Below, in pieces: positions 1 through 64,000 of a stretch of DNA of 64,000 nucleotides. Position 1 is the first letter of the stretch. Every line of letters begins with the position of its first letter. A model generated the notes under the pieces. That model was not told the DNA's origin. It saw only the letters and a list, made by a program, of their open reading frames with translations, and made no database searches. This DNA is from Psychromonas sp. CD1 (GTDB lineage Bacteria; Pseudomonadota; Gammaproteobacteria; Enterobacterales; Psychromonadaceae): assembly GCF_002239585.1 (NCBI RefSeq), contig NZ_NDFH01000002.1:62001-126000 (forward strand). The letters run 5' to 3'. The translations under genes were made by a program, and so were the position numbers.

Positions 1-1
1 G

Positions 2-190
2 GATAGGGATCCTATTGTTGATGTAAGTGGCGCTCAAAAAATAATCAAAAATGTCGCTTCATTACATAAACAATTGTTATGTATAAAAAGTACAGAGCAT
101 CATATTATTCGCACGGATAATGGTGAATTTATTGCAAAATTAATGCATAAGTTTATTCAAAATCTACAAAATAAATCGGTAGTGGATTGA
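2..190 (+). CDS. C-terminal fragment of an alpha/beta hydrolase, lysophospholipase-like (partial)
   Basis: An open frame enters from the left edge and stops with TGA at 188-190, giving 62 residues. It carries a DPIVD motif followed about 30 residues later by a His in a TEHHIIRTD context. That is the spacing and flavour of the acid and His of the catalytic triad at the end of PldB-type lysophospholipases and monoglyceride lipases, where the His is followed by an acidic stretch and a final amphipathic helix. The nucleophile elbow lies outside the window, so substrate and exact family cannot be settled. A terminator hairpin follows at 295. The assignment rests on the fold-level pattern only. Confidence 0.55.
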   Translation, partial: DRDPIVDVSGAQKIIKNVASLHKQLLCIKSTEHHIIRTDNGEFIAKLMHKFIQNLQNKSVVD

Positions 191-294
191 GTTGCTGAAT
201 ATAAAACTTCGGTATATTAAGGGCAATATCGCAACGTATTGATATCTTGTTGTTAAATCATGGGCGGTGTTATTTTAAAGGATACCTAAAGAGT

Positions 295-354
295 GATGGC
301 GTTAATTCAGTAGAAGAATATTAATTTCCTGGTCAATTAACGTCATCATTTTTT
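295..354 (+). terminator. Rho-independent terminator after the hydrolase gene
   Basis: Arms 295-307 and 335-347 pair over 13 bp with one G-U wobble, around a 27-nt loop, and are followed by a run of six T from 349. The orientation suits the plus-strand hydrolase that ends at 190. The long loop makes it weaker than a compact terminator. Confidence 0.6.
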
Positions 355-370
355 ATATTAAAGAAAACCT

Positions 371-1063
371 TTATTTGATACTGCTTATCTCTTTTTCTGT
401 TAAATAACGCCATTCACCTAGTGCGAGTTTGCTATCTAGCTCAATGTCGCCAATCTTCTCTCTATGTAGCTCTATTACTAAATTTCCAACCGCCGCAAAC
501 ATCCGTTTTACTTGATGGTATTTACCTTCGGCAATGCTTAATATAACCTCAGTTGAAGACAAAATCTCCAATTCTGCAGGTAAACAAGGCAGTGGTTCAC
601 TTTTAAGTTGAACGCCTGTTTTGAAAAGTGCGATCGCATCTTCACTAATAGGAGCATCGAGTCCCACTCTATAACGTTTAATGCATTTATTACGTGGGCT
701 AGTAATTTTATGCGACCATTTCCCGTCATCGGTGATTAATGTAAGACCCGTTGTATCTTCATCTAAACGGCCAGCAATAAAGAGTTGTTCTTTTTTATCG
801 GCTTCAATGAGGTTAAATAAACTAGGTAATTGCTCATCTACATTCGAGCAAATATAATGCTCGGGTTTATTGAGCATGATATAACGTGGCCCTCTGATTG
901 AAATGGCTTTGCCATCAAAAAATATTTGCGCGTTTTTCTTGGGTTTATAAGCGCAACTACGGATGATTTTATCATCACAAGTAATACGGCCTTGGCTAAT
1001 GACTTTTTTAGCTTGGCTACGAGTGAGGGTGGTTGACTCACAAATGGTTTTATCTAAGCGCAT
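371..1063 (-). CDS. rsuA: 16S rRNA pseudouridine(516) synthase
   Basis: RsuA converts U516 of 16S rRNA to pseudouridine during 30S assembly. The 230-residue protein matches the usual length. It has an N-terminal S4-type RNA-binding segment (about residues 1-55, containing RSQAKKVISQGRITCDD). The catalytic motif GRLDEDTTGL, near residue 98, holds the nucleophilic Asp. The EGKYHQVKRMFAAVGN block near residue 179 is typical of the RsuA/RluB/E/F family. Its start codon lies inside the end of tmcA (10-nt overlap), so the two RNA-modification genes are probably cotranscribed and translationally coupled. RluB, RluE and RluF are related, but the length and N-terminal S4 domain fit RsuA best. Confidence 0.92.
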   Translation of the reverse strand: MRLDKTICESTTLTRSQAKKVISQGRITCDDKIIRSCAYKPKKNAQIFFDGKAISIRGPRYIMLNKPEHYICSNVDEQLPSLFNLIEADKKEQLFIAGRLDEDTTGLTLITDDGKWSHKITSPRNKCIKRYRVGLDAPISEDAIALFKTGVQLKSEPLPCLPAELEILSSTEVILSIAEGKYHQVKRMFAAVGNLVIELHREKIGDIELDSKLALGEWRYLTEKEISSIK

Positions 1064-3012
1064 GATATTTCTTCTATTAATTGTTTAATGGTAGTACGTA
1101 ACGTAAATTGAGCTTGTTGCTTTCCTTGCATATGGCAGTGAAGACAAATTTCAGCCCAACTTTTATTTTGGATGATTTTTTGTATTGTAAGCTTTTGTTG
1201 CGCTTTATCCAACACACATAACGAATTGTTAAAAATAAGTGCAATTAAAGATTGCTCAACAAACTCATAAGGTAACTTGCCATTAATATAACTATTGAGC
1301 GAGACCAGATCTTGTGGTGCCGTTTGTTTTTTTAGATGCACCTCTTTGAGTAGATGAACAATTAAGGAACTATCAAGTTGCTGTAAATGACGAGTTATTT
1401 GAGTGCTCAATTGTTGATGGAATGGTTGTTGAATCTTTAGATGTAATTGTTGTGCGCGAACGGAAAGAGGGAGGTTTACGATAAAAGAGTGCGTCGCACT
1501 GCTTTTGTCTTGGGTCATGCCGATACGTAATGTACTAAAGCCTAAGCTTTGCCAAAAAGGCAGTAATTGTTTTGTGGCTCCAAAAGAAGCACAGAGATGA
1601 TCCATATTATGTTGTATGGCCCAATGTTTTATTTTTTGTAAAAAAATATGTCCTAAACCTTGCCCTTGGAGGGTCGGATGAATTGCAATTCGTTGAATTC
1701 GCGCATAGCGATGCTCTGCTGCATTTATTTGAGCGCAGTGAAAAGTTAGAGATTGAGCGACTAAATGACCTTTAATTCGCCGTTTCCCTAAATAGATATC
1801 TTCACATAACGCCGCGCTTAGCTCGCCTTCATTGTTAATTATGGCGACACCGAGCAGTTGTTTTTGTTGGCAAAGAAGCAAAATAGATAATTGTGGGTTA
1901 TTAAGTAGTTGCTCTAAATCAGAAGGTTTAGTTTGGTAGTGTGCAATGACTAAAAGTGAGAATAAAGTGGTTAGTAAAGATGCATCCTGAACTAATTCTA
2001 CGGCCCTCATATGAATAAATTGTACTTCGTCTTTTTTGCTATAAAAGGGGTTGATAGTTGCGCTTTGAGTCAAGCAGAGTGAGTTTAAGGTAAATGTTTC
2101 AACGGGGTCGTTTTTATCCCAGCGAATAGGTTGCTCTAAATGTAAGGCGCGCCATTGTGGTGTGATTTTATCAAGTTCTTGTTGAAAGCGTAACGCAAAA
2201 CCTCTGCCAGATCCTTCATAGCCGTCTAAGGTGGTTGCAAAAACGATTCTCGAATAATGCATACTTATTTTCATCAGCAAAGGCACCGGTATCGCGGCCG
2301 CTTCATCGATAATAAGTAAGTCGCAATTTGGTTTCTGTGTAAGTAACGCATCGGGAGCAATAAATTGCAGCTCACTATTTGCTTTGCAATGGCGAAACAC
2401 TGTGGCACAGGCATTTTTGTTGGGTGCACAAATTAATATTTTTTGATAACCCATTGTAATTAATTGGGCGCTTGCCATACCTAATGCCGCCGATTTTCCT
2501 CTGCCTCTATTTGCGCTTAGTACTAACGGCCTGCGTCGCTTGCCGGTCACTGTTTTTATAATCGCGTGGATGGCTTGTTGCTGTTGTTCGAGATGTAAGT
2601 TGTTTTTTTGTGCAGAGTATCTGATTAGGGTTGTTATTGGTCGGTGATTTTCTTGGATGACTTGAAAGGGGTACAGCTTAAGTTTTGCATCTATATATTG
2701 ATAGAAAATGTCTTGTTGTTTAATTTTAGTCGGGCCTAGTAACAAAAGGATACCGTTACCGCAGAGAGTTCCACTACTTGCAGCAAACAAATTAGCGTCA
2801 AAGCTTTGATGCGCATTGATTATCAAAAGAGAGGTTTCTTGTCCTAAAATTTGGCTATATTGTGTTGTCGAGATAGTGTCCGGTCCATCACCTAACCAAA
2901 AATAAGGTATATTCATATTTTCGATGATGCGTTTGGACTCACGATAGCACCAAGAGAGTGATCCATTTAAACGAATTAATTGGCGGTGGTTGTGGGTCTG
3001 ATTACTATGCAC
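1054..3012 (-). CDS. tmcA: tRNA(Met) cytidine acetyltransferase
   Basis: TmcA uses ATP or GTP and acetyl-CoA to make N4-acetylcytidine at the wobble base of elongator tRNA-Met. In the 652 residues I see an N-terminal domain, a helicase-like ATPase core with Walker A GRGKS (residues 170-174) and Walker B DEAAA (236-240), and then a GNAT domain whose acetyl-CoA loop reads HPTLQGQGLGHIFL. A C-terminal tail, probably for tRNA binding, follows. The E. coli protein is about 671 residues, so this is full length. It is the first gene of a minus-strand pair with rsuA and lies divergent to the S10 operon. Confidence 0.95.
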   Translation of the reverse strand: MHSNQTHNHRQLIRLNGSLSWCYRESKRIIENMNIPYFWLGDGPDTISTTQYSQILGQETSLLIINAHQSFDANLFAASSGTLCGNGILLLLGPTKIKQQDIFYQYIDAKLKLYPFQVIQENHRPITTLIRYSAQKNNLHLEQQQQAIHAIIKTVTGKRRRPLVLSANRGRGKSAALGMASAQLITMGYQKILICAPNKNACATVFRHCKANSELQFIAPDALLTQKPNCDLLIIDEAAAIPVPLLMKISMHYSRIVFATTLDGYEGSGRGFALRFQQELDKITPQWRALHLEQPIRWDKNDPVETFTLNSLCLTQSATINPFYSKKDEVQFIHMRAVELVQDASLLTTLFSLLVIAHYQTKPSDLEQLLNNPQLSILLLCQQKQLLGVAIINNEGELSAALCEDIYLGKRRIKGHLVAQSLTFHCAQINAAEHRYARIQRIAIHPTLQGQGLGHIFLQKIKHWAIQHNMDHLCASFGATKQLLPFWQSLGFSTLRIGMTQDKSSATHSFIVNLPLSVRAQQLHLKIQQPFHQQLSTQITRHLQQLDSSLIVHLLKEVHLKKQTAPQDLVSLNSYINGKLPYEFVEQSLIALIFNNSLCVLDKAQQKLTIQKIIQNKSWAEICLHCHMQGKQQAQFTLRTTIKQLIEEISCA

Positions 3013-3109
3013 CTGTCATCCTATATAGAGCTTCCTAATCGGGTAGTCTAGCAGATGATCGAGCCGGGATCTTTTTGTTTGTTTTTCGAACAGTCCTTTA
3101 ATAAAAAGC

Positions 3110-3137
3110 TTGTATTACTCATTGGTTTCTGTATTAT
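3110..3137 (+). promoter_or_regulatory. Likely sigma70 promoter of the S10 operon
   Basis: TTGTAT (3110-3115), a 16-bp spacer and TATTAT (3132-3137). Initiation about 7 nt downstream, near 3144, would give a leader of about 177 nt before rpsJ. The E. coli S10 leader is about 172 nt, and that agreement supports this choice over other AT-rich hexamers nearby. Confidence 0.6.
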
Positions 3138-3143
3138 GCAACT

Positions 3144-3632
<489 letters not shown>

Positions 3633-3646
3633 AAGGAGTTACAACA

Positions 3647-4285
3647 ATGACAATCGGTCTAGTAGGTCGTAAAATTGGTATGACTCGCATCTTCACTGAA
3701 GATGGTGTTTCTATCCCAGTTACAGTTCTTGAATGTACACCTAACCGCGTTACGCAAGTTAAAACACTTGATACTGATGGCTACCAAGCTATCCAAGTAA
3801 CAACTGGCACTAAGAAAGCTAGTCGTGTAACAAAACCAGAAGCTGGTCATTTTGCGAAAGCAGGTGTTGAAGCGGGTCGTGGTCTTTGGGAGTTCCGTCT
3901 CGAAGAAAACGAAGGTACAGATATCAAAGTTGGCGCTGAGCTAAGTGTTGAGCTTTTCAATGATATTGCGAAAGTAGATGTAACAGGTCAGTCTAAAGGT
4001 AAAGGTTTCCAAGGCGGAATTAAGCGTTGGAACTTCTCTATGCAAGATGCAACTCACGGTAACTCACTATCACATCGTTCAAATGGTTCGATTGGTATGT
4101 GTCAAACCCCGGGTCGTGTTTTCAAGGGTAAAAAAATGTCTGGTCACATGGGTGCTGAGCGTGTAACGACTCAGAATCTTGAAGTTGTACGTGTTGATGT
4201 TAAACGTAACTTACTGCTCGTTAAAGGTGCAGTACCTGGTGCGAAAAACGGCAACGTGTTCATTAAACCTGCTGTTAAAGCATAA
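3647..4285 (+). CDS. rplC: 50S ribosomal protein L3
   Basis: 212 residues beginning [16 protein letters not shown], the family signature; E. coli L3 has 209. L3 binds 23S rRNA early in assembly and its long loop reaches the peptidyl-transferase centre. The loop region [15 protein letters not shown] contains the Gln that PrmB methylates in enterobacteria. An AAGGAG sequence lies a few bases before the ATG, 14 nt after rpsJ. Confidence 0.98.
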
Positions 4286-4299
4286 CCAAGGATTTAGTA

Positions 4300-4905
4300 A
4301 TGGAATTGGTATTGAAAGATGCACAAAGTGCACTTGAAGTTTCTGACGCTACCTTTGGACGTGAATTCAACGAAGCCCTAGTTCATCAGGTAGTCGTTGC
4401 GTATGCAGCTGGTGCTCGTCAAGGTACTCGTGCTCAAAAAAATCGTTCTGATGTTAGTGGTGGTGGTAAGAAGCCATGGCGTCAAAAAGGAACGGGTCGA
4501 GCTCGTGCCGGTACAATCCGTAGCCCTATTTGGGTTGGCGGTGGTGTTACTTTTGCTGCGCGTCCACAGGATCACAGCCAAAAAGTAAACCGTAAAATGT
4601 ATCGCGGTGCAGTGAGAAGCATTCTGTCTGAACTTGTTCGTCAGGATCGTCTAATCGTTGTAGAAAACTTTACAGTTTCAGCTCCGAAAACCAAAGAGCT
4701 TAAAGCGAAACTAAAAGAAATGGATCTGAAAGACGTTCTGATTATTACTGAAGAATTAGATGAAAATCTATTCTTAGCAGCACGTAACCTCTACAAAGTA
4801 GATGTTCGTGATGTTCAAGGTATTGATCCAGTAAGTCTTATCGCGTTTGATAAAGTTGTGGTAACTGCTAGCGCAGTTAAAAAGATTGAGGAGAGCCTAG
4901 CATGA
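4300..4905 (+). CDS. rplD: 50S ribosomal protein L4, probable S10-operon repressor
   Basis: 201 residues, the same as E. coli L4. The conserved tunnel loop runs through [21 protein letters not shown] near residues 46-66. L4 binds 23S rRNA and lines the exit tunnel; in gammaproteobacteria it also represses its own operon through the S10 leader, which looks conserved here. Its TGA overlaps the ATG of rplW in ATGA, implying coupled translation. Confidence 0.98.
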
Positions 4906-5201
4906 TTAGTGAAACACGCTTATTGCAAGTTATCCTAGCACCGCATGTCTCTGAAAAGGGAACTTTATCTGCAGAAAACCATAATACAATGGTATTCAAA
5001 GTTGCAGTTACTGCAACGAAAGCAGAAATCAAAGCGGCAGTTCAAAAACTATTTGAAGTTGAAGTGACTGGTGTTCGCACATTAAACGTGAAGGGTAAAA
5101 CCAAGCGTACAGGTCAACGTGTGGGTCGCCGTAGCGACTGGAAAAAAGCATACGTTACACTTGTTGAAGGTGCAGACATCGATTTCGCTGGCGCTGAGTA
5201 G
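4902..5201 (+). CDS. rplW: 50S ribosomal protein L23
   Basis: 99 residues; E. coli L23 has 100. It sits at the tunnel exit, where it docks trigger factor and the signal recognition particle. The block [21 protein letters not shown] is the usual basic rRNA-binding extension. It overlaps rplD by 4 nt and is followed 11 nt later by rplB. Confidence 0.98.
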
Positions 5202-5212
5202 AGGAATTATTA

Positions 5213-6040
5213 ATGGCTATTGTAAAATGTAAACCTACCTCGCCAGGTCGTCGCCACCTTGTTAAAGTGGTAAATCACGAACTGCACAAAGGTAAGCCAT
5301 ACGCCCCACTTTTAGAGGCTAAATCTAAATCTGGTGGTCGTAATAATGGTGGTCGTATTACGGTTCGTCATATCGGTGGTGGTCATAAACAACACTATCG
5401 TATTGTTGACTTTAAACGTAATAAAGACGGTATCCCGGCAAAAGTTGAGCGTTTGGAATATGATCCAAACCGCAGTGCAAACATTGCACTTGTACTTTAT
5501 GCTGATGGTGAACGTCGCTATATTCTAGCGCCTAAGGGCCTAGTTGCTGGTGATATGATCCAATCTGGTGAAGATGCAGCTATCAAAGTGGGTAACACTT
5601 TGCCAATGCGTAACATCCCAGTAGGTACAACAGTACACGCTGTAGAAATGAAACCTGCTAAAGGTGCACAAATTGCACGTTCAGCTGGTGCTTACAGTCA
5701 AATCGTAGCTCGTGATGGTGCATATGTAACTCTACGTTTACGTAGTGGTGAAATGCGTAAAATCCCTGTTGAGTGTCGTGCAACAATCGGTGAAGTTGGT
5801 AATGCAGAACATATGCTACGCCAATTAGGTAAAGCTGGAGCTACGCGTTGGCGTGGTATTCGTCCTACCGTTCGTGGTGTTGTAATGAACCCAGTAGATC
5901 ACCCACATGGTGGTGGTGAAGGTAAAACATCCGGTGGTCGTCATCCTGTTTCTCCTTGGGGTGTACCAACGAAAGGTTACAAAACTCGTAAGAACAAGAG
6001 TACTGATCAGTACATTGTTCGTCGTCGTAATAAGAAATAA
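5213..6040 (+). CDS. rplB: 50S ribosomal protein L2
   Basis: 275 residues (E. coli 273). L2 is the most conserved large-subunit protein and is needed for subunit association and peptidyl transfer. The C-terminal segment has [17 protein letters not shown] around residue 224, carrying the conserved His, and ends in a basic tail YIVRRRNKK. An AGAGGA ribosome-binding site precedes the ATG. Confidence 0.98.
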
Positions 6041-6054
6041 GCAGAGGTATCGCC

Positions 6055-6330
6055 ATGCCACGTTCTCTCAAGAAGGGTCCATTCATTGACCTACACTTGC
6101 TGAAGAAGGTAGAGAAAGCGATGGAAAGCGGAGAGAAAAAGCCAATTAAGACTTGGTCTCGTCGCTCAATGATCATTCCAGATATGATTGGTCTAACCAT
6201 CGCTGTCCATAACGGGCGTCAACACGTGCCAGTATTTGTAACTGACGAAATGGTCGGTCAAAAACTGGGTGAATTTGCACCAACTCGTACTTTCCGTGGC
6301 CATGTCGCGGATAAGAAAGCGAAGAAATAG
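6055..6330 (+). CDS. rpsS: 30S ribosomal protein S19
   Basis: 91 residues starting [16 protein letters not shown], the S19 signature. It lies in the 30S head with S13 and contacts the A-site finger of 23S rRNA. The C-terminal [17 protein letters not shown] is canonical. The preceding gene ends 14 nt upstream and rplV begins 8 nt downstream. Confidence 0.98.
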
Positions 6331-6338
6331 AGGTTATT

Positions 6339-6674
6339 ATGGAAGCTTTAGCTAAACATTTATATGCTCGTTCTTCTGCTCAGAAAGCGCGTTTGGTTGC
6401 GGATCAAATTCGTGGTCTTTCAGTAGAAAAAGCACTAGAACTTTTAGCATACAGCCCTAAGAAAGCTGCCGTGTTAATTAAGAAAGTTGTAGATTCTGCT
6501 ATCGCAAACGCTGAGCATAATGAAGGCGCGGATGTTGATGAACTCGTTATCACAAGTATTTTTGTGAACGAAGGTCCAACAATGAAGCGTATTATGCCTC
6601 GTGCGAAAGGCCGTGCCGATCGTATAATGAAGCGTTCTTGCCACATCACAGTAGTGGTATCAGACAGGGGTTAA
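6339..6674 (+). CDS. rplV: 50S ribosomal protein L22
   Basis: 111 residues (E. coli 110). The extended beta-hairpin that lines the exit tunnel is visible as [20 protein letters not shown] near residues 83-102, the place where macrolide-resistance changes occur in other bacteria; nothing unusual is seen here. GAGG precedes the ATG, and rpsC follows after 3 nt. Confidence 0.98.
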
Positions 6675-6677
6675 GCA

Positions 6678-7364
6678 ATGGGACAGAAAGTTCATCCTAA
6701 CGGTATTCGCCTAGGTATCACTAAAGCATTTAGCTCTACTTGGTATGCTGGCACAAAAGAATTTGCAGATAATCTACATAGTGATTATCAAATACGTAAA
6801 TTTTTAACAGAGAAACTGAAAAATGCTTCTTTATCTAAAATTACAATTGAACGTCCTGCTAAAAGTGTTCGTGTGACTATTCATACTGCACGTCCAGGCG
6901 TTGTAATTGGTAAAAAAGGTGAAGATGTTGAGAAGCTACGCACAGCTATTGCTAAAATGGCCGGTGTTCCAGCTCAAATCAATATTTCAGAAGTTCGTAA
7001 ACCTGAACTTGACGCAAAACTAGTAGCAGATTCAATCTCTTCTCAGTTAGAGCGTCGTGTAATGTTCCGTCGTGCTATGAAGCGTGCGGTTCAAAATGCT
7101 ATGCGTCTTGGCGCTAAAGGCATTAAAGTTCAAGTTAGTGGTCGTTTAGGTGGTGCAGAAATCGCACGTGCTGAATGGTATCGTGAAGGTCGTGTGCCTC
7201 TACATACTTTTCGTGCCGATATCGATTACTCAACGTCTGAGGCGTTAACAGTTTACGGTATCATCGGTGTTAAGGTTTGGATATTTAAAGGTGAAGTTCT
7301 AGGTGGTTTACCACTACAACAAGAACAGCCATCTAAACCAAAACGCAAAGGTCGCGGTAAGTAG
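6678..7364 (+). CDS. rpsC: 30S ribosomal protein S3
   Basis: 228 residues (E. coli 233). The KH domain is clear, with [15 protein letters not shown] near residue 74. S3 forms the mRNA entry site with S4 and S5 and contributes to the ribosome's helicase activity. The C-terminal tail is basic ([10 protein letters not shown]). A GGGG ribosome-binding site lies just before the start, within the end of rplV. Confidence 0.98.
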
Positions 7365-7376
7365 GAGTAATATCTA

Positions 7377-7787
7377 ATGATGCAACCAAAACGTATGAAG
7401 TTCCGTAAAATGATGAAGGGTCGCAACCGTGGCCTTTCTAAAGGTACGGAAGTAAGCTTTGGCGAGTTCGGACTAAAGGCTACAGGTCGCGGTCGTATTA
7501 CTGCTCGTCAAATTGAAGCTGCGCGTCGTGCAATGACACGTCACGTGAAGCGTCAAGGAAAAATCTGGATCCGCGTGTTTCCTGATAAACCGATTACTCA
7601 GAAGCCTCTTGAAGTGCGTCAAGGTAAAGGTAAGGGTAACGTGGAATATTGGGTTGCTCAAACTCAACCAGGAAAAGTTTTGTATGAAATGGCAGGTGTA
7701 CCTGAAGCATTAGCTCGTGAAGCGTTTGCTTTAGCTGCTTCTAAATTGCCATTATCTACAACTTTTGTAACTCGTAAGGTGATGTAA
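7377..7787 (+). CDS. rplP: 50S ribosomal protein L16
   Basis: 136 residues, the same as E. coli, starting [20 protein letters not shown]16 helps position aminoacyl-tRNA in the A site. Two adjacent ATGs occur at the start; the first (7377) gives the standard length. Its TAA overlaps the rpmC ATG by one base. Confidence 0.98.
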
Positions 7788-7978
7788 TGAAAGCTAACGA
7801 ACTTAAAGATAAAAGTGTTGAAGAGCTTAATGCTGAGCTTTTAAACTTATTACGTGAGCAATTTAACTTACGTATGCAGTTAAACACTGGTCAGTTAGAA
7901 AAAGCACACGTAATTAAAGTATTACGTCGTGACATTGCCCGTGTTAAAACTGTACTAACTCAGAAGGCAGGTGCGTAA
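7787..7978 (+). CDS. rpmC: 50S ribosomal protein L29
   Basis: 63 residues, the same as E. coli, a two-helix protein with the [15 protein letters not shown] motif. It sits near the tunnel exit beside L23. It is joined to both neighbours by one-base stop/start overlaps (TAATG), so rplP, rpmC and rpsQ are almost certainly translationally coupled. Confidence 0.98.
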
Positions 7979-8229
7979 TGAGCGAATGTAATACTCGTAC
8001 TCTTCAAGGAAAAGTAATTAGTGCTAAGATGGATAAATCTATCGTTGTAGCTATCGAACGTAAAGTGAAGCATCCGTTATACGGAAAATTCATGAAGCGT
8101 ACGACTAAGATACATGCACATGATGAAAGTAACCAGTGTAGTGAAGGCGACATCGTTAAGATTAGTGAATGCCGTCCTTTATCTAAGACTAAGTCTTGGA
8201 CATTGGCTGAAGTCGTAACTAAAGCATAA
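7978..8229 (+). CDS. rpsQ: 30S ribosomal protein S17
   Basis: 83 residues (E. coli 84), an OB-fold protein and primary binder of 16S rRNA in the 30S body. The segment [20 protein letters not shown] is the family signature. It is the last gene of the S10 operon; a strong terminator lies 31 nt after its stop codon. Confidence 0.98.
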
Positions 8230-8260
8230 TTTTTATAAATTATTATTAGTTATATATGTT

Positions 8261-8290
8261 AAACGGCGCTCTATAGGGTGCCGTTTTTTT
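8261..8290 (+). terminator. Rho-independent terminator ending the S10 operon
   Basis: An 11-bp stem (8261-8271 with 8276-8286, two G-U pairs) with a TATA loop and a run of seven T (8284-8290). It separates rpsQ from rplN, so the S10 and spc operons are transcriptionally distinct here at least in part. Confidence 0.9.
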
Positions 8291-8308
8291 AAACTGTGAT
8301 GGTATGAT
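8280..8308 (+). promoter_or_regulatory. Possible spc operon promoter
   Basis: TATGAT at 8303-8308 is a good -10 element and is followed by a GC-rich discriminator (GCCG), as in stringently controlled promoters. The -35 position at 17-bp spacing (8280-8285, GCCGTT) is poor and overlaps the terminator stem. Support is therefore limited to the -10 box and the need for a promoter after the terminator. Confidence 0.35.
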
Positions 8309-8379
8309 GCCGTTCCCTTATTTTAAGGGTAAGCAACTCTTAGTTAGAGAGTATTAATTGTAAATAGCGGAGCACTGTA

Positions 8380-8748
8380 ATGATCCAAATGCAAAGTGTG
8401 CTAGATGTCGCCGATAATTCTGGCGCTCGACGCGTAATGTGTATTAAGGTCCTTGGTGGCTCGCATCGCCGTTATGCAGCAATCGGTGACCTCATCAAAG
8501 TATCTGTGAAGGAAGCAATTCCTCGCGGTAAAGTTAAAAAAGGTGATGTTCACACAGCTGTGGTTGTGCGTACCAGAAAAGGTGTACGTCGTCCCGATGG
8601 TTCTGTAATTCGTTTTGATCGCAACGCTGCGGTCATGTTGAATGCAAACAACCAGCCTATCGGTACACGTATCTTTGGCCCTGTAACTCGTGAACTTCGT
8701 AATGATAATTTTATGAAGATTGTTTCACTGGCGCCAGAAGTACTGTAA
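8380..8748 (+). CDS. rplN: 50S ribosomal protein L14
   Basis: 122 residues (E. coli 123), starting [27 protein letters not shown], which is diagnostic. L14 lies at the subunit interface with L19 and is the docking site of the silencing factor RsfS. It is the first gene of the spc operon, with a GGAG ribosome-binding site. Confidence 0.98.
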
Positions 8749-8757
8749 GGAATCGAA

Positions 8758-9072
8758 ATGGCAGTAAAATTAAAACGTGACGATGAAGTAATAGTTATCG
8801 CCGGTAAAGATAAAGGTAAAACTGGAAAAATTTCTAAAGTTTTAGCTAACGGCAAACTAATTATTGAAGGTGTGAACACTGTTAAAAAACATCAAAAGCC
8901 AAACCCTCAAGCGGGTGTGACTGGTGGTATTATTGAACAGGAAGCACCAATCGAAGTATCAAATGTTGCGATCCTTAACCCAGAAACGGGTAAAGGGGAT
9001 CGTGTTGGATTTAGACTTGAAAACGAACAGAAAGTACGTTTTTTCAAATCTAATAATGAACTTGTGAAGTAA
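8758..9072 (+). CDS. rplX: 50S ribosomal protein L24
   Basis: 104 residues, the same as E. coli. The N-terminal KOW motif is visible in [19 protein letters not shown]24 is an assembly initiator that nucleates folding of the 23S rRNA 5' domain. AAGGA precedes the ATG; rplE follows after 12 nt. Confidence 0.98.
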
Positions 9073-9084
9073 CTGGAGTTTACG

Positions 9085-9624
9085 ATGGCGAAACTGCATA
9101 ATTTCTATAAAGACAACGTGGTGTCTGATTTGCAAAAGCAATTCGGCTACACGTCTGTTATGCAAGTCCCTCGAATAGAGAAAATCACCCTTAATATGGG
9201 TGTTGGTGAAGCACTGGCCGATAAAAAAGTTCTTGAGCATGCGGCGTCAGATATGGCACTGATCTCAGGGCAAAAGCCAATGATCACTAAAGCACGCCGC
9301 TCAGTGGCAGGCTTCAAAATTCGTGAAGGCTACCCAATTGGTTGTAAAGTAACACTACGTGGAGCACGTATGTGGGATTTCTTTGAGCGTTTGGTAACAA
9401 TCGCTATCCCTCGTGTGCGTGATTTCCGTGGCCTAAATGCTAAGTCATTTGATGGTCGTGGTAACTACTCTATGGGTGTTCGTGAGCAAATCATTTTCCC
9501 TGAAATTGATTACGATAAAGTTGATAAAGTACGTGGTTTAGATATCACAATTACTACATCAGCTAAGACTGACGAAGAAGGACATGCATTACTTGCAGCG
9601 TTTAACTTCCCATTCCGTAAGTAA
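9085..9624 (+). CDS. rplE: 50S ribosomal protein L5
   Basis: 179 residues, the same as E. coli. It binds 5S rRNA with L18 and L25 in the central protuberance and contacts P-site tRNA. The segments [11 protein letters not shown] and [22 protein letters not shown] are signature L5 blocks. GGAG lies upstream at standard spacing. Confidence 0.98.
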
Positions 9625-9634
9625 GGTGTAAATA

Positions 9635-9940
9635 ATGGCTAAACAATCAATGAAAGCGCGTGAAGTAAAACGTACGAAGCTAGTTGCCAAGTTCGCTGAA
9701 AAGCGTGCTAGTTTAAAAGCAATTATCAGTGGTATTAATTCTAGCGATGAAGATCGTTGGAATGCAGTACTACAGCTTCAAACGCTACCTCGTGATTCAA
9801 GCTCATCTCGTCAACGTAACCGTTGTCGTGTGACTGGGCGTCCACATGGTTATCTTCGTAAATTTGGCATGAGCCGTATTAAGGTTCGTGAACATATGAT
9901 GCGCGGAGAAATCCCTGGCTTGAAAAAAGCCAGCTGGTAA
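9635..9940 (+). CDS. rpsN: 30S ribosomal protein S14 (zinc-independent form)
   Basis: 101 residues, the long form of S14. It has no CXXC pairs in the C-terminal block [20 protein letters not shown], so this is the zinc-independent paralogue usual in gammaproteobacteria. It sits in the 30S head near S3 and S10. Confidence 0.98.
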
Positions 9941-9965
9941 TCAATTAATCACGGAGTAAAAAGTT

Positions 9966-10358
9966 ATGAGCATGCAAGATCCTATTTCGGATATGCTTAC
10001 GCGTATTCGTAACGGTCAAGCAGCAAGCAAAGTATTTGTAAAGATGCCTTCTTCTAAGCAGAAAGTTGCAATAGCAGCTGTTCTTAAAGCCGAAGGTTAT
10101 ATTTCAGATTTCGTTGTTGCTGGTGACACAAAGCCTGAATTAGAAGTTACTTTAAAGTACTTCGAAGGCAAAAAAGTTATCGATACTATTAAACGAGTTT
10201 CTCGTCCTGGCCTACGTATCTACAAAGGTGCGACCGACTTACCAAAAGTTATGGCTGGTTTAGGTATCGCGATTATTTCAACTTCACATGGTGTTATGAC
10301 TGACCGTGCTGCGCGTAAAGCGAGCATCGGTGGTGAGATCATCTGTTACGTATCGTAA
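9966..10358 (+). CDS. rpsH: 30S ribosomal protein S8
   Basis: 130 residues, the same as E. coli, starting [19 protein letters not shown]8 is a primary 16S rRNA binder in the platform. In E. coli it also represses spc-operon translation by binding near the L5 start; I did not find a convincing mimic hairpin before rplE, so that control is unproven here. CGGAG precedes the ATG. Confidence 0.98.
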
Positions 10359-10368
10359 GGAGTAGTTT

Positions 10369-10902
10369 ATGTCTCGTATTGCTAAGGCACCAATTACTGT
10401 TCTTGCTAGCGTAGAAGTTAAAGTAAACGGTCAAGAGATCACCCTAAAAGGTGGTAAAGGCGAATTAATTCGTACTCTTAATGATGCTGTTGTTGTTAAA
10501 TTAGAAGACGGTGTAATTACATTTGCACCTGTTGCAGGCATTAAAGATGCTTGGGCACAAGCAGGTACTGCTCGTGCTAATGTTAACAACATGATGATCG
10601 GTGTATCAACAGGATTTAAGAAGACTCTTCTTCTTAAAGGTGTTGGTTATCGTGCACAAGTTAAAGGCCAAGAGATAAGCCTAGCTTTAGGTTTCTCTCA
10701 CCCTGTTGTTTATACATTACCAAAATCAATTACTGTTACGGCTCCTAGCCAAACAGAAATTATCTTGGAAGGTGCTGATAAACAACAAGTTGGTCAAGCA
10801 GCTGCAGAGATCCGTGCGTTCCGTCCACCTGAGCCTTACAAAGGTAAAGGTGTTCGTTATGCTGATGAAAACGTGCGTCGTAAAGAAGCGAAGAAAAAGT
10901 AA
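10369..10902 (+). CDS. rplF: 50S ribosomal protein L6
   Basis: 177 residues, the same as E. coli, with the duplicated L6 fold. The second half ends in the signature [24 protein letters not shown]-like region (residues 154-177). It binds near the sarcin-ricin loop and supports GTPase factor binding. AAGGAG precedes the ATG. Confidence 0.98.
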
Positions 10903-10911
10903 GGTAAGAAC

Positions 10912-11262
10912 ATGGATAAGAAATCATCTCGTCTTCGTCGTGCTACTCGCACACGTAAGAAGTTACAAGAGCTTGGTGCGACTCGTCTAGTGATCAACCG
11001 TACACCTCGCCATACTTACGCGCAGGTAATTACAGCTGACGCACAAGTCGTAGCAAGTGCTTCTACTTTAGAAAAAGAAGTACGTGCTCAAGTGAGTAAC
11101 GGTGGTAACATAGAAGCAGCTCAACTAATTGGAAAATTAGTTGCAGAACGCGCAGTTGAAAAAGGAATTAGTAAAATTTCTTTTGACCGTAGCGGTTTCC
11201 AATACCACGGTCGTGTAGCAGCATTAGCTGAAGCAGCTCGTGCAGCTGGTCTTCAGTTCTAA
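10912..11262 (+). CDS. rplR: 50S ribosomal protein L18
   Basis: 116 residues (E. coli 117). The basic N-terminus [20 protein letters not shown] and the C-terminal [20 protein letters not shown] are signature parts. L18 carries 5S rRNA into the central protuberance together with L5. Spacing to both neighbours is about 10 nt. Confidence 0.98.
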
Positions 11263-11273
11263 GGGTAAAGATT

Positions 11274-11774
11274 ATGTCAAAAGTAGAATCTCAAGCCGGT
11301 GATCTGAACGAAAAGCTAATCGCAGTGAACCGTGTATCAAAAGTTGTTAAAGGTGGTCGCATCTTTAGCTTTACAGCACTAACAGTTGTTGGTGATGGTA
11401 ATGGCCGAGTAGGTTTTGGTTATGGTAAAGCACGTGAAGTTCCAGCAGCTATTCAAAAAGCTATGGAAAAAGCACGTCGCAATATCAGCGAAATCAAGCT
11501 TAAAGGTAACACTCTGCAACATCCGATCAAGGGTCGTCACTCTGGATCTAAAGTGTATATGCAACCAGCATCTGAAGGTACTGGTATCATCGCAGGTGGT
11601 GCAATGCGTGCCGTATTAGAAGTTGTTGGCGTACAAAATGTACTTGCTAAAGCTTACGGCTCAACTAACCCAATTAACGTAGTTCGCGCTACGCTTGATG
11701 CTCTAGAGAACATGAACTCTCCTGAGCAGATTTCAGCTAAGCGCGGCTTATCTGTTAATGAATTACTGGGGTAA
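11274..11774 (+). CDS. rpsE: 30S ribosomal protein S5
   Basis: 166 residues (E. coli 167). The N-terminal double-stranded RNA-binding-like domain contains [20 protein letters not shown], where spectinomycin-resistance and ram changes map in other bacteria; the sequence is of the usual type. It forms part of the mRNA entry site with S3 and S4. Confidence 0.98.
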
Positions 11775-11780
11775 TTAAGC

Positions 11781-11963
11781 ATGGCTACTAAAACGATTAA
11801 AGTAACTCAAACCAAAAGTGCAATTGGCCGTTTACCAAAGCATCGTGCGTGTATCAAAGGTCTAGGCCTGCGTCGCATCGGTCATACTGTTGAGTTGGAA
11901 GATACTCCAGCAGTACGTGGTATGGTTAATAAAGTGTTCTATATGGTTAAGGTTGAGGGGTAA
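11781..11963 (+). CDS. rpmD: 50S ribosomal protein L30
   Basis: 60 residues (E. coli 59), with [20 protein letters not shown] as the family signature. It is a small 23S rRNA-binding protein. It lies 6 nt after rpsE and 2 nt before rplO, within the tightly packed spc operon. Confidence 0.98.
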
Positions 11964-11965
11964 TT

Positions 11966-12400
11966 ATGAGACTAAATACTCTATCTCCAGCAGCTGGCTC
12001 TAAGCCTTCTGCTAAACGTGTTGGTCGTGGTATCGGCTCTGGATATGGTAAAACTTGTGGCCGCGGTCATAAAGGTTTAAAAGCTCGTTCAGGCGGTAAA
12101 GTACGTCCAGGTTTTGAAGGTGGTCAAATGCCTTTGAAACAACGTTTACCTAAATTCGGTTTCACATCACGTAAATCTCTCGTTAGCTGCGAAGTTCGTT
12201 TGAACGAAATAGCTAAAGTAGAAGGTGATGTTGTAACTTTAGAAACGTTGAAACAGGCAGGTCTACTTGTAAACACTATTAAGTTTACAAAAGTAGTTCT
12301 TTCTGGTGAAATCTCTCGCTCAGTAACGGTTAAGGGTCTTCGTGTAACGAAGGGTGCTCGTGCTGCTATTGAAGCTGCAGGCGGAAAAATCGAGGAATAA
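11966..12400 (+). CDS. rplO: 50S ribosomal protein L15
   Basis: 144 residues, the same as E. coli. The long basic, Gly-rich N-terminal extension ([18 protein letters not shown]) threads into 23S rRNA, and the globular C-terminal half ends [12 protein letters not shown]. It is a late assembly protein. secY follows after 6 nt. Confidence 0.98.
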
Positions 12401-12406
12401 TAGGCA

Positions 12407-13735
12407 ATGGCTAAGAAACCAGGATTAGATCCTAAAGCAATGCAAGGCGCTAAGTTAGGCGAGCTCAAAACACGACTTTTGTTTGTTTTGGGTGCTATTT
12501 TAGTGTTCCGTATGGGCTCTTTCGTTCCGATTCCTGGTATTGACGCCGCTGTCCTAGCTGATCTGTTTAACCAACAGAAGGGTACCATCATAGAGATGTT
12601 TAACATGTTCTCTGGTGGTGCTCTATCGCGTGCCTCTATCTTTGCTCTGGGTATTATGCCGTATATTTCTGCGTCAATTATTATCCAGCTGTTAACGGTA
12701 GTACATCCTCCTTTAGCTGAGCTAAAGAAAGAGGGTGAATCTGGTCGTCGAAAGATCAACCAGTACACTCGATACGGTACCTTAGTGTTAGGTACATTCC
12801 AAGCAATAGGTATTGCAACCGGTTTGCCAACGATGATGCCCGGTCTGGTTGAAAATCCAGGCATGGCATTTTATATCACGGCAGTTGTAAGCTTAGTCAC
12901 AGGAACAATGTTCCTTATGTGGTTGGGTGAGCAAATTACCGAACGCGGTATTGGTAATGGTATTTCTATCATTATTTTTGTAGGTATTATCGCTGGTTTG
13001 CCAGGTGCAATCGGCAAAACAATTGAGCAAGCACGCCAAGGCGAAATTAATGTTATAGTGTTACTCGCATTAATTGTTATCGTTTTTGCAACAACGGCAT
13101 TTGTTGTTTTTGTTGAACGTGGTCAACGACGTATCGTTGTTAATTACGCTAAACGTCAACAAGGTCGTAAGATTTTTGCTGCTCAAAGTACCCACTTGCC
13201 ATTGAAATTAAACATGGCGGGTGTAATTCCTGCAATTTTTGCCTCGAGTGTTATCTTATTTCCTGGTACAATAGCTGCTTGGTTTGGTCGGACTGAAGGT
13301 TTAGGCTGGTTATCGGATGTTTCTTTGGCGTTACAGCCAGGACAACCGTTACATATGATGTTATATGCAGCCGCAATTATCTTCTTTTGCTTCTTTTATA
13401 CTGCGTTAACGTTTAATCCACGTGAAACAGCAGATAATTTGAAGAAAAGCGGTGCCTTTATTCCAGGTATTCGTCCCGGAGAACAAACATCACGTTACAT
13501 TGATAAAGTGATGACACGCTTAACATTAGTTGGCGCGTTATATATTACCTTTATCTGTTTGATTCCCGAGTTTATGATGGTCGCAATGAATACGCAGTTC
13601 TACTTCGGTGGTACGTCGTTATTAATTATCGTTGTTGTTATTATGGACTTTATGGCACAAGTACAGACGCATTTGATGTCTAATCAATATGAATCTGTCT
13701 TGAAAAAAGCTAACTTAAAGGATTACGGTAAATAA
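12407..13735 (+). CDS. secY: Protein translocase subunit SecY
   Basis: 442 residues (E. coli 443), the central channel of the SecYEG inner-membrane translocon. Ten hydrophobic membrane segments can be traced. The first follows [20 protein letters not shown] and the plug region contains [26 protein letters not shown]-type residues (about 65-90). The cytoplasmic loop before helix 9 has the basic [19 protein letters not shown] block that contacts SecA and the ribosome. Its place in the spc operon couples translocon supply to ribosome supply. Confidence 0.98.
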
Positions 13736-13774
13736 CCGTTTCTGGTAAAGTTATACTAACTACGGAGTGTTGCA

Positions 13775-13888
13775 ATGAAAGTTCGTGCATCCGTTAAAAA
13801 AATCTGTCGTAACTGCAAAGTTATCAAGCGCCACGGTGTGGTGCGTGTTATCTGTGTAGAGCCAAAGCATAAACAACGCCAAGGCTAA
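13775..13888 (+). CDS. rpmJ: 50S ribosomal protein L36 (zinc-ribbon form)
   Basis: A 37-residue protein starting [20 protein letters not shown] and ending EPKHKQRQG, preceded by CGGAG. The Cys11, Cys14, Cys27 and His zinc ligands are present, so this is the C+ paralogue. E. coli L36 has 38 residues; one residue is missing between Cys27 and the EPKH block. It is the last gene of the spc operon, 39 nt after secY. Confidence 0.96.
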
Positions 13889-13904
13889 TTTAGATTTTGG
13901 ATCA

Positions 13905-13935
13905 AATGCTTAGGTAGAGAAGCTATCTAAGCATT
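13905..13935 (+). terminator. Strong hairpin between the spc and alpha operons
   Basis: A 13-bp stem (13905-13917 with 13923-13935, one G-U pair) closes a 5-nt loop just after rpmJ. No clean T-run follows, so it may act as a partial terminator, a processing signal or a 3'-end stabiliser rather than a full stop. Outer bases (ATCAA with TTGAT) can extend it. Confidence 0.6.
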
Positions 13936-13950
13936 AATTGTTTGATAAAT

Positions 13951-14030
13951 CGTCATTTGTAGAGTATCCTACCGGGCTTTTCGCAAATGAATCATTAATT
14001 ATAAAAGGAGTGCATAGTGGCCCGTATCGC
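13951..14030 (+). promoter_or_regulatory. Alpha operon leader pseudoknot, S4 repressor site
   Basis: The leader before rpsM keeps the E. coli features: GAGTATCCT, CGGGCTTTTC and GGAGTGCATAGTGGCCCG in the same order. CATTTG (13954-13959) pairs with CAAATG (13984-13989). The loop CGGGC (13973-13977) can pair with GCCCG (14020-14024), which overlaps the GTG start, and this forms the pseudoknot. In E. coli, ribosomal protein S4 binds this structure and traps the ribosome, repressing S13, S11, S4 and L17. The match to the Alpha_RBS RNA family is by recognition, not by a search. Confidence 0.85.
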
Positions 14031-14373
14031 TGGCATTAACGTTCCTGATCATAAGCACATTGTAATTGCATTAACTGCAATCTTTGGTATTGGTAAAACT
14101 AGCGCACAAAAAATTTGTGCAGCATCTGGTTTTGCTGAATCTACAAAGCTTAACGATCTGGAAGAATCACAAATCGAAGTTCTTCGTAAAGAAGTAGCTA
14201 ATTTCACCGTTGAAGGTGATTTACGTCGTGAAGTATCTATGAGCATCAAGCGTCTTATGGACCTTGGTTGTTATCGTGGTATTCGCCATCGCCGCAGCTT
14301 GCCTGTACGTGGACAGCGTTCTAAAACGAATGCTCGTACTCGTAAAGGTCCGCGTAAAGCAATTAGAAAATAA
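14017..14373 (+). CDS. rpsM: 30S ribosomal protein S13
   Basis: 118 residues, the same as E. coli, starting [20 protein letters not shown]. The start is GTG, as in E. coli, and it lies inside the S4-binding pseudoknot. AAAGGAG precedes it by about 7 nt. S13 contacts P-site tRNA and L5 across the subunit interface. The basic tail [16 protein letters not shown] is canonical. It is the first gene of the alpha operon. Confidence 0.98.
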
Positions 14374-14388
14374 TAAGGGTAAGAGATA

Positions 14389-14778
14389 ATGGCTAAGACT
14401 CCAACTCGTGCTCGCAAGCGCGTTAAAAAGCAAGTCGTGGATGGTATGGCTCATATCCATGCGTCTTTCAACAACACAATCGTAACTATTACAGACCGTC
14501 AAGGTAATGCTCTTTCTTGGGCAACTGCCGGTGGTTCTGGTTTCCGTGGTTCACGTAAATCTACTCCGTTCGCAGCTCAAGTTGCAGCAGAACGTGCTGC
14601 AGAAGCAGCAAAAGAGTATGGTCTTAAAAACATAGAAGTTTTTGTAAATGGACCAGGACCTGGTCGTGAATCTTCGATTCGCGCACTAAACGCGGCGGGT
14701 TTCCGTGTAACTAATATTACTGACGTTACGCCGATCCCTCATAATGGTTGTCGTCCACCAAAGAAACGTCGCGTTTAA
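14389..14778 (+). CDS. rpsK: 30S ribosomal protein S11
   Basis: 129 residues, the same as E. coli. The C-terminal block [18 protein letters not shown] is diagnostic; its Asn-Gly pair is the isoaspartate site described in E. coli S11. S11 lies in the platform next to the E site. AAGGG precedes the ATG. Confidence 0.98.
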
Positions 14779-14811
14779 TCGCAACTTTCTAAGGTAATTG
14801 GAGAAAGAACA

Positions 14812-15432
14812 ATGGCAAGATATTTAGGTCCTAAGCTGAAGCTTAGCCGTCGTGAAGGAACAGATCTTTTCTTAAAGTCTGGTGTCCGCTCGATTGAATC
14901 TAAGTGTAAGATTGATAATGCACCAGGTGTACATGGTGCACGTAAACCTCGTCTATCTGACTACGGTTTACAACTACGTGAAAAGCAAAAAGTTCGTCGT
15001 ATTTACGGTGTACTAGAAAAGCAATTCCGTAACTATTACAAAGAAGCAGCTCGTTTACAGGGCAACACTGGTGAAAACCTTCTTCAACTTCTTGAAGGTC
15101 GTTTAGACAATGTTGTTTACCGTATGGGTTTTGGTGCTACTCGCGCTGAATCTCGTCAACTAGTTAGTCATAAAGCGCTAACTGTTAACGGTAAAGTTGT
15201 AAACATACCTTCTTTCAATGTGAAAGCTGGCGATGTTATCGCAATCCGTGAAAAATCTAAAAAGCAAGCGCGTATTAGCGCTGCATTAGAGATCGCTGGT
15301 CAACGTGAGGCCCTACCTTGGGTTGAAGTTGATACAACGAAGATGGAAGGCGAGTTTAAACGTCAACCTGAACGTTCAGATTTATCTGCTGAGATTAACG
15401 AACAGTTAATCATCGAGCTTTACTCTAAGTAA
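14812..15432 (+). CDS. rpsD: 30S ribosomal protein S4, translational repressor of the alpha operon
   Basis: 206 residues, the same as E. coli, starting [20 protein letters not shown]. The S4 RNA-binding domain spans about residues 95-155 ([20 protein letters not shown]). S4 nucleates 30S assembly and, in E. coli, represses its operon by binding the leader pseudoknot, which is present here. No zinc-knuckle cysteines are seen, as expected for this lineage. Confidence 0.98.
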
Positions 15433-15457
15433 AGTTAACTGCTAAGAGAGGACACAA

Positions 15458-16444
15458 ATGCAGGGTTCTGTAATTGATTTTCTAAAACCAAGATTAGTTG
15501 ATATTGAACAAGTCAACGCAACAAGAGCAAAAGTGACTTTAGAGCCGCTTGAGCGTGGTTTTGGCCACACTCTAGGTAACGCACTTCGCCGTATTTTATT
15601 ATCGTCTATGCCTGGTGCAGCGGTAACCGAAGTCGAAATTGATGGTGTACAACATGAGTACAGCAGCAAAGAAGGCGTGCAAGAAGATATCCTTGAGATC
15701 CTTCTTAACCTTAAAGGTCTTGCTGTTAAGCTTGAAGGTAAAAACGAAGTTCTAGTTAGCTTAACTAAATCTGGCGCTGGTCCTGTTACGGCAGGCGACA
15801 TTATCCATGATGGTGATGTCGAGATAGTCAACCCAGAACATGTGATCTGTCATTTAACAGGCAATGCTGAAATCAGCATGCGTATTAAAATTGAATCAGG
15901 TCGCGGTTACGTTCCAGCTTCAACACGTATTCATAGTGAAGAAGATGAGCGTCCAATCGGTCGTTTATTAGTCGATGCTTGTTTCAGTCCTGTTGAGCGT
16001 ATTGCTTACAGTGTTGAGTCAGCTCGTGTTGAACAACGTACAGATTTAGACAAACTTATCATCGATATGGAAACAAATGGTACTATAGATCCTGAGGAAG
16101 CAATTCGTCGTGCAGCTACAATTTTAGCTGAACAATTAGACGCATTTGTTGACTTACGTGAAGCTAATGTTCCTGTTGAGAAAGAAGAGAAACCTGAGTT
16201 TGATCCAATTCTCTTGCGCCCAGTAGATGATTTAGAGTTAACTGTTCGTTCTGCTAATTGTTTAAAAGCAGAAACGATTCACTATATTGGTGATTTGGTA
16301 CAACGTACAGAAGTTGAACTTCTTAAAACACCTAATTTAGGTAAGAAGTCACTCACTGAAATCAAAGATGTACTTGCATCACGTGGACTGTCTCTAGGTA
16401 TGCGCCTAGAAAACTGGCCACCAGTAAGTTTAATCGAAGATTAA
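15458..16444 (+). CDS. rpoA: RNA polymerase alpha subunit
   Basis: 328 residues (E. coli 329). The N-terminal assembly domain contains [20 protein letters not shown] near residue 32. The C-terminal domain, about residues 245-328, contains [15 protein letters not shown], which holds the Arg that contacts UP-element DNA, and [20 protein letters not shown]. Position in the alpha operon between rpsD and rplQ is conserved. AGAGAGG precedes the ATG. Confidence 0.98.
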
Positions 16445-16482
16445 TACCAGTCATCTGAATAACGAATAATAAGGATTAAGTC

Positions 16483-16863
16483 ATGCGTCATCGTCACAGT
16501 GGACGTCAACTTAACCGAAACAGTAGCCATCGTCAGGCTATGTTTCGCAATATGGCGAGTTCAATTGTTGAGCATGAAGTAATTAAGACTACTTTACCAA
16601 AAGCAAAAGAACTTCGTCGTGTAGTTGAACCTTTAATTACACTAGCTAAAACGGATAGCGTTGCTAACCGTCGTTTAGCTTTTGCTCGCACGCGTGATAG
16701 CGCGGTCGTAGCTAAATTGTTTAATGAATTAGGACCTCGCTATGCGAATCGTCCTGGTGGTTACACACGCATCATTAAATGTGGTTTCCGTACTGGTGAT
16801 AAAGCCCCAATGGCTTACATCGAGTTCGTAGATCGCCCAGTAGTAGCAGACAAAGAAGATTAG
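16483..16863 (+). CDS. rplQ: 50S ribosomal protein L17
   Basis: 126 residues (E. coli 127), starting [21 protein letters not shown]17 lies near the tunnel exit. It is the last gene of the alpha operon and is followed by a terminator 20 nt after its stop codon. Confidence 0.98.
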
Positions 16864-16883
16864 TCTTACTTTTAAGTTACATT

Positions 16884-16913
16884 AAAAAAGCCGGACATAT
16901 GTTCGGCTTTTTT
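16884..16913. terminator. Bidirectional terminator between rplQ and oxyR
   Basis: Arms 16884-16896 and 16901-16913 form a 13-bp stem with an ATAT loop. The left arm begins with six A and the right arm ends with six T, so it can end transcripts from rplQ on the plus strand and from oxyR on the minus strand, whose stop codon is only 4 nt away. Confidence 0.92.
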
Positions 16914-16917
16914 GTGC

Positions 16918-17820
16918 TTAATATTTATCGAGTTGTTTATTGACCGCTTTTGTTATCAATGCAGAAAGTTGTGTAAAGCAAATTTTACGCACGCTGTTTT
17001 TTCGACACAATAAAACAATATTTCGTGTTGGAATTGGCGCCGTAAAGGGGATATACATAATGCCTGCTTGATGGCGACTCAGAGGAATTGCAAGTTGTGG
17101 TAAGAGGGTTAAGCCATTATCAGCACCTATCATATGACGTAGTGTTTCTAAACTGGTGGCCTTGAAACTATTGTCTTCAATCGCACCTGCGGCAAAACAA
17201 AATCCTAAAGCTTGATCACGTAGGCAATGCCCATCAGCAAGCATTAAAATACGCTCACCACAAAGTTTTTTAATATCGATTTCTTTTTTGTTTGTCCAAC
17301 GATGTGTTTCAGATAAAGCTAGCTCTAAGGGCTCCACGTAAAGAGGATATTTTTTGAAATTGTGCATGTCAGGCAATAAAGCTAACATTAAACAATCTAA
17401 GTCACCACTTTCGAGTTGTTTAATGAGTACTTTAGTTTGATCTTCATGCAAAAAAACCTCAAGATCGGGAAAGTTTTTTCTAATGCGAGGAATGATCAAA
17501 GGCAATAAATAAGGGGCAACGGTGGGAATTAAACCAATATGTAGTTGTCCTTGCATAGGTTCATTGTAACTTTTTGCTATCTCTTTTAATGATTTGGCCT
17601 CAACTAAAATATTTTTTGCTTTGGCGACAATATCTAAACCGGCTTGTGTAAAAATAACTTTACGTGATGACCGCTCCATTAATTTAACATTGAGCTCTTC
17701 TTCTAATTTACGGATCTGTCCACTTAATGTGGGTTGGCTGACATAACACTTTTCGGCGGCCTTGCGAAAGTGTTTTACCTCCTCAAGTGCGATTAAATAC
17801 TCTAAGTCTCTAAAATTCAT
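16918..17820 (-). CDS. oxyR: Peroxide-sensing LysR-type regulator OxyR
   Basis: 300 residues (E. coli 305). An N-terminal winged helix-turn-helix (FRKAAEKCYVSQPTLSGQIR) precedes the regulatory domain. The redox pair is present at Cys199 and Cys208 in GHCLRDQALGFC, with the LHIGLIPTVAPYLLP block before it. OxyR forms a disulfide on contact with hydrogen peroxide and then activates catalase and peroxiredoxin genes. No catalase lies next to it. The peroxiredoxin-glutaredoxin gene at 41884 is a plausible target, but I could not identify a clear OxyR box there. Confidence 0.95.
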   Translation of the reverse strand: MNFRDLEYLIALEEVKHFRKAAEKCYVSQPTLSGQIRKLEEELNVKLMERSSRKVIFTQAGLDIVAKAKNILVEAKSLKEIAKSYNEPMQGQLHIGLIPTVAPYLLPLIIPRIRKNFPDLEVFLHEDQTKVLIKQLESGDLDCLMLALLPDMHNFKKYPLYVEPLELALSETHRWTNKKEIDIKKLCGERILMLADGHCLRDQALGFCFAAGAIEDNSFKATSLETLRHMIGADNGLTLLPQLAIPLSRHQAGIMYIPFTAPIPTRNIVLLCRKNSVRKICFTQLSALITKAVNKQLDKY

Positions 17821-17880
17821 AATGAAACCTTATTTTTTGCGAATGAATTCGTATAGTTATTCAAAATAGGATGTAAATAA

Positions 17881-18009
17881 TTATATCGTGCGACATTAAT
17901 TGTGTCTGCAGAAAAAGGGGCGTTACGTTTAAGTCAATGGTATCAATTAGCCTTAAACACAAATATTGATTTAGATAATATTATGCAGCTAAGGAGTCAG
18001 AATGATTAG
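17881..18009 (+). pseudogene. Possible 3' remnant of a DUF2868-type partner gene
   Basis: A 42-codon open stretch without a good start codon (LYRATLIVSAEKGALRLSQW and onward) ends at TAG 18007-18009 and overlaps the ATG of the GTPase gene by 8 nt in another frame. In many proteobacteria a DUF2868 membrane protein gene lies directly upstream of, and overlaps, the DUF3482 GTPase gene. This could be the leftover tail of that partner. The match is by position and general character, not clear sequence identity. Confidence 0.3.
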
Positions 18010-19252
18010 TTTATCTGTTGCAGTTGTAGGGCATACAAATGTAGGGAAAACTTCATTAATACGCACTTTATTACGTGATGTTACCTTTGGAGACGTTGCC
18101 GATTGTGCGGGGACGACAAGGCATGTCGAAGGCGGTGCTGTTGTGATTGATAGCACTCAACAATTAGCGCTTTATGATACTCCCGGTCTAGAGGATAGTA
18201 CTTGTTTATTACAATTGTTAAGCACATATTTTAGTGGACAACGTGTCGATGGTATTGAACGATTACAATATTTTTTAGATAACGTAACGGATAATGGTGA
18301 ATGGTTGCAAGAAGCTAAAGTGTTACGTTCGTTGCTAATAAATGATCTTATTTTCTATGTGATTGATGTGAGAGAGCCTACTTTGGGTAAGTATCGAGAT
18401 GAATTACAGATACTAAGCTATGCGGTAAAACCTATTATACCGGTACTTAATTTTATTAAAGGAGAACAAGAGAATACGACGCGATGGGTAGCTCAATTGG
18501 CACGTCTTAATTTTCATGCGTATGTTTGTTTTGATAACGTTAATTTTAAATTCAGTGATGAATTAAAAATTTATCAAAAGATGCAAACGTTACTCGCAGA
18601 TAAAGAAGAATTATTAAGCGCATTGATAAAACAACGTAAGAGTCAGTGGCAGTCGTTATTAACTCTTGCAAAAAAATTAATGGCAGAGCTTATTATTGAG
18701 TGTGGAGCATTGCGTTATGCGGTGCCGGATATTGATGATGGTCCCCAAAAGGCGATGTTGATGTTACAAAATAAAGTCCGTAAAGCCGAGTTGGATTGTG
18801 TTAAAAAATTATTAGCCTTATATCAATTTAGGCAACAAGATATACAAGATAGCGCATTGAATATTCAGCAAGGCCGATGGGAGTTAGACCTGTTTTCTCG
18901 TGATAATATACAAGAGTATGGAGTGCAACTCGGTAGTTCCGTAGCAAAAGGCGCGGGTATTGGTCTTGCAATAGATTTAGCTGTAGGAGGGCTGACGTTA
19001 GGTGTTGCTGCCTTATCAGGAGGTGTCGTCGGTGCTTTTTGGAGTGTTAAAACTCGTTATTATGAGGAAATTAAAGCTCAATTTAAAGGTGAGCGTTATA
19101 TTTGCTTAGATAAACAGACTTTACAGATTTTGTATCTGCGTCAATTGAAGTTATTACATGTTTTACAGCAACGAGGTCATGCAAGTTCAGAGAAAATTAA
19201 ATTTCAAGTAAGTGTCTCTGATGCTAGTAATGCTATAACAGTGTTTCGTTGA
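18002..19252 (+). CDS. DUF3482-type GTPase with a glycine-rich hydrophobic segment
   Basis: 416 residues with a Ras-like G domain. The P-loop GHTNVGKTS is at residues 10-18, a Thr for switch I lies in AGTTRHVEGG (36-45), and G3 DTPGLED is at 59-65. The usual NKxD is replaced by VLNFIKGE (148-155), which weakens guanine specificity or marks a divergent family. A Gly-rich hydrophobic stretch at 311-347 looks able to insert into a membrane. The family is normally paired with a DUF2868 protein, and only a possible remnant of one is upstream. Function is unknown. The ATG at 18002 is preceded by AAGGAG. recG follows after 28 nt. Confidence 0.75.
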   Translation: MISLSVAVVGHTNVGKTSLIRTLLRDVTFGDVADCAGTTRHVEGGAVVIDSTQQLALYDTPGLEDSTCLLQLLSTYFSGQRVDGIERLQYFLDNVTDNGEWLQEAKVLRSLLINDLIFYVIDVREPTLGKYRDELQILSYAVKPIIPVLNFIKGEQENTTRWVAQLARLNFHAYVCFDNVNFKFSDELKIYQKMQTLLADKEELLSALIKQRKSQWQSLLTLAKKLMAELIIECGALRYAVPDIDDGPQKAMLMLQNKVRKAELDCVKKLLALYQFRQQDIQDSALNIQQGRWELDLFSRDNIQEYGVQLGSSVAKGAGIGLAIDLAVGGLTLGVAALSGGVVGAFWSVKTRYYEEIKAQFKGERYICLDKQTLQILYLRQLKLLHVLQQRGHASSEKIKFQVSVSDASNAITVFR

Positions 19253-19280
19253 ATATGTTTTATCTTTTATTGGAACCACA

Positions 19281-21353
19281 ATGAAATTACACAAAATACC
19301 TCTTACGGTATTAGATGGCGTCGGGATAAAACTTTCTGAGCGTTTAGCAAAAATGAATTTATACACGGTTGCGGATTTGCTTTTTCATTTGCCCTTACAT
19401 TACCAAGATCGTGCGCGCGTGTATTCGATTTCGCAATTGCAAGAGGGTATGCAAGTCAGTATTGTGGGACGTATTATTAGTAGCCAAGTGCAAAGGGGAA
19501 AACGACGCATTTTAAAATGTAAGATCCGTGATGAAAGTGGCATTGCTTGCCTTAATTTTTTCCATTTTAATGTGGCGCAACAAAATTCGTTTACAGAGGG
19601 CCGTCTTATACAATGTTTTGGTGATTTTAAAATTGGTTATCAAGGTGTTGAAGTCACTCATCCAGAGTATCATTTTATCGATAAACGTCAAAAAAACACT
19701 GAAGCGGGGTATTTAACACCCGTGTATCCCTGTACTGAAGGTTTAAAACAAAACAGTTTACGTAAACTTGTTTTACAAGCGTTACATCTATTAAAACAAA
19801 ATGATATTGAAGAAGTATTACCTACCCACTTGTTGACATACCCATTAAGTCTTCATGATGCTTTGCACTATCTCCATCAGCCGCCTATCGATGCCTGTAT
19901 TGAGCAACTTGAATCGCGTAGCCATCCGGCACAACAACGCTTGATTCTAGAAGAATTATTAGCACAACAAGTTAATATGTTAATGATACGCAGTGCCATG
20001 CAAAAAAACCAAAGTGTGTCAATTGCAAAAAGTACAACACTTGGGCCTCAATTATTACAAGGTTTGCCTTTTTCCGCCACTAATGCGCAGCAAAGAGTGG
20101 TTGCTGAGATTGTACAAGATTTACAAAAAAATAAACCTATGATGCGTCTGGTACAAGGGGACGTTGGTTCTGGAAAAACATTAGTGGCGGCACTGGCTGC
20201 ATTATGTGTCATAGAGGCAGGTTATCAAGTGGCGCTTATGGCGCCTACCGAATTATTAGCGGAGCAACATTATTTAACATTTCAAGACTGGTTTGGCCCT
20301 CTTGGGGTGCGAGTGGGGATGTTATCGGGGAAGATGAAAATAAAAGAGAAACGCTCACAAACGGAAGATATACAGCTTGGTTTAGCACAAATGGTGATTG
20401 GAACACATGCATTATTTTCAAATAATGTCATATTTAAAAATTTACAGTTGATCATTGTAGATGAGCAACACCGTTTTGGTGTACATCAACGTTTAGCATT
20501 GCGCAGCAAGGGAAAATCGGGAGATTTTGCTCCACATCAATTGACCATGACCGCGACACCCATCCCACGGACGTTGGCGATGACCGCATATGCAGATTTG
20601 AAAGTTTCGGTGATTGATGAGTTACCTGCGGGGCGTACGGCAGTACAAACCATAGTACTACCTGAAACTCGTCGAGGTGATATTATTCGTCGTGTTTATC
20701 ATGCGTGTAAGGATCAAGGGCGTCAGGCATATTGGGTATGTACTTTAATTTCTGAATCTGAAGCTTTGCAATGTCAAGCTGCGGAAAATATTGCTAATGA
20801 TTTGCAACTTTCCCTTGTTGATTTACGTATAGGCTTGGTGCACGGGCGGATGAGAGGGTCAGAGAAGAAATATGTAATGGAAGCATTTAAAAGCGGAAAT
20901 CTCGACTTGCTTGTCGCTACAACGGTGATAGAAGTCGGCGTCGATGTGCCTAATGCCAGCTTAATGATAATTGAAAATGCGGAGCGTTTAGGGCTTGCTC
21001 AATTACATCAATTGCGCGGGCGGGTGGGGCGTGGCAGTGTTGCTAGTCATTGTGTTTTACTTTATAAAGATCCGTTGTCAAAGGTGGCAAAAAAACGTTT
21101 ACAAATATTGCGGCGTAGTAATGATGGTTTTTATATTGCAGAGCAAGATCTTATTATACGCGGGCCAGGAGAAGTATTAGGGACTAAACAAACGGGCGTT
21201 GCCAGCTTTAAAATTGCAGATTTATTACGCGATCAAAGTTTACTTCCGGATGTAAAGCGCCTTGCACAGCAATTACTCTATGAATATCCACAATATATAA
21301 TGCCATTAACCAAACGCTGGTTAGGTGATAACCAAGACTATGGGCAAGTTTAA
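19281..21353 (+). CDS. recG: ATP-dependent DNA helicase RecG
   Basis: 690 residues (E. coli 693). RecG regresses stalled replication forks and processes branched DNA and R-loops. An N-terminal wedge/OB domain is followed by superfamily 2 helicase motifs: Walker A QGDVGSGKT near residue 293, DEQHRFG as motif II, TATPIPRT as motif III, and GRVGRG as motif VI. The C-terminal TRG-type hairpin region (GPGEVLGTKQTGVASFKIAD) is present. It is probably cotranscribed with the GTPase gene. E. coli recG neighbours (spoT, trmH) are absent. Confidence 0.97.
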   Translation: MKLHKIPLTVLDGVGIKLSERLAKMNLYTVADLLFHLPLHYQDRARVYSISQLQEGMQVSIVGRIISSQVQRGKRRILKCKIRDESGIACLNFFHFNVAQQNSFTEGRLIQCFGDFKIGYQGVEVTHPEYHFIDKRQKNTEAGYLTPVYPCTEGLKQNSLRKLVLQALHLLKQNDIEEVLPTHLLTYPLSLHDALHYLHQPPIDACIEQLESRSHPAQQRLILEELLAQQVNMLMIRSAMQKNQSVSIAKSTTLGPQLLQGLPFSATNAQQRVVAEIVQDLQKNKPMMRLVQGDVGSGKTLVAALAALCVIEAGYQVALMAPTELLAEQHYLTFQDWFGPLGVRVGMLSGKMKIKEKRSQTEDIQLGLAQMVIGTHALFSNNVIFKNLQLIIVDEQHRFGVHQRLALRSKGKSGDFAPHQLTMTATPIPRTLAMTAYADLKVSVIDELPAGRTAVQTIVLPETRRGDIIRRVYHACKDQGRQAYWVCTLISESEALQCQAAENIANDLQLSLVDLRIGLVHGRMRGSEKKYVMEAFKSGNLDLLVATTVIEVGVDVPNASLMIIENAERLGLAQLHQLRGRVGRGSVASHCVLLYKDPLSKVAKKRLQILRRSNDGFYIAEQDLIIRGPGEVLGTKQTGVASFKIADLLRDQSLLPDVKRLAQQLLYEYPQYIMPLTKRWLGDNQDYGQV

Positions 21354-21443
21354 TCTTTATTTTTTGTAAAAATTTTAAAGGAATAGCATCGTTACAATAG
21401 AGATATAAATGTCTAATCCATATTAGATTTCATCATGCGATTT

Positions 21444-21475
21444 ATAGGCAAATAAAAAAATTTAAATGTGCCTAT
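21444..21475. repeat. Small inverted repeat between recG and ntrC
   Basis: ATAGGCA (21444-21450) and TGCCTAT (21469-21475) are perfect inverted copies around an A-rich loop in the convergent gap between recG and ntrC. It may help terminate either gene, but the stem is only 7 bp and no proper T-run follows. Confidence 0.35.
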
Positions 21476-21500
21476 TCTAGAAGTCTAAGATCGCATTTTA

Positions 21501-22895
21501 TTAAAGGTTAAATTCTTTTAATTTGCGTGTTAAGGTGTTGCGTCCCCAACCGAGTTTCTGAGCTGCTTCTAATTTTTTACCATGAGTAAAAGATAAAGTA
21601 GTTTGTAACATTAATTTTTCTAGCTGAGGTAAGGCTTCACTTAGTAAATTTTGTTGTCCGTTTTGTAACGCGGAGCGAGTCCATTGTACCAGCATTTGTT
21701 GCCACTCAGGAGCATTGTTAGAATGGGTTGTTGTTTGCGCTTTGAGATCTAAAGGTAGGTCATGAATATGTATTTCTTGACCGCTGGCCATTACCGTAAG
21801 CCAGCGACATAAATTTTCAAGTTGGCGAACATTACCAGGCCACGCTAGGCTTTGTAAATATTTTTGACACTTCGCACTAATTTTTTTCTGTTCAACATTT
21901 AACTCTGTGGCAATTTGTTGTAAAAAATGCTGGCTTAATAAGGGGATGTCTTCGCGACGTTCTTGTAATGCCGGTAGCTGTAAACGTATAACATTCAAAC
22001 GGTGAAACAGATCTTCTCTAAAGTCCCCCTTTGCAACTTTTTCTTCTAAATTGTGATGTGTTGCTGCGATAATTCGTACATCAACGTGAACTTCTTGTGT
22101 GCCACCGATTCGATAAAAATGTCCATCAGAAAGAACGCGTAATAAACGCGTTTGGACATCTAAGGGCATATCTCCAATTTCATCAAGAAATAATGTACCA
22201 CCATCAGCTTGCTCAAAGCGTCCTGTTCGTTTTTGTACAGCGCCTGTAAAAGCACCTTTTTCATGGCCAAAGAGCTCGGCTTCAATAAGTTCTCTGGGAA
22301 TGGCAGCCATATTTAAAGCAATAAATGTTTGCGTGCGTCTAGGGCTATGCTTATGCAGGGCATGTGCAACAAGCTCTTTTCCGGTGCCAGATTGGCCATT
22401 AATCAATACATTCATACTTGATCGAGAGAGGCGCCCAATAACACGAAATACATCTTGCATCGCGGGTGCTTTGCCTATTATTTCTGGAGTATGTAATGCT
22501 ATTTCAGGCTGTGATTTCTTCTGTTTTAATTCTAAACTGTGACTAATTGCCCGTTGTATCATGATGCTAGCTTCATGAATATCAAACGGTTTGGGTAAAT
22601 ATTCAAAAGCGCCATTTTGATAAGCATTGACAGCACTGTCTAAGTCGCTGTGCGCAGTCATTATGATAATAGGGAGTTGTGGGAATTTTTGATGAATGCG
22701 TCGCATAAGCGCTAAGCCGTCTATACCCTGCATACGGATATCAGAGATAATCACTTCGGGTTGCTCGATTTGTAGCTGCTCCCACAAGCTTTCTGCGTCG
22801 GGAAAACTGGCATAACTTATCTGTTTTGTTTTTAGCGTACGCTCTAATACCCAACGAATGGCATGATCGTCATCTACTATCCATGCTGTTGCCAT
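21501..22895 (-). CDS. glnG: Nitrogen regulation response regulator NtrC (NR-I)
   Basis: 464 residues (E. coli 469). A receiver domain has VDDD at 7-10 and the phosphoacceptor Asp52 (SDIRMQGIDG). The sigma54-activating AAA+ domain carries Walker A GQSGTGKE and the sigma54-contacting loop GAFTGA. A C-terminal Fis-type helix-turn-helix ends the protein (LGWGRNTLTRKLKEF). When phosphorylated by NtrB under nitrogen limitation it drives glnA and other sigma54 promoters. It lies 12 nt after ntrB in the operon DUF4124 gene, ntrB, ntrC, and two likely binding sites sit before glnA. Confidence 0.97.
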   Translation of the reverse strand: MATAWIVDDDHAIRWVLERTLKTKQISYASFPDAESLWEQLQIEQPEVIISDIRMQGIDGLALMRRIHQKFPQLPIIIMTAHSDLDSAVNAYQNGAFEYLPKPFDIHEASIMIQRAISHSLELKQKKSQPEIALHTPEIIGKAPAMQDVFRVIGRLSRSSMNVLINGQSGTGKELVAHALHKHSPRRTQTFIALNMAAIPRELIEAELFGHEKGAFTGAVQKRTGRFEQADGGTLFLDEIGDMPLDVQTRLLRVLSDGHFYRIGGTQEVHVDVRIIAATHHNLEEKVAKGDFREDLFHRLNVIRLQLPALQERREDIPLLSQHFLQQIATELNVEQKKISAKCQKYLQSLAWPGNVRQLENLCRWLTVMASGQEIHIHDLPLDLKAQTTTHSNNAPEWQQMLVQWTRSALQNGQQNLLSEALPQLEKLMLQTTLSFTHGKKLEAAQKLGWGRNTLTRKLKEFNL

Positions 22896-22907
22896 GATTT
22901 CTCTCTT

Positions 22908-23978
22908 TTATAAAATGATTGGTAAATAGATCAAAAATTCAGTTTGTGTGCTACAACTTTGGTATTCGATACGTCCATGATGTTGCTTTATGAGTGTTTG
23001 TGCAATCGATAATCCTAATCCGGTGCCTTTCTTTTTGCCAGTGACCATCGGAAAGAAAAGAGTATCTTGTAAATGTTTGCTAATACCCGGACCATTATCG
23101 ATTATTTTTATTTCTGCGACTAAACGTTGTGGTCTACCGTTAATTGTTATTTGGTGGGCACTACGCGTCCGGATAGTTATTTGCGCGTCGGGTGTATTGG
23201 CGCTACATAACGCTTGTACTGCATTTTGTACAATATTTAGGAAAGCTTGTTGTAGTTGATCTGATTGCATTTCAAAATCAGGGATACTCGGGTCATAATC
23301 CACTCGAATGCGGATGTTTTCGGGCAAATCTAATTGCACTAATTTACGCATTTTTTCTAGAGCCACATGGATGTTGTCCAATTTACGTGTACCTATTTTC
23401 GTTGGGCCCAGTAAACGGTCGACTAATGCGTTCAATCTATCAGCTTGTTGAATAATTATTTGAGTAAATTCTTTTAAATCTGCATTGGCTAATTCGGCTT
23501 CTAATAGTTGCGCAGCCCCGCGAAGTCCTCCTAATGGATTTTTAATTTCATGTGCCAAAGAGCGCATTAAATCTTGTGCTATTTGTTGTTGGTGTTGTTG
23601 GTAATAGACTTGTCGTGATTTACGTTGTTGGCTAATACCTTGCATTTCAATTAGTACATGCGCTTGGCTATTAAATGACAGAGGGCTAACACTTAAGTTT
23701 AAAAATAAAGATTTACCTTCAATTAATAACGAAACGTCACTTTGTGTAAATGAATTTTGGGTTTTAAATACTTTTTCAATATAGCGTTTATCAAAATGAA
23801 ACTGATGAGCGAGTTGGCTCAATGTTTGTGTGTAAAGGCGCTGAGTACTTTGTAAAAGTAATAATTCAGTTGCTGGATTCGCATAGATGACCTTTCCCCC
23901 TAGATGAATAACAAGAAAGGCAGTTTGTGCTTCTTCTAAGAGTATAAAGGGAAATTTTAGATCATTAGTTGATAACAT
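22908..23978 (-). CDS. glnL: Nitrogen regulation sensor kinase/phosphatase NtrB (NR-II)
   Basis: 356 residues (E. coli 349). It has an N-terminal PAS domain, an H-box AHEIKNPLGGLRGAAQLLEA carrying the phosphorylated His, and an ATPase domain with NIVQNAVQAL, DNGPGIS and GKKKGTGLGLSIAQ. NtrB phosphorylates NtrC when nitrogen is low and dephosphorylates it when bound to PII. It is cytosolic, as no membrane segment is seen. Only 6 nt separate it from the end of the broken DUF4124 gene, so a frameshift there could affect its translation. Confidence 0.96.
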   Translation of the reverse strand: MLSTNDLKFPFILLEEAQTAFLVIHLGGKVIYANPATELLLLQSTQRLYTQTLSQLAHQFHFDKRYIEKVFKTQNSFTQSDVSLLIEGKSLFLNLSVSPLSFNSQAHVLIEMQGISQQRKSRQVYYQQHQQQIAQDLMRSLAHEIKNPLGGLRGAAQLLEAELANADLKEFTQIIIQQADRLNALVDRLLGPTKIGTRKLDNIHVALEKMRKLVQLDLPENIRIRVDYDPSIPDFEMQSDQLQQAFLNIVQNAVQALCSANTPDAQITIRTRSAHQITINGRPQRLVAEIKIIDNGPGISKHLQDTLFFPMVTGKKKGTGLGLSIAQTLIKQHHGRIEYQSCSTQTEFLIYLPIIL

Positions 23979-23984
23979 TAGTTA

Positions 23985-24571
23985 TTATCTTTTTACTGTG
24001 GAGCGTAATAGGTGTATATGAATAATGGGGCTTTTATTCAGCACATTTGAGTTTTTGTCTAGCAAGTAAACTTGCAAGCTATGCGTACCTCGTGCGATAT
24101 TTTGAAGCCTAATGTTTGTAGAGTATTGAGCTTTTCCCACTTTAGTTGCATCAATGAATAATTGTAATCGATATGTTTGTTGCATGCGTGGTGATATATT
24201 TACCTGTACATTCAAAAGTCCATTATTGCTTCGTATAGACATATCATCGCGGGGGAAAATAATGTTGATTTCATGTGCAATTATTTTTATTTGTTGTGAT
24301 TTTACTTCTTTTTTAATTTCTTTTTCTATTCGTGCAGGTGTAACATTATTGATTTGTATGTTAATTTTTTTACTTCTTTTTTAATTTCTTTTTCTATTCG
24401 TGCAGGTGTAACATTATTGATTTGTATGTTAATAGGTTGTGTGTGATTTTGGGACCTATCGGAAAAGCGAACATTACCTTGTTTATCAATTTCTTTATAA
24501 ATTAAAGTCTCGGAAGCGTAAAGATTGCAACTAAGAAGGCTAAGACAAAATAGGTAAATAAAAAAAGGCAT
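23985..24571 (-). pseudogene. DUF4124-type envelope protein gene, frameshifted by a tandem duplication
   Basis: Two open frames together look like one gene. The upstream part (24571 to 24326, 81 codons) encodes a signal peptide (MPFFIYLFCLSLLSCNLYAS) and a DUF4124 start (IYKEIDKQGNVRFSDR). The downstream part (open into 23985, last 85 codons from 24242) encodes a beta-rich C-terminus. A 66-bp direct repeat with 68-bp period lies between them. Since 68 is not a multiple of 3, it shifts the frame. Removing one copy joins INNVTPARIEKEIKKEVKSQ into one 172-residue protein. DUF4124 proteins are often found between glnA and ntrB in marine gammaproteobacteria; their function is unknown. A sequencing or assembly error is also possible. 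Confidence 0.85.
24300..24433. repeat. Tandem direct repeat, 66 bp identical with 68-bp period
   Basis: 24300-24365 is repeated without change at 24368-24433, separated by 2 bp. Both copies encode the same peptide (INNVTPARIEKEIKKEV) on the minus strand but in different frames relative to the gene start. Perfect identity suggests a recent event. Confidence 0.95.
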
Positions 24572-24616
24572 GACTATTTTCCTTATACAAGATTGAGCGC
24601 ACTAGCATTGACTCTA

Positions 24617-24645
24617 AATATACCAGCGAAGTTATAATGCAACAA
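24617..24645 (-). promoter_or_regulatory. Likely sigma70 promoter of the DUF4124-ntrB-ntrC operon
   Basis: On the minus strand, TTGTTG (24645-24640), a 17-bp spacer and TATATT (24622-24617) precede the DUF4124 gene by about 45 nt. It lies just downstream of the glnA terminator, so ntrBC can be expressed separately from glnA. Confidence 0.5.
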
Positions 24646-24664
24646 AACAAAAAACCGATATAAA

Positions 24665-24692
24665 CAAAAAACCCGCATATATGCGGGTTTTC
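24665..24692 (-). terminator. Rho-independent terminator after glnA
   Basis: A nearly perfect palindrome (24668-24692) forms a 10-bp stem with a TATA loop, AAAACCCGCA pairing with TGCGGGTTTT. Read on the minus strand it ends in a run of T (24671-24666). It lies 26 nt past the glnA stop and separates glnA from the ntrBC operon. Confidence 0.88.
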
Positions 24693-24717
24693 TTAAGATA
24701 AAAAAATTAAGATTCCG

Positions 24718-26136
24718 TTATACGCTGTAGTATAACTCAAATTCTTTAGGATGAGTCGCTTGAGAAACCGCTTCACACTCTGCTTTTTTTAGTTTAATAA
24801 AAGCATCAATGGATGAATTAGAGAAAACTCCACCGTGGAGAAGGAAATCTCTATCTGCATCGAGCGCCGCTAATGCTTCTTCAAAAGATACTGCTACTTG
24901 TGGGATTGAATCTGCTTCTTCTTTTGGTAAATCATAAAGATCTTTATCTAATGCTTCACCTGGGTCGATTTTATTTTTAATACCATCAAGACCGGCCATT
25001 AACATCACAGAAAACCCTAAATAAGGATTCATGGTTGGATCGGGGAAGCGTACTTCAATACGCGAAGCTTTAGGTGATGGTACCACTGGAATGCGGATAG
25101 ATGCACTGCGATTACCTGCAGAATATGCAAGCATTACAGGTGCTTCAAAGCCAGGGATCAGACGTTTGTATGAGTTAGTTGATGCATTTGTGTAAGCATT
25201 GATAGCTTTTGCATGTTTAATAATACCGCCAATATAATAAAGCGCCATTTGTGATAGGCCACCATAGAGGTTGCCAGAGAATAAATTAACACCATCTTTA
25301 GCGAGTGATTGGTGACAGTGATTACCAGAGCCGTTATCGCCAACAAGGGGCTTAGGCATAAAGGTTGCTGTTTGACCATAGGCATGAGCAACATTATGTA
25401 CTACATATTTATATATTTGCAATTCATCTGCTTTTTTTACTATGGTATTAAAGCGACAGGCGATTTCATTTTGACCTGCGGTGGCAACTTCATGATGATG
25501 CGCTTCAACGACAAGGCCCATCTCTTCCATGATTAAACACATCGCCGATCGAATGTTTTGGGCGCTATCTACAGGGGAAACAGGAAAGTAACCACCTTTA
25601 ATTCCAGGACGATGTCCCGTATTACCTTCTTCATAAACAGTGCCCGAGTTCCAAGCAGCTTCTTTTGCATCAATGGCATAAAAAGCGCCATTGATGTTAT
25701 TTGAATAACGCACGTCATCAAAGAGAAAAAATTCAGGCTCTGGTCCAAAAAGAATGGTATCTGCAATTCCCGTTGAACGCATATATGCTTCTGCACGTTT
25801 AGCGACGGAGCGTGGATCGCGATCATAGCCAAGCATTGTTTTCGGCTCTAGTACATCACAGCGCAAGTTAAGAGTTAGATCATCGGTAAAAGGGTCAATG
25901 ACGGCAGTACTCGGGTCGGGCATTAAAATCATGTCTGAGTCTTGAATTCCTTTCCAACCGGCAATAGATGAGCCATCAAACATTTTTCCGTCTTCAAAAA
26001 AGTCTTCGGTAACTTGGTGGAATGGAACGGAAACGTGTTGCTCTTTGCCGTGCGTATCAGTAAAACGTAAATCAACGAATTTCACGTCTTGCTCTTTAAT
26101 AAGATTAAGTACGTCTTGTGCAGTGTTTACAGACAT
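24718..26136 (-). CDS. glnA: Glutamine synthetase, type I
   Basis: 472 residues (E. coli 469). The enzyme makes glutamine from glutamate, ammonia and ATP and is the entry point for ammonium. Family blocks include [13 protein letters not shown], the metal-binding [17 protein letters not shown] (catalytic loop) and [19 protein letters not shown]. The adenylylation site Tyr is in DKDLYDLP near residue 400, so control by GlnE is likely. Its upstream region has a sigma54 promoter and two NtrC sites. A terminator separates it from the ntrBC operon. Confidence 0.98.
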
Positions 26137-26203
26137 TTTTACAACCTCGAATGATAGAAAGACAATAACAATAACAATAACAAAAAATAATATTCAAACA
26201 AGT

Positions 26204-26223
26204 ATAGCGAGAATCGTGCCAAG
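26204..26223 (-). promoter_or_regulatory. Sigma54 promoter of glnA
   Basis: The minus strand reads TTGGCACGATTCTCGCT across 26223-26207. This matches the -24/-12 consensus TTGGCACG-N4-TTGCT with a single change in the -12 part. Transcription would start near 26195 and leave a leader of about 58 nt. Confidence 0.85.
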
Positions 26224-26281
26224 TTGTAGAAGGCCGTTTATAGCGTGTTTTAGATAAACAAAATAGATATTTAAAAAAACA

Positions 26282-26319
26282 TGCCCTGTATTGGTGCTTA
26301 TTTTCCCATAAATGGTGCT
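26282..26319 (-). promoter_or_regulatory. Two tandem NtrC-binding sites upstream of glnA
   Basis: Sites 26282-26298 (TGCCCTG-TAT-TGGTGCT) and 26303-26319 (TTCCCAT-AAA-TGGTGCT) each match the 17-bp NtrC pattern TGCAC-N7-GTGCA with one strong half-site. Their centres are 21 bp apart, two helical turns. They lie roughly 95 and 116 bp upstream of the predicted start, as expected for an enhancer bound by NtrC dimers. Confidence 0.75.
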
Positions 26320-26419
26320 GAATTTTGCATATAATTCAAAAATCAGCATAAAAAGTTATTTTTTAGAAAGATATATTTATTGTGACGTAGTTAAAACTTT
26401 CTATTTCTCAAATAATGGT

Positions 26420-26529
26420 TACAATGTGCGCACTTCGGTTCGGATGCATTAACTGTGTTCTAAAGTAACCAAACAGATACCAATTAGGCCAATTTAACCT
26501 TATATAAATTTACCTAATTGGTATTTTTT
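26420..26529 (+). promoter_or_regulatory. typA leader: -10 box and terminator-like hairpin
   Basis: TACAAT at 26420-26425 is a plausible -10 box with a poor -35. About 45 nt further a long hairpin forms: 26477-26488 pairs perfectly with 26513-26524 (12 bp), and inside it 26491-26496 pairs with 26505-26510. It ends in a run of T (26524-26529), the form of an intrinsic terminator, yet it lies only 26 nt before the typA ATG. It may attenuate typA, or it may block read-through from upstream if the true promoter is inside it. Confidence 0.6.
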
Positions 26530-26555
26530 CAACCATTATTATTTTGAGGCGCATC

Positions 26556-28382
26556 ATGTCGTTAGATAAATTAAGAAATATTGCCATAATTGCTCACGTT
26601 GACCATGGTAAAACTACCCTTGTTGATAAATTGCTCGAGCAATCTGGAACATTACATACTCGTGGCGGTAATGAAGAGCGAGTTATGGACTCTAATGATT
26701 TAGAGAAAGAGCGCGGTATTACTATTCTTGCTAAAAACACAGCAATTGAGTGGAACGGTTATCGTATTAATATAGTAGATACTCCTGGGCATGCTGATTT
26801 CGGTGGCGAAGTTGAGCGTATTATGTCTATGGTAGATAGTGTTTGTTTACTTGTTGATGCTGTAGATGGGCCGATGCCTCAAACGCGTTTTGTAACTCAA
26901 AAAGCATTTGCACAAGGCTTAAAACCTATTGTTATCATTAATAAGATTGATAAACCTGGAGCACGTCCAGAGTGGGTAATCGATCAAGTTTTTGATTTGT
27001 TTGATAACTTAGGTGCAACAGATGAACAGTTAGATTTTAAAGTTGTTTATGCATCTGCATTAAATGGTTGGGCAAATTCAGAATCTGCAGAGCCAACAGA
27101 AAACATGGAATCATTATTCCAAGCAATTGTTGATCATGTTGATCCACCAAAAGGTGATCGTGATGGCGATCTCCAAATGCAGATCTCACAACTTGATCAT
27201 AATGCTTATGTTGGTGTTATCGGCGTAGGTCGTATTATGCGTGGTAGTGTTAAAGTTAACCAACAAGTAACAATAATTGGTAGTGACGGTAAGCAGCGTA
27301 AAGCTAAAGTTGGCCAAGTATTAGGTTACTTAGGGCTTGAGCGTTACAATATTGATGTGGCAGAAGCGGGTAATATTGTTGCAATCAGTGGTTTAGGCGA
27401 GCTTAAAATTTCTGATACAGTTTGTGCACAAAATAATGTAGAAGCATTACCACCACTAAGTGTTGATGAACCAACGGTTACCATGACTTTCCAAGTTAAT
27501 AATTCACCATTTTGTGGTAGAGAAGGAAAGTATGTTACATCGCGTAATATTTTAGATCGTTTAAATAAAGAGCTCGTGCATAATGTTGCACTTAAAGTTG
27601 AAGAAACTGGTGATCCTGATAAATTTAAAGTATCGGGTCGTGGTGAACTACATCTTGCTATATTAATAGAAAATATGCGTCGTGAAGGTTTTGAGCTAGC
27701 AGTTTCTCGTCCTGAAGTTATCGAGCGCATGGTTGATGGTGTGTTACATGAGCCAATGGAAACATTAACGGTTGATTGTGAAGAGCAACATCAAGGCAGT
27801 ATCATGGAGCAATTAGGCATTCGTAAAGCTGAATTGACTAACATGATCCCAGATGGTAAAGGTCGTATACGTTTAGACTTTATGATCCCAAGTCGTGGTT
27901 TGATCGGTTTCCAAACTGAATTTCTGACAATGACATCTGGCTCTGGTCTTCTTTATCATACTTTTGATCATTACGGTCCCCATAAAGGTGGCACTATTGG
28001 TCAACGTCAAAATGGCGTATTAGTTTGTAATCAAGCGGGTAAGGCTGTTACTTACTCATTGTTCTTCTTACAAGATCGTGGTCGTCTATTCTTAGGTCAT
28101 GCAACAGAAGTATACGAAGGTCAAATCATTGGCATTCATAACCGTTCAAACGATTTAACGGTTAACTGTATTCGTGGTAAACAACTGACTAACGTACGTT
28201 CATCTGGTACTGATGAAGCGCAAACACTTTCACCTTTTATCAATATGACGCTTGAGCAAGCTTTAGAGTTTATTGATGTAGATGAATTAGTTGAAGTAAC
28301 TCCGAAATGTATTCGTATTCGTAAAAAATTATTAACGGAAAATGAACGTAAACGTGCAGCTCGCCCTAAAAAAGGTATGTAG
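26556..28382 (+). CDS. typA: Ribosome-associated GTPase TypA/BipA
   Basis: 608 residues (E. coli 607). A translational GTPase with P-loop [10 protein letters not shown]3 [13 protein letters not shown] and G4 NKIDKPGA near the N-terminus, followed by EF-G-like domains and the BipA-specific C-terminal domain. It binds the ribosome and supports 50S assembly and growth at low temperature in E. coli, which is relevant in a probable cold-adapted marine organism. The ATG at 26556 is preferred over an in-frame TTG at 26544 because GAGG at 26546-26549 is well placed. It is monocistronic, with a terminator just after it and a hairpin in its leader. Confidence 0.97.
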
Positions 28383-28400
28383 TAAACTCGTTTAATGTTT

Positions 28401-28439
28401 AAAAGCCCTTATCTGTTTTGGCAGGTAAGGGCTTTTTTT
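28401..28439 (+). terminator. Rho-independent terminator after typA
   Basis: A 15-bp stem (28401-28415 with 28422-28436, one G-U pair), a 6-nt loop and a run of seven T (28433-28439), 19 nt past the typA stop codon. Confidence 0.93.
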
Positions 28440-28689
28440 ATCTAAAATAGGGTAATGAGCATGTATGAGGCAGTACATAAAATGGTGTATATAATTATAT
28501 ACAAGATAATATTCGTGTTAAAAACAGCGATTAAACTTTTGAATACGGAATATAGTTGTTGTCATAAAACATATTCTGTTTGATCGCGATAGCTATTTAA
28601 TAGCTTCTCCTTACCGCATCTATTTTAATAGCCGTGTACTTTAATTAAGACTATTTTGACGGATAAAGAATGTCGCAAGGATTTGTTTT
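28440..28689. other. Intergenic stretch with two AT-rich palindromes
   Basis: No gene is seen. It contains a perfect 16-bp palindrome, GTATATAATTATATAC, at 28487-28502 and an odd-length palindrome, AGCTATT-T-AATAGCT, at 28591-28605. Either could be a protein-binding site, but both are low-complexity sequences that arise easily in AT-rich DNA. Confidence 0.5.
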
Positions 28690-28718
28690 TTGATTAATAT
28701 TGCTTCATGTATTATATC
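28690..28718 (+). promoter_or_regulatory. Likely promoter of yihY-dtd
   Basis: TTGATT (28690-28695), a 17-bp spacer and TATATC (28713-28718), about 40 nt before the yihY ATG. No other good hexamer pair is seen in the gap. Confidence 0.5.
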
Positions 28719-28759
28719 CTAATGTAAAGCATATTTTGAATACGATTTTAGGGGGTGAA

Positions 28760-29641
28760 ATGTTCAGATTAAGGGTTACTCAGCAAGTTAAATATAGGAT
28801 GCGATACTTTCTTTTTTTATATAAACGTTGTCGTCAAGATAATATAAATGTTCCAGCAGGACATCTTGCTTATGTTACTTTATTATCTATTGTTCCTTGT
28901 CTTGCAGTTATTTTTTATATGCTCTCAGCTTTTCCTATGTTTTCTGATATAAATAAAATGTTTGAAAACTTTATTTATAATAACTTTTTACCCTCATCAG
29001 GAGATGCTCTTAAGTTACATATGAGTGGTTTTATCGAAAATACTAAAAAAATGAGTATGATGGGAATCGCTTCTTTGATAGTTATCGCATTATTATTAAT
29101 TTCGACGATAGATAAAACCATAAACCGTATTTGGCGTTGCTCTATTAAGCGCTCTTGGGTTCATGCCTTTACCATTTATTGGACGATTTTAAGTTTAGGT
29201 CCAATTATATTGGGTGGAAGTATTGCTTTAAGCTCTTATTTATTTACGATTGTAAAAGTGAAAGGTTTTTTATCAGTGGGAGAGCAATTACTGAGTTTTA
29301 TGCCTTTTATTATCTCTTGGTTGTCTTTTTCAGGCGTGTATACTTTAGTTCCGCATCAAAAAGTAAATACTCGGCATGCTTTAATCGGTGGATTGAGCAG
29401 TGCGATATTATTACATATGGGAACTGATTTATTTAGTTTATACATTATAAACTTTCCCTCTCAGCAAATAATATATGGTGCTTTGGCGGTGATCCCTCTT
29501 CTTTTTGTATGGGTCTACTTTAATTGGTTAATTGTTTTATTTGGTGCAGAGGTAAGTGTTAGCATTGATGAGTTTATCCAACAAGAAAAAAATAATGAGA
29601 GGTATTATGATTGCACTAATACAACGTGTAACAAAAGCTAA
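28760..29641 (+). CDS. yihY: YihY/BrkB-family inner-membrane protein
   Basis: 293 residues (E. coli YihY 290), once called RNase BN in error. About six membrane segments can be traced, with family blocks [20 protein letters not shown] and [20 protein letters not shown]. The exact function is unknown; BrkB relatives have been linked to serum resistance and transport. The ATG at 28760 follows AGGGGG, so an upstream in-frame start at 28700 is not used. It overlaps dtd by 35 nt, in the same order as E. coli yihY-dtd. Confidence 0.9.
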
Positions 29642-30044
29642 AGTCGAAGTTTCGGATAAAGTTGTTGGAGAAATTAACCAGGGATTACTTATTTTATTGG
29701 GAATTGAAAAGGAAGACGATATTACTAAATGTCAAAAACTTGTTGATAAAGTATTGGCTTTTCGCTTATTTGCCGATAGTCAGGGTAAAATGAATCTTAA
29801 TGTGCAACAGATACAAGGAGATATTTTAGTTATTTCTCAATTCACACTGGCAGCCATTACTAATAAAGGTAACCGTCCTGGATTTTCAAATGGTAGCTCA
29901 CCCGAAACCGCAAAAAAACTATATGAGAATTTTAGTGAGTTATGTCGTTTATGTCATTTACGAGTAGAAAATGGAGTGTTTGCGGCCAATATGCAGGTAT
30001 CATCAACAAATGATGGGCCGGTTACTTTTTGGCTTAAAGTCTAA
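29607..30044 (+). CDS. dtd: D-aminoacyl-tRNA deacylase
   Basis: 145 residues, the same as E. coli, starting [15 protein letters not shown]. Dtd hydrolyses D-amino acids, and Gly from mischarged tRNA-Ala, off tRNA using an RNA-based mechanism. The two signature motifs are present: SQFTL (residues 77-81) and the cross-subunit GP in NDGPVTF near residue 137. Residue 84, usually Asp in the AAD context, is Ile here (codon ATT). The start ATG lies 35 nt inside yihY and has a GAGAGG site, suggesting translational coupling. Confidence 0.95.
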
Positions 30045-30064
30045 TGTTATAATAGGTATGTAGA

Positions 30065-32944
30065 ATGTTATTAAATAAATTATGTTGTAAAGTTGTTCTT
30101 CTATTCTTTTTATGTGGTGTAGCAAACGTATTTGCTAATACGCTTCTTTCTCCTGCCAGAGATGCGAAGCAAACCTTTCAAGTTTTAACAACCTCGATTC
30201 AAAAAAGCTCTAATGATCACCGAAAATATGTGCAGATCCGTCTAAAGAATAAATTAGAAGTGCTATTGATCTCCGATCCTGATTTAAAAAATAGTGCTGC
30301 TTCTCTTTCTGTTCCTATTGGCAGTATGCATAATCCGGACACCCAGTTAGGGCTCGCTCATTATTTAGAGCATATGTTATTTTTAGGCTCAGAGCGGTAC
30401 CCCGTGATTAATGCATACAGTCGTTTTATGAATCAGAATGGTGGGTATACTAATGCCTACACGGGCCAAGATATCACGGTGTATGGTTTTGAAGTGAATG
30501 ATAATGTATTTGAAGAAGCATTAGATAGGTTAGGGAATATGATGCGTGCTCCATTACTTGATGCAACCTATGCAGATAAAGAGCGACATACGGTTAATGC
30601 TGAGCAGAAAACATATTTTGATAATGATATGCGCAAGTTATACGCATTACAACGCTACACCTTAAATCCAAAACACCCTTCAGCACGCTTTAGTACGGGA
30701 GATTTAGACACATTAAAAGATAAGCCGGGTAGTAAATTACATGATGAATTAACGCGTTTCTTTGATACTTATTATTCGGCAAATTTAATGAAAGTCGTTT
30801 TAATCAGTCCTCGCTCTATTACTGATTTGGAAAAAATAGCAAGTCGATATTTGACGCAAATTATAGATAAAGACACTAAAAAACCGATTATTGTCATACC
30901 GCTAATCACGGATAAAGAGCGTGCAATTAAAGTTTCTTTGCAGCCAACGGCAGATATTAAAATGTTGCAAGTGAATTTTTTAGTGCCCAGTGTGAAAGAT
31001 GAATACATGTATCAGCCCGGTGGTTATATAAGTCGCTTAATTGGCTCTGATCATAAAGGGGGTTTATCGGATACTTTACGTAAAGAGGGTTTAGTTGATT
31101 CTGTTATGGCAGGATTCTATGCCCCAACAAGTGAGAATTATTCGAGTTTTTCAGTGCAATTTAAATTAACCTCTAAGGGGTTAGATGCACAAGATAAAAT
31201 TATGGTCACATTGTTTTCTTTTATCGATTTGATAAAAAATAAAGGTGTTAATGAATTACAATTTCAGCAGCAGAAAAATAGCCTAGATACACATTTTAAG
31301 TTTTTAAAAAAAACCAGTGCGTTTAATTATGTTATGACATTATCTGCGGATATGCAATTATACCCCATTCAAGATATTTTATTTTATGACTATCGTTTGG
31401 ATGCGTTTAAACCTCTTTTTATTAAAAAATTATTAACATATTTAACGCCTGAAAATAGTCGTATTTTTGTATTGAACCCTCAGACTAAAGGACAGTTGGA
31501 AATTCCTCATTATAAAGGAAAATATACATATCAAAAATTAAGTAAAGCCAAATTGAAAAGTTGGCTTAATATTAGTCACTCTATAAAAATGCAATTGCCT
31601 CCTGATAATACTTGGTCTCCGGAGAATTTGTCTGTTCATAAAATAACAAGTATCGAACCTGTACAATTGATTGCACAAAAAGGGCATTCGTTGTGGTTTC
31701 AGCAAAGTGCTTATTTAAAAGAGCCTAAAGGAAGTTTAACATTACAATTAAATGCAGACTTAATTGATGATAGTGCTGAAAATCAAGTATTAATGTCGAT
31801 GTTCTTATATGTATTAGATAAACAGCTCTCAGGTCTTGACTTCATGACTCAAGAGGCAGGTTTAGATTTCTCTTTAAATGCATATGATGGGCTATTATTG
31901 AGCACTTCAGGCTATAGTGATAAGCAAGATATGTTATTGCTTACGTTAGTAAAAAAACTAAAAAATGCACAATTTAATGAAAATGAATTAGTGCAAGCAC
32001 AGCAAGAAATATTGCGTTTACTCGATAATAAATCAAAATTAAGTACGCTTAATTTTGCTTTTGATGCATTTAAACAGCTAATGCGCACTTCTGCATTCTC
32101 CGATGAAATGTTGCGCCAAGCGACACATAAAATCACCTTAGAAAAATTACAAAACTTTAGCAACAAGCTGTTCACTCAGTCTACATTACGCTTATTAGCA
32201 CTTGGTAATTTTAGCAAGCAAGAGGTTTTGGCGTTAGATAGTGAATTAAAGAAACTTATTGAGATACAAGAAAAACCTTTTTATCATTTACAACGTAAAG
32301 TTGCGAAGGTGACAAAGGGGCCTTTAAATTATGCTTTGACATCTGCAATGCAAGACGATGCTTTATTAAGTGTTTATTTAACCGATCTCAACGGTGATAA
32401 AGCGGTAGCTACTGCAGCGTTACTTAATAAGTTATTACAACCTGCATTTTATGATCAAATACGTACACAGGAACAGCTCAGCTATTCGCCTTTTAGTATG
32501 AGTTTATCTATTCAAAATAGCGTTGCATTTGCTCTTGTGACACAGAGCCCTACATTATCAAATCAGTCGTTGTATCTGCGTTTTGAGGCTTTTATCGTAC
32601 AATTTAAAAAGCAGCTTAAAAATGTCACGGTAGATCACTTTAAAGACGTTCAAAAATCACAAGTGGCAAACTATTTAGCTAAACCGACGTCATTGGCATC
32701 GGAATTTTCATATTTAACACTTCAGTGGTTAAATATCCGTCCGAATATCAACGGTAAAAATGCGTATATTAAACAATTATCCGAGATCACTCTGGCTGAT
32801 GTTAAAGATTTTTATCAAACGATATTTATTCAAGGATCACATCGGCAACAAATAATAGTGCAAGTAGCGGGTCAAAAGTTTAAAGATAAAGCAATCTTAA
32901 AACTCGATAAAGAAATTAAAATAAGCAATATAGCCGACCAATAA
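30065..32944 (+). CDS. ptrA: Periplasmic protease III (pitrilysin, M16 family)
   Basis: 959 residues (E. coli 962). A signal peptide is seen at residues 1-24, ending ANVFA. The inverted zinc motif HYLEH is at 99-103, with the downstream Glu of the M16 family in the EQKTYFDNDMRKLYAL region. The rest contains the four M16 repeats. Pitrilysin degrades small peptides in the periplasm. In E. coli it lies in the recC-ptrA-recB-recD cluster; here no rec genes are adjacent, so it has moved or is a second M16 enzyme. It starts 20 nt after dtd and may share its transcript. Confidence 0.92.
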   Translation: MLLNKLCCKVVLLFFLCGVANVFANTLLSPARDAKQTFQVLTTSIQKSSNDHRKYVQIRLKNKLEVLLISDPDLKNSAASLSVPIGSMHNPDTQLGLAHYLEHMLFLGSERYPVINAYSRFMNQNGGYTNAYTGQDITVYGFEVNDNVFEEALDRLGNMMRAPLLDATYADKERHTVNAEQKTYFDNDMRKLYALQRYTLNPKHPSARFSTGDLDTLKDKPGSKLHDELTRFFDTYYSANLMKVVLISPRSITDLEKIASRYLTQIIDKDTKKPIIVIPLITDKERAIKVSLQPTADIKMLQVNFLVPSVKDEYMYQPGGYISRLIGSDHKGGLSDTLRKEGLVDSVMAGFYAPTSENYSSFSVQFKLTSKGLDAQDKIMVTLFSFIDLIKNKGVNELQFQQQKNSLDTHFKFLKKTSAFNYVMTLSADMQLYPIQDILFYDYRLDAFKPLFIKKLLTYLTPENSRIFVLNPQTKGQLEIPHYKGKYTYQKLSKAKLKSWLNISHSIKMQLPPDNTWSPENLSVHKITSIEPVQLIAQKGHSLWFQQSAYLKEPKGSLTLQLNADLIDDSAENQVLMSMFLYVLDKQLSGLDFMTQEAGLDFSLNAYDGLLLSTSGYSDKQDMLLLTLVKKLKNAQFNENELVQAQQEILRLLDNKSKLSTLNFAFDAFKQLMRTSAFSDEMLRQATHKITLEKLQNFSNKLFTQSTLRLLALGNFSKQEVLALDSELKKLIEIQEKPFYHLQRKVAKVTKGPLNYALTSAMQDDALLSVYLTDLNGDKAVATAALLNKLLQPAFYDQIRTQEQLSYSPFSMSLSIQNSVAFALVTQSPTLSNQSLYLRFEAFIVQFKKQLKNVTVDHFKDVQKSQVANYLAKPTSLASEFSYLTLQWLNIRPNINGKNAYIKQLSEITLADVKDFYQTIFIQGSHRQQIIVQVAGQKFKDKAILKLDKEIKISNIADQ

Positions 32945-32956
32945 AGCTTTGGTATC

Positions 32957-32987
32957 AAGCGATTGTAGTGTCTCTTTACAATCGCTT
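32957..32987 (+). terminator. Hairpin after ptrA
   Basis: An 11-bp perfect stem (32957-32967 with 32977-32987) with a 9-nt loop, 13 nt past the ptrA stop. No T-run follows, so it may protect the 3' end or need Rho rather than act as a full intrinsic terminator. Confidence 0.55.
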
Positions 32988-33063
32988 ACTGCTATCGTAG
33001 TTTACTGTATGCGAAAAATAGTTTTAACGGTTACAAATATGTAAATAATACATCGCTCCTATT

Positions 33064-33092
33064 TTGAATTTATTGTTCAGAGCCGATATACT
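33064..33092 (+). promoter_or_regulatory. Sigma70 promoter of rph-pyrE
   Basis: TTGAAT (33064-33069), a 17-bp spacer and TATACT (33087-33092), 34 nt before the rph ATG. This is the best-matching promoter in the gap. Confidence 0.7.
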
Positions 33093-33125
33093 AGGTTTTC
33101 ATTTCTATACAAGGCTTTTTTATTT

Positions 33126-33845
33126 ATGCGTCCGAGTAAGCGTACCCCAGAGCAAAATCGTGAAATTAAAATCACCCGTCATTTTACAGATTATGCAGAG
33201 GGATCTGTGTTAATTGAAATTGGTAACACTAAAGTATTGTGCAATGCTTCTGTTTCTGATTCTGTACCACGTTTTTTAAAAGGTAAAGGTAAAGGCTGGA
33301 TCACTGCTGAATATGCGATGCTACCTCGTGCGACGCACACACGAAATCAACGTGAAGCGGCTAAAGGCAAGCAGGGAGGTCGAACATTAGAGATACAACG
33401 TTTGATAGCGAGATCATTAAGAGCAGCTGTTGATTTAGACGCTTTTGGTGAAAATATGATAACTGTAGATTGTGATGTTATCCAAGCTGACGGTGGCACG
33501 CGTACTGCTTCAATTACGGGAGCATGTATTGCGTTAGCCGATGCATTAAATTGGATGGTAGCAGAAGGCAAAATCAAGAAAAGCCCCCTCAAACAGATGA
33601 TAGCAGCCGTTTCAGTGGGTATTTACAAAGATACTCCTGTATGCGATCTTGATTATGCTGAAGATTCAAATGCACAAACGGATATGAATGTTGTAATGAC
33701 TGAAGATGGAGGCATGATTGAAATTCAAGGCACAGCAGAAAAAGGTGCTTTTTCACATGAACAGTTATTAGCTATGTTAGCTTTGGCCAAAGGTGGAATT
33801 GATAAACTGATTGTTGAGCAGAAAAAAGCATTAAAGGGAGCGTAA
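33126..33845 (+). CDS. rph: Ribonuclease PH
   Basis: 239 residues (E. coli 238). A phosphorolytic 3'-5' exoribonuclease that trims tRNA 3' ends and degrades structured RNA. The N-terminal [20 protein letters not shown], the [18 protein letters not shown] block and the phosphate-binding [17 protein letters not shown] region are all present, so this copy looks intact, unlike the rph-1 frameshift of E. coli K-12. It is followed by pyrE after only 3 nt. Confidence 0.97.
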
Positions 33846-33848
33846 ATA

Positions 33849-34493
33849 ATGAAAGATTACCAACGCGAATTTATTGCCTTTGCGATTGAAAAAGAAGTGC
33901 TGAAATTTGGCGAATTCACTTTGAAATCTGGTCGGATAAGTCCTTATTTTTTTAATGCAGGTTTGTTTAATACCGGTCGAGATCTGGCGCGTTTAGGACG
34001 TTTTTATGCGGCAGCATTACAAGATTCAAAAATAGAATATGATTTATTATTTGGGCCCGCGTATAAAGGGATCCCAATCGTAACGACAACTGCAGTCGCT
34101 TTAGCCAATGATTATGATTTGGATCTTCCCTATTGTTTTAATCGTAAAGAAGAAAAAAAACACGGAGAAGGTGGTTGTTTAGTAGGCGCTACCTTGCAAG
34201 GCAAAATCATGCTCGTTGATGATGTTATTACAGCGGGAACTGCAATTAGAGAATCAATGACGCTCATTAATGCACATAATGCACAACTGGCAGGTGTTTT
34301 AATCGCTTTAGATCGCCAAGAAAAAGGTAATGGTTCACTTTCTGCGATTCAAGAAATCGAACAAGATCATGATGTGAAAGTGATTTCAATTGTTAAGTTT
34401 AATGATGTGATCACATATTTAGAGGGCTCGTCCGCTATGCAATCACATTTACAAGCTGTAAAAGCATATCGTCAAAAATACGGTGTTGAATAA
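33849..34493 (+). CDS. pyrE: Orotate phosphoribosyltransferase
   Basis: 214 residues (E. coli 213). It joins orotate and PRPP to give OMP in pyrimidine synthesis. The PRPP-binding motif is visible as [16 protein letters not shown] near residue 120, and the flexible catalytic loop as [12 protein letters not shown]. The spacing to rph is 3 nt. In E. coli a UTP-sensitive attenuator lies between rph and pyrE; there is no room for it here. Confidence 0.97.
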
Positions 34494-34530
34494 TATATAT
34501 TAGCCCTTATTTTTTAATAATCTATTGATA

Positions 34531-34568
34531 AAGGGGCGCGTTATTTATAGCGTGTTCCTTTTGTTTTT
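34531..34568 (+). terminator. Probable terminator after pyrE
   Basis: Arms 34531-34540 and 34551-34560 form a 10-bp stem with several G-U pairs around a 10-nt loop, followed by TTTTGTTTTT. It lies 38 nt past the pyrE stop. Confidence 0.6.
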
Positions 34569-34600
34569 AACGTTTTATTTTAATATTTTAATATTTTATT

Positions 34601-37600
34601 TTATTTATCTCGAACTTTCAATTTTAGCGTTTCATCAAATTCCTTTTCGGGTGCATGTGTACTTGCTATGTAAGAGTAAATAACGGGTAATATAAATAAA
34701 GTAAATAATGTCCCGATGGATAGACCAGATACGATAACGATACCGATACCAAAACGACTAACAGCACCCGCACCGGTTGCAAAGAGCAATGGTACTAGGC
34801 CAGCAACCATCGCTGCGGTTGTCATTAAAATAGGGCGTAGTCGAACACTGGCAGCCTTTTTAACGGCATCAATACGATTTAAACCATGGTGTAGCTGCTC
34901 TTCTTTAGCAACTTCTGCGATTAAAATGCCATGTTTGGTTATTAAACCCACCAATGTTATCAAACCCACCTGTGTATAAATATTCATTGTAGCCGCCCCC
35001 CAAGCAAGAGCAACAAGCGCGCCACTGATTGCTAAAGGCACGGTCATTAGAATAACCAAGGGGTCTCGAGCACTTTCAAATTGACTTGCTAGCACAAGGA
35101 AAATAATCAATATCGCCAGTAGGAATGTGGCATACAATGCACCACCTTCTTCTACATATTGTCGAGCTTCACCTAAATAACTATGATTATAGCCTTGTGG
35201 TAATTTGGTGGTGGCGAGCTCATCAAAGAACGTGATCGCATCACCCATAGCGACTCCCGGGGCAAGTACTACTCCTATGGTGGCGCTATTGAGCTGATTA
35301 AAATGGGCAAGAGAGCGGGGCTCTGCAGTGATATCGATGGTAATTAATTCACTTAATGGCAACATATCTCCATTTTTAGCTCTAACAAAGAAATTACCTA
35401 ATTTATCCGGAGATAGACGATATTTTCTTTCAACTTGTGCAATGACTTCATAACTACGTCCATTTAGATCAATACGATTTATATAACCATCACTTAATAG
35501 GGTGCCTAATGTTACGCCAATGTCTTGCATTGTTACACCATAAGCACCTGCTTTATCGCGATCAATTTTAATATTCATGGTCGCGGAATCGAACGCCAAA
35601 TCAAGTTCCGAATAAACAAACTTAGGATTGCTTTGTGCGGCAGCTAATACATCACTGGCTATTTCGACTAGACTTTCAAATGAATTAGATGTTGTGATCA
35701 CAAATTGAATGGGTAATCCACCTGATGAACCAGGCAACTCTGGCATTTGAAATGAAGTGGTTGCCATTGCCGCAATATTGTCAAAATCTGACTTTAAAGC
35801 AGAGGCGAGTTGTTTAGGATTAATATCTCGTTGACTCCAAGGTTTCATAATTGCGATGCCAAAACCTTGGTTACTATTAGGTACACCCGACATTGCCAAG
35901 CTACTTATTACACTTGGCTCGTTCATGGCAATGTCTGTTATTTGATGCATACTCTTTTCAATGTAATCTAAATTTGCATTGGAGGGTGCTTTTGCTAGTA
36001 CCATTAATGCGCCTTTATCTTCCGTGGGAGCAAGCTCCGCAGGGATGTATTTAAAGAGTAAAGGTAAAGAAATAAAGACGAGAGCACAAAAAACAATAAC
36101 AGCTGGTCGACGCTCCATTACTTTGTCGAGTAAATTTGAGTAGCGAAGTGTAATGTAAGACAACGTATTGTCTATTGTTGTTTCAAAACGATTCGGTTGA
36201 TGTTTGCTTGTAAGCATGATGCTACACATCATGGGAGAAAGCGTTAATGCAAGAAATCCTGAAACAAAAACAGCGCCAGCGAGGGTGAGAGCAAACTCGG
36301 TAAAAAGAGAGCCTGTAATGCCTCCCATTAAAGCGATAGGAGCATATACTGCAGCTAAAGTTATCGTCATTGAAATAACTGGCCCTGCTATCTCTCGTGT
36401 ACCAATGATGGCTGCGCGAAAAGGCGTCTCCCCCGCTTTAATATGCCGATCTACATTTTCAACGACCACAATGGCATCATCGACCACTAATCCAATTGCC
36501 AGTACCATTGCGAGTAGAGTCATTAAATTGATAGTAAAACCAAATACCTGCATAACCACTAACACGCCAATTAAAGAAAGGGGAATGGTAATGATGGGGA
36601 TAACAACCGCGCGCCATGAGCCTAAGAACAGGATCATCACAATAAGTACGATAGCTCCTGCTTCGGCAATGGTTTTCATTACTTCAGTAATGGATTCATT
36701 AATGGCGATGGTTGAATCATAAAGAACATTCATTTTAATGGAACTGGGTATGTTTTTATCAAAACTGGGTAACATTTTCAGAACCCCCGCAGTGATATCA
36801 AGAGGGTTTGCAGTTGGAGATGCATCTATAGCGACAATAACCGCATTTTTACCATTTGCCATTGAGCGGTATGTGTCATGGCTCTTTTCTAGCGAAACGC
36901 GAGCAATATCTTTTAAACGGATAACTTTTCCGTTTTCTCGTGTTGCGACAATTAAAGTCTCTAATTCAGAAGCGCTTTTAACTTGTGTTTCTGTTTTACC
37001 GTTATACAGAGTGTAGTAACCATTTGCTTGGCCTGTTGCCGATTGAATATTGTTAGCTTGCAATATTTGTATAACATCGCTTGTGGTTAAATTAAATCCT
37101 GCCATACGCTCAGGATCTAGCCAAATGCGGAGTGCAAAAGGTGTGCCACCATAAAGATTTACTTTTGCAACGCCATTAATGCTAAATAATTGCGGTTTAA
37201 TAACGCGCTCTAGATAATCCGTTATTTGGCTATTATTTAATTGTTTACTTGCAAAGGCAATATAGATAACAGAAGTAGAAGCTCCCGTACTAAGGTCAAT
37301 GGTAGGATCTTCGGCTTCGCTCGGCAGTACTGAGCGCACACTATTAACCTTGGCTAAGATATCTGCCACCGCACCATTTGGGTCAGTATTTAATTTCATA
37401 AATACTTTTATGCTAGAGCGTCCCATGAAGCTCTGTGAAGTAATAAAGTCAATGTTATCAGCTTGAGCAATCGCTTGTTCAATAGGCTGGGTGATAAATC
37501 CTTGAATTAAATTTGCGTTAGCTCCGTAATAGCTGGTAGAGATAGTAATAACCGTATTTGTCATTTCAGGGTATTCACGTACCTGCATTTTAGTGAGTGC

Positions 37601-37681
37601 TTGTACCCCTAATAAAACAATTAATAAACTTAACGAGATTGCCAATATTGGGCGTTTAATAAATATATCAGTAAATTTCAT
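34601..37681 (-). CDS. RND-family efflux permease (AcrB-like, HAE1 type)
   Basis: 1026 residues, a proton-driven inner-membrane exporter of hydrophobic drugs or biocides. Twelve membrane segments and two large periplasmic loops can be traced. The proton-relay pair is seen in GLVVDDAIVVVEN in helix 4, and the N-terminus FTDIFIKRPILAISLSLLIV is typical. It is the last gene of a regulator-adaptor-permease operon, 8 nt after the adaptor. No outer-membrane partner is encoded beside it; the tolC gene at 52793 is the likely partner. Substrates cannot be predicted from sequence alone. Confidence 0.93.
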   Translation of the reverse strand: MKFTDIFIKRPILAISLSLLIVLLGVQALTKMQVREYPEMTNTVITISTSYYGANANLIQGFITQPIEQAIAQADNIDFITSQSFMGRSSIKVFMKLNTDPNGAVADILAKVNSVRSVLPSEAEDPTIDLSTGASTSVIYIAFASKQLNNSQITDYLERVIKPQLFSINGVAKVNLYGGTPFALRIWLDPERMAGFNLTTSDVIQILQANNIQSATGQANGYYTLYNGKTETQVKSASELETLIVATRENGKVIRLKDIARVSLEKSHDTYRSMANGKNAVIVAIDASPTANPLDITAGVLKMLPSFDKNIPSSIKMNVLYDSTIAINESITEVMKTIAEAGAIVLIVMILFLGSWRAVVIPIITIPLSLIGVLVVMQVFGFTINLMTLLAMVLAIGLVVDDAIVVVENVDRHIKAGETPFRAAIIGTREIAGPVISMTITLAAVYAPIALMGGITGSLFTEFALTLAGAVFVSGFLALTLSPMMCSIMLTSKHQPNRFETTIDNTLSYITLRYSNLLDKVMERRPAVIVFCALVFISLPLLFKYIPAELAPTEDKGALMVLAKAPSNANLDYIEKSMHQITDIAMNEPSVISSLAMSGVPNSNQGFGIAIMKPWSQRDINPKQLASALKSDFDNIAAMATTSFQMPELPGSSGGLPIQFVITTSNSFESLVEIASDVLAAAQSNPKFVYSELDLAFDSATMNIKIDRDKAGAYGVTMQDIGVTLGTLLSDGYINRIDLNGRSYEVIAQVERKYRLSPDKLGNFFVRAKNGDMLPLSELITIDITAEPRSLAHFNQLNSATIGVVLAPGVAMGDAITFFDELATTKLPQGYNHSYLGEARQYVEEGGALYATFLLAILIIFLVLASQFESARDPLVILMTVPLAISGALVALAWGAATMNIYTQVGLITLVGLITKHGILIAEVAKEEQLHHGLNRIDAVKKAASVRLRPILMTTAAMVAGLVPLLFATGAGAVSRFGIGIVIVSGLSIGTLFTLFILPVIYSYIASTHAPEKEFDETLKLKVRDK

Positions 37682-37689
37682 TACGCCTC

Positions 37690-38811
37690 CTACAACGCTG
37701 GTATTTGATCGGGTTTATTTAAAAGGTCAGACTGGATGATTTTAACTTGTGCCCCATTACTCAAACGTACTTGACCACTTGTAACAATGCGATCTCCAAC
37801 TTTCAAGCCAGTAAGAACATGGACGTCACCATCGTGACTCTTACCTAACGTAATGATTGTTTGATTAACTTGTAGGTGTTTTTTACCCTGTTTATTTATT
37901 TTATCGGTGATGACATAAACGGTTTGGCCATACAATGTATAGTTAATAGCTGTTTGTGGCAGGATAACTTGGTTGTGCAATGTTGGCATAATAACATTGG
38001 CTTTAGCAAACATACCTGAACGTAATTTATGAAATTTATTAGGAATATTTGCTTGTACTTGAACCACACCACTTTGGTAGTTAATGGCAGGCTCAATCGC
38101 AGATATTTTTCCTAGAAAAATATTGTCGGGCTCAGCATCGACAAATATATGTATATTCTGTCCAACAAATATTTTATTTAGATCATTTTGCGGCACGGTA
38201 AAGCGTAAGCGCATTTGGCTAATATCTTCTAGGCGTACAATATTAGATCCGGCGGTTAAATATTCGCCCAGGTATACATTACGTAAACCCGCAATACCAT
38301 TAAAAGGTGCTCGAATAATACGGCGACTAATTGTTGCTTGGTACGATTCTATTTCACCTTGTAAAGAAAGATAATCAGATTGAGCATCATCCACTTGACC
38401 TTGTGAAACAGAGCCTTTTAAAAATAAGGCTTTCATGCGTTTAAAATTGCGTTTAATCGCTGGCATTTTTCCTTTGGCTGCTCGCAAATTTGCTTTTTCA
38501 ACGTCACTATCTAAGTAGATCAGAGCGTCGCCTTTTTTAAAGTTTTGTCCTGATTCAAAATTGATTTTTACAATTTTACCAGCCACTTCATTGGATATCA
38601 TAACTCCTTGAATGGGTTCAATAAATCCAATGGCACGCAACAGAGGCACCCAATTTTCAAGTTCAATAGTGGTACTTGTGACAGAAAATTCACTGATGGG
38701 TCGATTAGCGAGGAATTCTTTGATTTTACTCGCTTTATACATGTTAAAACCAATGACACTACCAAAAACTAATATGGCTAATAGTATTGCCGAAGCGATC
38801 CATTTTTTCAT
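37690..38811 (-). CDS. RND efflux periplasmic adaptor (membrane fusion protein)
   Basis: 373 residues. An N-terminal membrane anchor (about residues 5-25) precedes the split lipoyl domain (GVMISNEVAGKIVKINFESGQ... and RAPFNGIAGLRNVYLGEYL). A coiled-coil hairpin lies between them, and beta-barrel and membrane-proximal domains follow. It bridges the permease to an outer-membrane channel of the TolC type. No lipobox is seen, so it is held by the N-terminal helix. It starts 16 nt after the regulator gene. Confidence 0.92.
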   Translation of the reverse strand: MKKWIASAILLAILVFGSVIGFNMYKASKIKEFLANRPISEFSVTSTTIELENWVPLLRAIGFIEPIQGVMISNEVAGKIVKINFESGQNFKKGDALIYLDSDVEKANLRAAKGKMPAIKRNFKRMKALFLKGSVSQGQVDDAQSDYLSLQGEIESYQATISRRIIRAPFNGIAGLRNVYLGEYLTAGSNIVRLEDISQMRLRFTVPQNDLNKIFVGQNIHIFVDAEPDNIFLGKISAIEPAINYQSGVVQVQANIPNKFHKLRSGMFAKANVIMPTLHNQVILPQTAINYTLYGQTVYVITDKINKQGKKHLQVNQTIITLGKSHDGDVHVLTGLKVGDRIVTSGQVRLSNGAQVKIIQSDLLNKPDQIPAL

Positions 38812-38827
38812 TTGATTACCTTTGCTG

Positions 38828-39406
38828 TTAAAATTGATTATTTTGTTTTTGAATGATTAACCAAGATGCCTTTCGAACTTGCGCGACTAATTCTTCATTT
38901 TTTTCTAAGCGTTGACGTAATATATGTTTAGCAAGATTGATAGCGGAATCAAAACTAAGTGAGAGTAAAGCTTCAATCGGCCAAGCATGAAAGGTATTAT
39001 TATCGATACCTTGTTGATAAAAATCGAATAAAGGAGAAAAAACATTTGATCTTAATATGTTTTTTATTTCTTTTCTGTCATGTCCAGGTCGAAAGAGTAG
39101 CATATCAACTACATTTAATCGCTGTGGGTTACGTAAAACAGAATTGAATGTGTTTTTCCATAAAATCTCATATTTTTGTTGTAGGGACTGAGTATCAGTC
39201 CAATTCTCAAATAATTTATTTGCGACTTGCATGTTAATGTGGATCAGCAGTTCTGAAAGTAGTGCGTCTTTATTTTTAAAATAGCAATAAATCGTACCGG
39301 CCGCGATATCTGCTCGTTGTGCTAATAACTTCATGGATAAACCATAAAAGCCACGCTCAGAAAGCAGTGTTTCGGCTGCTATTAAAATGGTAATGCGTTT
39401 ATCCAT
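38828..39406 (-). CDS. TetR/AcrR-type transcriptional repressor of the efflux operon
   Basis: 192 residues from the ATG at 39406. The helix-turn-helix is typical (SMKLLAQRADIAAGTIYCYFKNKDAL, residues 25-50), with a variable ligand-binding C-terminal domain. An upstream in-frame ATG at 39436 lies inside a perfect palindrome that looks like the operator, and GGTGGG sits just before 39406, so the shorter form is chosen. It is first in the operon with the adaptor and permease and probably represses the operon, being released by a pump substrate. Confidence 0.88.
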   Translation of the reverse strand: MDKRITILIAAETLLSERGFYGLSMKLLAQRADIAAGTIYCYFKNKDALLSELLIHINMQVANKLFENWTDTQSLQQKYEILWKNTFNSVLRNPQRLNVVDMLLFRPGHDRKEIKNILRSNVFSPLFDFYQQGIDNNTFHAWPIEALLSLSFDSAINLAKHILRQRLEKNEELVAQVRKASWLIIQKQNNQF

Positions 39407-39423
39407 GGTTCCCACCAATAATG

Positions 39424-39437
39424 AATGAACGTTCATT
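39424..39437. promoter_or_regulatory. Palindromic operator for the TetR-type regulator
   Basis: AATGAACGTTCATT is a perfect 14-bp palindrome 18 bp before the regulator start, flanked by ATAATG and ATTAT sequences that extend the symmetry. Short perfect palindromes at this position are the usual binding sites of TetR-family repressors controlling their own operons. Confidence 0.65.
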
Positions 39438-39549
39438 ATTATCTATTCATAAAATTATGCAATATTAAAATACATTTTTATGCCCTTTAATTGAAATATA
39501 GGCACAAAGGTGCGTAAAATTGATTTATTTTGGTATTTTAGGAAAAATC

Positions 39550-41559
39550 ATGGAACTAAACCCTGGGCAAGATGCTGCGGTAAAAATGATATCTGGACCT
39601 TGTTTGGTATTAGCGGGTGCGGGGAGTGGTAAAACACGAGTTATCACCAATAAAATTGCTTATTTGGTTGAGCATTGTGATTATCTGGCTAAAAATATTG
39701 CGGCGGTGACCTTTACTAATAAAGCTGCTCGAGAAATGAAAGAGCGTGTCAGTAAAACCCTAGGGCGTAAGGCTGCTCGTGGATTAATGATTTCTACTTT
39801 TCATTCTTTGGGGCTTAATATTATAAAAAGAGAAGTAAAAACGTTAGGTATGAAATCTGGTTTTACACTTTTTGATGATCAAGATACTCTTGCGTTATTA
39901 AAAGAATTAAGCGTAAAAAAAATTCAAGAAGATATGGATATTTTAAAGTTATTAGTGTCGACAATATCAAACTGGAAAAATAGTTTGATATTGCCTGCAC
40001 AGGCTCTTCGACTAGCAAAAAATGAGCAAGATAATTTATTTGCACATTTGTATGACAATTATCAGCGTCAATTAAAAGCTTATAATGCCGTGGACTTCGA
40101 TGATTTAATCGTATTGCCGACGTTACTCTTAACACATAAAAAAGAGGTTCGTCTACGTTGGCAAAAAAAAATTCGTTATCTTTTAGTAGATGAATATCAA
40201 GATACGAATACCAGTCAGTATGAATTAATCAAAGCACTTGTTGGAGAACGAGCGCGTTTTACTGTTGTGGGAGATGATGATCAGTCGATTTATTCATGGC
40301 GTGGTGCTCGCCCTGAAAATTTGCGCTTATTACAGCATGATTTTCCCCAGTTAAAAGTAATTAAATTAGAGCAAAATTATCGTTCTAGCCAACGTATATT
40401 AAAAGCCGCGAATATTTTAATTGCAAATAATCCACATGAATTTGAAAAACGTTTATTTAGTGAATTGAGCTATGGAGAGCCTATAAAAGTTTTAAGCGCT
40501 AAAAATGAACAGCATGAAGCCGAGCGCGTTGTTATGGAAATTTCAGGGCATAAATTTATGAATAATGCTAGTTTTAAAGATTATGCGGTGCTGTATCGGG
40601 GTAATCATCAAAGTCGTTTATTAGAAAAATTGATGATGGAAAATCGTATACCATACAAAATTAGTGGAGGGACATCTTTTTTTGCACGCAGTGAAGTCAA
40701 GGATATCATGGCTTATTTGAAATTATTAGTGAATCAAAAAGATGAGAATGCATTTATTAGAGTTATCAATAAGCCACCCCGAGGCATCGGTGCAACGAGT
40801 CGAGAAAAATTAGGTAATTATGCAAATTTACGGCAGATAAGTATGTTTTCAGCCAGTTTTGAAATCGGCCTTGAGCAAACATTATCGGGTCGAGGCTTAT
40901 CTTCACTACAAACTTTTACTCGTTGGTTAGTAGAATTAAATGAGCGTTTATACCGAGATGCAAGTGTTGATGTGGTGCGTGATCTTATTCGCGACATTGG
41001 CTATGAAGACTGGCTTTATGAGAACAGTCCCAGCCCTAAAGCGGCTGAAATGCAAATGAAAAATGTATCAATGCTCTTTAAATGGGTATCTGAAATGTTA
41101 CAGGGAGATAGCTTAGACGAGGCGATGACATTAGAAGAAGTCGTTGCGCGCCTTACATTGCGCGATATGTTGTCGCGCAATGAAGAAGATACAGAGCTTG
41201 ATCAAGTACAATTAATGACATTACATGCGTCTAAAGGCTTAGAGTTTCCTTATGTATATTTAATCGGAATGGAAGAGGGTATTTTACCTCATCAGGTAAG
41301 TATCGATGAAGATAATGTAGAAGAAGAGCGTCGCCTTGCATACGTAGGGATCACTCGTGCACAAAAAGAATTAACTTTTATTATGGCTAAAGAACGCAGT
41401 CAGTATGGAGAAATCATTAAACCGTTACCCAGTCGATTTTTATTTGAATTAGCGCAAGATGATTTACAATGGGAAAGTGGTCCGTTGAAAAAAACAGACA
41501 AGCAAAAACAACAACTTGCTGAAAAAGGGATTGCGAGTTTAAAAGCATTATTTGATTAA
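39550..41559 (+). CDS. rep: ATP-dependent DNA helicase Rep
   Basis: 669 residues (E. coli Rep 673). A superfamily 1 3'-5' helicase that clears proteins ahead of the replication fork and restarts stalled forks. Motifs: Walker [10 protein letters not shown], motif Ia [36 protein letters not shown], and [16 protein letters not shown]. Similarity to Rep is stronger than to UvrD, for example in [19 protein letters not shown]. The ATG at 39550 has AGGA before it, so the longer in-frame start is not used. The last 30 residues, rich in Lys and Gln, match the DnaB-contacting tail region. Confidence 0.96.
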
Positions 41560-41883
41560 GGGCTCTATTAATCTACCTTTGTTCTCTTTGTATTATTATT
41601 TAGACTATTAAGGCGAATGTTTATTACGCTGGCGCTTTTTTTATTGAAATATTGAGAATAAATATTTTATTTCTACTTTTTCAGATAACTACAGATAAAG
41701 TGATAAACCGCGTTTAATATAGGACTCACCGACTTTTAATCGGTAAATCCTATCAAAATGATAATTTTAAACAATTTATCCAATCAATGTAAATCAGCTA
41801 TCAATGTAAATCAGCTACTATGTATATATCAAATAAGTGTGATACTTATTTACTTTATTAATAAAACTTTTAAGGAACGAGTC
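41560..41883. other. Intergenic region with inverted and direct repeats before the peroxiredoxin gene
   Basis: No gene is seen. A two-part inverted repeat occupies 41719-41753: ATAGGA with TCCTAT outside, ACCGA with TCGGT inside, and a 3-by-3 internal loop. A perfect 17-bp tandem repeat, ATCAATGTAAATCAGCT, follows at 41783-41799 and 41800-41816. Both sit in the likely promoter region of the peroxiredoxin-glutaredoxin gene and could be regulatory. A T-run near 41636 after a weak GC stem may terminate rep. Confidence 0.6.
41783..41816. repeat. 17-bp perfect tandem repeat
   Basis: Two head-to-tail copies of ATCAATGTAAATCAGCT, 68 bp before the peroxiredoxin-glutaredoxin start. It could be a repeated activator site or a replication-slippage product. 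Confidence 0.9.
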
Positions 41884-42615
41884 ATGTTAGATAATATTGA
41901 AGGCCAAAAAATTCCAAATGTTACTTTCCCAACCCGTCAGGGTGATGCATGGGTCAATGTATCAACGGATCAACTTTTTGCAGATAAAACAGTGGTGGTA
42001 TTTGCATTACCGGGTGCTTTTACTCCGACGTGTTCATCTACGCATCTCCCTCGTTATAATGAACTTGCACGTGTATTCAAAGAGAATGGCGTCGATGATA
42101 TTATTTGTTTAGCGGTTAATGATACCTTTGTTATGAATGCTTGGCTTGCTGATCAAGAAGCAGAAAATATTACGGTTGTACCCGATGGTAATGGTGATTT
42201 TACAAAAGGTATGGGTATGTTGGTTGATAAAAGTGACATTGGTTTTGGTAAGCGTAGCTGGCGCTATAGTATGCTGGTTAAAAATGGTGTGATTGAAAAA
42301 ATGTTCATTGAGCCAAATCAACCTGGTGACCCCTTTGAAGTTTCTGATGCAGATACGATGTTAAATTACATTAACCCTGTCGCTAAAGCGCCAGCTGCTG
42401 TGACTTTATTTACAAAACCGGGTTGTCCTTTCTGTGCAAAAGCGAAACAAGCCTTACAAGATAAGAATATTTCATTTGAAGAAATTGTTTTAGGCACCGA
42501 TGCAACAAGTGTCAGTTTAAAAGCGATTACAGGGCAAAGTACCGTGCCTCAATTATATGTTAATGGTGAACATATCGGTGATAGTGAAGCAATTATTGCT
42601 TATGTGAACAAATAA
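41884..42615 (+). CDS. Hybrid peroxiredoxin-glutaredoxin
   Basis: 243 residues fusing a Prx5-type peroxiredoxin (about 1-165) to a glutaredoxin (about 170-243). The peroxidatic Cys50 is in PGAFTPTCSS. The glutaredoxin dithiol is Cys181 and Cys184 (GCPFC), with the glutathione-binding TVPQLYVNGEHIGDSE. It reduces peroxides with electrons from glutathione delivered in cis, as in the Haemophilus enzyme. The ATG at 41884 has AAGGA before it; an upstream in-frame ATG at 41758 would add a non-homologous tail and is rejected. The flavoprotein gene at 42856 may be functionally linked. Confidence 0.95.
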   Translation: MLDNIEGQKIPNVTFPTRQGDAWVNVSTDQLFADKTVVVFALPGAFTPTCSSTHLPRYNELARVFKENGVDDIICLAVNDTFVMNAWLADQEAENITVVPDGNGDFTKGMGMLVDKSDIGFGKRSWRYSMLVKNGVIEKMFIEPNQPGDPFEVSDADTMLNYINPVAKAPAAVTLFTKPGCPFCAKAKQALQDKNISFEEIVLGTDATSVSLKAITGQSTVPQLYVNGEHIGDSEAIIAYVNK

Positions 42616-42642
42616 ACTCATCTATACGATGTATTAATGGCG

Positions 42643-42686
42643 AAGGATAAAGTGCGAGTAAATGCTGATACGCACCTTATTCTTTT
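42643..42686 (+). terminator. Terminator after the peroxiredoxin-glutaredoxin gene
   Basis: Arms 42643-42656 and 42671-42684 form a 14-bp stem with one mismatch and one wobble around a 14-nt loop, ending in TCTTTT. It lies 28 nt past the stop, so the flavoprotein gene downstream likely has its own promoter. Confidence 0.65.
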
Positions 42687-42855
42687 GCAAAATCTATCTC
42701 CTATAAAAAGTTTACAGCTGTTATTTTTCACTTGAAAATAATGCGCAGATTTAAACTTTGTCTTTCCCTATTGATAAATATCTTTGCTCAGCGCGGCTCA
42801 TCAACTCTATTTATAGAGTTTATTTGGCGTATACAACAAAGTAATTGGAGTTGTA

Positions 42856-44307
42856 ATGAAAAAAATTGAAGTGAAAATTGTAATTATCGGTGGTGGTACT
42901 GCAGGGCTTGCCGCTTATCGTGCCGCGAAAGAAAAGACTGATTCAGTGTTACTTATTGAAGGCGCTCAATTTGGAACAACATGTGCACGTGTCGGTTGTA
43001 TGCCAAGTAAATTATTGATAGCTGCGGCTGACGCTGCGCATCAAATACAGCATAGTGAGCCATTTGGTATTTTTGTCGAAGGTAATGTGCGTATTGATGG
43101 CAAAAAAGTGATGCAACGCATTCGTCATGAGCGGGATCGTTTTGTGGGTTTTGTTTTAGATGCGGTAGCGGGTATCGACAGCAAAGATAAATTATTTGGT
43201 AAAGCGGTTTTTATTAATAAACACCAATTACAAATCGGCAATCATAGCATTGTTAATGCAGAGCGTATTGTAATAGCAACGGGATCGAGGCCAAGTTATC
43301 CCGATATTTGGAATGCATTAGGTGATAAATTAATTATTAATGACGATCTGTTTAATTGGACTGATTTGCCTACGTCGATTGCTATTTTTGGGCCTGGTGT
43401 CATAGGTCTTGAACTTGGTCAATCGTTACATCGCTTAGGAGTTAAAGTTTTTATGTTTGGAATGGGGGGGCAAGTTGGACCCTTTACCGATGTTGATGTG
43501 ATGGAGTATGCTCGGAAAACATTTATGGATGAGTTTTTCTTAGATGCTGATGCGACGATAAAAGAGATGCTACGCAAAGATGATGGTGTGCAAATCACTT
43601 ATCTTGATAAAAAAGGAAAAGAACAAGTTATCCTTGTTGATCAAGTTCTAGCGGCAACCGGACGGCGCCCTAATGTGGATAAGTTAGGGTTAGACAACAT
43701 TAAAATCGAACTTGACTCACGTGGTGTGCCACTTGCGGACCCGTTTACGATGCAAACATCTATTCCCTCGATTTTTATTGCCGGTGATGCTAGTAATCAA
43801 ATGCCTCTTTTACATGAAGCTGCAGATCAAGGGAAAATTGCGGGTAATAATGCGGCGCTTTATCCTCATATTCGTGTAGGTTTACGTCGTAGTGCAATTG
43901 CTGCGGTATTTACTGATCCACAATTGGCGATGATTGGTTTAAGTCGCAAGCAAGTGATTGCTAAATTAGGTGCGTGCTCTTGTTTTGAAACGGGTGTTGT
44001 ATCCTTTGAAGATCAAGGACGTAGCCGAGTGATGTTGAAAAACAAAGGCTTATTACACATTTATGCAGAGCAGGGCACTGGGCGACTGTTAGGTGCGGAG
44101 ATGATAGGGCCACAAGTCGAACATTTAGCACATTTACTCGCATGGGCACATCAAAATAGAATGACAATATCGCAAATGCTAGAGATGCCTTTTTATCACC
44201 CGGTGATAGAAGAAGGTGTACGTACTGCGCTACGCGATCTTAATGCAAAATTAAAATTAGGCTCTGCAATGATTAATCAATGTATGGAGTGTGGGCCTGG
44301 CTGCTAA
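42856..44307 (+). CDS. Dihydrolipoamide dehydrogenase-like flavoprotein disulfide reductase
   Basis: 483 residues of the class I pyridine nucleotide-disulfide oxidoreductase family. The FAD-binding GGGTAGLAA is at 12-20, the redox pair Cys43 and Cys48 is in CARVGC, the NAD(P)-binding region is GPGVIGLELG, and FIAGDA and the C-terminal HPVIEE base motif are present. It ends in three extra cysteines (Cys476, Cys479, Cys483 in CMECGPGC), unlike true E3 subunits. No 2-oxoacid dehydrogenase genes are nearby. The C-terminal thiols recall mercuric reductase and large thioredoxin reductases, which pass electrons to a tail dithiol. The substrate is unknown. Confidence 0.88.
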   Translation: MKKIEVKIVIIGGGTAGLAAYRAAKEKTDSVLLIEGAQFGTTCARVGCMPSKLLIAAADAAHQIQHSEPFGIFVEGNVRIDGKKVMQRIRHERDRFVGFVLDAVAGIDSKDKLFGKAVFINKHQLQIGNHSIVNAERIVIATGSRPSYPDIWNALGDKLIINDDLFNWTDLPTSIAIFGPGVIGLELGQSLHRLGVKVFMFGMGGQVGPFTDVDVMEYARKTFMDEFFLDADATIKEMLRKDDGVQITYLDKKGKEQVILVDQVLAATGRRPNVDKLGLDNIKIELDSRGVPLADPFTMQTSIPSIFIAGDASNQMPLLHEAADQGKIAGNNAALYPHIRVGLRRSAIAAVFTDPQLAMIGLSRKQVIAKLGACSCFETGVVSFEDQGRSRVMLKNKGLLHIYAEQGTGRLLGAEMIGPQVEHLAHLLAWAHQNRMTISQMLEMPFYHPVIEEGVRTALRDLNAKLKLGSAMINQCMECGPGC

Positions 44308-44320
44308 ATAAATTCTGTAT

Positions 44321-44352
44321 GATTATTGGGCTGATACTAAGGCCTAATAATC
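44321..44352. terminator. Hairpin between convergent flavoprotein and ubiA genes
   Basis: GATTATTGGGC (44321-44331) pairs with GCCTAATAATC (44342-44352) with one G-U pair and a 10-nt loop. It lies in the 63-nt gap between convergent genes and may terminate both, though T-runs are absent. Confidence 0.5.
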
Positions 44353-44370
44353 GATACGGATGCGTAGAAC

Positions 44371-45237
44371 TCATAAGTAAGTTAAAAAAAGAGCAATAAA
44401 AATAACGGCTCCAATTTTATTGTTATTTAAAAAGGCTTGAAAATAGGCATCTTTCTCATTTTTTCTCATATCCCAATGCTGTTTAATAAATAACCCTAGT
44501 ACAAAACATAAGCTAATAAAATAAATAAGAGTCAAGTTCTCAAAAAAACCTAAAAGCAGTAAAAGAGCGCAACTAATAAGTTGTAAAATCGCGACAATAA
44601 CTCGCTCATAGGGTGCAAATAAAATAGCACTGGATTTCACACCTATTTTAAGGTCATCTTCTTTGTCGACCATTGCATATAGCGTGTCATAAGCGATGGT
44701 CCAAATGATATTGATGATAAATAATAGCCAAACAACAGTATCTAATCGGCCTGTTTGCGCAGCATATGCCATGGGAATTGACCAGCTAAAAGCAAGACCT
44801 AAAAAAAGCTGAGGTAAAGGTGTAAAGCGTTTGCTAAAGGGGTAGAAGAAAGCAAGTAATAAACCAATGAAAGACAGTTTTATCGTTAATGTATTTTGAG
44901 TTAGCACGAGAAAAAGAGAGACGGAGGACAGTATAAAAAACAGAATTAAAGCTTCTTTTGCTGATACCCTGCCTGAGGGTAGGGGGCGATTTTTGGTGCG
45001 AGCTACCGAGCCATCTATATTTCTATCTGCAAAGTCATTAATAACACATCCCGTACTGCGCATGAGGAACACGCCACAACTAAAAACGAATAACACACTG
45101 ATGTCAGGGACACCTTTGGCTGCAATCCATAAGGCCCAAAGTGTAGGCCAGAGTAATAACAACGATCCAATGGGTTTGTTTAACCGCATAAGTTCAAAAT
45201 AAGCTTTGCATTTTTCTTTTCTAGGTAAAAGTATCAT
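44371..45237 (-). CDS. ubiA: 4-hydroxybenzoate polyprenyltransferase
   Basis: 288 residues (E. coli 290). It attaches the polyprenyl tail to 4-hydroxybenzoate in ubiquinone synthesis. It is an integral inner-membrane enzyme with about nine helices. The two Asp-rich prenyl-diphosphate motifs are present: NDFADRNIDG and YDTLYAMVDKEDD. It follows ubiC in an ATGA-type overlap, so the two committed steps of ubiquinone synthesis are coupled, as in E. coli. Confidence 0.96.
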   Translation of the reverse strand: MILLPRKEKCKAYFELMRLNKPIGSLLLLWPTLWALWIAAKGVPDISVLFVFSCGVFLMRSTGCVINDFADRNIDGSVARTKNRPLPSGRVSAKEALILFFILSSVSLFLVLTQNTLTIKLSFIGLLLAFFYPFSKRFTPLPQLFLGLAFSWSIPMAYAAQTGRLDTVVWLLFIINIIWTIAYDTLYAMVDKEDDLKIGVKSSAILFAPYERVIVAILQLISCALLLLLGFFENLTLIYFISLCFVLGLFIKQHWDMRKNEKDAYFQAFLNNNKIGAVIFIALFLTYL

Positions 45238-45788
45238 CTATAAATTCCCGATGCAGGCAGAAATAATTCGCTGACTAATAAAGGATTATTGTTGAGATAG
45301 AACAAAGAACGTCTTGCCCATAATGAATCGTTATTAGATTGATTTATTTGTTTTAAAAGTTGATGTGCAGAAGAATGCTCTTTAAATTCGAAAAACTCAA
45401 AGGTATCACGAGTCATATTTGCGTGATTAAATAATATTTTACCTAAGGGTTGGTTATCAATATAAGCTAAAATTGTTGAATGCGCATTTAAAGTTGAAAT
45501 TGGGATCTCGGTTTGTGCAAAGATGACCGCTTTATGATCTACATATAAAAAAACGTTACGTACTAACACTTTTATTTCATTGTTAAAATAGCCAGATAAA
45601 AATGTGCTAGGCTTTATTAATTCTTGGGATTTAACACGAACCTCAAAAGTTTTCGCTAAGGATTCTAGCTTTAAGGTTAAAGAATCTGGATCGGATAACC
45701 AAGCGCGAATTTTGGGTGAGCAATTTAATTTTTTTTGCTCTGTGAACCACGCGATAGAAGAGTTAAATATTCCTAAAGTATCAGCCAT
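45234..45788 (-). CDS. ubiC: Chorismate pyruvate-lyase
   Basis: 184 residues (E. coli 165). It removes pyruvate from chorismate to give 4-hydroxybenzoate, the substrate of UbiA. Family features include WLSDPDSLTLKLESLAKTFEVRV near residues 29-51, a central LVRNVFLYVDHKAVIFAQTEIP and the C-terminal LWARRSLFYLNNNPLLVSELFLP. Its stop overlaps the ubiA start by 4 nt. The divergent FliL-like gene begins about 100 nt away. Confidence 0.94.
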   Translation of the reverse strand: MADTLGIFNSSIAWFTEQKKLNCSPKIRAWLSDPDSLTLKLESLAKTFEVRVKSQELIKPSTFLSGYFNNEIKVLVRNVFLYVDHKAVIFAQTEIPISTLNAHSTILAYIDNQPLGKILFNHANMTRDTFEFFEFKEHSSAHQLLKQINQSNNDSLWARRSLFYLNNNPLLVSELFLPASGIYR

Positions 45789-45885
45789 GAGCGCCTTGAA
45801 TACAGTAATATAATAATTTATTACTATAGCACCTCATTACGCTCAAATATTCTTTTTCTACATTTGTCACAGAGGAAATAATATA

Positions 45886-46287
45886 GTGAAAAAAATTCTA
45901 CTTTGTTTATTTTGTTTTTCTCTTTTTAGCCCATTTATTTTGGCCCATAAAGATATCGTGCAGAATGATTATCAGTACTTTTTACTTGAACCCGATATTA
46001 TTACTAATTATATAAAAACGGGAAAACGCATTGGTTTTGTACGTATTTCAGTTGAGTTAATGGTGAATTCTAAAATTGACTATGCACTTTTAAAGCAGCA
46101 CGAACCACTTATCAGAGATAAGATTATTACTATTTTTGGGGAGCAAAGTGAAACGGATATTAAGTCAAGCGCTGAGCGAGAAAGGATCCGAGCTCAATGT
46201 TTAGAAGATGTTAATTCATTATTGTTTGCGGAAACAGGTAGAAAACCGATAAAAGAATTAATCTTTACTAAATATTTGTATCAATAG
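45886..46287 (+). CDS. FliL-family secreted or periplasmic protein
   Basis: 133 residues with a signal peptide (about 1-20, ending ILA). The mature part YQYFLLEPDIITNYIKTGKRIGFVRI followed by VELMVNS, ALLKQHEPLIRDKIITIFGE and a C-terminal LLFAETGRKPIKELIFTKYLYQ matches the FliL-like domain (stomatin-like fold). It is not in a flagellar operon; stand-alone copies beside ubiC occur in marine gammaproteobacteria. The start is GTG at 45886 with an AGAGGA site upstream. Function is unclear; a motility role is inference. Confidence 0.8.
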   Translation: MKKILLCLFCFSLFSPFILAHKDIVQNDYQYFLLEPDIITNYIKTGKRIGFVRISVELMVNSKIDYALLKQHEPLIRDKIITIFGEQSETDIKSSAERERIRAQCLEDVNSLLFAETGRKPIKELIFTKYLYQ

Positions 46288-46368
46288 TCATATTTGTGGT
46301 TGTAAGGATAATATAAGAATATTTTTAGCGTTATCTTGTCGATTGTTTAAGCATGATTGTGATTTTGA

Positions 46369-46396
46369 TTGTTATTTTGCCTAAAAAGAGTATGAT
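46369..46396 (+). promoter_or_regulatory. Promoter of the rpsP-rimM-trmD-rplS operon
   Basis: TTGTTA (46369-46374), a 16-bp spacer and TATGAT (46391-46396), 76 nt before rpsP. The leader contains a hairpin (46422-46428 with 46433-46439, one wobble) whose role is unknown. Confidence 0.65.
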
Positions 46397-46472
46397 TTTG
46401 CGGCTTTCTACAAAAGCAGGCGGTCAGAGATTTCTGGCCAAAGATGTTTAATAATTTAATATAGAGGACGAT

Positions 46473-46724
46473 ATGGTAACAATTCGTTTAGCTCGTGGTG
46501 GCGCAAAAAAACGCCCATTCTACCAAGTGGTAGTAACTGATAGCCGTAATGCACGTGACGGTCGTTTTATCGAAAAAGTAGGGTTCTTTAACCCAACTGC
46601 ACAAGGTAAAGCAGAAAAATTACGTTTAGATACAGATCGCATTAACCATTGGCTTGGCCTTGGTGCACAATTAAGTGATCGCGTATCTAAATTATTGAAA
46701 GACAACGCAAAAGCGGTAGCTTAA
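46473..46724 (+). CDS. rpsP: 30S ribosomal protein S16
   Basis: 83 residues (E. coli 82), starting [20 protein letters not shown], the family signature. S16 binds the 16S 5' domain and is needed for 30S body assembly. It is the first gene of the conserved four-gene operon. AGAGGA precedes the ATG. Confidence 0.98.
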
Positions 46725-46749
46725 TTGCGAATTGGTGAGGAGAATTTAA

Positions 46750-47277
46750 GTGAGTAACGTAGCAGAGCCAATTGTGATTGGAAAATTTGGTGCCGTTCAT
46801 GGTATTAAAGGCTGGTTAAAAATTCACTCCTACACCGATGATGCTGAAAGTATTTTTCAATACAAGCCATTGTTGATGAAGTATAACGGTGTGATGCAGG
46901 AAGTTAATATAACGGCTTGGAAAGCACATAGTGGTACATTTGTTGCAAAAATAAAAAGTTTTGATGTACGTGAAGAGTCACAAGCCCTTGTTGGTGTTGA
47001 ACTTCTTGTGAATGTCACTGAACTTCCTGAATTGGAAGATGATTTTTATTGGCGAGATTTGATTGGCTGTCAAGTTGAAACTGACAAAGGTTATCATTTG
47101 GGTGTTGTCACCGATATGATGGAAACAGGCTCTAAAGATGTGCTTGTTGTTAAAGCCAATGCAAATGATGCTTTCGGACAAAAACAACGGTTAATTCCGT
47201 TTATTAAAGAGCAGGTAGTATTAGATGTTAATATTACAGGCAAACTAATTATAGTTAATTGGGAACCTGATTTCTGA
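46750..47277 (+). CDS. rimM: Ribosome maturation factor RimM
   Basis: 175 residues from a GTG start at 46750 with GAGGAG upstream (E. coli 182). RimM helps mature the 30S head by binding S19. The N-terminal VIGKFGAVHGIKGWLKIHSYTD and the PRC-barrel part FYWRDLIGCQVETDKGYHLG are diagnostic. It lies between rpsP and trmD as in most bacteria. Confidence 0.97.
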   Translation: MSNVAEPIVIGKFGAVHGIKGWLKIHSYTDDAESIFQYKPLLMKYNGVMQEVNITAWKAHSGTFVAKIKSFDVREESQALVGVELLVNVTELPELEDDFYWRDLIGCQVETDKGYHLGVVTDMMETGSKDVLVVKANANDAFGQKQRLIPFIKEQVVLDVNITGKLIIVNWEPDF

Positions 47278-47295
47278 CACCTTAGGAGAATTGCA

Positions 47296-48045
47296 ATGTG
47301 GATTGGGGTTATTAGCCTCTTCCCGGATATGTTTCGGGCCATTAGCGAAAATGGGGTGACAGGTCGAGCGGTAAAAAATAATCTGCTTTCTATCCAATGT
47401 TGGAATCCTCGAGATTTTACTTTGGATAAACATAGAACGGTCGATGATCGTCCTTATGGTGGTGGTCCGGGTATGTTGATGATGGTGCAACCTTTGCGGG
47501 ATGCTATCAACGCAGCAAAACAAACGGCCAAAGAAGCAGGGCATGAGGCAAAGGTGATTTACCTTTCACCTCAAGGTCGATGTTTAGACCATCGTGGTGC
47601 ACAATTTTTAGCATCAAAGCATATGGCTTTGATTCTAGTTGCTGGGCGTTATGAGGGAATAGATGAGCGTATAATCGAAAGCTTAATCGATGAAGAATGG
47701 TCGGTTGGTGATTATGTGTTAAGTGGTGGGGAGCTACCAGCCATGATTTTAATTGATGCTTTAGCACGTTTTGTGCCGGGTGTCTTAGGTCATGTGCTAT
47801 CAGCAGAGCAAGACTCCTTTGCGGAAGGATTGCTTGACTGCCCTCATTATACGCGCCCAGAAGTGTTAGATGGAAAAACAGTGCCAAGTGTTTTATTAAG
47901 TGGTGATCATGAAAAAATTCGTCTATGGCGATTAAAAAAATCATTACAACGCACGTTACAAAGAAGACCCGATTTATTAAACAACCTAGCTCTGACTGAC
48001 GAGCAAGCAACACTGCTTGCTGCTCTGCAAAGTGACTCCAACTAA
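47296..48045 (+). CDS. trmD: tRNA (guanine(37)-N1)-methyltransferase
   Basis: 249 residues (E. coli 255). It methylates G37 of tRNAs reading CNN codons and prevents frameshifting. The SPOUT knot motifs are clear: [38 protein letters not shown] and [15 protein letters not shown]. The ATG at 47296 is preceded by TTAGGAG. rplS follows after 41 nt. Confidence 0.98.
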
Positions 48046-48086
48046 GTAGCGATGTTATTGGCTAACTAGGTAATAAAGGTATTAAA

Positions 48087-48443
48087 ATGAGCAATATTTT
48101 ACAAGCAATTGAAAACGAACAGTTACGTACTGACATTCCTGTGTTCGCACAAGGCGACACAGTGATTGTACGTGTTCGCGTTAAAGAAGGTGAAAAAGAG
48201 CGTCTTCAAGCATTTGAAGGCGTTGTTATCGCTAAGCGTAACCGTGGTTTACATTCTTCTTTCACCGTTCGTAAAATCTCGAATGGAGAAGGTGTTGAGC
48301 GTGTATTCCAAACACATAGCCCACTTGTAGGAAGCGTTGAAGTTAAACGTCGTGGTGTGGTTCGCCAAGCTAAACTTTACTATTTACGTGAACTTACTGG
48401 TAAAGCTGCTCGAATCAAAGAAAAATTGGGTAAGAAAAAATAA
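48087..48443 (+). CDS. rplS: 50S ribosomal protein L19
   Basis: 118 residues (E. coli 115). It sits at the 30S-50S interface with L14. Blocks [41 protein letters not shown] and [19 protein letters not shown] are diagnostic. It is the last gene of the operon, followed by a terminator with a UUCG loop. Confidence 0.98.
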
Positions 48444-48462
48444 TTTATTCTTACTGCAATAT

Positions 48463-48490
48463 AAAAAACTCGCTTCGGCGAGTTTTTTTT
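48463..48490 (+). terminator. Rho-independent terminator after rplS
   Basis: An 11-bp stem (48463-48473 with 48478-48488) closed by a C(TTCG)G tetraloop and followed by a run of eight T (48483-48490). It is one of the strongest terminators in the window. Confidence 0.96.
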
Positions 48491-49064
48491 ATTATCCATT
48501 TGTTGTTTTTATGTAGATCGCATTATTTTAATAAAATATCGTGAATGTACTTTCTGTCAGCTTCAAATAAGAATATACGTATTTACCTCATATTCTCTTT
48601 TATTTCATTTCTACTCATATATGCTCTTATAGTATTTCATGTTGGTTATTAGTTTTTAAACCGTGTGTTTTCTAAAAACAATATTAAACCACCCTAAACA
48701 TTTGTGACTAAGACGCTATTTATTACACCTCACAGGACGAAGAATAAGTTCTCAATATATTTGGTGAAACCTTATCACGTATGCTCCATACGTGAATTAT
48801 CGTCAATTAAACTCATTGTGTATGTCTTGCGGTGTTCTTTGGTATTGGATATTAAGACGACTTTGTAATCACTTGATTCGATAAAAGAAAACAAGTATAT
48901 ATTGAGTGGGTCAACGTAAATTAAAAAATGAGTGGAGATTAGCGGTAGAATTTATAAAATAGTGGTCACTATGTTATTTTTTATGCCCGCTATGAGGGTA
49001 TGCAAAAGTTATGATAGTTCAGTCACTCGGCAATTTAAACGGAAGAGAGTGCGGCTGTAAATTT
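48491..49064. other. 574-nt intergenic stretch without a recognisable gene
   Basis: No open frame of meaningful length or known RNA is seen. Notable elements are a 9-bp perfect inverted repeat at 48775-48795 (TCACGTATG-CTC-CATACGTGA) and a 14-bp palindrome at 48959-48972 (ATAGTG-GT-CACTAT). The base composition is like that of the other intergenic regions. It could hold a small RNA, a decayed gene or a regulator site for the minus-strand kinase gene's 3' end. I see no IS ends. Confidence 0.5.
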
Positions 49065-51005
49065 TTAAATATCTGCACTTAGAAAAGTACAACGCGCACT
49101 TTTTATCTTTGTGTTTGATATGGGCAGAGTCACGATAAAGCGCGTGAACTCACCTAAACTCGATTCAACTTCAATATGACCATTATGACTGGTGACGATT
49201 TGAGAGCAGATATTAAGACCAATTCCTAATCCAAAATGACCTTTACGTTTTGTTGTATAATTGAGCTCAAATATCTTTTCTGCATGTATTTCATCGAGTC
49301 CTGGACCATCGTCCTCAATGATAACTTGTATGCACGGCTCTATTTGATGTGGGCAATATTTTGTTGTAATTGTTAGCTTTCCTTTCCCATCCGTTGCATC
49401 AATGGCATTCGCGATAATATTTGTCCATACTTGTTCTAATTCAATGGGGTAGCATTCAATGTTGGGTAATATTTGGTACTCTTTAATTACTTTATAGTTT
49501 TTTAATTTATTTTCAAAAATAATTAAGGTTTCTTCGAGTCCATCATGGATATTGGTTGCTTTACAAGTGGGATTATCTTGTCCTGCGTAATGTTTTAAGC
49601 TTTTCACGAGATCGGCAATACGTGTCGCACACACTTTATTATTACGTAAAATACAACCTACTTGATAAAATTTATCTAAGATAATAATACTTTTCTCTAA
49701 ATCTCGTCCGCATTCGAGAGGAATATAGGTTTCATCTAAATGCATACTTACCAGTTTTTTGGCTAAATTTTTGTTTTTTATTTTTTCTTTAAGAGTTTTT
49801 GTTCGGCGACGTAATTCGGAAGTAGAGAGGGGGATAAGAGTTAGTCCCTGTTGTAATGTTGCAAAGGACAACTTTGAAAATGCATTATCTTTTTGGGTGC
49901 TGAATAATACAGAAATTAATGCAGACAGGCTATCAGAGCCTCTTAAAATAGCACTAATAGGATTATTTAATTCATGTGCAACACCTGCTACTAATTGACC
50001 TAACACTGCCATTTTTTCACTTTGAATGAGCTGTTTATGTGCGGCATCGAGAGATTCAACACTTTCTTGTAGTGCGAGCTCCGCGCTAATACTATGTTGC
50101 AGGCGCCTATTAAAATGGCGAAGTAATAGATTGGTAAAAGGCGCGAGCAAAGAGACATTTGATTGTAATATATGATAGAAAATATTATGGCTTACTTTGA
50201 GAACTTCTGTTTCAACAACGGTGACACCAGTACTAAAACAGTTGTCGCCACTGATAAAAGACATTCCCCCGACCATTGAGCCTTTATTCATAGTAATAAT
50301 GTCTTTGCTTTTACCCAATGAATTCCGTTTTCTTAATATTACTTTTCCTTTACTTATAAACCATAAAAAATTGTTTTTTTCACCTTCTTTCGTGAGGAAA
50401 TGGTTGGCTGCGTAGGTTCGGATCACCTGATTTTGATCGTTATCTTTGAATATTTTGTATAATGATTGAATAACTAGTGTAGATAACTCGTTATCACTAT
50501 AGAGCGAATAATCGAGAAAACGATCTTGAAAAGTGGATAAATTAGTCGATGTGCTCTTTTGTATATTGAGTATATTTTTCTTTATTTTTTCTAAAGGAAT
50601 ATGCGTATCCGGAGTGGATTTTTCTACCTTCAGTTTATATAAATAAAACTGTGTTGCAATCAATGTTTTTAATATAGATCGTTTATATGGCAAGGTAAAA
50701 AAATAATCTATTTGTTGTTCATTAATCAAAGAGATTAGATTGTTGCAACAGGGATTTTTGGTGTAAACTATTTTACGAATTGAAGGATCTTTAATTAAGC
50801 TAAAAAAACTATTAGCATCACCATCACTTAAATTTTGCGCACAAAGAATAATTACAATCGGACGCTTTGCAATCAATAATTTCCCTAATGCTTCCTTTTT
50901 TGTTTTCGCGCTTATTAGATGTAAAACGACTGTAGAAGAGAGCAAATCTTGTTGTATCTGCGTTTGTTGCTGTTTATCGCTATCGACACAAAGGATAGTT
51001 AGCAT
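49065..51005 (-). CDS. Histidine kinase with degenerate receiver and cNMP-binding-like domains
   Basis: 646 residues with three parts. Residues 1-125 look like a receiver domain (ILCVDSD), but the phosphoacceptor Asp is replaced (IILCAQNLSDGD at 53-64) and the conserved Lys is replaced (FTLPYK near 106), so it is probably not phosphorylated. Residues 165-295 resemble a cyclic-nucleotide-binding fold (FISKGKVILRK, GGMSFISGDNCFSTG), with the usual Glu and Arg of the phosphate cassette missing. A coiled coil precedes the kinase core: H-box GVAHELNNP (His344), NIIANAIDATDG, DDGPGLDE and GLGIGLNIC. No membrane segment is seen, so it is cytosolic. No response regulator is adjacent. Confidence 0.87.
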   Translation of the reverse strand: MLTILCVDSDKQQQTQIQQDLLSSTVVLHLISAKTKKEALGKLLIAKRPIVIILCAQNLSDGDANSFFSLIKDPSIRKIVYTKNPCCNNLISLINEQQIDYFFTLPYKRSILKTLIATQFYLYKLKVEKSTPDTHIPLEKIKKNILNIQKSTSTNLSTFQDRFLDYSLYSDNELSTLVIQSLYKIFKDNDQNQVIRTYAANHFLTKEGEKNNFLWFISKGKVILRKRNSLGKSKDIITMNKGSMVGGMSFISGDNCFSTGVTVVETEVLKVSHNIFYHILQSNVSLLAPFTNLLLRHFNRRLQHSISAELALQESVESLDAAHKQLIQSEKMAVLGQLVAGVAHELNNPISAILRGSDSLSALISVLFSTQKDNAFSKLSFATLQQGLTLIPLSTSELRRRTKTLKEKIKNKNLAKKLVSMHLDETYIPLECGRDLEKSIIILDKFYQVGCILRNNKVCATRIADLVKSLKHYAGQDNPTCKATNIHDGLEETLIIFENKLKNYKVIKEYQILPNIECYPIELEQVWTNIIANAIDATDGKGKLTITTKYCPHQIEPCIQVIIEDDGPGLDEIHAEKIFELNYTTKRKGHFGLGIGLNICSQIVTSHNGHIEVESSLGEFTRFIVTLPISNTKIKSARCTFLSADI

Positions 51006-51247
51006 TTCTTCTCCAGTGATTTTTATTTGATTTGATGTTCTTTGATTTTCTTTGTTTTGTGTATCTTAGTCAATAGTCGCAATGGGTAATTCGTAAAAAT
51101 GTGATAACCTTGGCGTTTATACATAAATATAGGCATATTTATGTATCGTTTGTGCGTTCCTCTATGATATGTATTCAGGGATTATTTTTACTAAGTAAAA
51201 GCGCCGATGTATACGGGAATATAAACTCATTTAAAGTAAGAGAAAAC

Positions 51248-52684
51248 ATGAAAATTACATTACCAGAATATGAAAAAGCTCAAGTGTTAGTGGTTGGCGA
51301 TGTCATGTTAGATCGTTATTGGCAGGGCTCTACCGTGAGGATTTCACCCGAAGCCCCTGTACCTGTAGTTAAAGTTGAAAAAATAGAAGAGCGTCCGGGT
51401 GGCGCTGCCAATGTTGCATTAAATGTAGCAGCGTTAGGCTCTAAAGTTACACTCATTGGTTTAGTTGGTGAGGATGAGGCTGCGATAGTGTTAAAAAATG
51501 GATTAGAATCGGTACATGTTATTACTGATTTTGTAACATTAGCGCAGTTTCCTACCATTACAAAATTACGTGTACTCAGTCGTAATCAGCAATTATTACG
51601 TTTAGATTTTGAAGAAGGCTTTCACGATGTAGATAGCGCCCCATTGCTTAAAAAAATGCAACAGGGGCTCACGGCAAATGTTGGTGTCGTTATTTTATCG
51701 GATTATAATAAAGGCTCTTTAGCAGACGTTCAAAAAATGATCAAGCTTGCTAGGAAATATGCAGTACCTGTATTGGTTGATCCCAAAGGTAGCGACTTTG
51801 AAAAATACCGAGGTGCGACATTATTAACGCCTAATTTATCTGAATTTGAAGCGGTGGTTGGGGCGTGTAAGAACGCGCAAGAAATTGTTGATAAAGCTCG
51901 ATGCTTAATTGACAAATTGGATATTGACGCTTTATTAGTAACGCGCAGTGAAAATGGAATGACATTAATTCGTAAAGGAAAAGATCCTTTTCATTTAGTG
52001 ACACAAGCACAAGAAGTATTTGATGTTACGGGTGCTGGAGATACAGTGATTTCTGTTTTAGCCACCTCATTGGCGGCCGGAAGTTCTTTTGAGCATGCTT
52101 GTACGTTAGCGAATGCGGCAGCTGGCGTCGTCGTGGGTAAAATGGGTACTTCTACGGTTAATACTATTGAATTAGCCAATGCCGTTTATAGTCAACAAGA
52201 GATAGGTTTTGGTGTCCTTAATGAAGAGCAATTAACTTTAGCGGTTAAACTTGCACAACATAGAGGAGAAAAAGTTATCATGACAAACGGTTGTTTTGAT
52301 ATTTTACATGCAGGTCATGTCTCTTATCTTAATAGTGCTCGTGAGCAAGGACAGCGTTTAATTGTTGCGGTTAATAGTGATGCATCGGTGCGCGTACTAA
52401 AAGGTACTGGCCGACCTGTAAACTCAGTCGATCGTCGGATGGCTGTTCTAGCGGGATTGGGGGCGGTAGATTGGGTGATTGAATTTAGTGAAAAAACACC
52501 ACAGCGTTTGATTGCACATTTATTACCGGATATGTTAGTCAAAGGCGGAGATTATAAAATTGAAGAGATTGCAGGTGGTGCAGAAGTGATTGCTAATGGC
52601 GGTACGGTGCGTGTTTTACAATTTGAAGACGGTTGCTCTACTTCACAGATAATTGATAGTATTCGTAATAATATGCATGACTAG
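51248..52684 (+). CDS. hldE: Bifunctional heptose-7-phosphate kinase / heptose-1-phosphate adenylyltransferase
   Basis: 478 residues (E. coli 477). The N-terminal ribokinase-type domain (about 1-320) makes D-glycero-beta-D-manno-heptose 1,7-bisphosphate; the family end motif is [15 protein letters not shown]. The C-terminal nucleotidyltransferase domain (about 345-478; [17 protein letters not shown]) adds AMP to the 1-phosphate. Both serve ADP-heptose synthesis for the LPS inner core. The ATG at 51248 matches the E. coli N-terminus region ([15 protein letters not shown]), so the longer in-frame start is rejected. The gene lies divergent to the kinase gene and convergent to tolC. Confidence 0.97.
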
Positions 52685-52704
52685 ATATTTTTTGATTTTA
52701 GAGT

Positions 52705-52732
52705 AAAAAAGGAAGCTATTGCTTCCTTTTTT
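52705..52732. terminator. Bidirectional terminator between hldE and tolC
   Basis: Twelve-base arms (52705-52716 and 52721-52732, A6-GGAAGC with GCTTCC-T6) with a TATT loop. Six A on one side and six T on the other let it end both hldE and tolC transcripts. Part of it has been duplicated just downstream. Confidence 0.92.
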
Positions 52733-52782
52733 ATACAGAATAAAAAGAGCTATTGCTTCCTTTTTTTATACAGAATAAAAAG
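52714..52782. repeat. Tandem duplication of 34/35 bp across the hldE terminator
   Basis: 52714-52747 is repeated at 52748-52782. The copies differ only by one extra T in the T-run. Each holds the right arm of the terminator and the sequence ATACAGAATAAAAAG. The second copy keeps only a 3-bp stem, so it is probably not a working terminator. Confidence 0.93.
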
Positions 52783-52792
52783 AGACTAGTCA

Positions 52793-54121
52793 TTATGTAT
52801 TTGGTGTAGTACTTGCAATTAAGCCTGAAGATATATCTTTTATGTCTTGTATTGACAGGGTGCCTGCTGAATTTTTTAGTTGTAATTGACTTAAAATATA
52901 ATCATAACGAGCATTAGCAAGTAAGTCCTCAGATTCGAATAGTTTACGTGTGGCGTCGAGTACATCTACAATGGTGCGCGTACCTACCTCAAAACCGGCT
53001 TTCGTGGCTTCCAAAGCGCTCTTTGAAGATATAACCGTTTGCTCATAAGCTAGAATAGAACTAATAGAAGCACGAACATTATTATAACCACTTTTTATCG
53101 AAGCATTAATACTGCGATATGATTGAACTAAATCCTCACTGGCCATCACATAGGTATATTTAGCTTGTTTTACTAATGAACTGGTTTTTCCTCCCGTGTA
53201 TATTGGCAAGTTGAATTCAAGCCCAACACTGACATTACTCATCTCAATATCAGACCTTGTCGCCACATTGTCGTAGCTTGTATTGTTGTATCCGATACTT
53301 GCACTTAAATCAAGAGTCGGTTGATGGCCTGTTTGTGCTAATTTTATTTGCATTTGTGCAAGATCTTTAACAATACGTTTTTCATGTAAAAGGAGATTAT
53401 TTTCCAATGCTTTATGTTGCCAAAGCTGAATCTTACCTTCTACGGGAGAAGCTGAAAATGTTAGCGTATTGAGTAAGTCAATTTTGTTGATCTCTGCACC
53501 GGTTAATTCACGTAACGCATAAAATGAATTCATTAATTTATTTTTTGCTTTGATAAGATCTGCATTTGTTCTGTCATATTCAGCTTGTGCTTCATGTACA
53601 TCTGTAATTGCAATGAGACCGACATCAAAACGTTGTTTTGTTTGCTCTAATTGGCGAGCAACCGCGAGTTTATTAGCGGAGACAGATATAACGCTTTGGT
53701 TTGCGCGTAGCACATCAAAGTATATCGAACTAGTACGCAAGATGAGATTTTGTTGTGCATAACCATAAATTGCAGCGTATTGTGTGGCTTGTAGTTCTGC
53801 TAGATCAAGCTCTTTCCAATATGAACTGTTATAAATGGATTGGCTAAGAGATAAGTTTGCACCATATTGGGTATTTGAGTTGATATCATCTTTATCTTTA
53901 GTTTGTGCCGCATTTAAACCAAAGCCTATTTGTGGTAAAAGAGCCGCATTTGAAGTACTTACTTTTTCAAGGTACATATCATATTGAGCTTTGCTTTTTT
54001 GAATAACAGGATCTTGTAGCTGTGCGGTTTCATAAATGTTCAGTAAATTATCGGCACTAACGATAGAATTAAAGCTTGTTAATGCAATAAATGTTGCAAG
54101 CGTTAATTGTTTAATTTTCAT
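52793..54121 (-). CDS. tolC: Outer-membrane efflux channel TolC
   Basis: 442 residues from the ATG at 54121 (AGGA 9 nt before it; a TTG three codons upstream is less likely). It has a signal peptide ending SIVSA and then the two-fold repeated beta/alpha-barrel sequence with NLLNIYETAQLQDPVIQKSKAQ-type residues 23-45 and EVGTRTIVDVLDATRKLF, the signature of TolC channels. It is shorter than E. coli TolC (about 493) at the C-terminus. It exports drugs and proteins with RND and ABC partners, so it is a likely partner for the RND pump at 34601. The divergent arrangement with nudF is as in E. coli. Confidence 0.93.
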   Translation of the reverse strand: MKIKQLTLATFIALTSFNSIVSADNLLNIYETAQLQDPVIQKSKAQYDMYLEKVSTSNAALLPQIGFGLNAAQTKDKDDINSNTQYGANLSLSQSIYNSSYWKELDLAELQATQYAAIYGYAQQNLILRTSSIYFDVLRANQSVISVSANKLAVARQLEQTKQRFDVGLIAITDVHEAQAEYDRTNADLIKAKNKLMNSFYALRELTGAEINKIDLLNTLTFSASPVEGKIQLWQHKALENNLLLHEKRIVKDLAQMQIKLAQTGHQPTLDLSASIGYNNTSYDNVATRSDIEMSNVSVGLEFNLPIYTGGKTSSLVKQAKYTYVMASEDLVQSYRSINASIKSGYNNVRASISSILAYEQTVISSKSALEATKAGFEVGTRTIVDVLDATRKLFESEDLLANARYDYILSQLQLKNSAGTLSIQDIKDISSGLIASTTPNT

Positions 54122-54212
54122 GGTATACAATCCTACTGTATAAGCTAATCAAGAAAGATGAATCAGCTTAGAATAAATAAATTTAAACTAGAATTTAGGA
54201 GATTAGCAGAAA

Positions 54213-54854
54213 ATGAACGAACATTCATTTATTAGTTGCAATGATTTTAGCGGTTATACAAAAGCTGATGTTAAAATTATAAAAAAAGAGTCGTTATATA
54301 AAGGTTTCTTTCAATGTAACAAATACACTTTGCAGCATAAATTATTCTCTGGCGATTGGAGTGCTGTCATTGAGCGAGAATTTTTTGAACGCGGTAATGC
54401 AGCTGCCGTATTAGCCTATGACTTTGAAAAAGACTGTGTCATTTTAATTGAACAATTTCGTTTTGGCGCATTAGGAGGGAAACAATCGCCTTGGTTACTT
54501 GAATTGGTAGCTGGAATGATTGACGAGGGGGAGTCGGCGCATGATGTTGTGCACCGAGAAGCTTTTGAAGAAGCGGGGCTGAGACTCCTCTCTTGTCAAT
54601 TTATCATGAATTATTTAGTCAGCCCGGGTGGTTCGACAGAGCAAGTTGCATTATTTATTGCTAATGTTGAAAGTCAGGGCGTTGAAGGGGTTTATGGGTT
54701 AACTGAAGAGTCCGAAGATATTCGAGTGCATGTTATCCCTCGAAAAGTCGCGTATCAATGGGTTGTTGAAGGTAAAATTAATAATGCAATGACGGTAATA
54801 GCTTTGCAATGGTTAGAATTGAATAAAAAACTTTTCAAAGTCCAATTAGATTAA
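54213..54854 (+). CDS. nudF: ADP-ribose pyrophosphatase
   Basis: 213 residues (E. coli 209). A Nudix hydrolase cleaving ADP-ribose to AMP and ribose 5-phosphate. The Nudix box is at residues 101-123 (GMIDEGESAHDVVHREAFEE, then AGL), with the conserved PWLLELVAG before it and the YLVSPGGSTEQVALFIA block of the ADP-ribose family after it. It is the first gene of the nudF-cpdA-yqiA-parE cluster and divergent from tolC, as in E. coli. Confidence 0.94.
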   Translation: MNEHSFISCNDFSGYTKADVKIIKKESLYKGFFQCNKYTLQHKLFSGDWSAVIEREFFERGNAAAVLAYDFEKDCVILIEQFRFGALGGKQSPWLLELVAGMIDEGESAHDVVHREAFEEAGLRLLSCQFIMNYLVSPGGSTEQVALFIANVESQGVEGVYGLTEESEDIRVHVIPRKVAYQWVVEGKINNAMTVIALQWLELNKKLFKVQLD

Positions 54855-55128
54855 CATTTTCAATGTTTAGTTTTTTATTATTGTTGTGTAGATGTTAATG
54901 TTGACGATATCTAAGTTGTTTTTTAGAAAAAGCGTGATATTGGGATGTGTACGCATAAGATATAAAATAAAGATCCACGGCTTGAGTAAGGTACAAATCT
55001 CATCGTTGTTCTTTTTTATTATTCAGGGAACTTTTCATGTCGATCATGTGACAAATAAGAATAACCAAAACGTTTTTTTAATATCGAATAAGCGAATTTT
55101 GATCATAACGGGTATAAAATAAGTATAT
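54855..55128. other. Gap where yqiB would be expected
   Basis: In E. coli, yqiB (DUF1249, about 140 residues) lies between nudF and cpdA. Here the 274 nt are too short for it, and I see no DUF1249 sequence in any frame. A 76-codon frame at 54892-55122 has no recognisable similarity and no good ribosome-binding site. The gene has been lost or moved. Confidence 0.55.
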
Positions 55129-55956
55129 ATGTATAAAATAAGCGCACCTCTGCAGACTGATAAACAAGGTAATGTATCGGTATTACAAATTACTGATACA
55201 CATCTATTTTCTGATACAGAGCATCAGCTTCTGGGTATAAAAACAGCAAAAAGTTTTAGTGCCGTTGTGGAACTTGCCAGTAAGGATGCACCTTTTTGTC
55301 AAGCAATACTCGCAACGGGAGACTTAACGCAAGATCATTCTGCACAATCTTATGTAACATTTAGTCGCGAAATTAAAAAGTTAAACTTACCGTGTTATTG
55401 GCTCCCGGGTAATCACGATATGCAGTCAGTGATGTTGCCAAGTCTTTTAGAAGAAGGTTTTGCTCAGATTAAATTATTGTGCAGTAAATACTGGAACATT
55501 ATCTTATTAGATTCGCAACTTAAAAATAGGGCACATGGAAGGTTAAATATTCAACAATTAGATTTTTTACAAAGTATATTAGCGAATGAGCCAGATAAAT
55601 ATACGCTTATTTGTGTACATCATCATGTATTACCAGTAGGTAGTATTTGGCTTGATCAGCATATTCTAAAAAACAATCAAGACTTTTTAGACATTATACA
55701 ACCTTTTAAAAACGTGCAAGCAGTCTTGTCTGGACATGTGCATCAAGCAAAAGAAATAGATTTTAAGGGTGTCACTTTTTACACCTCACCATCCACATGT
55801 GTACAGTTTAAACCGGATAGTAAAGATTTTACTTTAGATTGTACGGCGCCAGGATATCGATACTTATCGTTACGTAAAAATGGCACGATCACAACACGAG
55901 TCGAACGCGTCAATAGAGGTATTTTTAATGTAGATATATCCTCTAAGGGTTATTAA
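55129..55956 (+). CDS. cpdA: 3',5'-cyclic-AMP phosphodiesterase
   Basis: 275 residues, the same length as E. coli CpdA. A calcineurin-like metallophosphoesterase with all metal motifs: QITDTHLF, GDLTQDHS, LPGNHD, CVHHHVLP and SGHVHQ. It breaks down cAMP and so tunes CRP activity. Its TAA overlaps the yqiA ATG by one base, so the two are translationally coupled. Confidence 0.95.
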   Translation: MYKISAPLQTDKQGNVSVLQITDTHLFSDTEHQLLGIKTAKSFSAVVELASKDAPFCQAILATGDLTQDHSAQSYVTFSREIKKLNLPCYWLPGNHDMQSVMLPSLLEEGFAQIKLLCSKYWNIILLDSQLKNRAHGRLNIQQLDFLQSILANEPDKYTLICVHHHVLPVGSIWLDQHILKNNQDFLDIIQPFKNVQAVLSGHVHQAKEIDFKGVTFYTSPSTCVQFKPDSKDFTLDCTAPGYRYLSLRKNGTITTRVERVNRGIFNVDISSKGY

Positions 55957-56531
55957 TGCGTAAAATATTAATTGCCTTGCATGGTTTTCATAGTTCCCCC
56001 AAGTCTTTGAAAGTGCAACAAATGCAGGCATATATCCATCAAAATCATGCTGATATTGTATTTGTTTGCCCACAACTTCCCTGTTTACCCCAGCAAGTTT
56101 GGCATTTGTTATGTGCACTGATAACGCAATATAAAAATGCACAGATAGGACTAATGGGAAGCTCCTTGGGTGGTTATTTTGCAATGAAACTCGCACATGA
56201 GTATGCATTAAAAACGATTTTGATTAATCCTGTTGTGAAGAATAATATCTTTCATGCGCACATGGGACAACAACGCCACCCCTGCACAGGGGAAGCATAT
56301 AATATTGATAAGCATTATATACATCAGCTAAAAGCATTAGAGGTAAAAATGCTGAGTATGCCGAAAAATATTTGGCTATTACAACAAGAAGGAGATGAAG
56401 TACTGGATCACCGTTATGCAAAAGTGAAATATTCTTCTTGTAAAACTACATCAGAAAAAGGTGGTGATCATAGTTTTATTGGTTTTGAGCGTTTTATTCC
56501 AGATATTGTTGAGTTTCTTTTTCCACGTTAA
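55956..56531 (+). CDS. yqiA: YqiA-type alpha/beta-hydrolase esterase
   Basis: 191 residues (E. coli 193). The oxyanion-type start LIALHGFHSSPKS, the nucleophile elbow GSSLGGYFA and a late His in KGGDHSFIGFERF give the catalytic triad. E. coli YqiA has esterase activity on short acyl and palmitoyl-CoA substrates; its physiological role is unknown. It is coupled to cpdA and precedes parE. Confidence 0.92.
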   Translation: MRKILIALHGFHSSPKSLKVQQMQAYIHQNHADIVFVCPQLPCLPQQVWHLLCALITQYKNAQIGLMGSSLGGYFAMKLAHEYALKTILINPVVKNNIFHAHMGQQRHPCTGEAYNIDKHYIHQLKALEVKMLSMPKNIWLLQQEGDEVLDHRYAKVKYSSCKTTSEKGGDHSFIGFERFIPDIVEFLFPR

Positions 56532-58769
<2,238 letters not shown>

Positions 58770-58816
58770 TTATTTGTTTTATCTTGTATTATCATACCGC
58801 TAAGAGGCTTAATATT

Positions 58817-59245
58817 ATGTCGTTACAAAGAACGTTATCTATTATAAAACCGGATGCTGTTTCTAACATGTTGCTTGGAAAAATCATTGCGCGGTTTGAA
58901 AATGCACAATTAATACCGGTTGCAATAAAAATGTTACATTTAACAAAAGAGCAAGCTGAAGGTTTTTATGCCGAACATCAAGGAAAAGATTTTTTTGAAA
59001 ATTTAGTTGAATTTATGATCTCTGGCCCTATTCTTGTTTTAGTCTTACAAGGTGAAAATGCAATTGAGCATTATCGTCATGAAATAGGCAATACTGATCC
59101 TGTGAATGCATTAGCTGGAACTATTCGAGCTGATTTTGCAGAATCAAAGAGTTGTAATGCGGTGCATGGATCAGATAGTCTTGAGTCAGCATCGAGAGAG
59201 ATTGCATACTTTTTTAATGATAATGAAATCTGCCCCCCTCGTTAA
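58817..59245 (+). CDS. ndk: Nucleoside diphosphate kinase
   Basis: 142 residues (E. coli 143). It balances nucleoside triphosphate pools by transferring phosphate through a His intermediate. The start [14 protein letters not shown] and the active-site [20 protein letters not shown] are diagnostic, with the phospho-His inside NAVHGSD. The ATG at 58817 has AGAGG in front; a longer in-frame start inside parE is rejected. Confidence 0.97.
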
Positions 59246-59259
59246 TTAGTGGAATAAAA

Positions 59260-60132
59260 ATGAGTGATATTATCCTTTTGATGGGTCAAATACCGATGTT
59301 GCTATACATCATGGTGACTTGCTTGGGGTTACTGATAGGATCTTTATTAAATGTCGTGATATACCGTTTGCCCGTGATGATGGAGCGCGCATGGAAAGTC
59401 GAGTGTGCTGAATATTTTCCAGAGACTAACGTAATACTAGACAAAGGTACGTTTAATCTTTTTTTACCTCGGTCGCACTGCCCTAAATGTGCGCATGTTA
59501 TTGGTGCGTTGGAAAATATTCCTATTATTAGTTGGTTACTGCAACAAGGGCGTTGTAAGCACTGTACTTGTAAAATTAGTGTGCGCTATCCGAGTGTAGA
59601 GTTATTAACGGCTTTAATGTCTTTAGCTGTTGCCTATATTATTCCTTTTGGTTGGCCGTTATTATTTGCTTTGTTTTTCACTTGGATTTTGATTTGTCTG
59701 TCTTATATCGATTTTGATACGATGCTGTTACCCGATCAATTAACATTACCGTTACTTTGGTTTGGCTTACTGATTAATTTATCTCACAGTTTCACGTCGA
59801 TTAATGATGCAGTGCTGGGGGCTGTTTTTGGCTATTTAAGTTTATGGTCGGTGTATTGGTTATTTAAACTTGCCACCGGAAAGGAAGGCATGGGTTATGG
59901 TGACTTTAAATTGCTCGGTGCCTTAGGAGCTTGGTTTGGTTGGCAATCTCTACCTGTAATTATTTTACTTTCTTCTTTTTCTGGGATAATAATAGGTATT
60001 GCATTATTGCTCTTATCTAAAGATAAAAAGAGCGTAGCCTTTCCTTTTGGACCGTATTTAGCCATAGCCGGATGGATTTATTTACTTTATGGGCCTCTGT
60101 TAACTCAATTTTATTATGCGTTGTTATTATAG
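59260..60132 (+). CDS. pilD: Type IV prepilin peptidase / N-methyltransferase
   Basis: 290 residues. It cleaves the leader of type IV pilins and type II secretion pseudopilins and methylates the new N-terminus. The cytoplasmic zinc motif is Cys74-Cys77-Cys99-Cys102. The two catalytic Asp are in YIDFDTMLLPD (Asp151 region) and MGYGDFKLLGA (Asp215). About seven membrane segments are seen. No pilin, pilB or pilC genes are adjacent, although pilBCD usually travel together. Its stop codon shares one base with the tadA GTG start. Confidence 0.94.
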   Translation: MSDIILLMGQIPMLLYIMVTCLGLLIGSLLNVVIYRLPVMMERAWKVECAEYFPETNVILDKGTFNLFLPRSHCPKCAHVIGALENIPIISWLLQQGRCKHCTCKISVRYPSVELLTALMSLAVAYIIPFGWPLLFALFFTWILICLSYIDFDTMLLPDQLTLPLLWFGLLINLSHSFTSINDAVLGAVFGYLSLWSVYWLFKLATGKEGMGYGDFKLLGALGAWFGWQSLPVIILLSSFSGIIIGIALLLLSKDKKSVAFPFGPYLAIAGWIYLLYGPLLTQFYYALLL

Positions 60133-60650
60133 TGGATATTTTATTAAAAGATGAAAAGTGGATGCGCCATGCACTATTATTGGCTGAAAAAGCAGAAATA
60201 CTCGGAGAGGTTCCGGTTGGGGCTGTATTGATAAAGGACGATGAAATCATCGCTGAAGGTTGGAATTTATCTATTTTAACGCATGATGCATGTGCACATG
60301 CTGAAGTGATGGCGATACGTGATGGCGGTCAAAGGTTACAGAATTATCGCCTTATCGATTGTACACTTTACGTAACATTAGAGCCTTGTCCAATGTGCGC
60401 TGGCGCATTGATACATGCGCGTATTAAACGACTTGTTTATGGCGCATCTGATTTAAAAACGGGTGCCGCTGGGTCGGTTTTTAACCTGCTAGATGAAGAA
60501 AAACTAAATCATCAAGTCGTTGTGACGTCGGGTATTCTTAGTGAACAATGTTCGACTAAAATCAGCCTTTTTTTTAAGCGTCGCCGTAAAGAAAAAAAAG
60601 CCTTAAAAAAATTAGCCTCTAATATCGACCCTGTCCTAAAATCTGTGTAA
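60132..60650 (+). CDS. tadA: tRNA-specific adenosine deaminase
   Basis: 172 residues from a GTG at 60132 (E. coli 167). It deaminates A34 of tRNA-Arg(ACG) to inosine. The zinc-binding HAE (CAHAEVMA) and PCxxC (EPCPMCAGAL) motifs are both present, as is WMRHALLLAEKA at the N-terminus. The start overlaps the pilD stop (TAGTG), implying coupled translation. A longer frame from 60072 would begin inside the last pilD helix and is rejected. tadA, mltF and purL are neighbours, as in E. coli. Confidence 0.95.
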   Translation: MDILLKDEKWMRHALLLAEKAEILGEVPVGAVLIKDDEIIAEGWNLSILTHDACAHAEVMAIRDGGQRLQNYRLIDCTLYVTLEPCPMCAGALIHARIKRLVYGASDLKTGAAGSVFNLLDEEKLNHQVVVTSGILSEQCSTKISLFFKRRRKEKKALKKLASNIDPVLKSV

Positions 60651-60690
60651 TTACCTATCATTAACTTAATCATATTAAGGATAGGTAATT
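60649..60690. terminator. Hairpin covering the convergent ends of tadA and mltF
   Basis: AATTACCTATC (60649-60659) pairs with GATAGGTAATT (60680-60690), and an inner CTTAA/TTAAG stem adds 5 bp. The tadA stop is at the left edge and the mltF stop lies in the loop. The stem is strong but lacks a T-run. Confidence 0.55.
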
Positions 60691-62700
60691 ATGAAAAGAG
60701 AAGAGATCTATTAGCTCTTTGCTTTCTTTATTTTTTTTGTTGTGGCGTGTCTGTTTCTCTTGCTGCAAAGTTTTGTTTTTTATCTGACGCAGTGAGTCTT
60801 CTGCTTGTTGTATCTCTTGTAAACGTTTACTTTGTGCTGCGGAGGCTAAGTCTTTGCGCAGTTGGTAGCCCTTTTGTTCTGCGATGGCTTTTTTATGTGC
60901 CTGTTGAGTCTCTACTGCTAGTTTCATTATTTTATTTTGTTGTGCCTTTAAAGATGCAATTTCTACATTCACTTTATCGGTTTCTTTTTGTAAAAGTTGT
61001 GCTTTTAACTGTGCTTTTTCACTCGCTTGTTGTTGTTCTGCTACCTTTTGTTTTTGTAATATCAGTGTCTTTTGTAGTTCTTTATCAATTTTATTAAGTA
61101 ATTCTTGCACTTTTAGTGTTTTATCACTGGCTAATAAAGTACGTTTTTTGGATTTTATTAATGTGGTGTTATTCTTGTTTGTGTTATAAATTGCTATTTG
61201 TAATGCCAATCTACGTTCATCAAGGCGTGTCTGTGCTTGTTTTTCGGTGCGATCAGCTAAAGGCAATGCGAGCAGTTCTTTTTTGATTTTATTTTCTTGT
61301 CTTTGTTTGTTTTCTTGTAGTTGTTTTAGGCGCAAGGCTTCTTTTTTTTGTTCTTTAACAAACCAATTTAATGTTTTTAAATATTGACGAATATTATTAA
61401 CATAATGTTGTGCTTCTTTGCCTCGGGCATAACCATATCGTGTTTTTGAATACCATTTTTTTTGATGTAATAAGGGTAAGTTTTTTTTGACATCTGCCCA
61501 AGAATTCGGATCTTGATTTCGTATTTTGGTGAGACGTCGAGCATCTATTAAATGTCCATAACCAAGATTATAGCTGGCCAGAGCAAACCAGATTTTTTCA
61601 TTATCGGCAATACTATCGGGTAATCGATTAATGAGTTGTTGTAAATATTTAGCCCCTCCTTTAATGCTTTGTCGTGCATCTAAACGGTTTTTTATACCAA
61701 GGTCATTAGCGGTATCGAGAGTGAGCATCATCATACCTCGCACTCCTGTTGGAGACTTGGCTAAAGGAGACCAATGCGATTCTTGGTAACTGACGGCGGC
61801 AAGTAATCTCCAACTCACGTCATCTGTTTGAAACTCTTTAAATATAATTTCATATTTAGGTAACCGTGTTTTAAGACGTTGTAAATAGATACGTGTATCA
61901 ACAAAATCAAAATTATTGACGTGTCCAAAGTATTTTTCTTGTAATTTATTAATGTTTTTATTGTTATACTGTTCACCGATAAATTCAATCATTAAGGCAT
62001 ATAAACTATCATCGTCATTACGTTTAATGAGCCAGACAATGGGATCATCTTTTGAGATGGTAAACGCTTCGGCAAGGATGGGATAATAGCGCTGTTTTTG
62101 TGCTAATGTAGAGCCGTCTACAATGGCAAAAGAGAGTTCTTTATCCGCGATTTTACGTAGTAGACTTTCTTCATCTTCATTATCTAAAATATCAATAATA
62201 AGATCTGGAGCGGTATTTAATAATTTTTCTAACGTTTCTTCATGGCTACTTTGACTAAGAACTCCAATAGGAGCGTTAATATCTGCAACTTTTCGAGGAC
62301 GATAGCTACCTTTTCGGTAAACAACTTTTTGTGAATTATAGTAATAAGGCGGGGAACTGTGATATTTTTCAGCACGTTCAGGCGTTAATGCAAGTCCCGA
62401 TGCAATGAAGTCCACTTTGTTATTGTCTAATGCTAAAAAAAGCATTTTTAAATTAGCATATTCTTTGACGTGTAAAGACACATTAAGTTTATCTGCAAAT
62501 AGCTTGCTTAACTCATAATCAAAGCCACTGTATTGCTCGCCATCAAAGCTATAAGTTAGGGAACTGTTGATAGTTCCAATAATTAACTCACCATTACTTT
62601 GGATATCTTGTATTTTTGTGCTGGCAGTAAAAGGATGGCATGCACTGAGCAATAAAGCAGTAAATAATATGATAATATCGTGCATTTTTCGAAAGTGCAT
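60670..62700 (-). CDS. mltF: Membrane-bound lytic murein transglycosylase F with long C-terminal coiled coil
   Basis: 676 residues against about 518 in E. coli. A lipoprotein signal has its lipobox LLSAC at residue 21. Residues 30-262 form a periplasmic solute-binding (SBP3-like) domain; residues 270-445 form the transglycosylase domain with catalytic Glu307 in SYQESHWSPLA and the GVRGMMMLT and SYNLGYGH motifs. From about residue 450 to 676 there is an extra tail rich in Lys, Gln, Glu and Ala that reads as a coiled coil. It cleaves peptidoglycan with formation of 1,6-anhydromuropeptides. It lies divergent to purL. Confidence 0.92.
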   Translation of the reverse strand: MHFRKMHDIIILFTALLLSACHPFTASTKIQDIQSNGELIIGTINSSLTYSFDGEQYSGFDYELSKLFADKLNVSLHVKEYANLKMLFLALDNNKVDFIASGLALTPERAEKYHSSPPYYYNSQKVVYRKGSYRPRKVADINAPIGVLSQSSHEETLEKLLNTAPDLIIDILDNEDEESLLRKIADKELSFAIVDGSTLAQKQRYYPILAEAFTISKDDPIVWLIKRNDDDSLYALMIEFIGEQYNNKNINKLQEKYFGHVNNFDFVDTRIYLQRLKTRLPKYEIIFKEFQTDDVSWRLLAAVSYQESHWSPLAKSPTGVRGMMMLTLDTANDLGIKNRLDARQSIKGGAKYLQQLINRLPDSIADNEKIWFALASYNLGYGHLIDARRLTKIRNQDPNSWADVKKNLPLLHQKKWYSKTRYGYARGKEAQHYVNNIRQYLKTLNWFVKEQKKEALRLKQLQENKQRQENKIKKELLALPLADRTEKQAQTRLDERRLALQIAIYNTNKNNTTLIKSKKRTLLASDKTLKVQELLNKIDKELQKTLILQKQKVAEQQQASEKAQLKAQLLQKETDKVNVEIASLKAQQNKIMKLAVETQQAHKKAIAEQKGYQLRKDLASAAQSKRLQEIQQAEDSLRQIKNKTLQQEKQTRHNKKNKESKELIDLFSFHNYLSLI

Positions 62701-62791
62701 AAAAAAGATTACCTAGAAGTTAATAAAGTCGTTATATTCATTGTTTTTATGTTATTCAACAAAAATTAACATCGACTATAGAGTGTTTCTG

Positions 62792-62820
62792 TTTAATAAA
62801 AAATGCTTTTTGCTTATAAT
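62792..62820 (+). promoter_or_regulatory. Likely purL promoter
   Basis: TTTAAT (62792-62797), a 17-bp spacer and a perfect TATAAT (62815-62820), giving a leader of about 127 nt. I see no good PurR operator (ACGCAAACGTTTGCGT type) near it. Confidence 0.6.
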
Positions 62821-62953
62821 GTCGCTTGTATCAAAGAAGCAATTATTTTTATCTGTTTTTGTAAATAACTGAGATATCTATTTGCAGGGCAATAATTGTG
62901 TAATTTGCATCACCCAAGATCATTTACTTATTTAAAAATGAGAGAAATAACTT

Positions 62954-64000
62954 ATGGAAATTTTGCGTGGGGCTCCTGCCTTATCGACGTTTAAGGTGCA
63001 ACAGCTGTTACAAAACTGTACCTCTTTAAATCTTCCTGTAGAAGCAATATATGCTGAATATATACACGCTACAGACTTAAGTGAAAGTTTAAATGACCAA
63101 GAGCTCGTTGTATTACAAAAATTATTAACGTATGGATCCAAGATAGCAGATTCGCTACCACTTGGTACATTATTCTTTGTCACCCCTCGCCCAGGAACAA
63201 TTTCACCTTGGTCTTCAAAAGCGACCGACATAGCGCATAATTGTGGTTTATATAAAGTAAGAAGATTAGAGCGTGGAATCGCTTATTACGTACAAACATC
63301 AACACCATTATCCGCTAAAGAAGACAAAATATTATCTTCTTTATTGCATGATCGTATGATGGAAGTTGTTTTTAGTAAATTAAATGATGCGGAACAATTA
63401 TTCATACAAGGTGCGCCTGGTAAAATGCAAAGCATTAAAGTGCTTAGTGAAGGTCGAATTGCGCTTGAGAATGCGAATATCAAACTGGGTCTTGCATTAG
63501 CGGACGATGAAATTGATTATTTGTTAGAAAATTTCATCAAATTAGATCGCGATCCGAATGATATTGAGCTTATGATGTTTGCTCAGGCAAATTCAGAGCA
63601 TTGTCGACATAAAATATTCAATGCACAATGGACCATTGATGGGGAAAAACAGTCAAAATCATTATTTAAAATGATCCGTAATACGCATGAAAAGCATCCC
63701 GATTATGTTCTTTCTGCTTACAAGGATAATTCTGCCGTAATGGAAGGGTATGCCAGTGGTCGTTTTTTCCCTAGCGTGGAAGAAAGAAAGTTCACTTATC
63801 ATCATGAGCCCATTGATATCTTAATGAAAGTCGAGACACACAATCATCCCACTGCAATTTCTCCTTTTCCTGGTGCGGCGACAGGATCTGGTGGTGAAAT
63901 TAGAGATGAGGGTGCGACTGGGATAGGTTCAAAACCTAAAGCCGGATTAGTCGGATTTTCTGTGTCTAATTTACGGATCCCAGGATTTGTTCAAGCATGG
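62954..64000 (+). CDS. purL: Phosphoribosylformylglycinamidine synthase (partial, runs off the right edge)
   Basis: 349 codons are present of a protein normally about 1295 residues; no stop is reached. PurL converts FGAR to FGAM with glutamine and ATP in purine synthesis. The N-terminal start [20 protein letters not shown] and the blocks [17 protein letters not shown] and [19 protein letters not shown] are diagnostic of the large single-chain enzyme of gammaproteobacteria. The frame is intact to the last base. Confidence 0.97.

Follow-up and report, generated by a model that had tools for sequence, protein, structure and literature searches.

Exact tandem copies are generally unstable in bacteria, runs of adenines can give rise to -1 frameshifting of the dnaX type, and in yeast the loss of a flap endonuclease, as in rad27, is linked to short duplications. 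In promoters, gene output can vary with the number of copies of a tandem unit, a form of phase variation in which copy-number variants occur across strains and within populations (PMC12817950, in the sections available). Reduced symbiont genomes, e.g., those of Portiera lineages without a working dnaQ, can be unstable and repeat-rich, and Portiera is described as having microsatellites, large intergenic regions and rearrangements (accessible parts of PMC7821994); in symbionts of vesicomyid clams, recA was lost without a significant effect on the density of short repeats (PMC5310779, in the part available). The locus described here, which lies just before ntrB in Psychromonas sp. CDP1, shares with promoter repeats a tandem unit whose copy number could change gene output, and with reduced symbiont genomes the probable inactivation of a gene by a small duplication, in a genome that is host-associated and reduced in size. 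It differs from the former in that only one state of the CDP1 locus is known, and from Portiera in that the CDP1 genome is compact and carries two-copy duplications of 23-78 bp.

The window, by which we mean the whole 64-kb stretch of DNA analysed, lies on contig C2 of a public assembly of 1,688,234 bases in 3 contigs. This is almost certainly the genome of Psychromonas sp. CDP1, obtained from the gut of an amphipod of the hadal Challenger Deep (Zhang et al. 2018, PMC5893861), for which the accessible parts of the paper report three contigs, 1,688,241 bp, a GC content of 36.9% and a completeness of 99.3%; the completeness computed here was 79.9%. The main text of that paper, in the form available, uses none of the words duplication, repair, recA and mutS.

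Between glnA and ntrB, a gene for a DUF4124-like protein contains two copies of a sequence, identical over 66 bases and separated by 2 bases, which gives a start-to-start distance of 68 (Table 1). No second direct repeat of at least 30 bases lies within 2 kb of its copy across the 64-kb window (exact seed of 16), and since the 66-base repeat is the sole one of this kind reported there, it is far beyond chance. The repeat unit is itself divisible by three, and the frame is broken by the 2 extra bases, which fall within seven consecutive A of the coding strand. As a consequence, the N-terminal ORF, whose beginning looks by eye like a signal peptide, leaves its frame and stops within the second copy, while reading the gene with one copy gives 172 residues. 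The first-pass annotation had described the perfect 66-bp direct repeat with its 68-bp period, the splitting of one frame into two ORFs, the 172-residue protein that removal of one copy restores and the end of the gene 6 nt before ntrB; all of this is borne out by the repeat search and the sequence itself, the one-copy translation and the position of the ntrB ATG (23978).

Table 1. Coordinates of the split gene, its repeat and its neighbours in the window, and of the further duplications that touch genes (positions with an L prefix belong to other sampled stretches).
Feature	Position	Strand or gene
ntrC-like response regulator gene (presumed name); full-length against the closest relative, G010	21501..22895	-
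ntrB; PAS, HisKA and HATPase_c domains; starts 6 nt past the stop of the broken gene	22908..23978	-
C-terminal fragment: linker and Ig-like domain, 131 codons open, first in-frame ATG at 24242	23985..24380	-
Second copy of the repeat (66 bp), read in the frame of the C-terminal part	24300..24365	-
2 extra bases between the copies, in the seven-A run; bring the step to 68 and so disrupt the frame	24366..24367	-
First copy of the 66-bp repeat (coding direction), in frame with the N-terminal part	24368..24433	-
N-terminal fragment, 81 aa, ATG start; DUF4124-like region, linker, out-of-frame tail and stop	24326..24571	-
Terminator-like hairpin past glnA	24666..24693	-
glnA, glutamine synthetase	24718..26136	-
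Frame-breaking exact duplications of 58 and 76 bp	L073:17180, L087:5981	gspD and YfgM-like TPR gene, respectively
Exact duplications of 76 and 74 bp repeating the 5' end, whole gene left	L093:15737, L095:7294	NapA-like oxidoreductase and DUF1414 gene, respectively

Both pieces align to adjoining parts of a single protein of the closest relative (G010), encoded at the same glnA-ntrB locus. A similarity search with NtrB returned 28 named loci, the four closest being from Psychromonas (65-67% identity). The C-terminal part of the gene is present in 22 of the 23 other genomes of the genus, with no match in the 23rd, and is unsplit in all 22: the frame has 181-219 codons in 21 of them and 125 in the remaining one, a 51%-complete genome in which it sits at the end of a contig. 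Thus none of these relatives keeps the two parts as separate genes, a possibility that the first-pass annotation had raised. Moreover, the spacing between the FSD and RSN motifs, which is 53-62 residues in 25 relative loci (20 distinct proteins), is 52 residues in the window gene read with one copy. Because the relatives are unsplit and the motif spacing fits one copy, the one-copy state is, as judged from these comparisons, ancestral and the two-copy state derived. The copies are exact and absent from relatives, as expected of a recent tandem duplication, and the 2 filler bases make the junction not perfectly blunt; the proposed recent splitting of a single gene therefore holds as to its derived nature, and its recency is probable. 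Across the window, 80 ORFs from a 240-kb part of G010 find matches, 75 of them over at least 85% in one frame, 3 partially and 2 in split form (one being the DUF4124-like gene, the other an ORF that runs antisense to two intact genes), and the remaining genes of the window look whole.

The N-terminal piece scores 16.2 bits against DUF4124 (PF13511), below the Pfam cut-off of 22, and the G010 protein 27 bits, above it. The C-terminal piece gives weak Pfam matches to BiPBP_C and Big_7, both below their cut-offs; three proteins queried against NCBIfam gave no match, and a search for the DUF4124 family found none in the CDP1 assembly and none in 14 control genomes either, so that it is not informative. 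The Psychromonas hadalis homologue was modelled from a 6-row alignment; the best of five models (mean pLDDT of 71.8 against 40.1 to 63.1 for the others) predicts an Ig-like C-terminal domain at a block pLDDT of 90-95, with linker residues 53-84 of low confidence (pLDDT below 50). Foldseek likens the modelled domain to FnIII-like and similar modules (19 matches with E of 0.001 or better), and alignment places the 66-bp repeat in the linker. The CDP1 gene has the signal-like N-terminus, the DUF4124-like region, the C-terminal Ig-like domain and the position just before ntrB of the secreted DUF4124 proteins of Psychromonas, from which it differs by a frameshift split seen only in CDP1 among the genomes searched.

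Given the terminator-like hairpin after glnA, the broken gene may be the first of a separate unit that continues with ntrB and the gene downstream of it, which from its sequence we take to be ntrC-like. Among the 20 genus loci in which ntrB could be placed (22 were considered and 2 yielded no ntrB), ntrB begins -1 to 12 nt after the stop codon in 19 and 56 nt after it in the other one, and this tight spacing makes an effect of the split gene on NtrB plausible.

The duplication is not alone in this genome. In 784,000 bases of the assembly (46%), sampled as the window plus 36 stretches with a GC content of 36.8%, the search found 13 tandem duplications of two exact copies each, with periods of 23-78, as compared with 2 in 936,232 bases of seven relatives, i.e., about 17 versus about 2 per Mb; with a minimum period of 23 and a two-copy filter that were fixed after a first look at the data, the excess has p = 0.0013 against all seven (conditional binomial) and p = 0.003 against the three complete relatives alone (13 in 784 kb versus 1 in 640 kb). 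The filter admitted periods of 23-600 and copy lengths between the period less 4 and 1.4-fold the period, without inner periodicity. It left out the multi-copy arrays L084 and L091, L072:14924 (42/34) and L086:4554 (33/25), the short-period or shorter matches L075, L083 and L103:13380, and the imperfect pairs L092:5139 (66 bp, 98.4%) and L100:171 (136 bp, 96.2%), which are perhaps older duplications that have diverged; arrays and imperfect pairs were excluded from the control genomes by the identical filter. The two control matches kept are L126 (175/171, in the complete genome G005) and L146:3286, a similar two-copy duplication of 68/75 bp in the 51%-complete genus relative G012.

Read by eye, start codons included, 8 of the 13 duplications are intergenic, 2 lie at 5' ends and leave the gene whole, and 3 break a gene; names of surrounding genes without a Pfam match are presumptive, being assigned from their sequences. 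Besides the DUF4124-like gene, the broken ones are gspD, in which GspD/secretin domains flank the duplication on either side, and that of a TPR_21 protein like YfgM, likewise with its domain on either side. At GC-matched random positions, 9.3 of 13 would be expected in genes (P of 0.0001 for 3 or fewer and of 0.007 for 5 or fewer), and such avoidance of genes would be expected of real mutations under purifying selection. At the 12 blunt junctions, the mean number of shared bases is 1.08 versus 0.745 for random ends, which is no clear enrichment of microhomology. Copy lengths end near 79 bp, and three repeats are exactly 76 bp long. In the open-access literature searched, so far as its texts were available, no direct bacterial precedent for such short tandem duplications was found.

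The history of the assembly bears on how these duplications are to be read. According to the accessible parts of its description, CDP1 was assembled from Illumina 2 x 125 bp reads with MegaHit and then with SPAdes, using the pooled reads of six metagenomes (SRP071106) and trusted contigs, and eight gaps were closed via T-vector cloning, Sanger sequencing and manual linking (PMC5893861). With Illumina and some Sanger sequencing used, a nanopore homopolymer error is an unlikely source of the seven-A run. At one place on contig C3 (L163:11440-12420, about 1179440-1180420 of C3), cloning-vector polylinker and lacZ-region sequence surrounds an insert sharing 83% identity with E. coli rmuC across 392 bases and carrying the same primer-like sequence on both flanks; this is a false gap closure in the public assembly. 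A query with vector and insert gave 15 matches, all on C3, at five places. Four of them contain vector sequence (214458-215688, 444592-445481, 866922 and 1179380-1180450), which was inspected at the first, third and fourth, and foreign inserts were seen at two of the four. The fifth place, near 7108, matches only the primer-like sequence at the ends of the insert and may be its true genomic site.

The explanation that we prefer, with confidence barely above even, is that a recent homology-independent tandem duplication (66 bp plus 2 filler bases), one of many, has started a pseudogene in a shrunken genome. In this scenario, a short tandem duplication would have arisen in the linker of the gene for a secreted DUF4124 / Ig-like protein, shifting the frame so that translation would normally yield just the 81-residue N-terminal fragment, without the Ig-like domain, and the gene would have become a starting pseudogene. 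The duplications would arise by template switching or a similar process without homology, a look they have because their ends share hardly more bases than chance, and would mostly be tolerated between genes and in genes that the symbiont can spare. The repeat, the divided frame, the undivided gene in relatives and the excess and placement of the duplications are observations; that the duplications are real mutations, how they arise, the loss of function and any polar effect on ntrB are inferred. A single small duplication breaking one gene is ordinary when taken alone; as one of many in the reduced genome of a host-restricted bacterium, it would be an instance of genome decay caught under way. 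A wider proposal, of which we are doubtful enough to offer it only tentatively, is that CDP1 is undergoing a genome-wide burst of homology-independent tandem duplications of 23-78 bp, with the split DUF4124 gene as one of its products; such a burst would be a mutational signature of genome reduction at an early stage, and the loss of recombination or of mismatch repair might underlie it.

The most serious competitor, possible in our view and yet short of probable, is that the real gene has one copy and that, here and at the other sites, ends that overlap in the pooled short reads of mixed strains were linked without being merged. The reassembly of pooled metagenome reads with trusted contigs and manual linking speaks for this, as does the vector at four C3 places, two of them with foreign inserts seen; that all three in-gene duplications break the frame also fits, and the end of copy lengths at 79 bp, with three at exactly 76, raises the suspicion of an assembler word-length effect. 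The upper limit, however, would also be that which short reads impose on real duplications, and longer ones, collapsed by such reads, may exist in CDP1. Furthermore, all 15 vector or insert matches are on C3 while the window is on C2, an argument that bears on Sanger joins only, and 13 sites in 46% of the assembly extrapolate to about 28 genome-wide, which exceeds the 16 ends of eight closed gaps. The placement avoids genes beyond what GC content explains, although strain differences could also gather between genes, and errors of assembly should tend to lose repeat copies by collapse, not to gain them (PMC12817950, sections available). On balance we lean, little more than evenly, towards duplications that are real rather than artefactual.

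Readings that give the duplicated state a function seem far less probable. The first-pass annotation had proposed a switchable on/off state. In such a switch, slippage would remove and restore a copy, and production of the DUF4124/Ig-like protein, and perhaps of NtrB, would alternate under selection; a step of 68, which is not divisible by three, the distance to ntrB (6 nt here and at most 12 nt in 19 of 20 relatives) and the general instability of exact tandem copies would suit it. However, similar duplications occur at 12 further sampled sites, the gene is split in none of the 22 relatives that have it, so that the repeat-split state is not conserved at the locus, and a single state is known from collections with one genome for each species. 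With 13 similar duplications, 8 of them intergenic, a general process, be it mutational or of assembly, suffices and no dedicated switch is needed; we did not retain this proposal and regard it as very improbable. We would likewise be surprised if ribosomes or RNA polymerase slipped on the seven-A run to yield a functional protein of 195 residues with a longer linker. As in dnaX-type -1 frameshifting, a slippery run of A lies in phase at the junction (A AAA AAA), where a backward slip enters the second frame, and the low confidence of the linker in the model of the relative hints that extra length might be tolerated. In contrast to dnaX, the 101 nt folded downstream contain no stimulatory structure (-1.7 kcal/mol, z 0.04, no more than in shuffles) and the heptamer is common in CDP1, being found in phase in 186 of 583 ORFs of at least 150 aa, with 232 occurrences versus 258 expected after codon shuffling (sd 9.5); it is therefore no special signal, and programmed -1 frameshifting was rejected on these grounds. 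In addition, FSD and RSN would lie 75 residues apart in the slipped product (52 plus 23), farther than the 53-62 found in relatives.

Turning back to the pseudogene reading and to what might have caused the duplications, loss of RecA and MutS was considered and set aside. No RecA domain match, no RadA-like match and no MutS match was found in the CDP1 assembly, whereas RecA (in full length) and MutS are each present in 22 of the 23 other genus genomes, the exception for both being the 51%-complete G012; MutL is found in all 24 genomes of the genus. The vector place at 1179380 of C3, with its foreign insert, adjoins rlmJ; in G010, it is recA-pncC-mutS and two further genes that lie on that side of rlmJ. 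Because of this false join beside rlmJ and the computed completeness of 79.9%, the apparent absence of RecA and MutS is no proof of loss and cannot be trusted; the genes may just be missing from the assembly. That recA loss left short-repeat density without significant change in the vesicomyid clam symbionts was a further reason to set this cause aside. The public CDP1 assembly thus needs re-examination before gene losses such as those of recA and mutS are read from it. As far as gene presence goes, there is no support for loss of a flap endonuclease as a cause: CDP1 has an open PolA-like frame that includes the 5' nuclease domain (946 codons) and an open frame for a second 5' nuclease (285 codons); that of ExoI (508 codons) is open as well.
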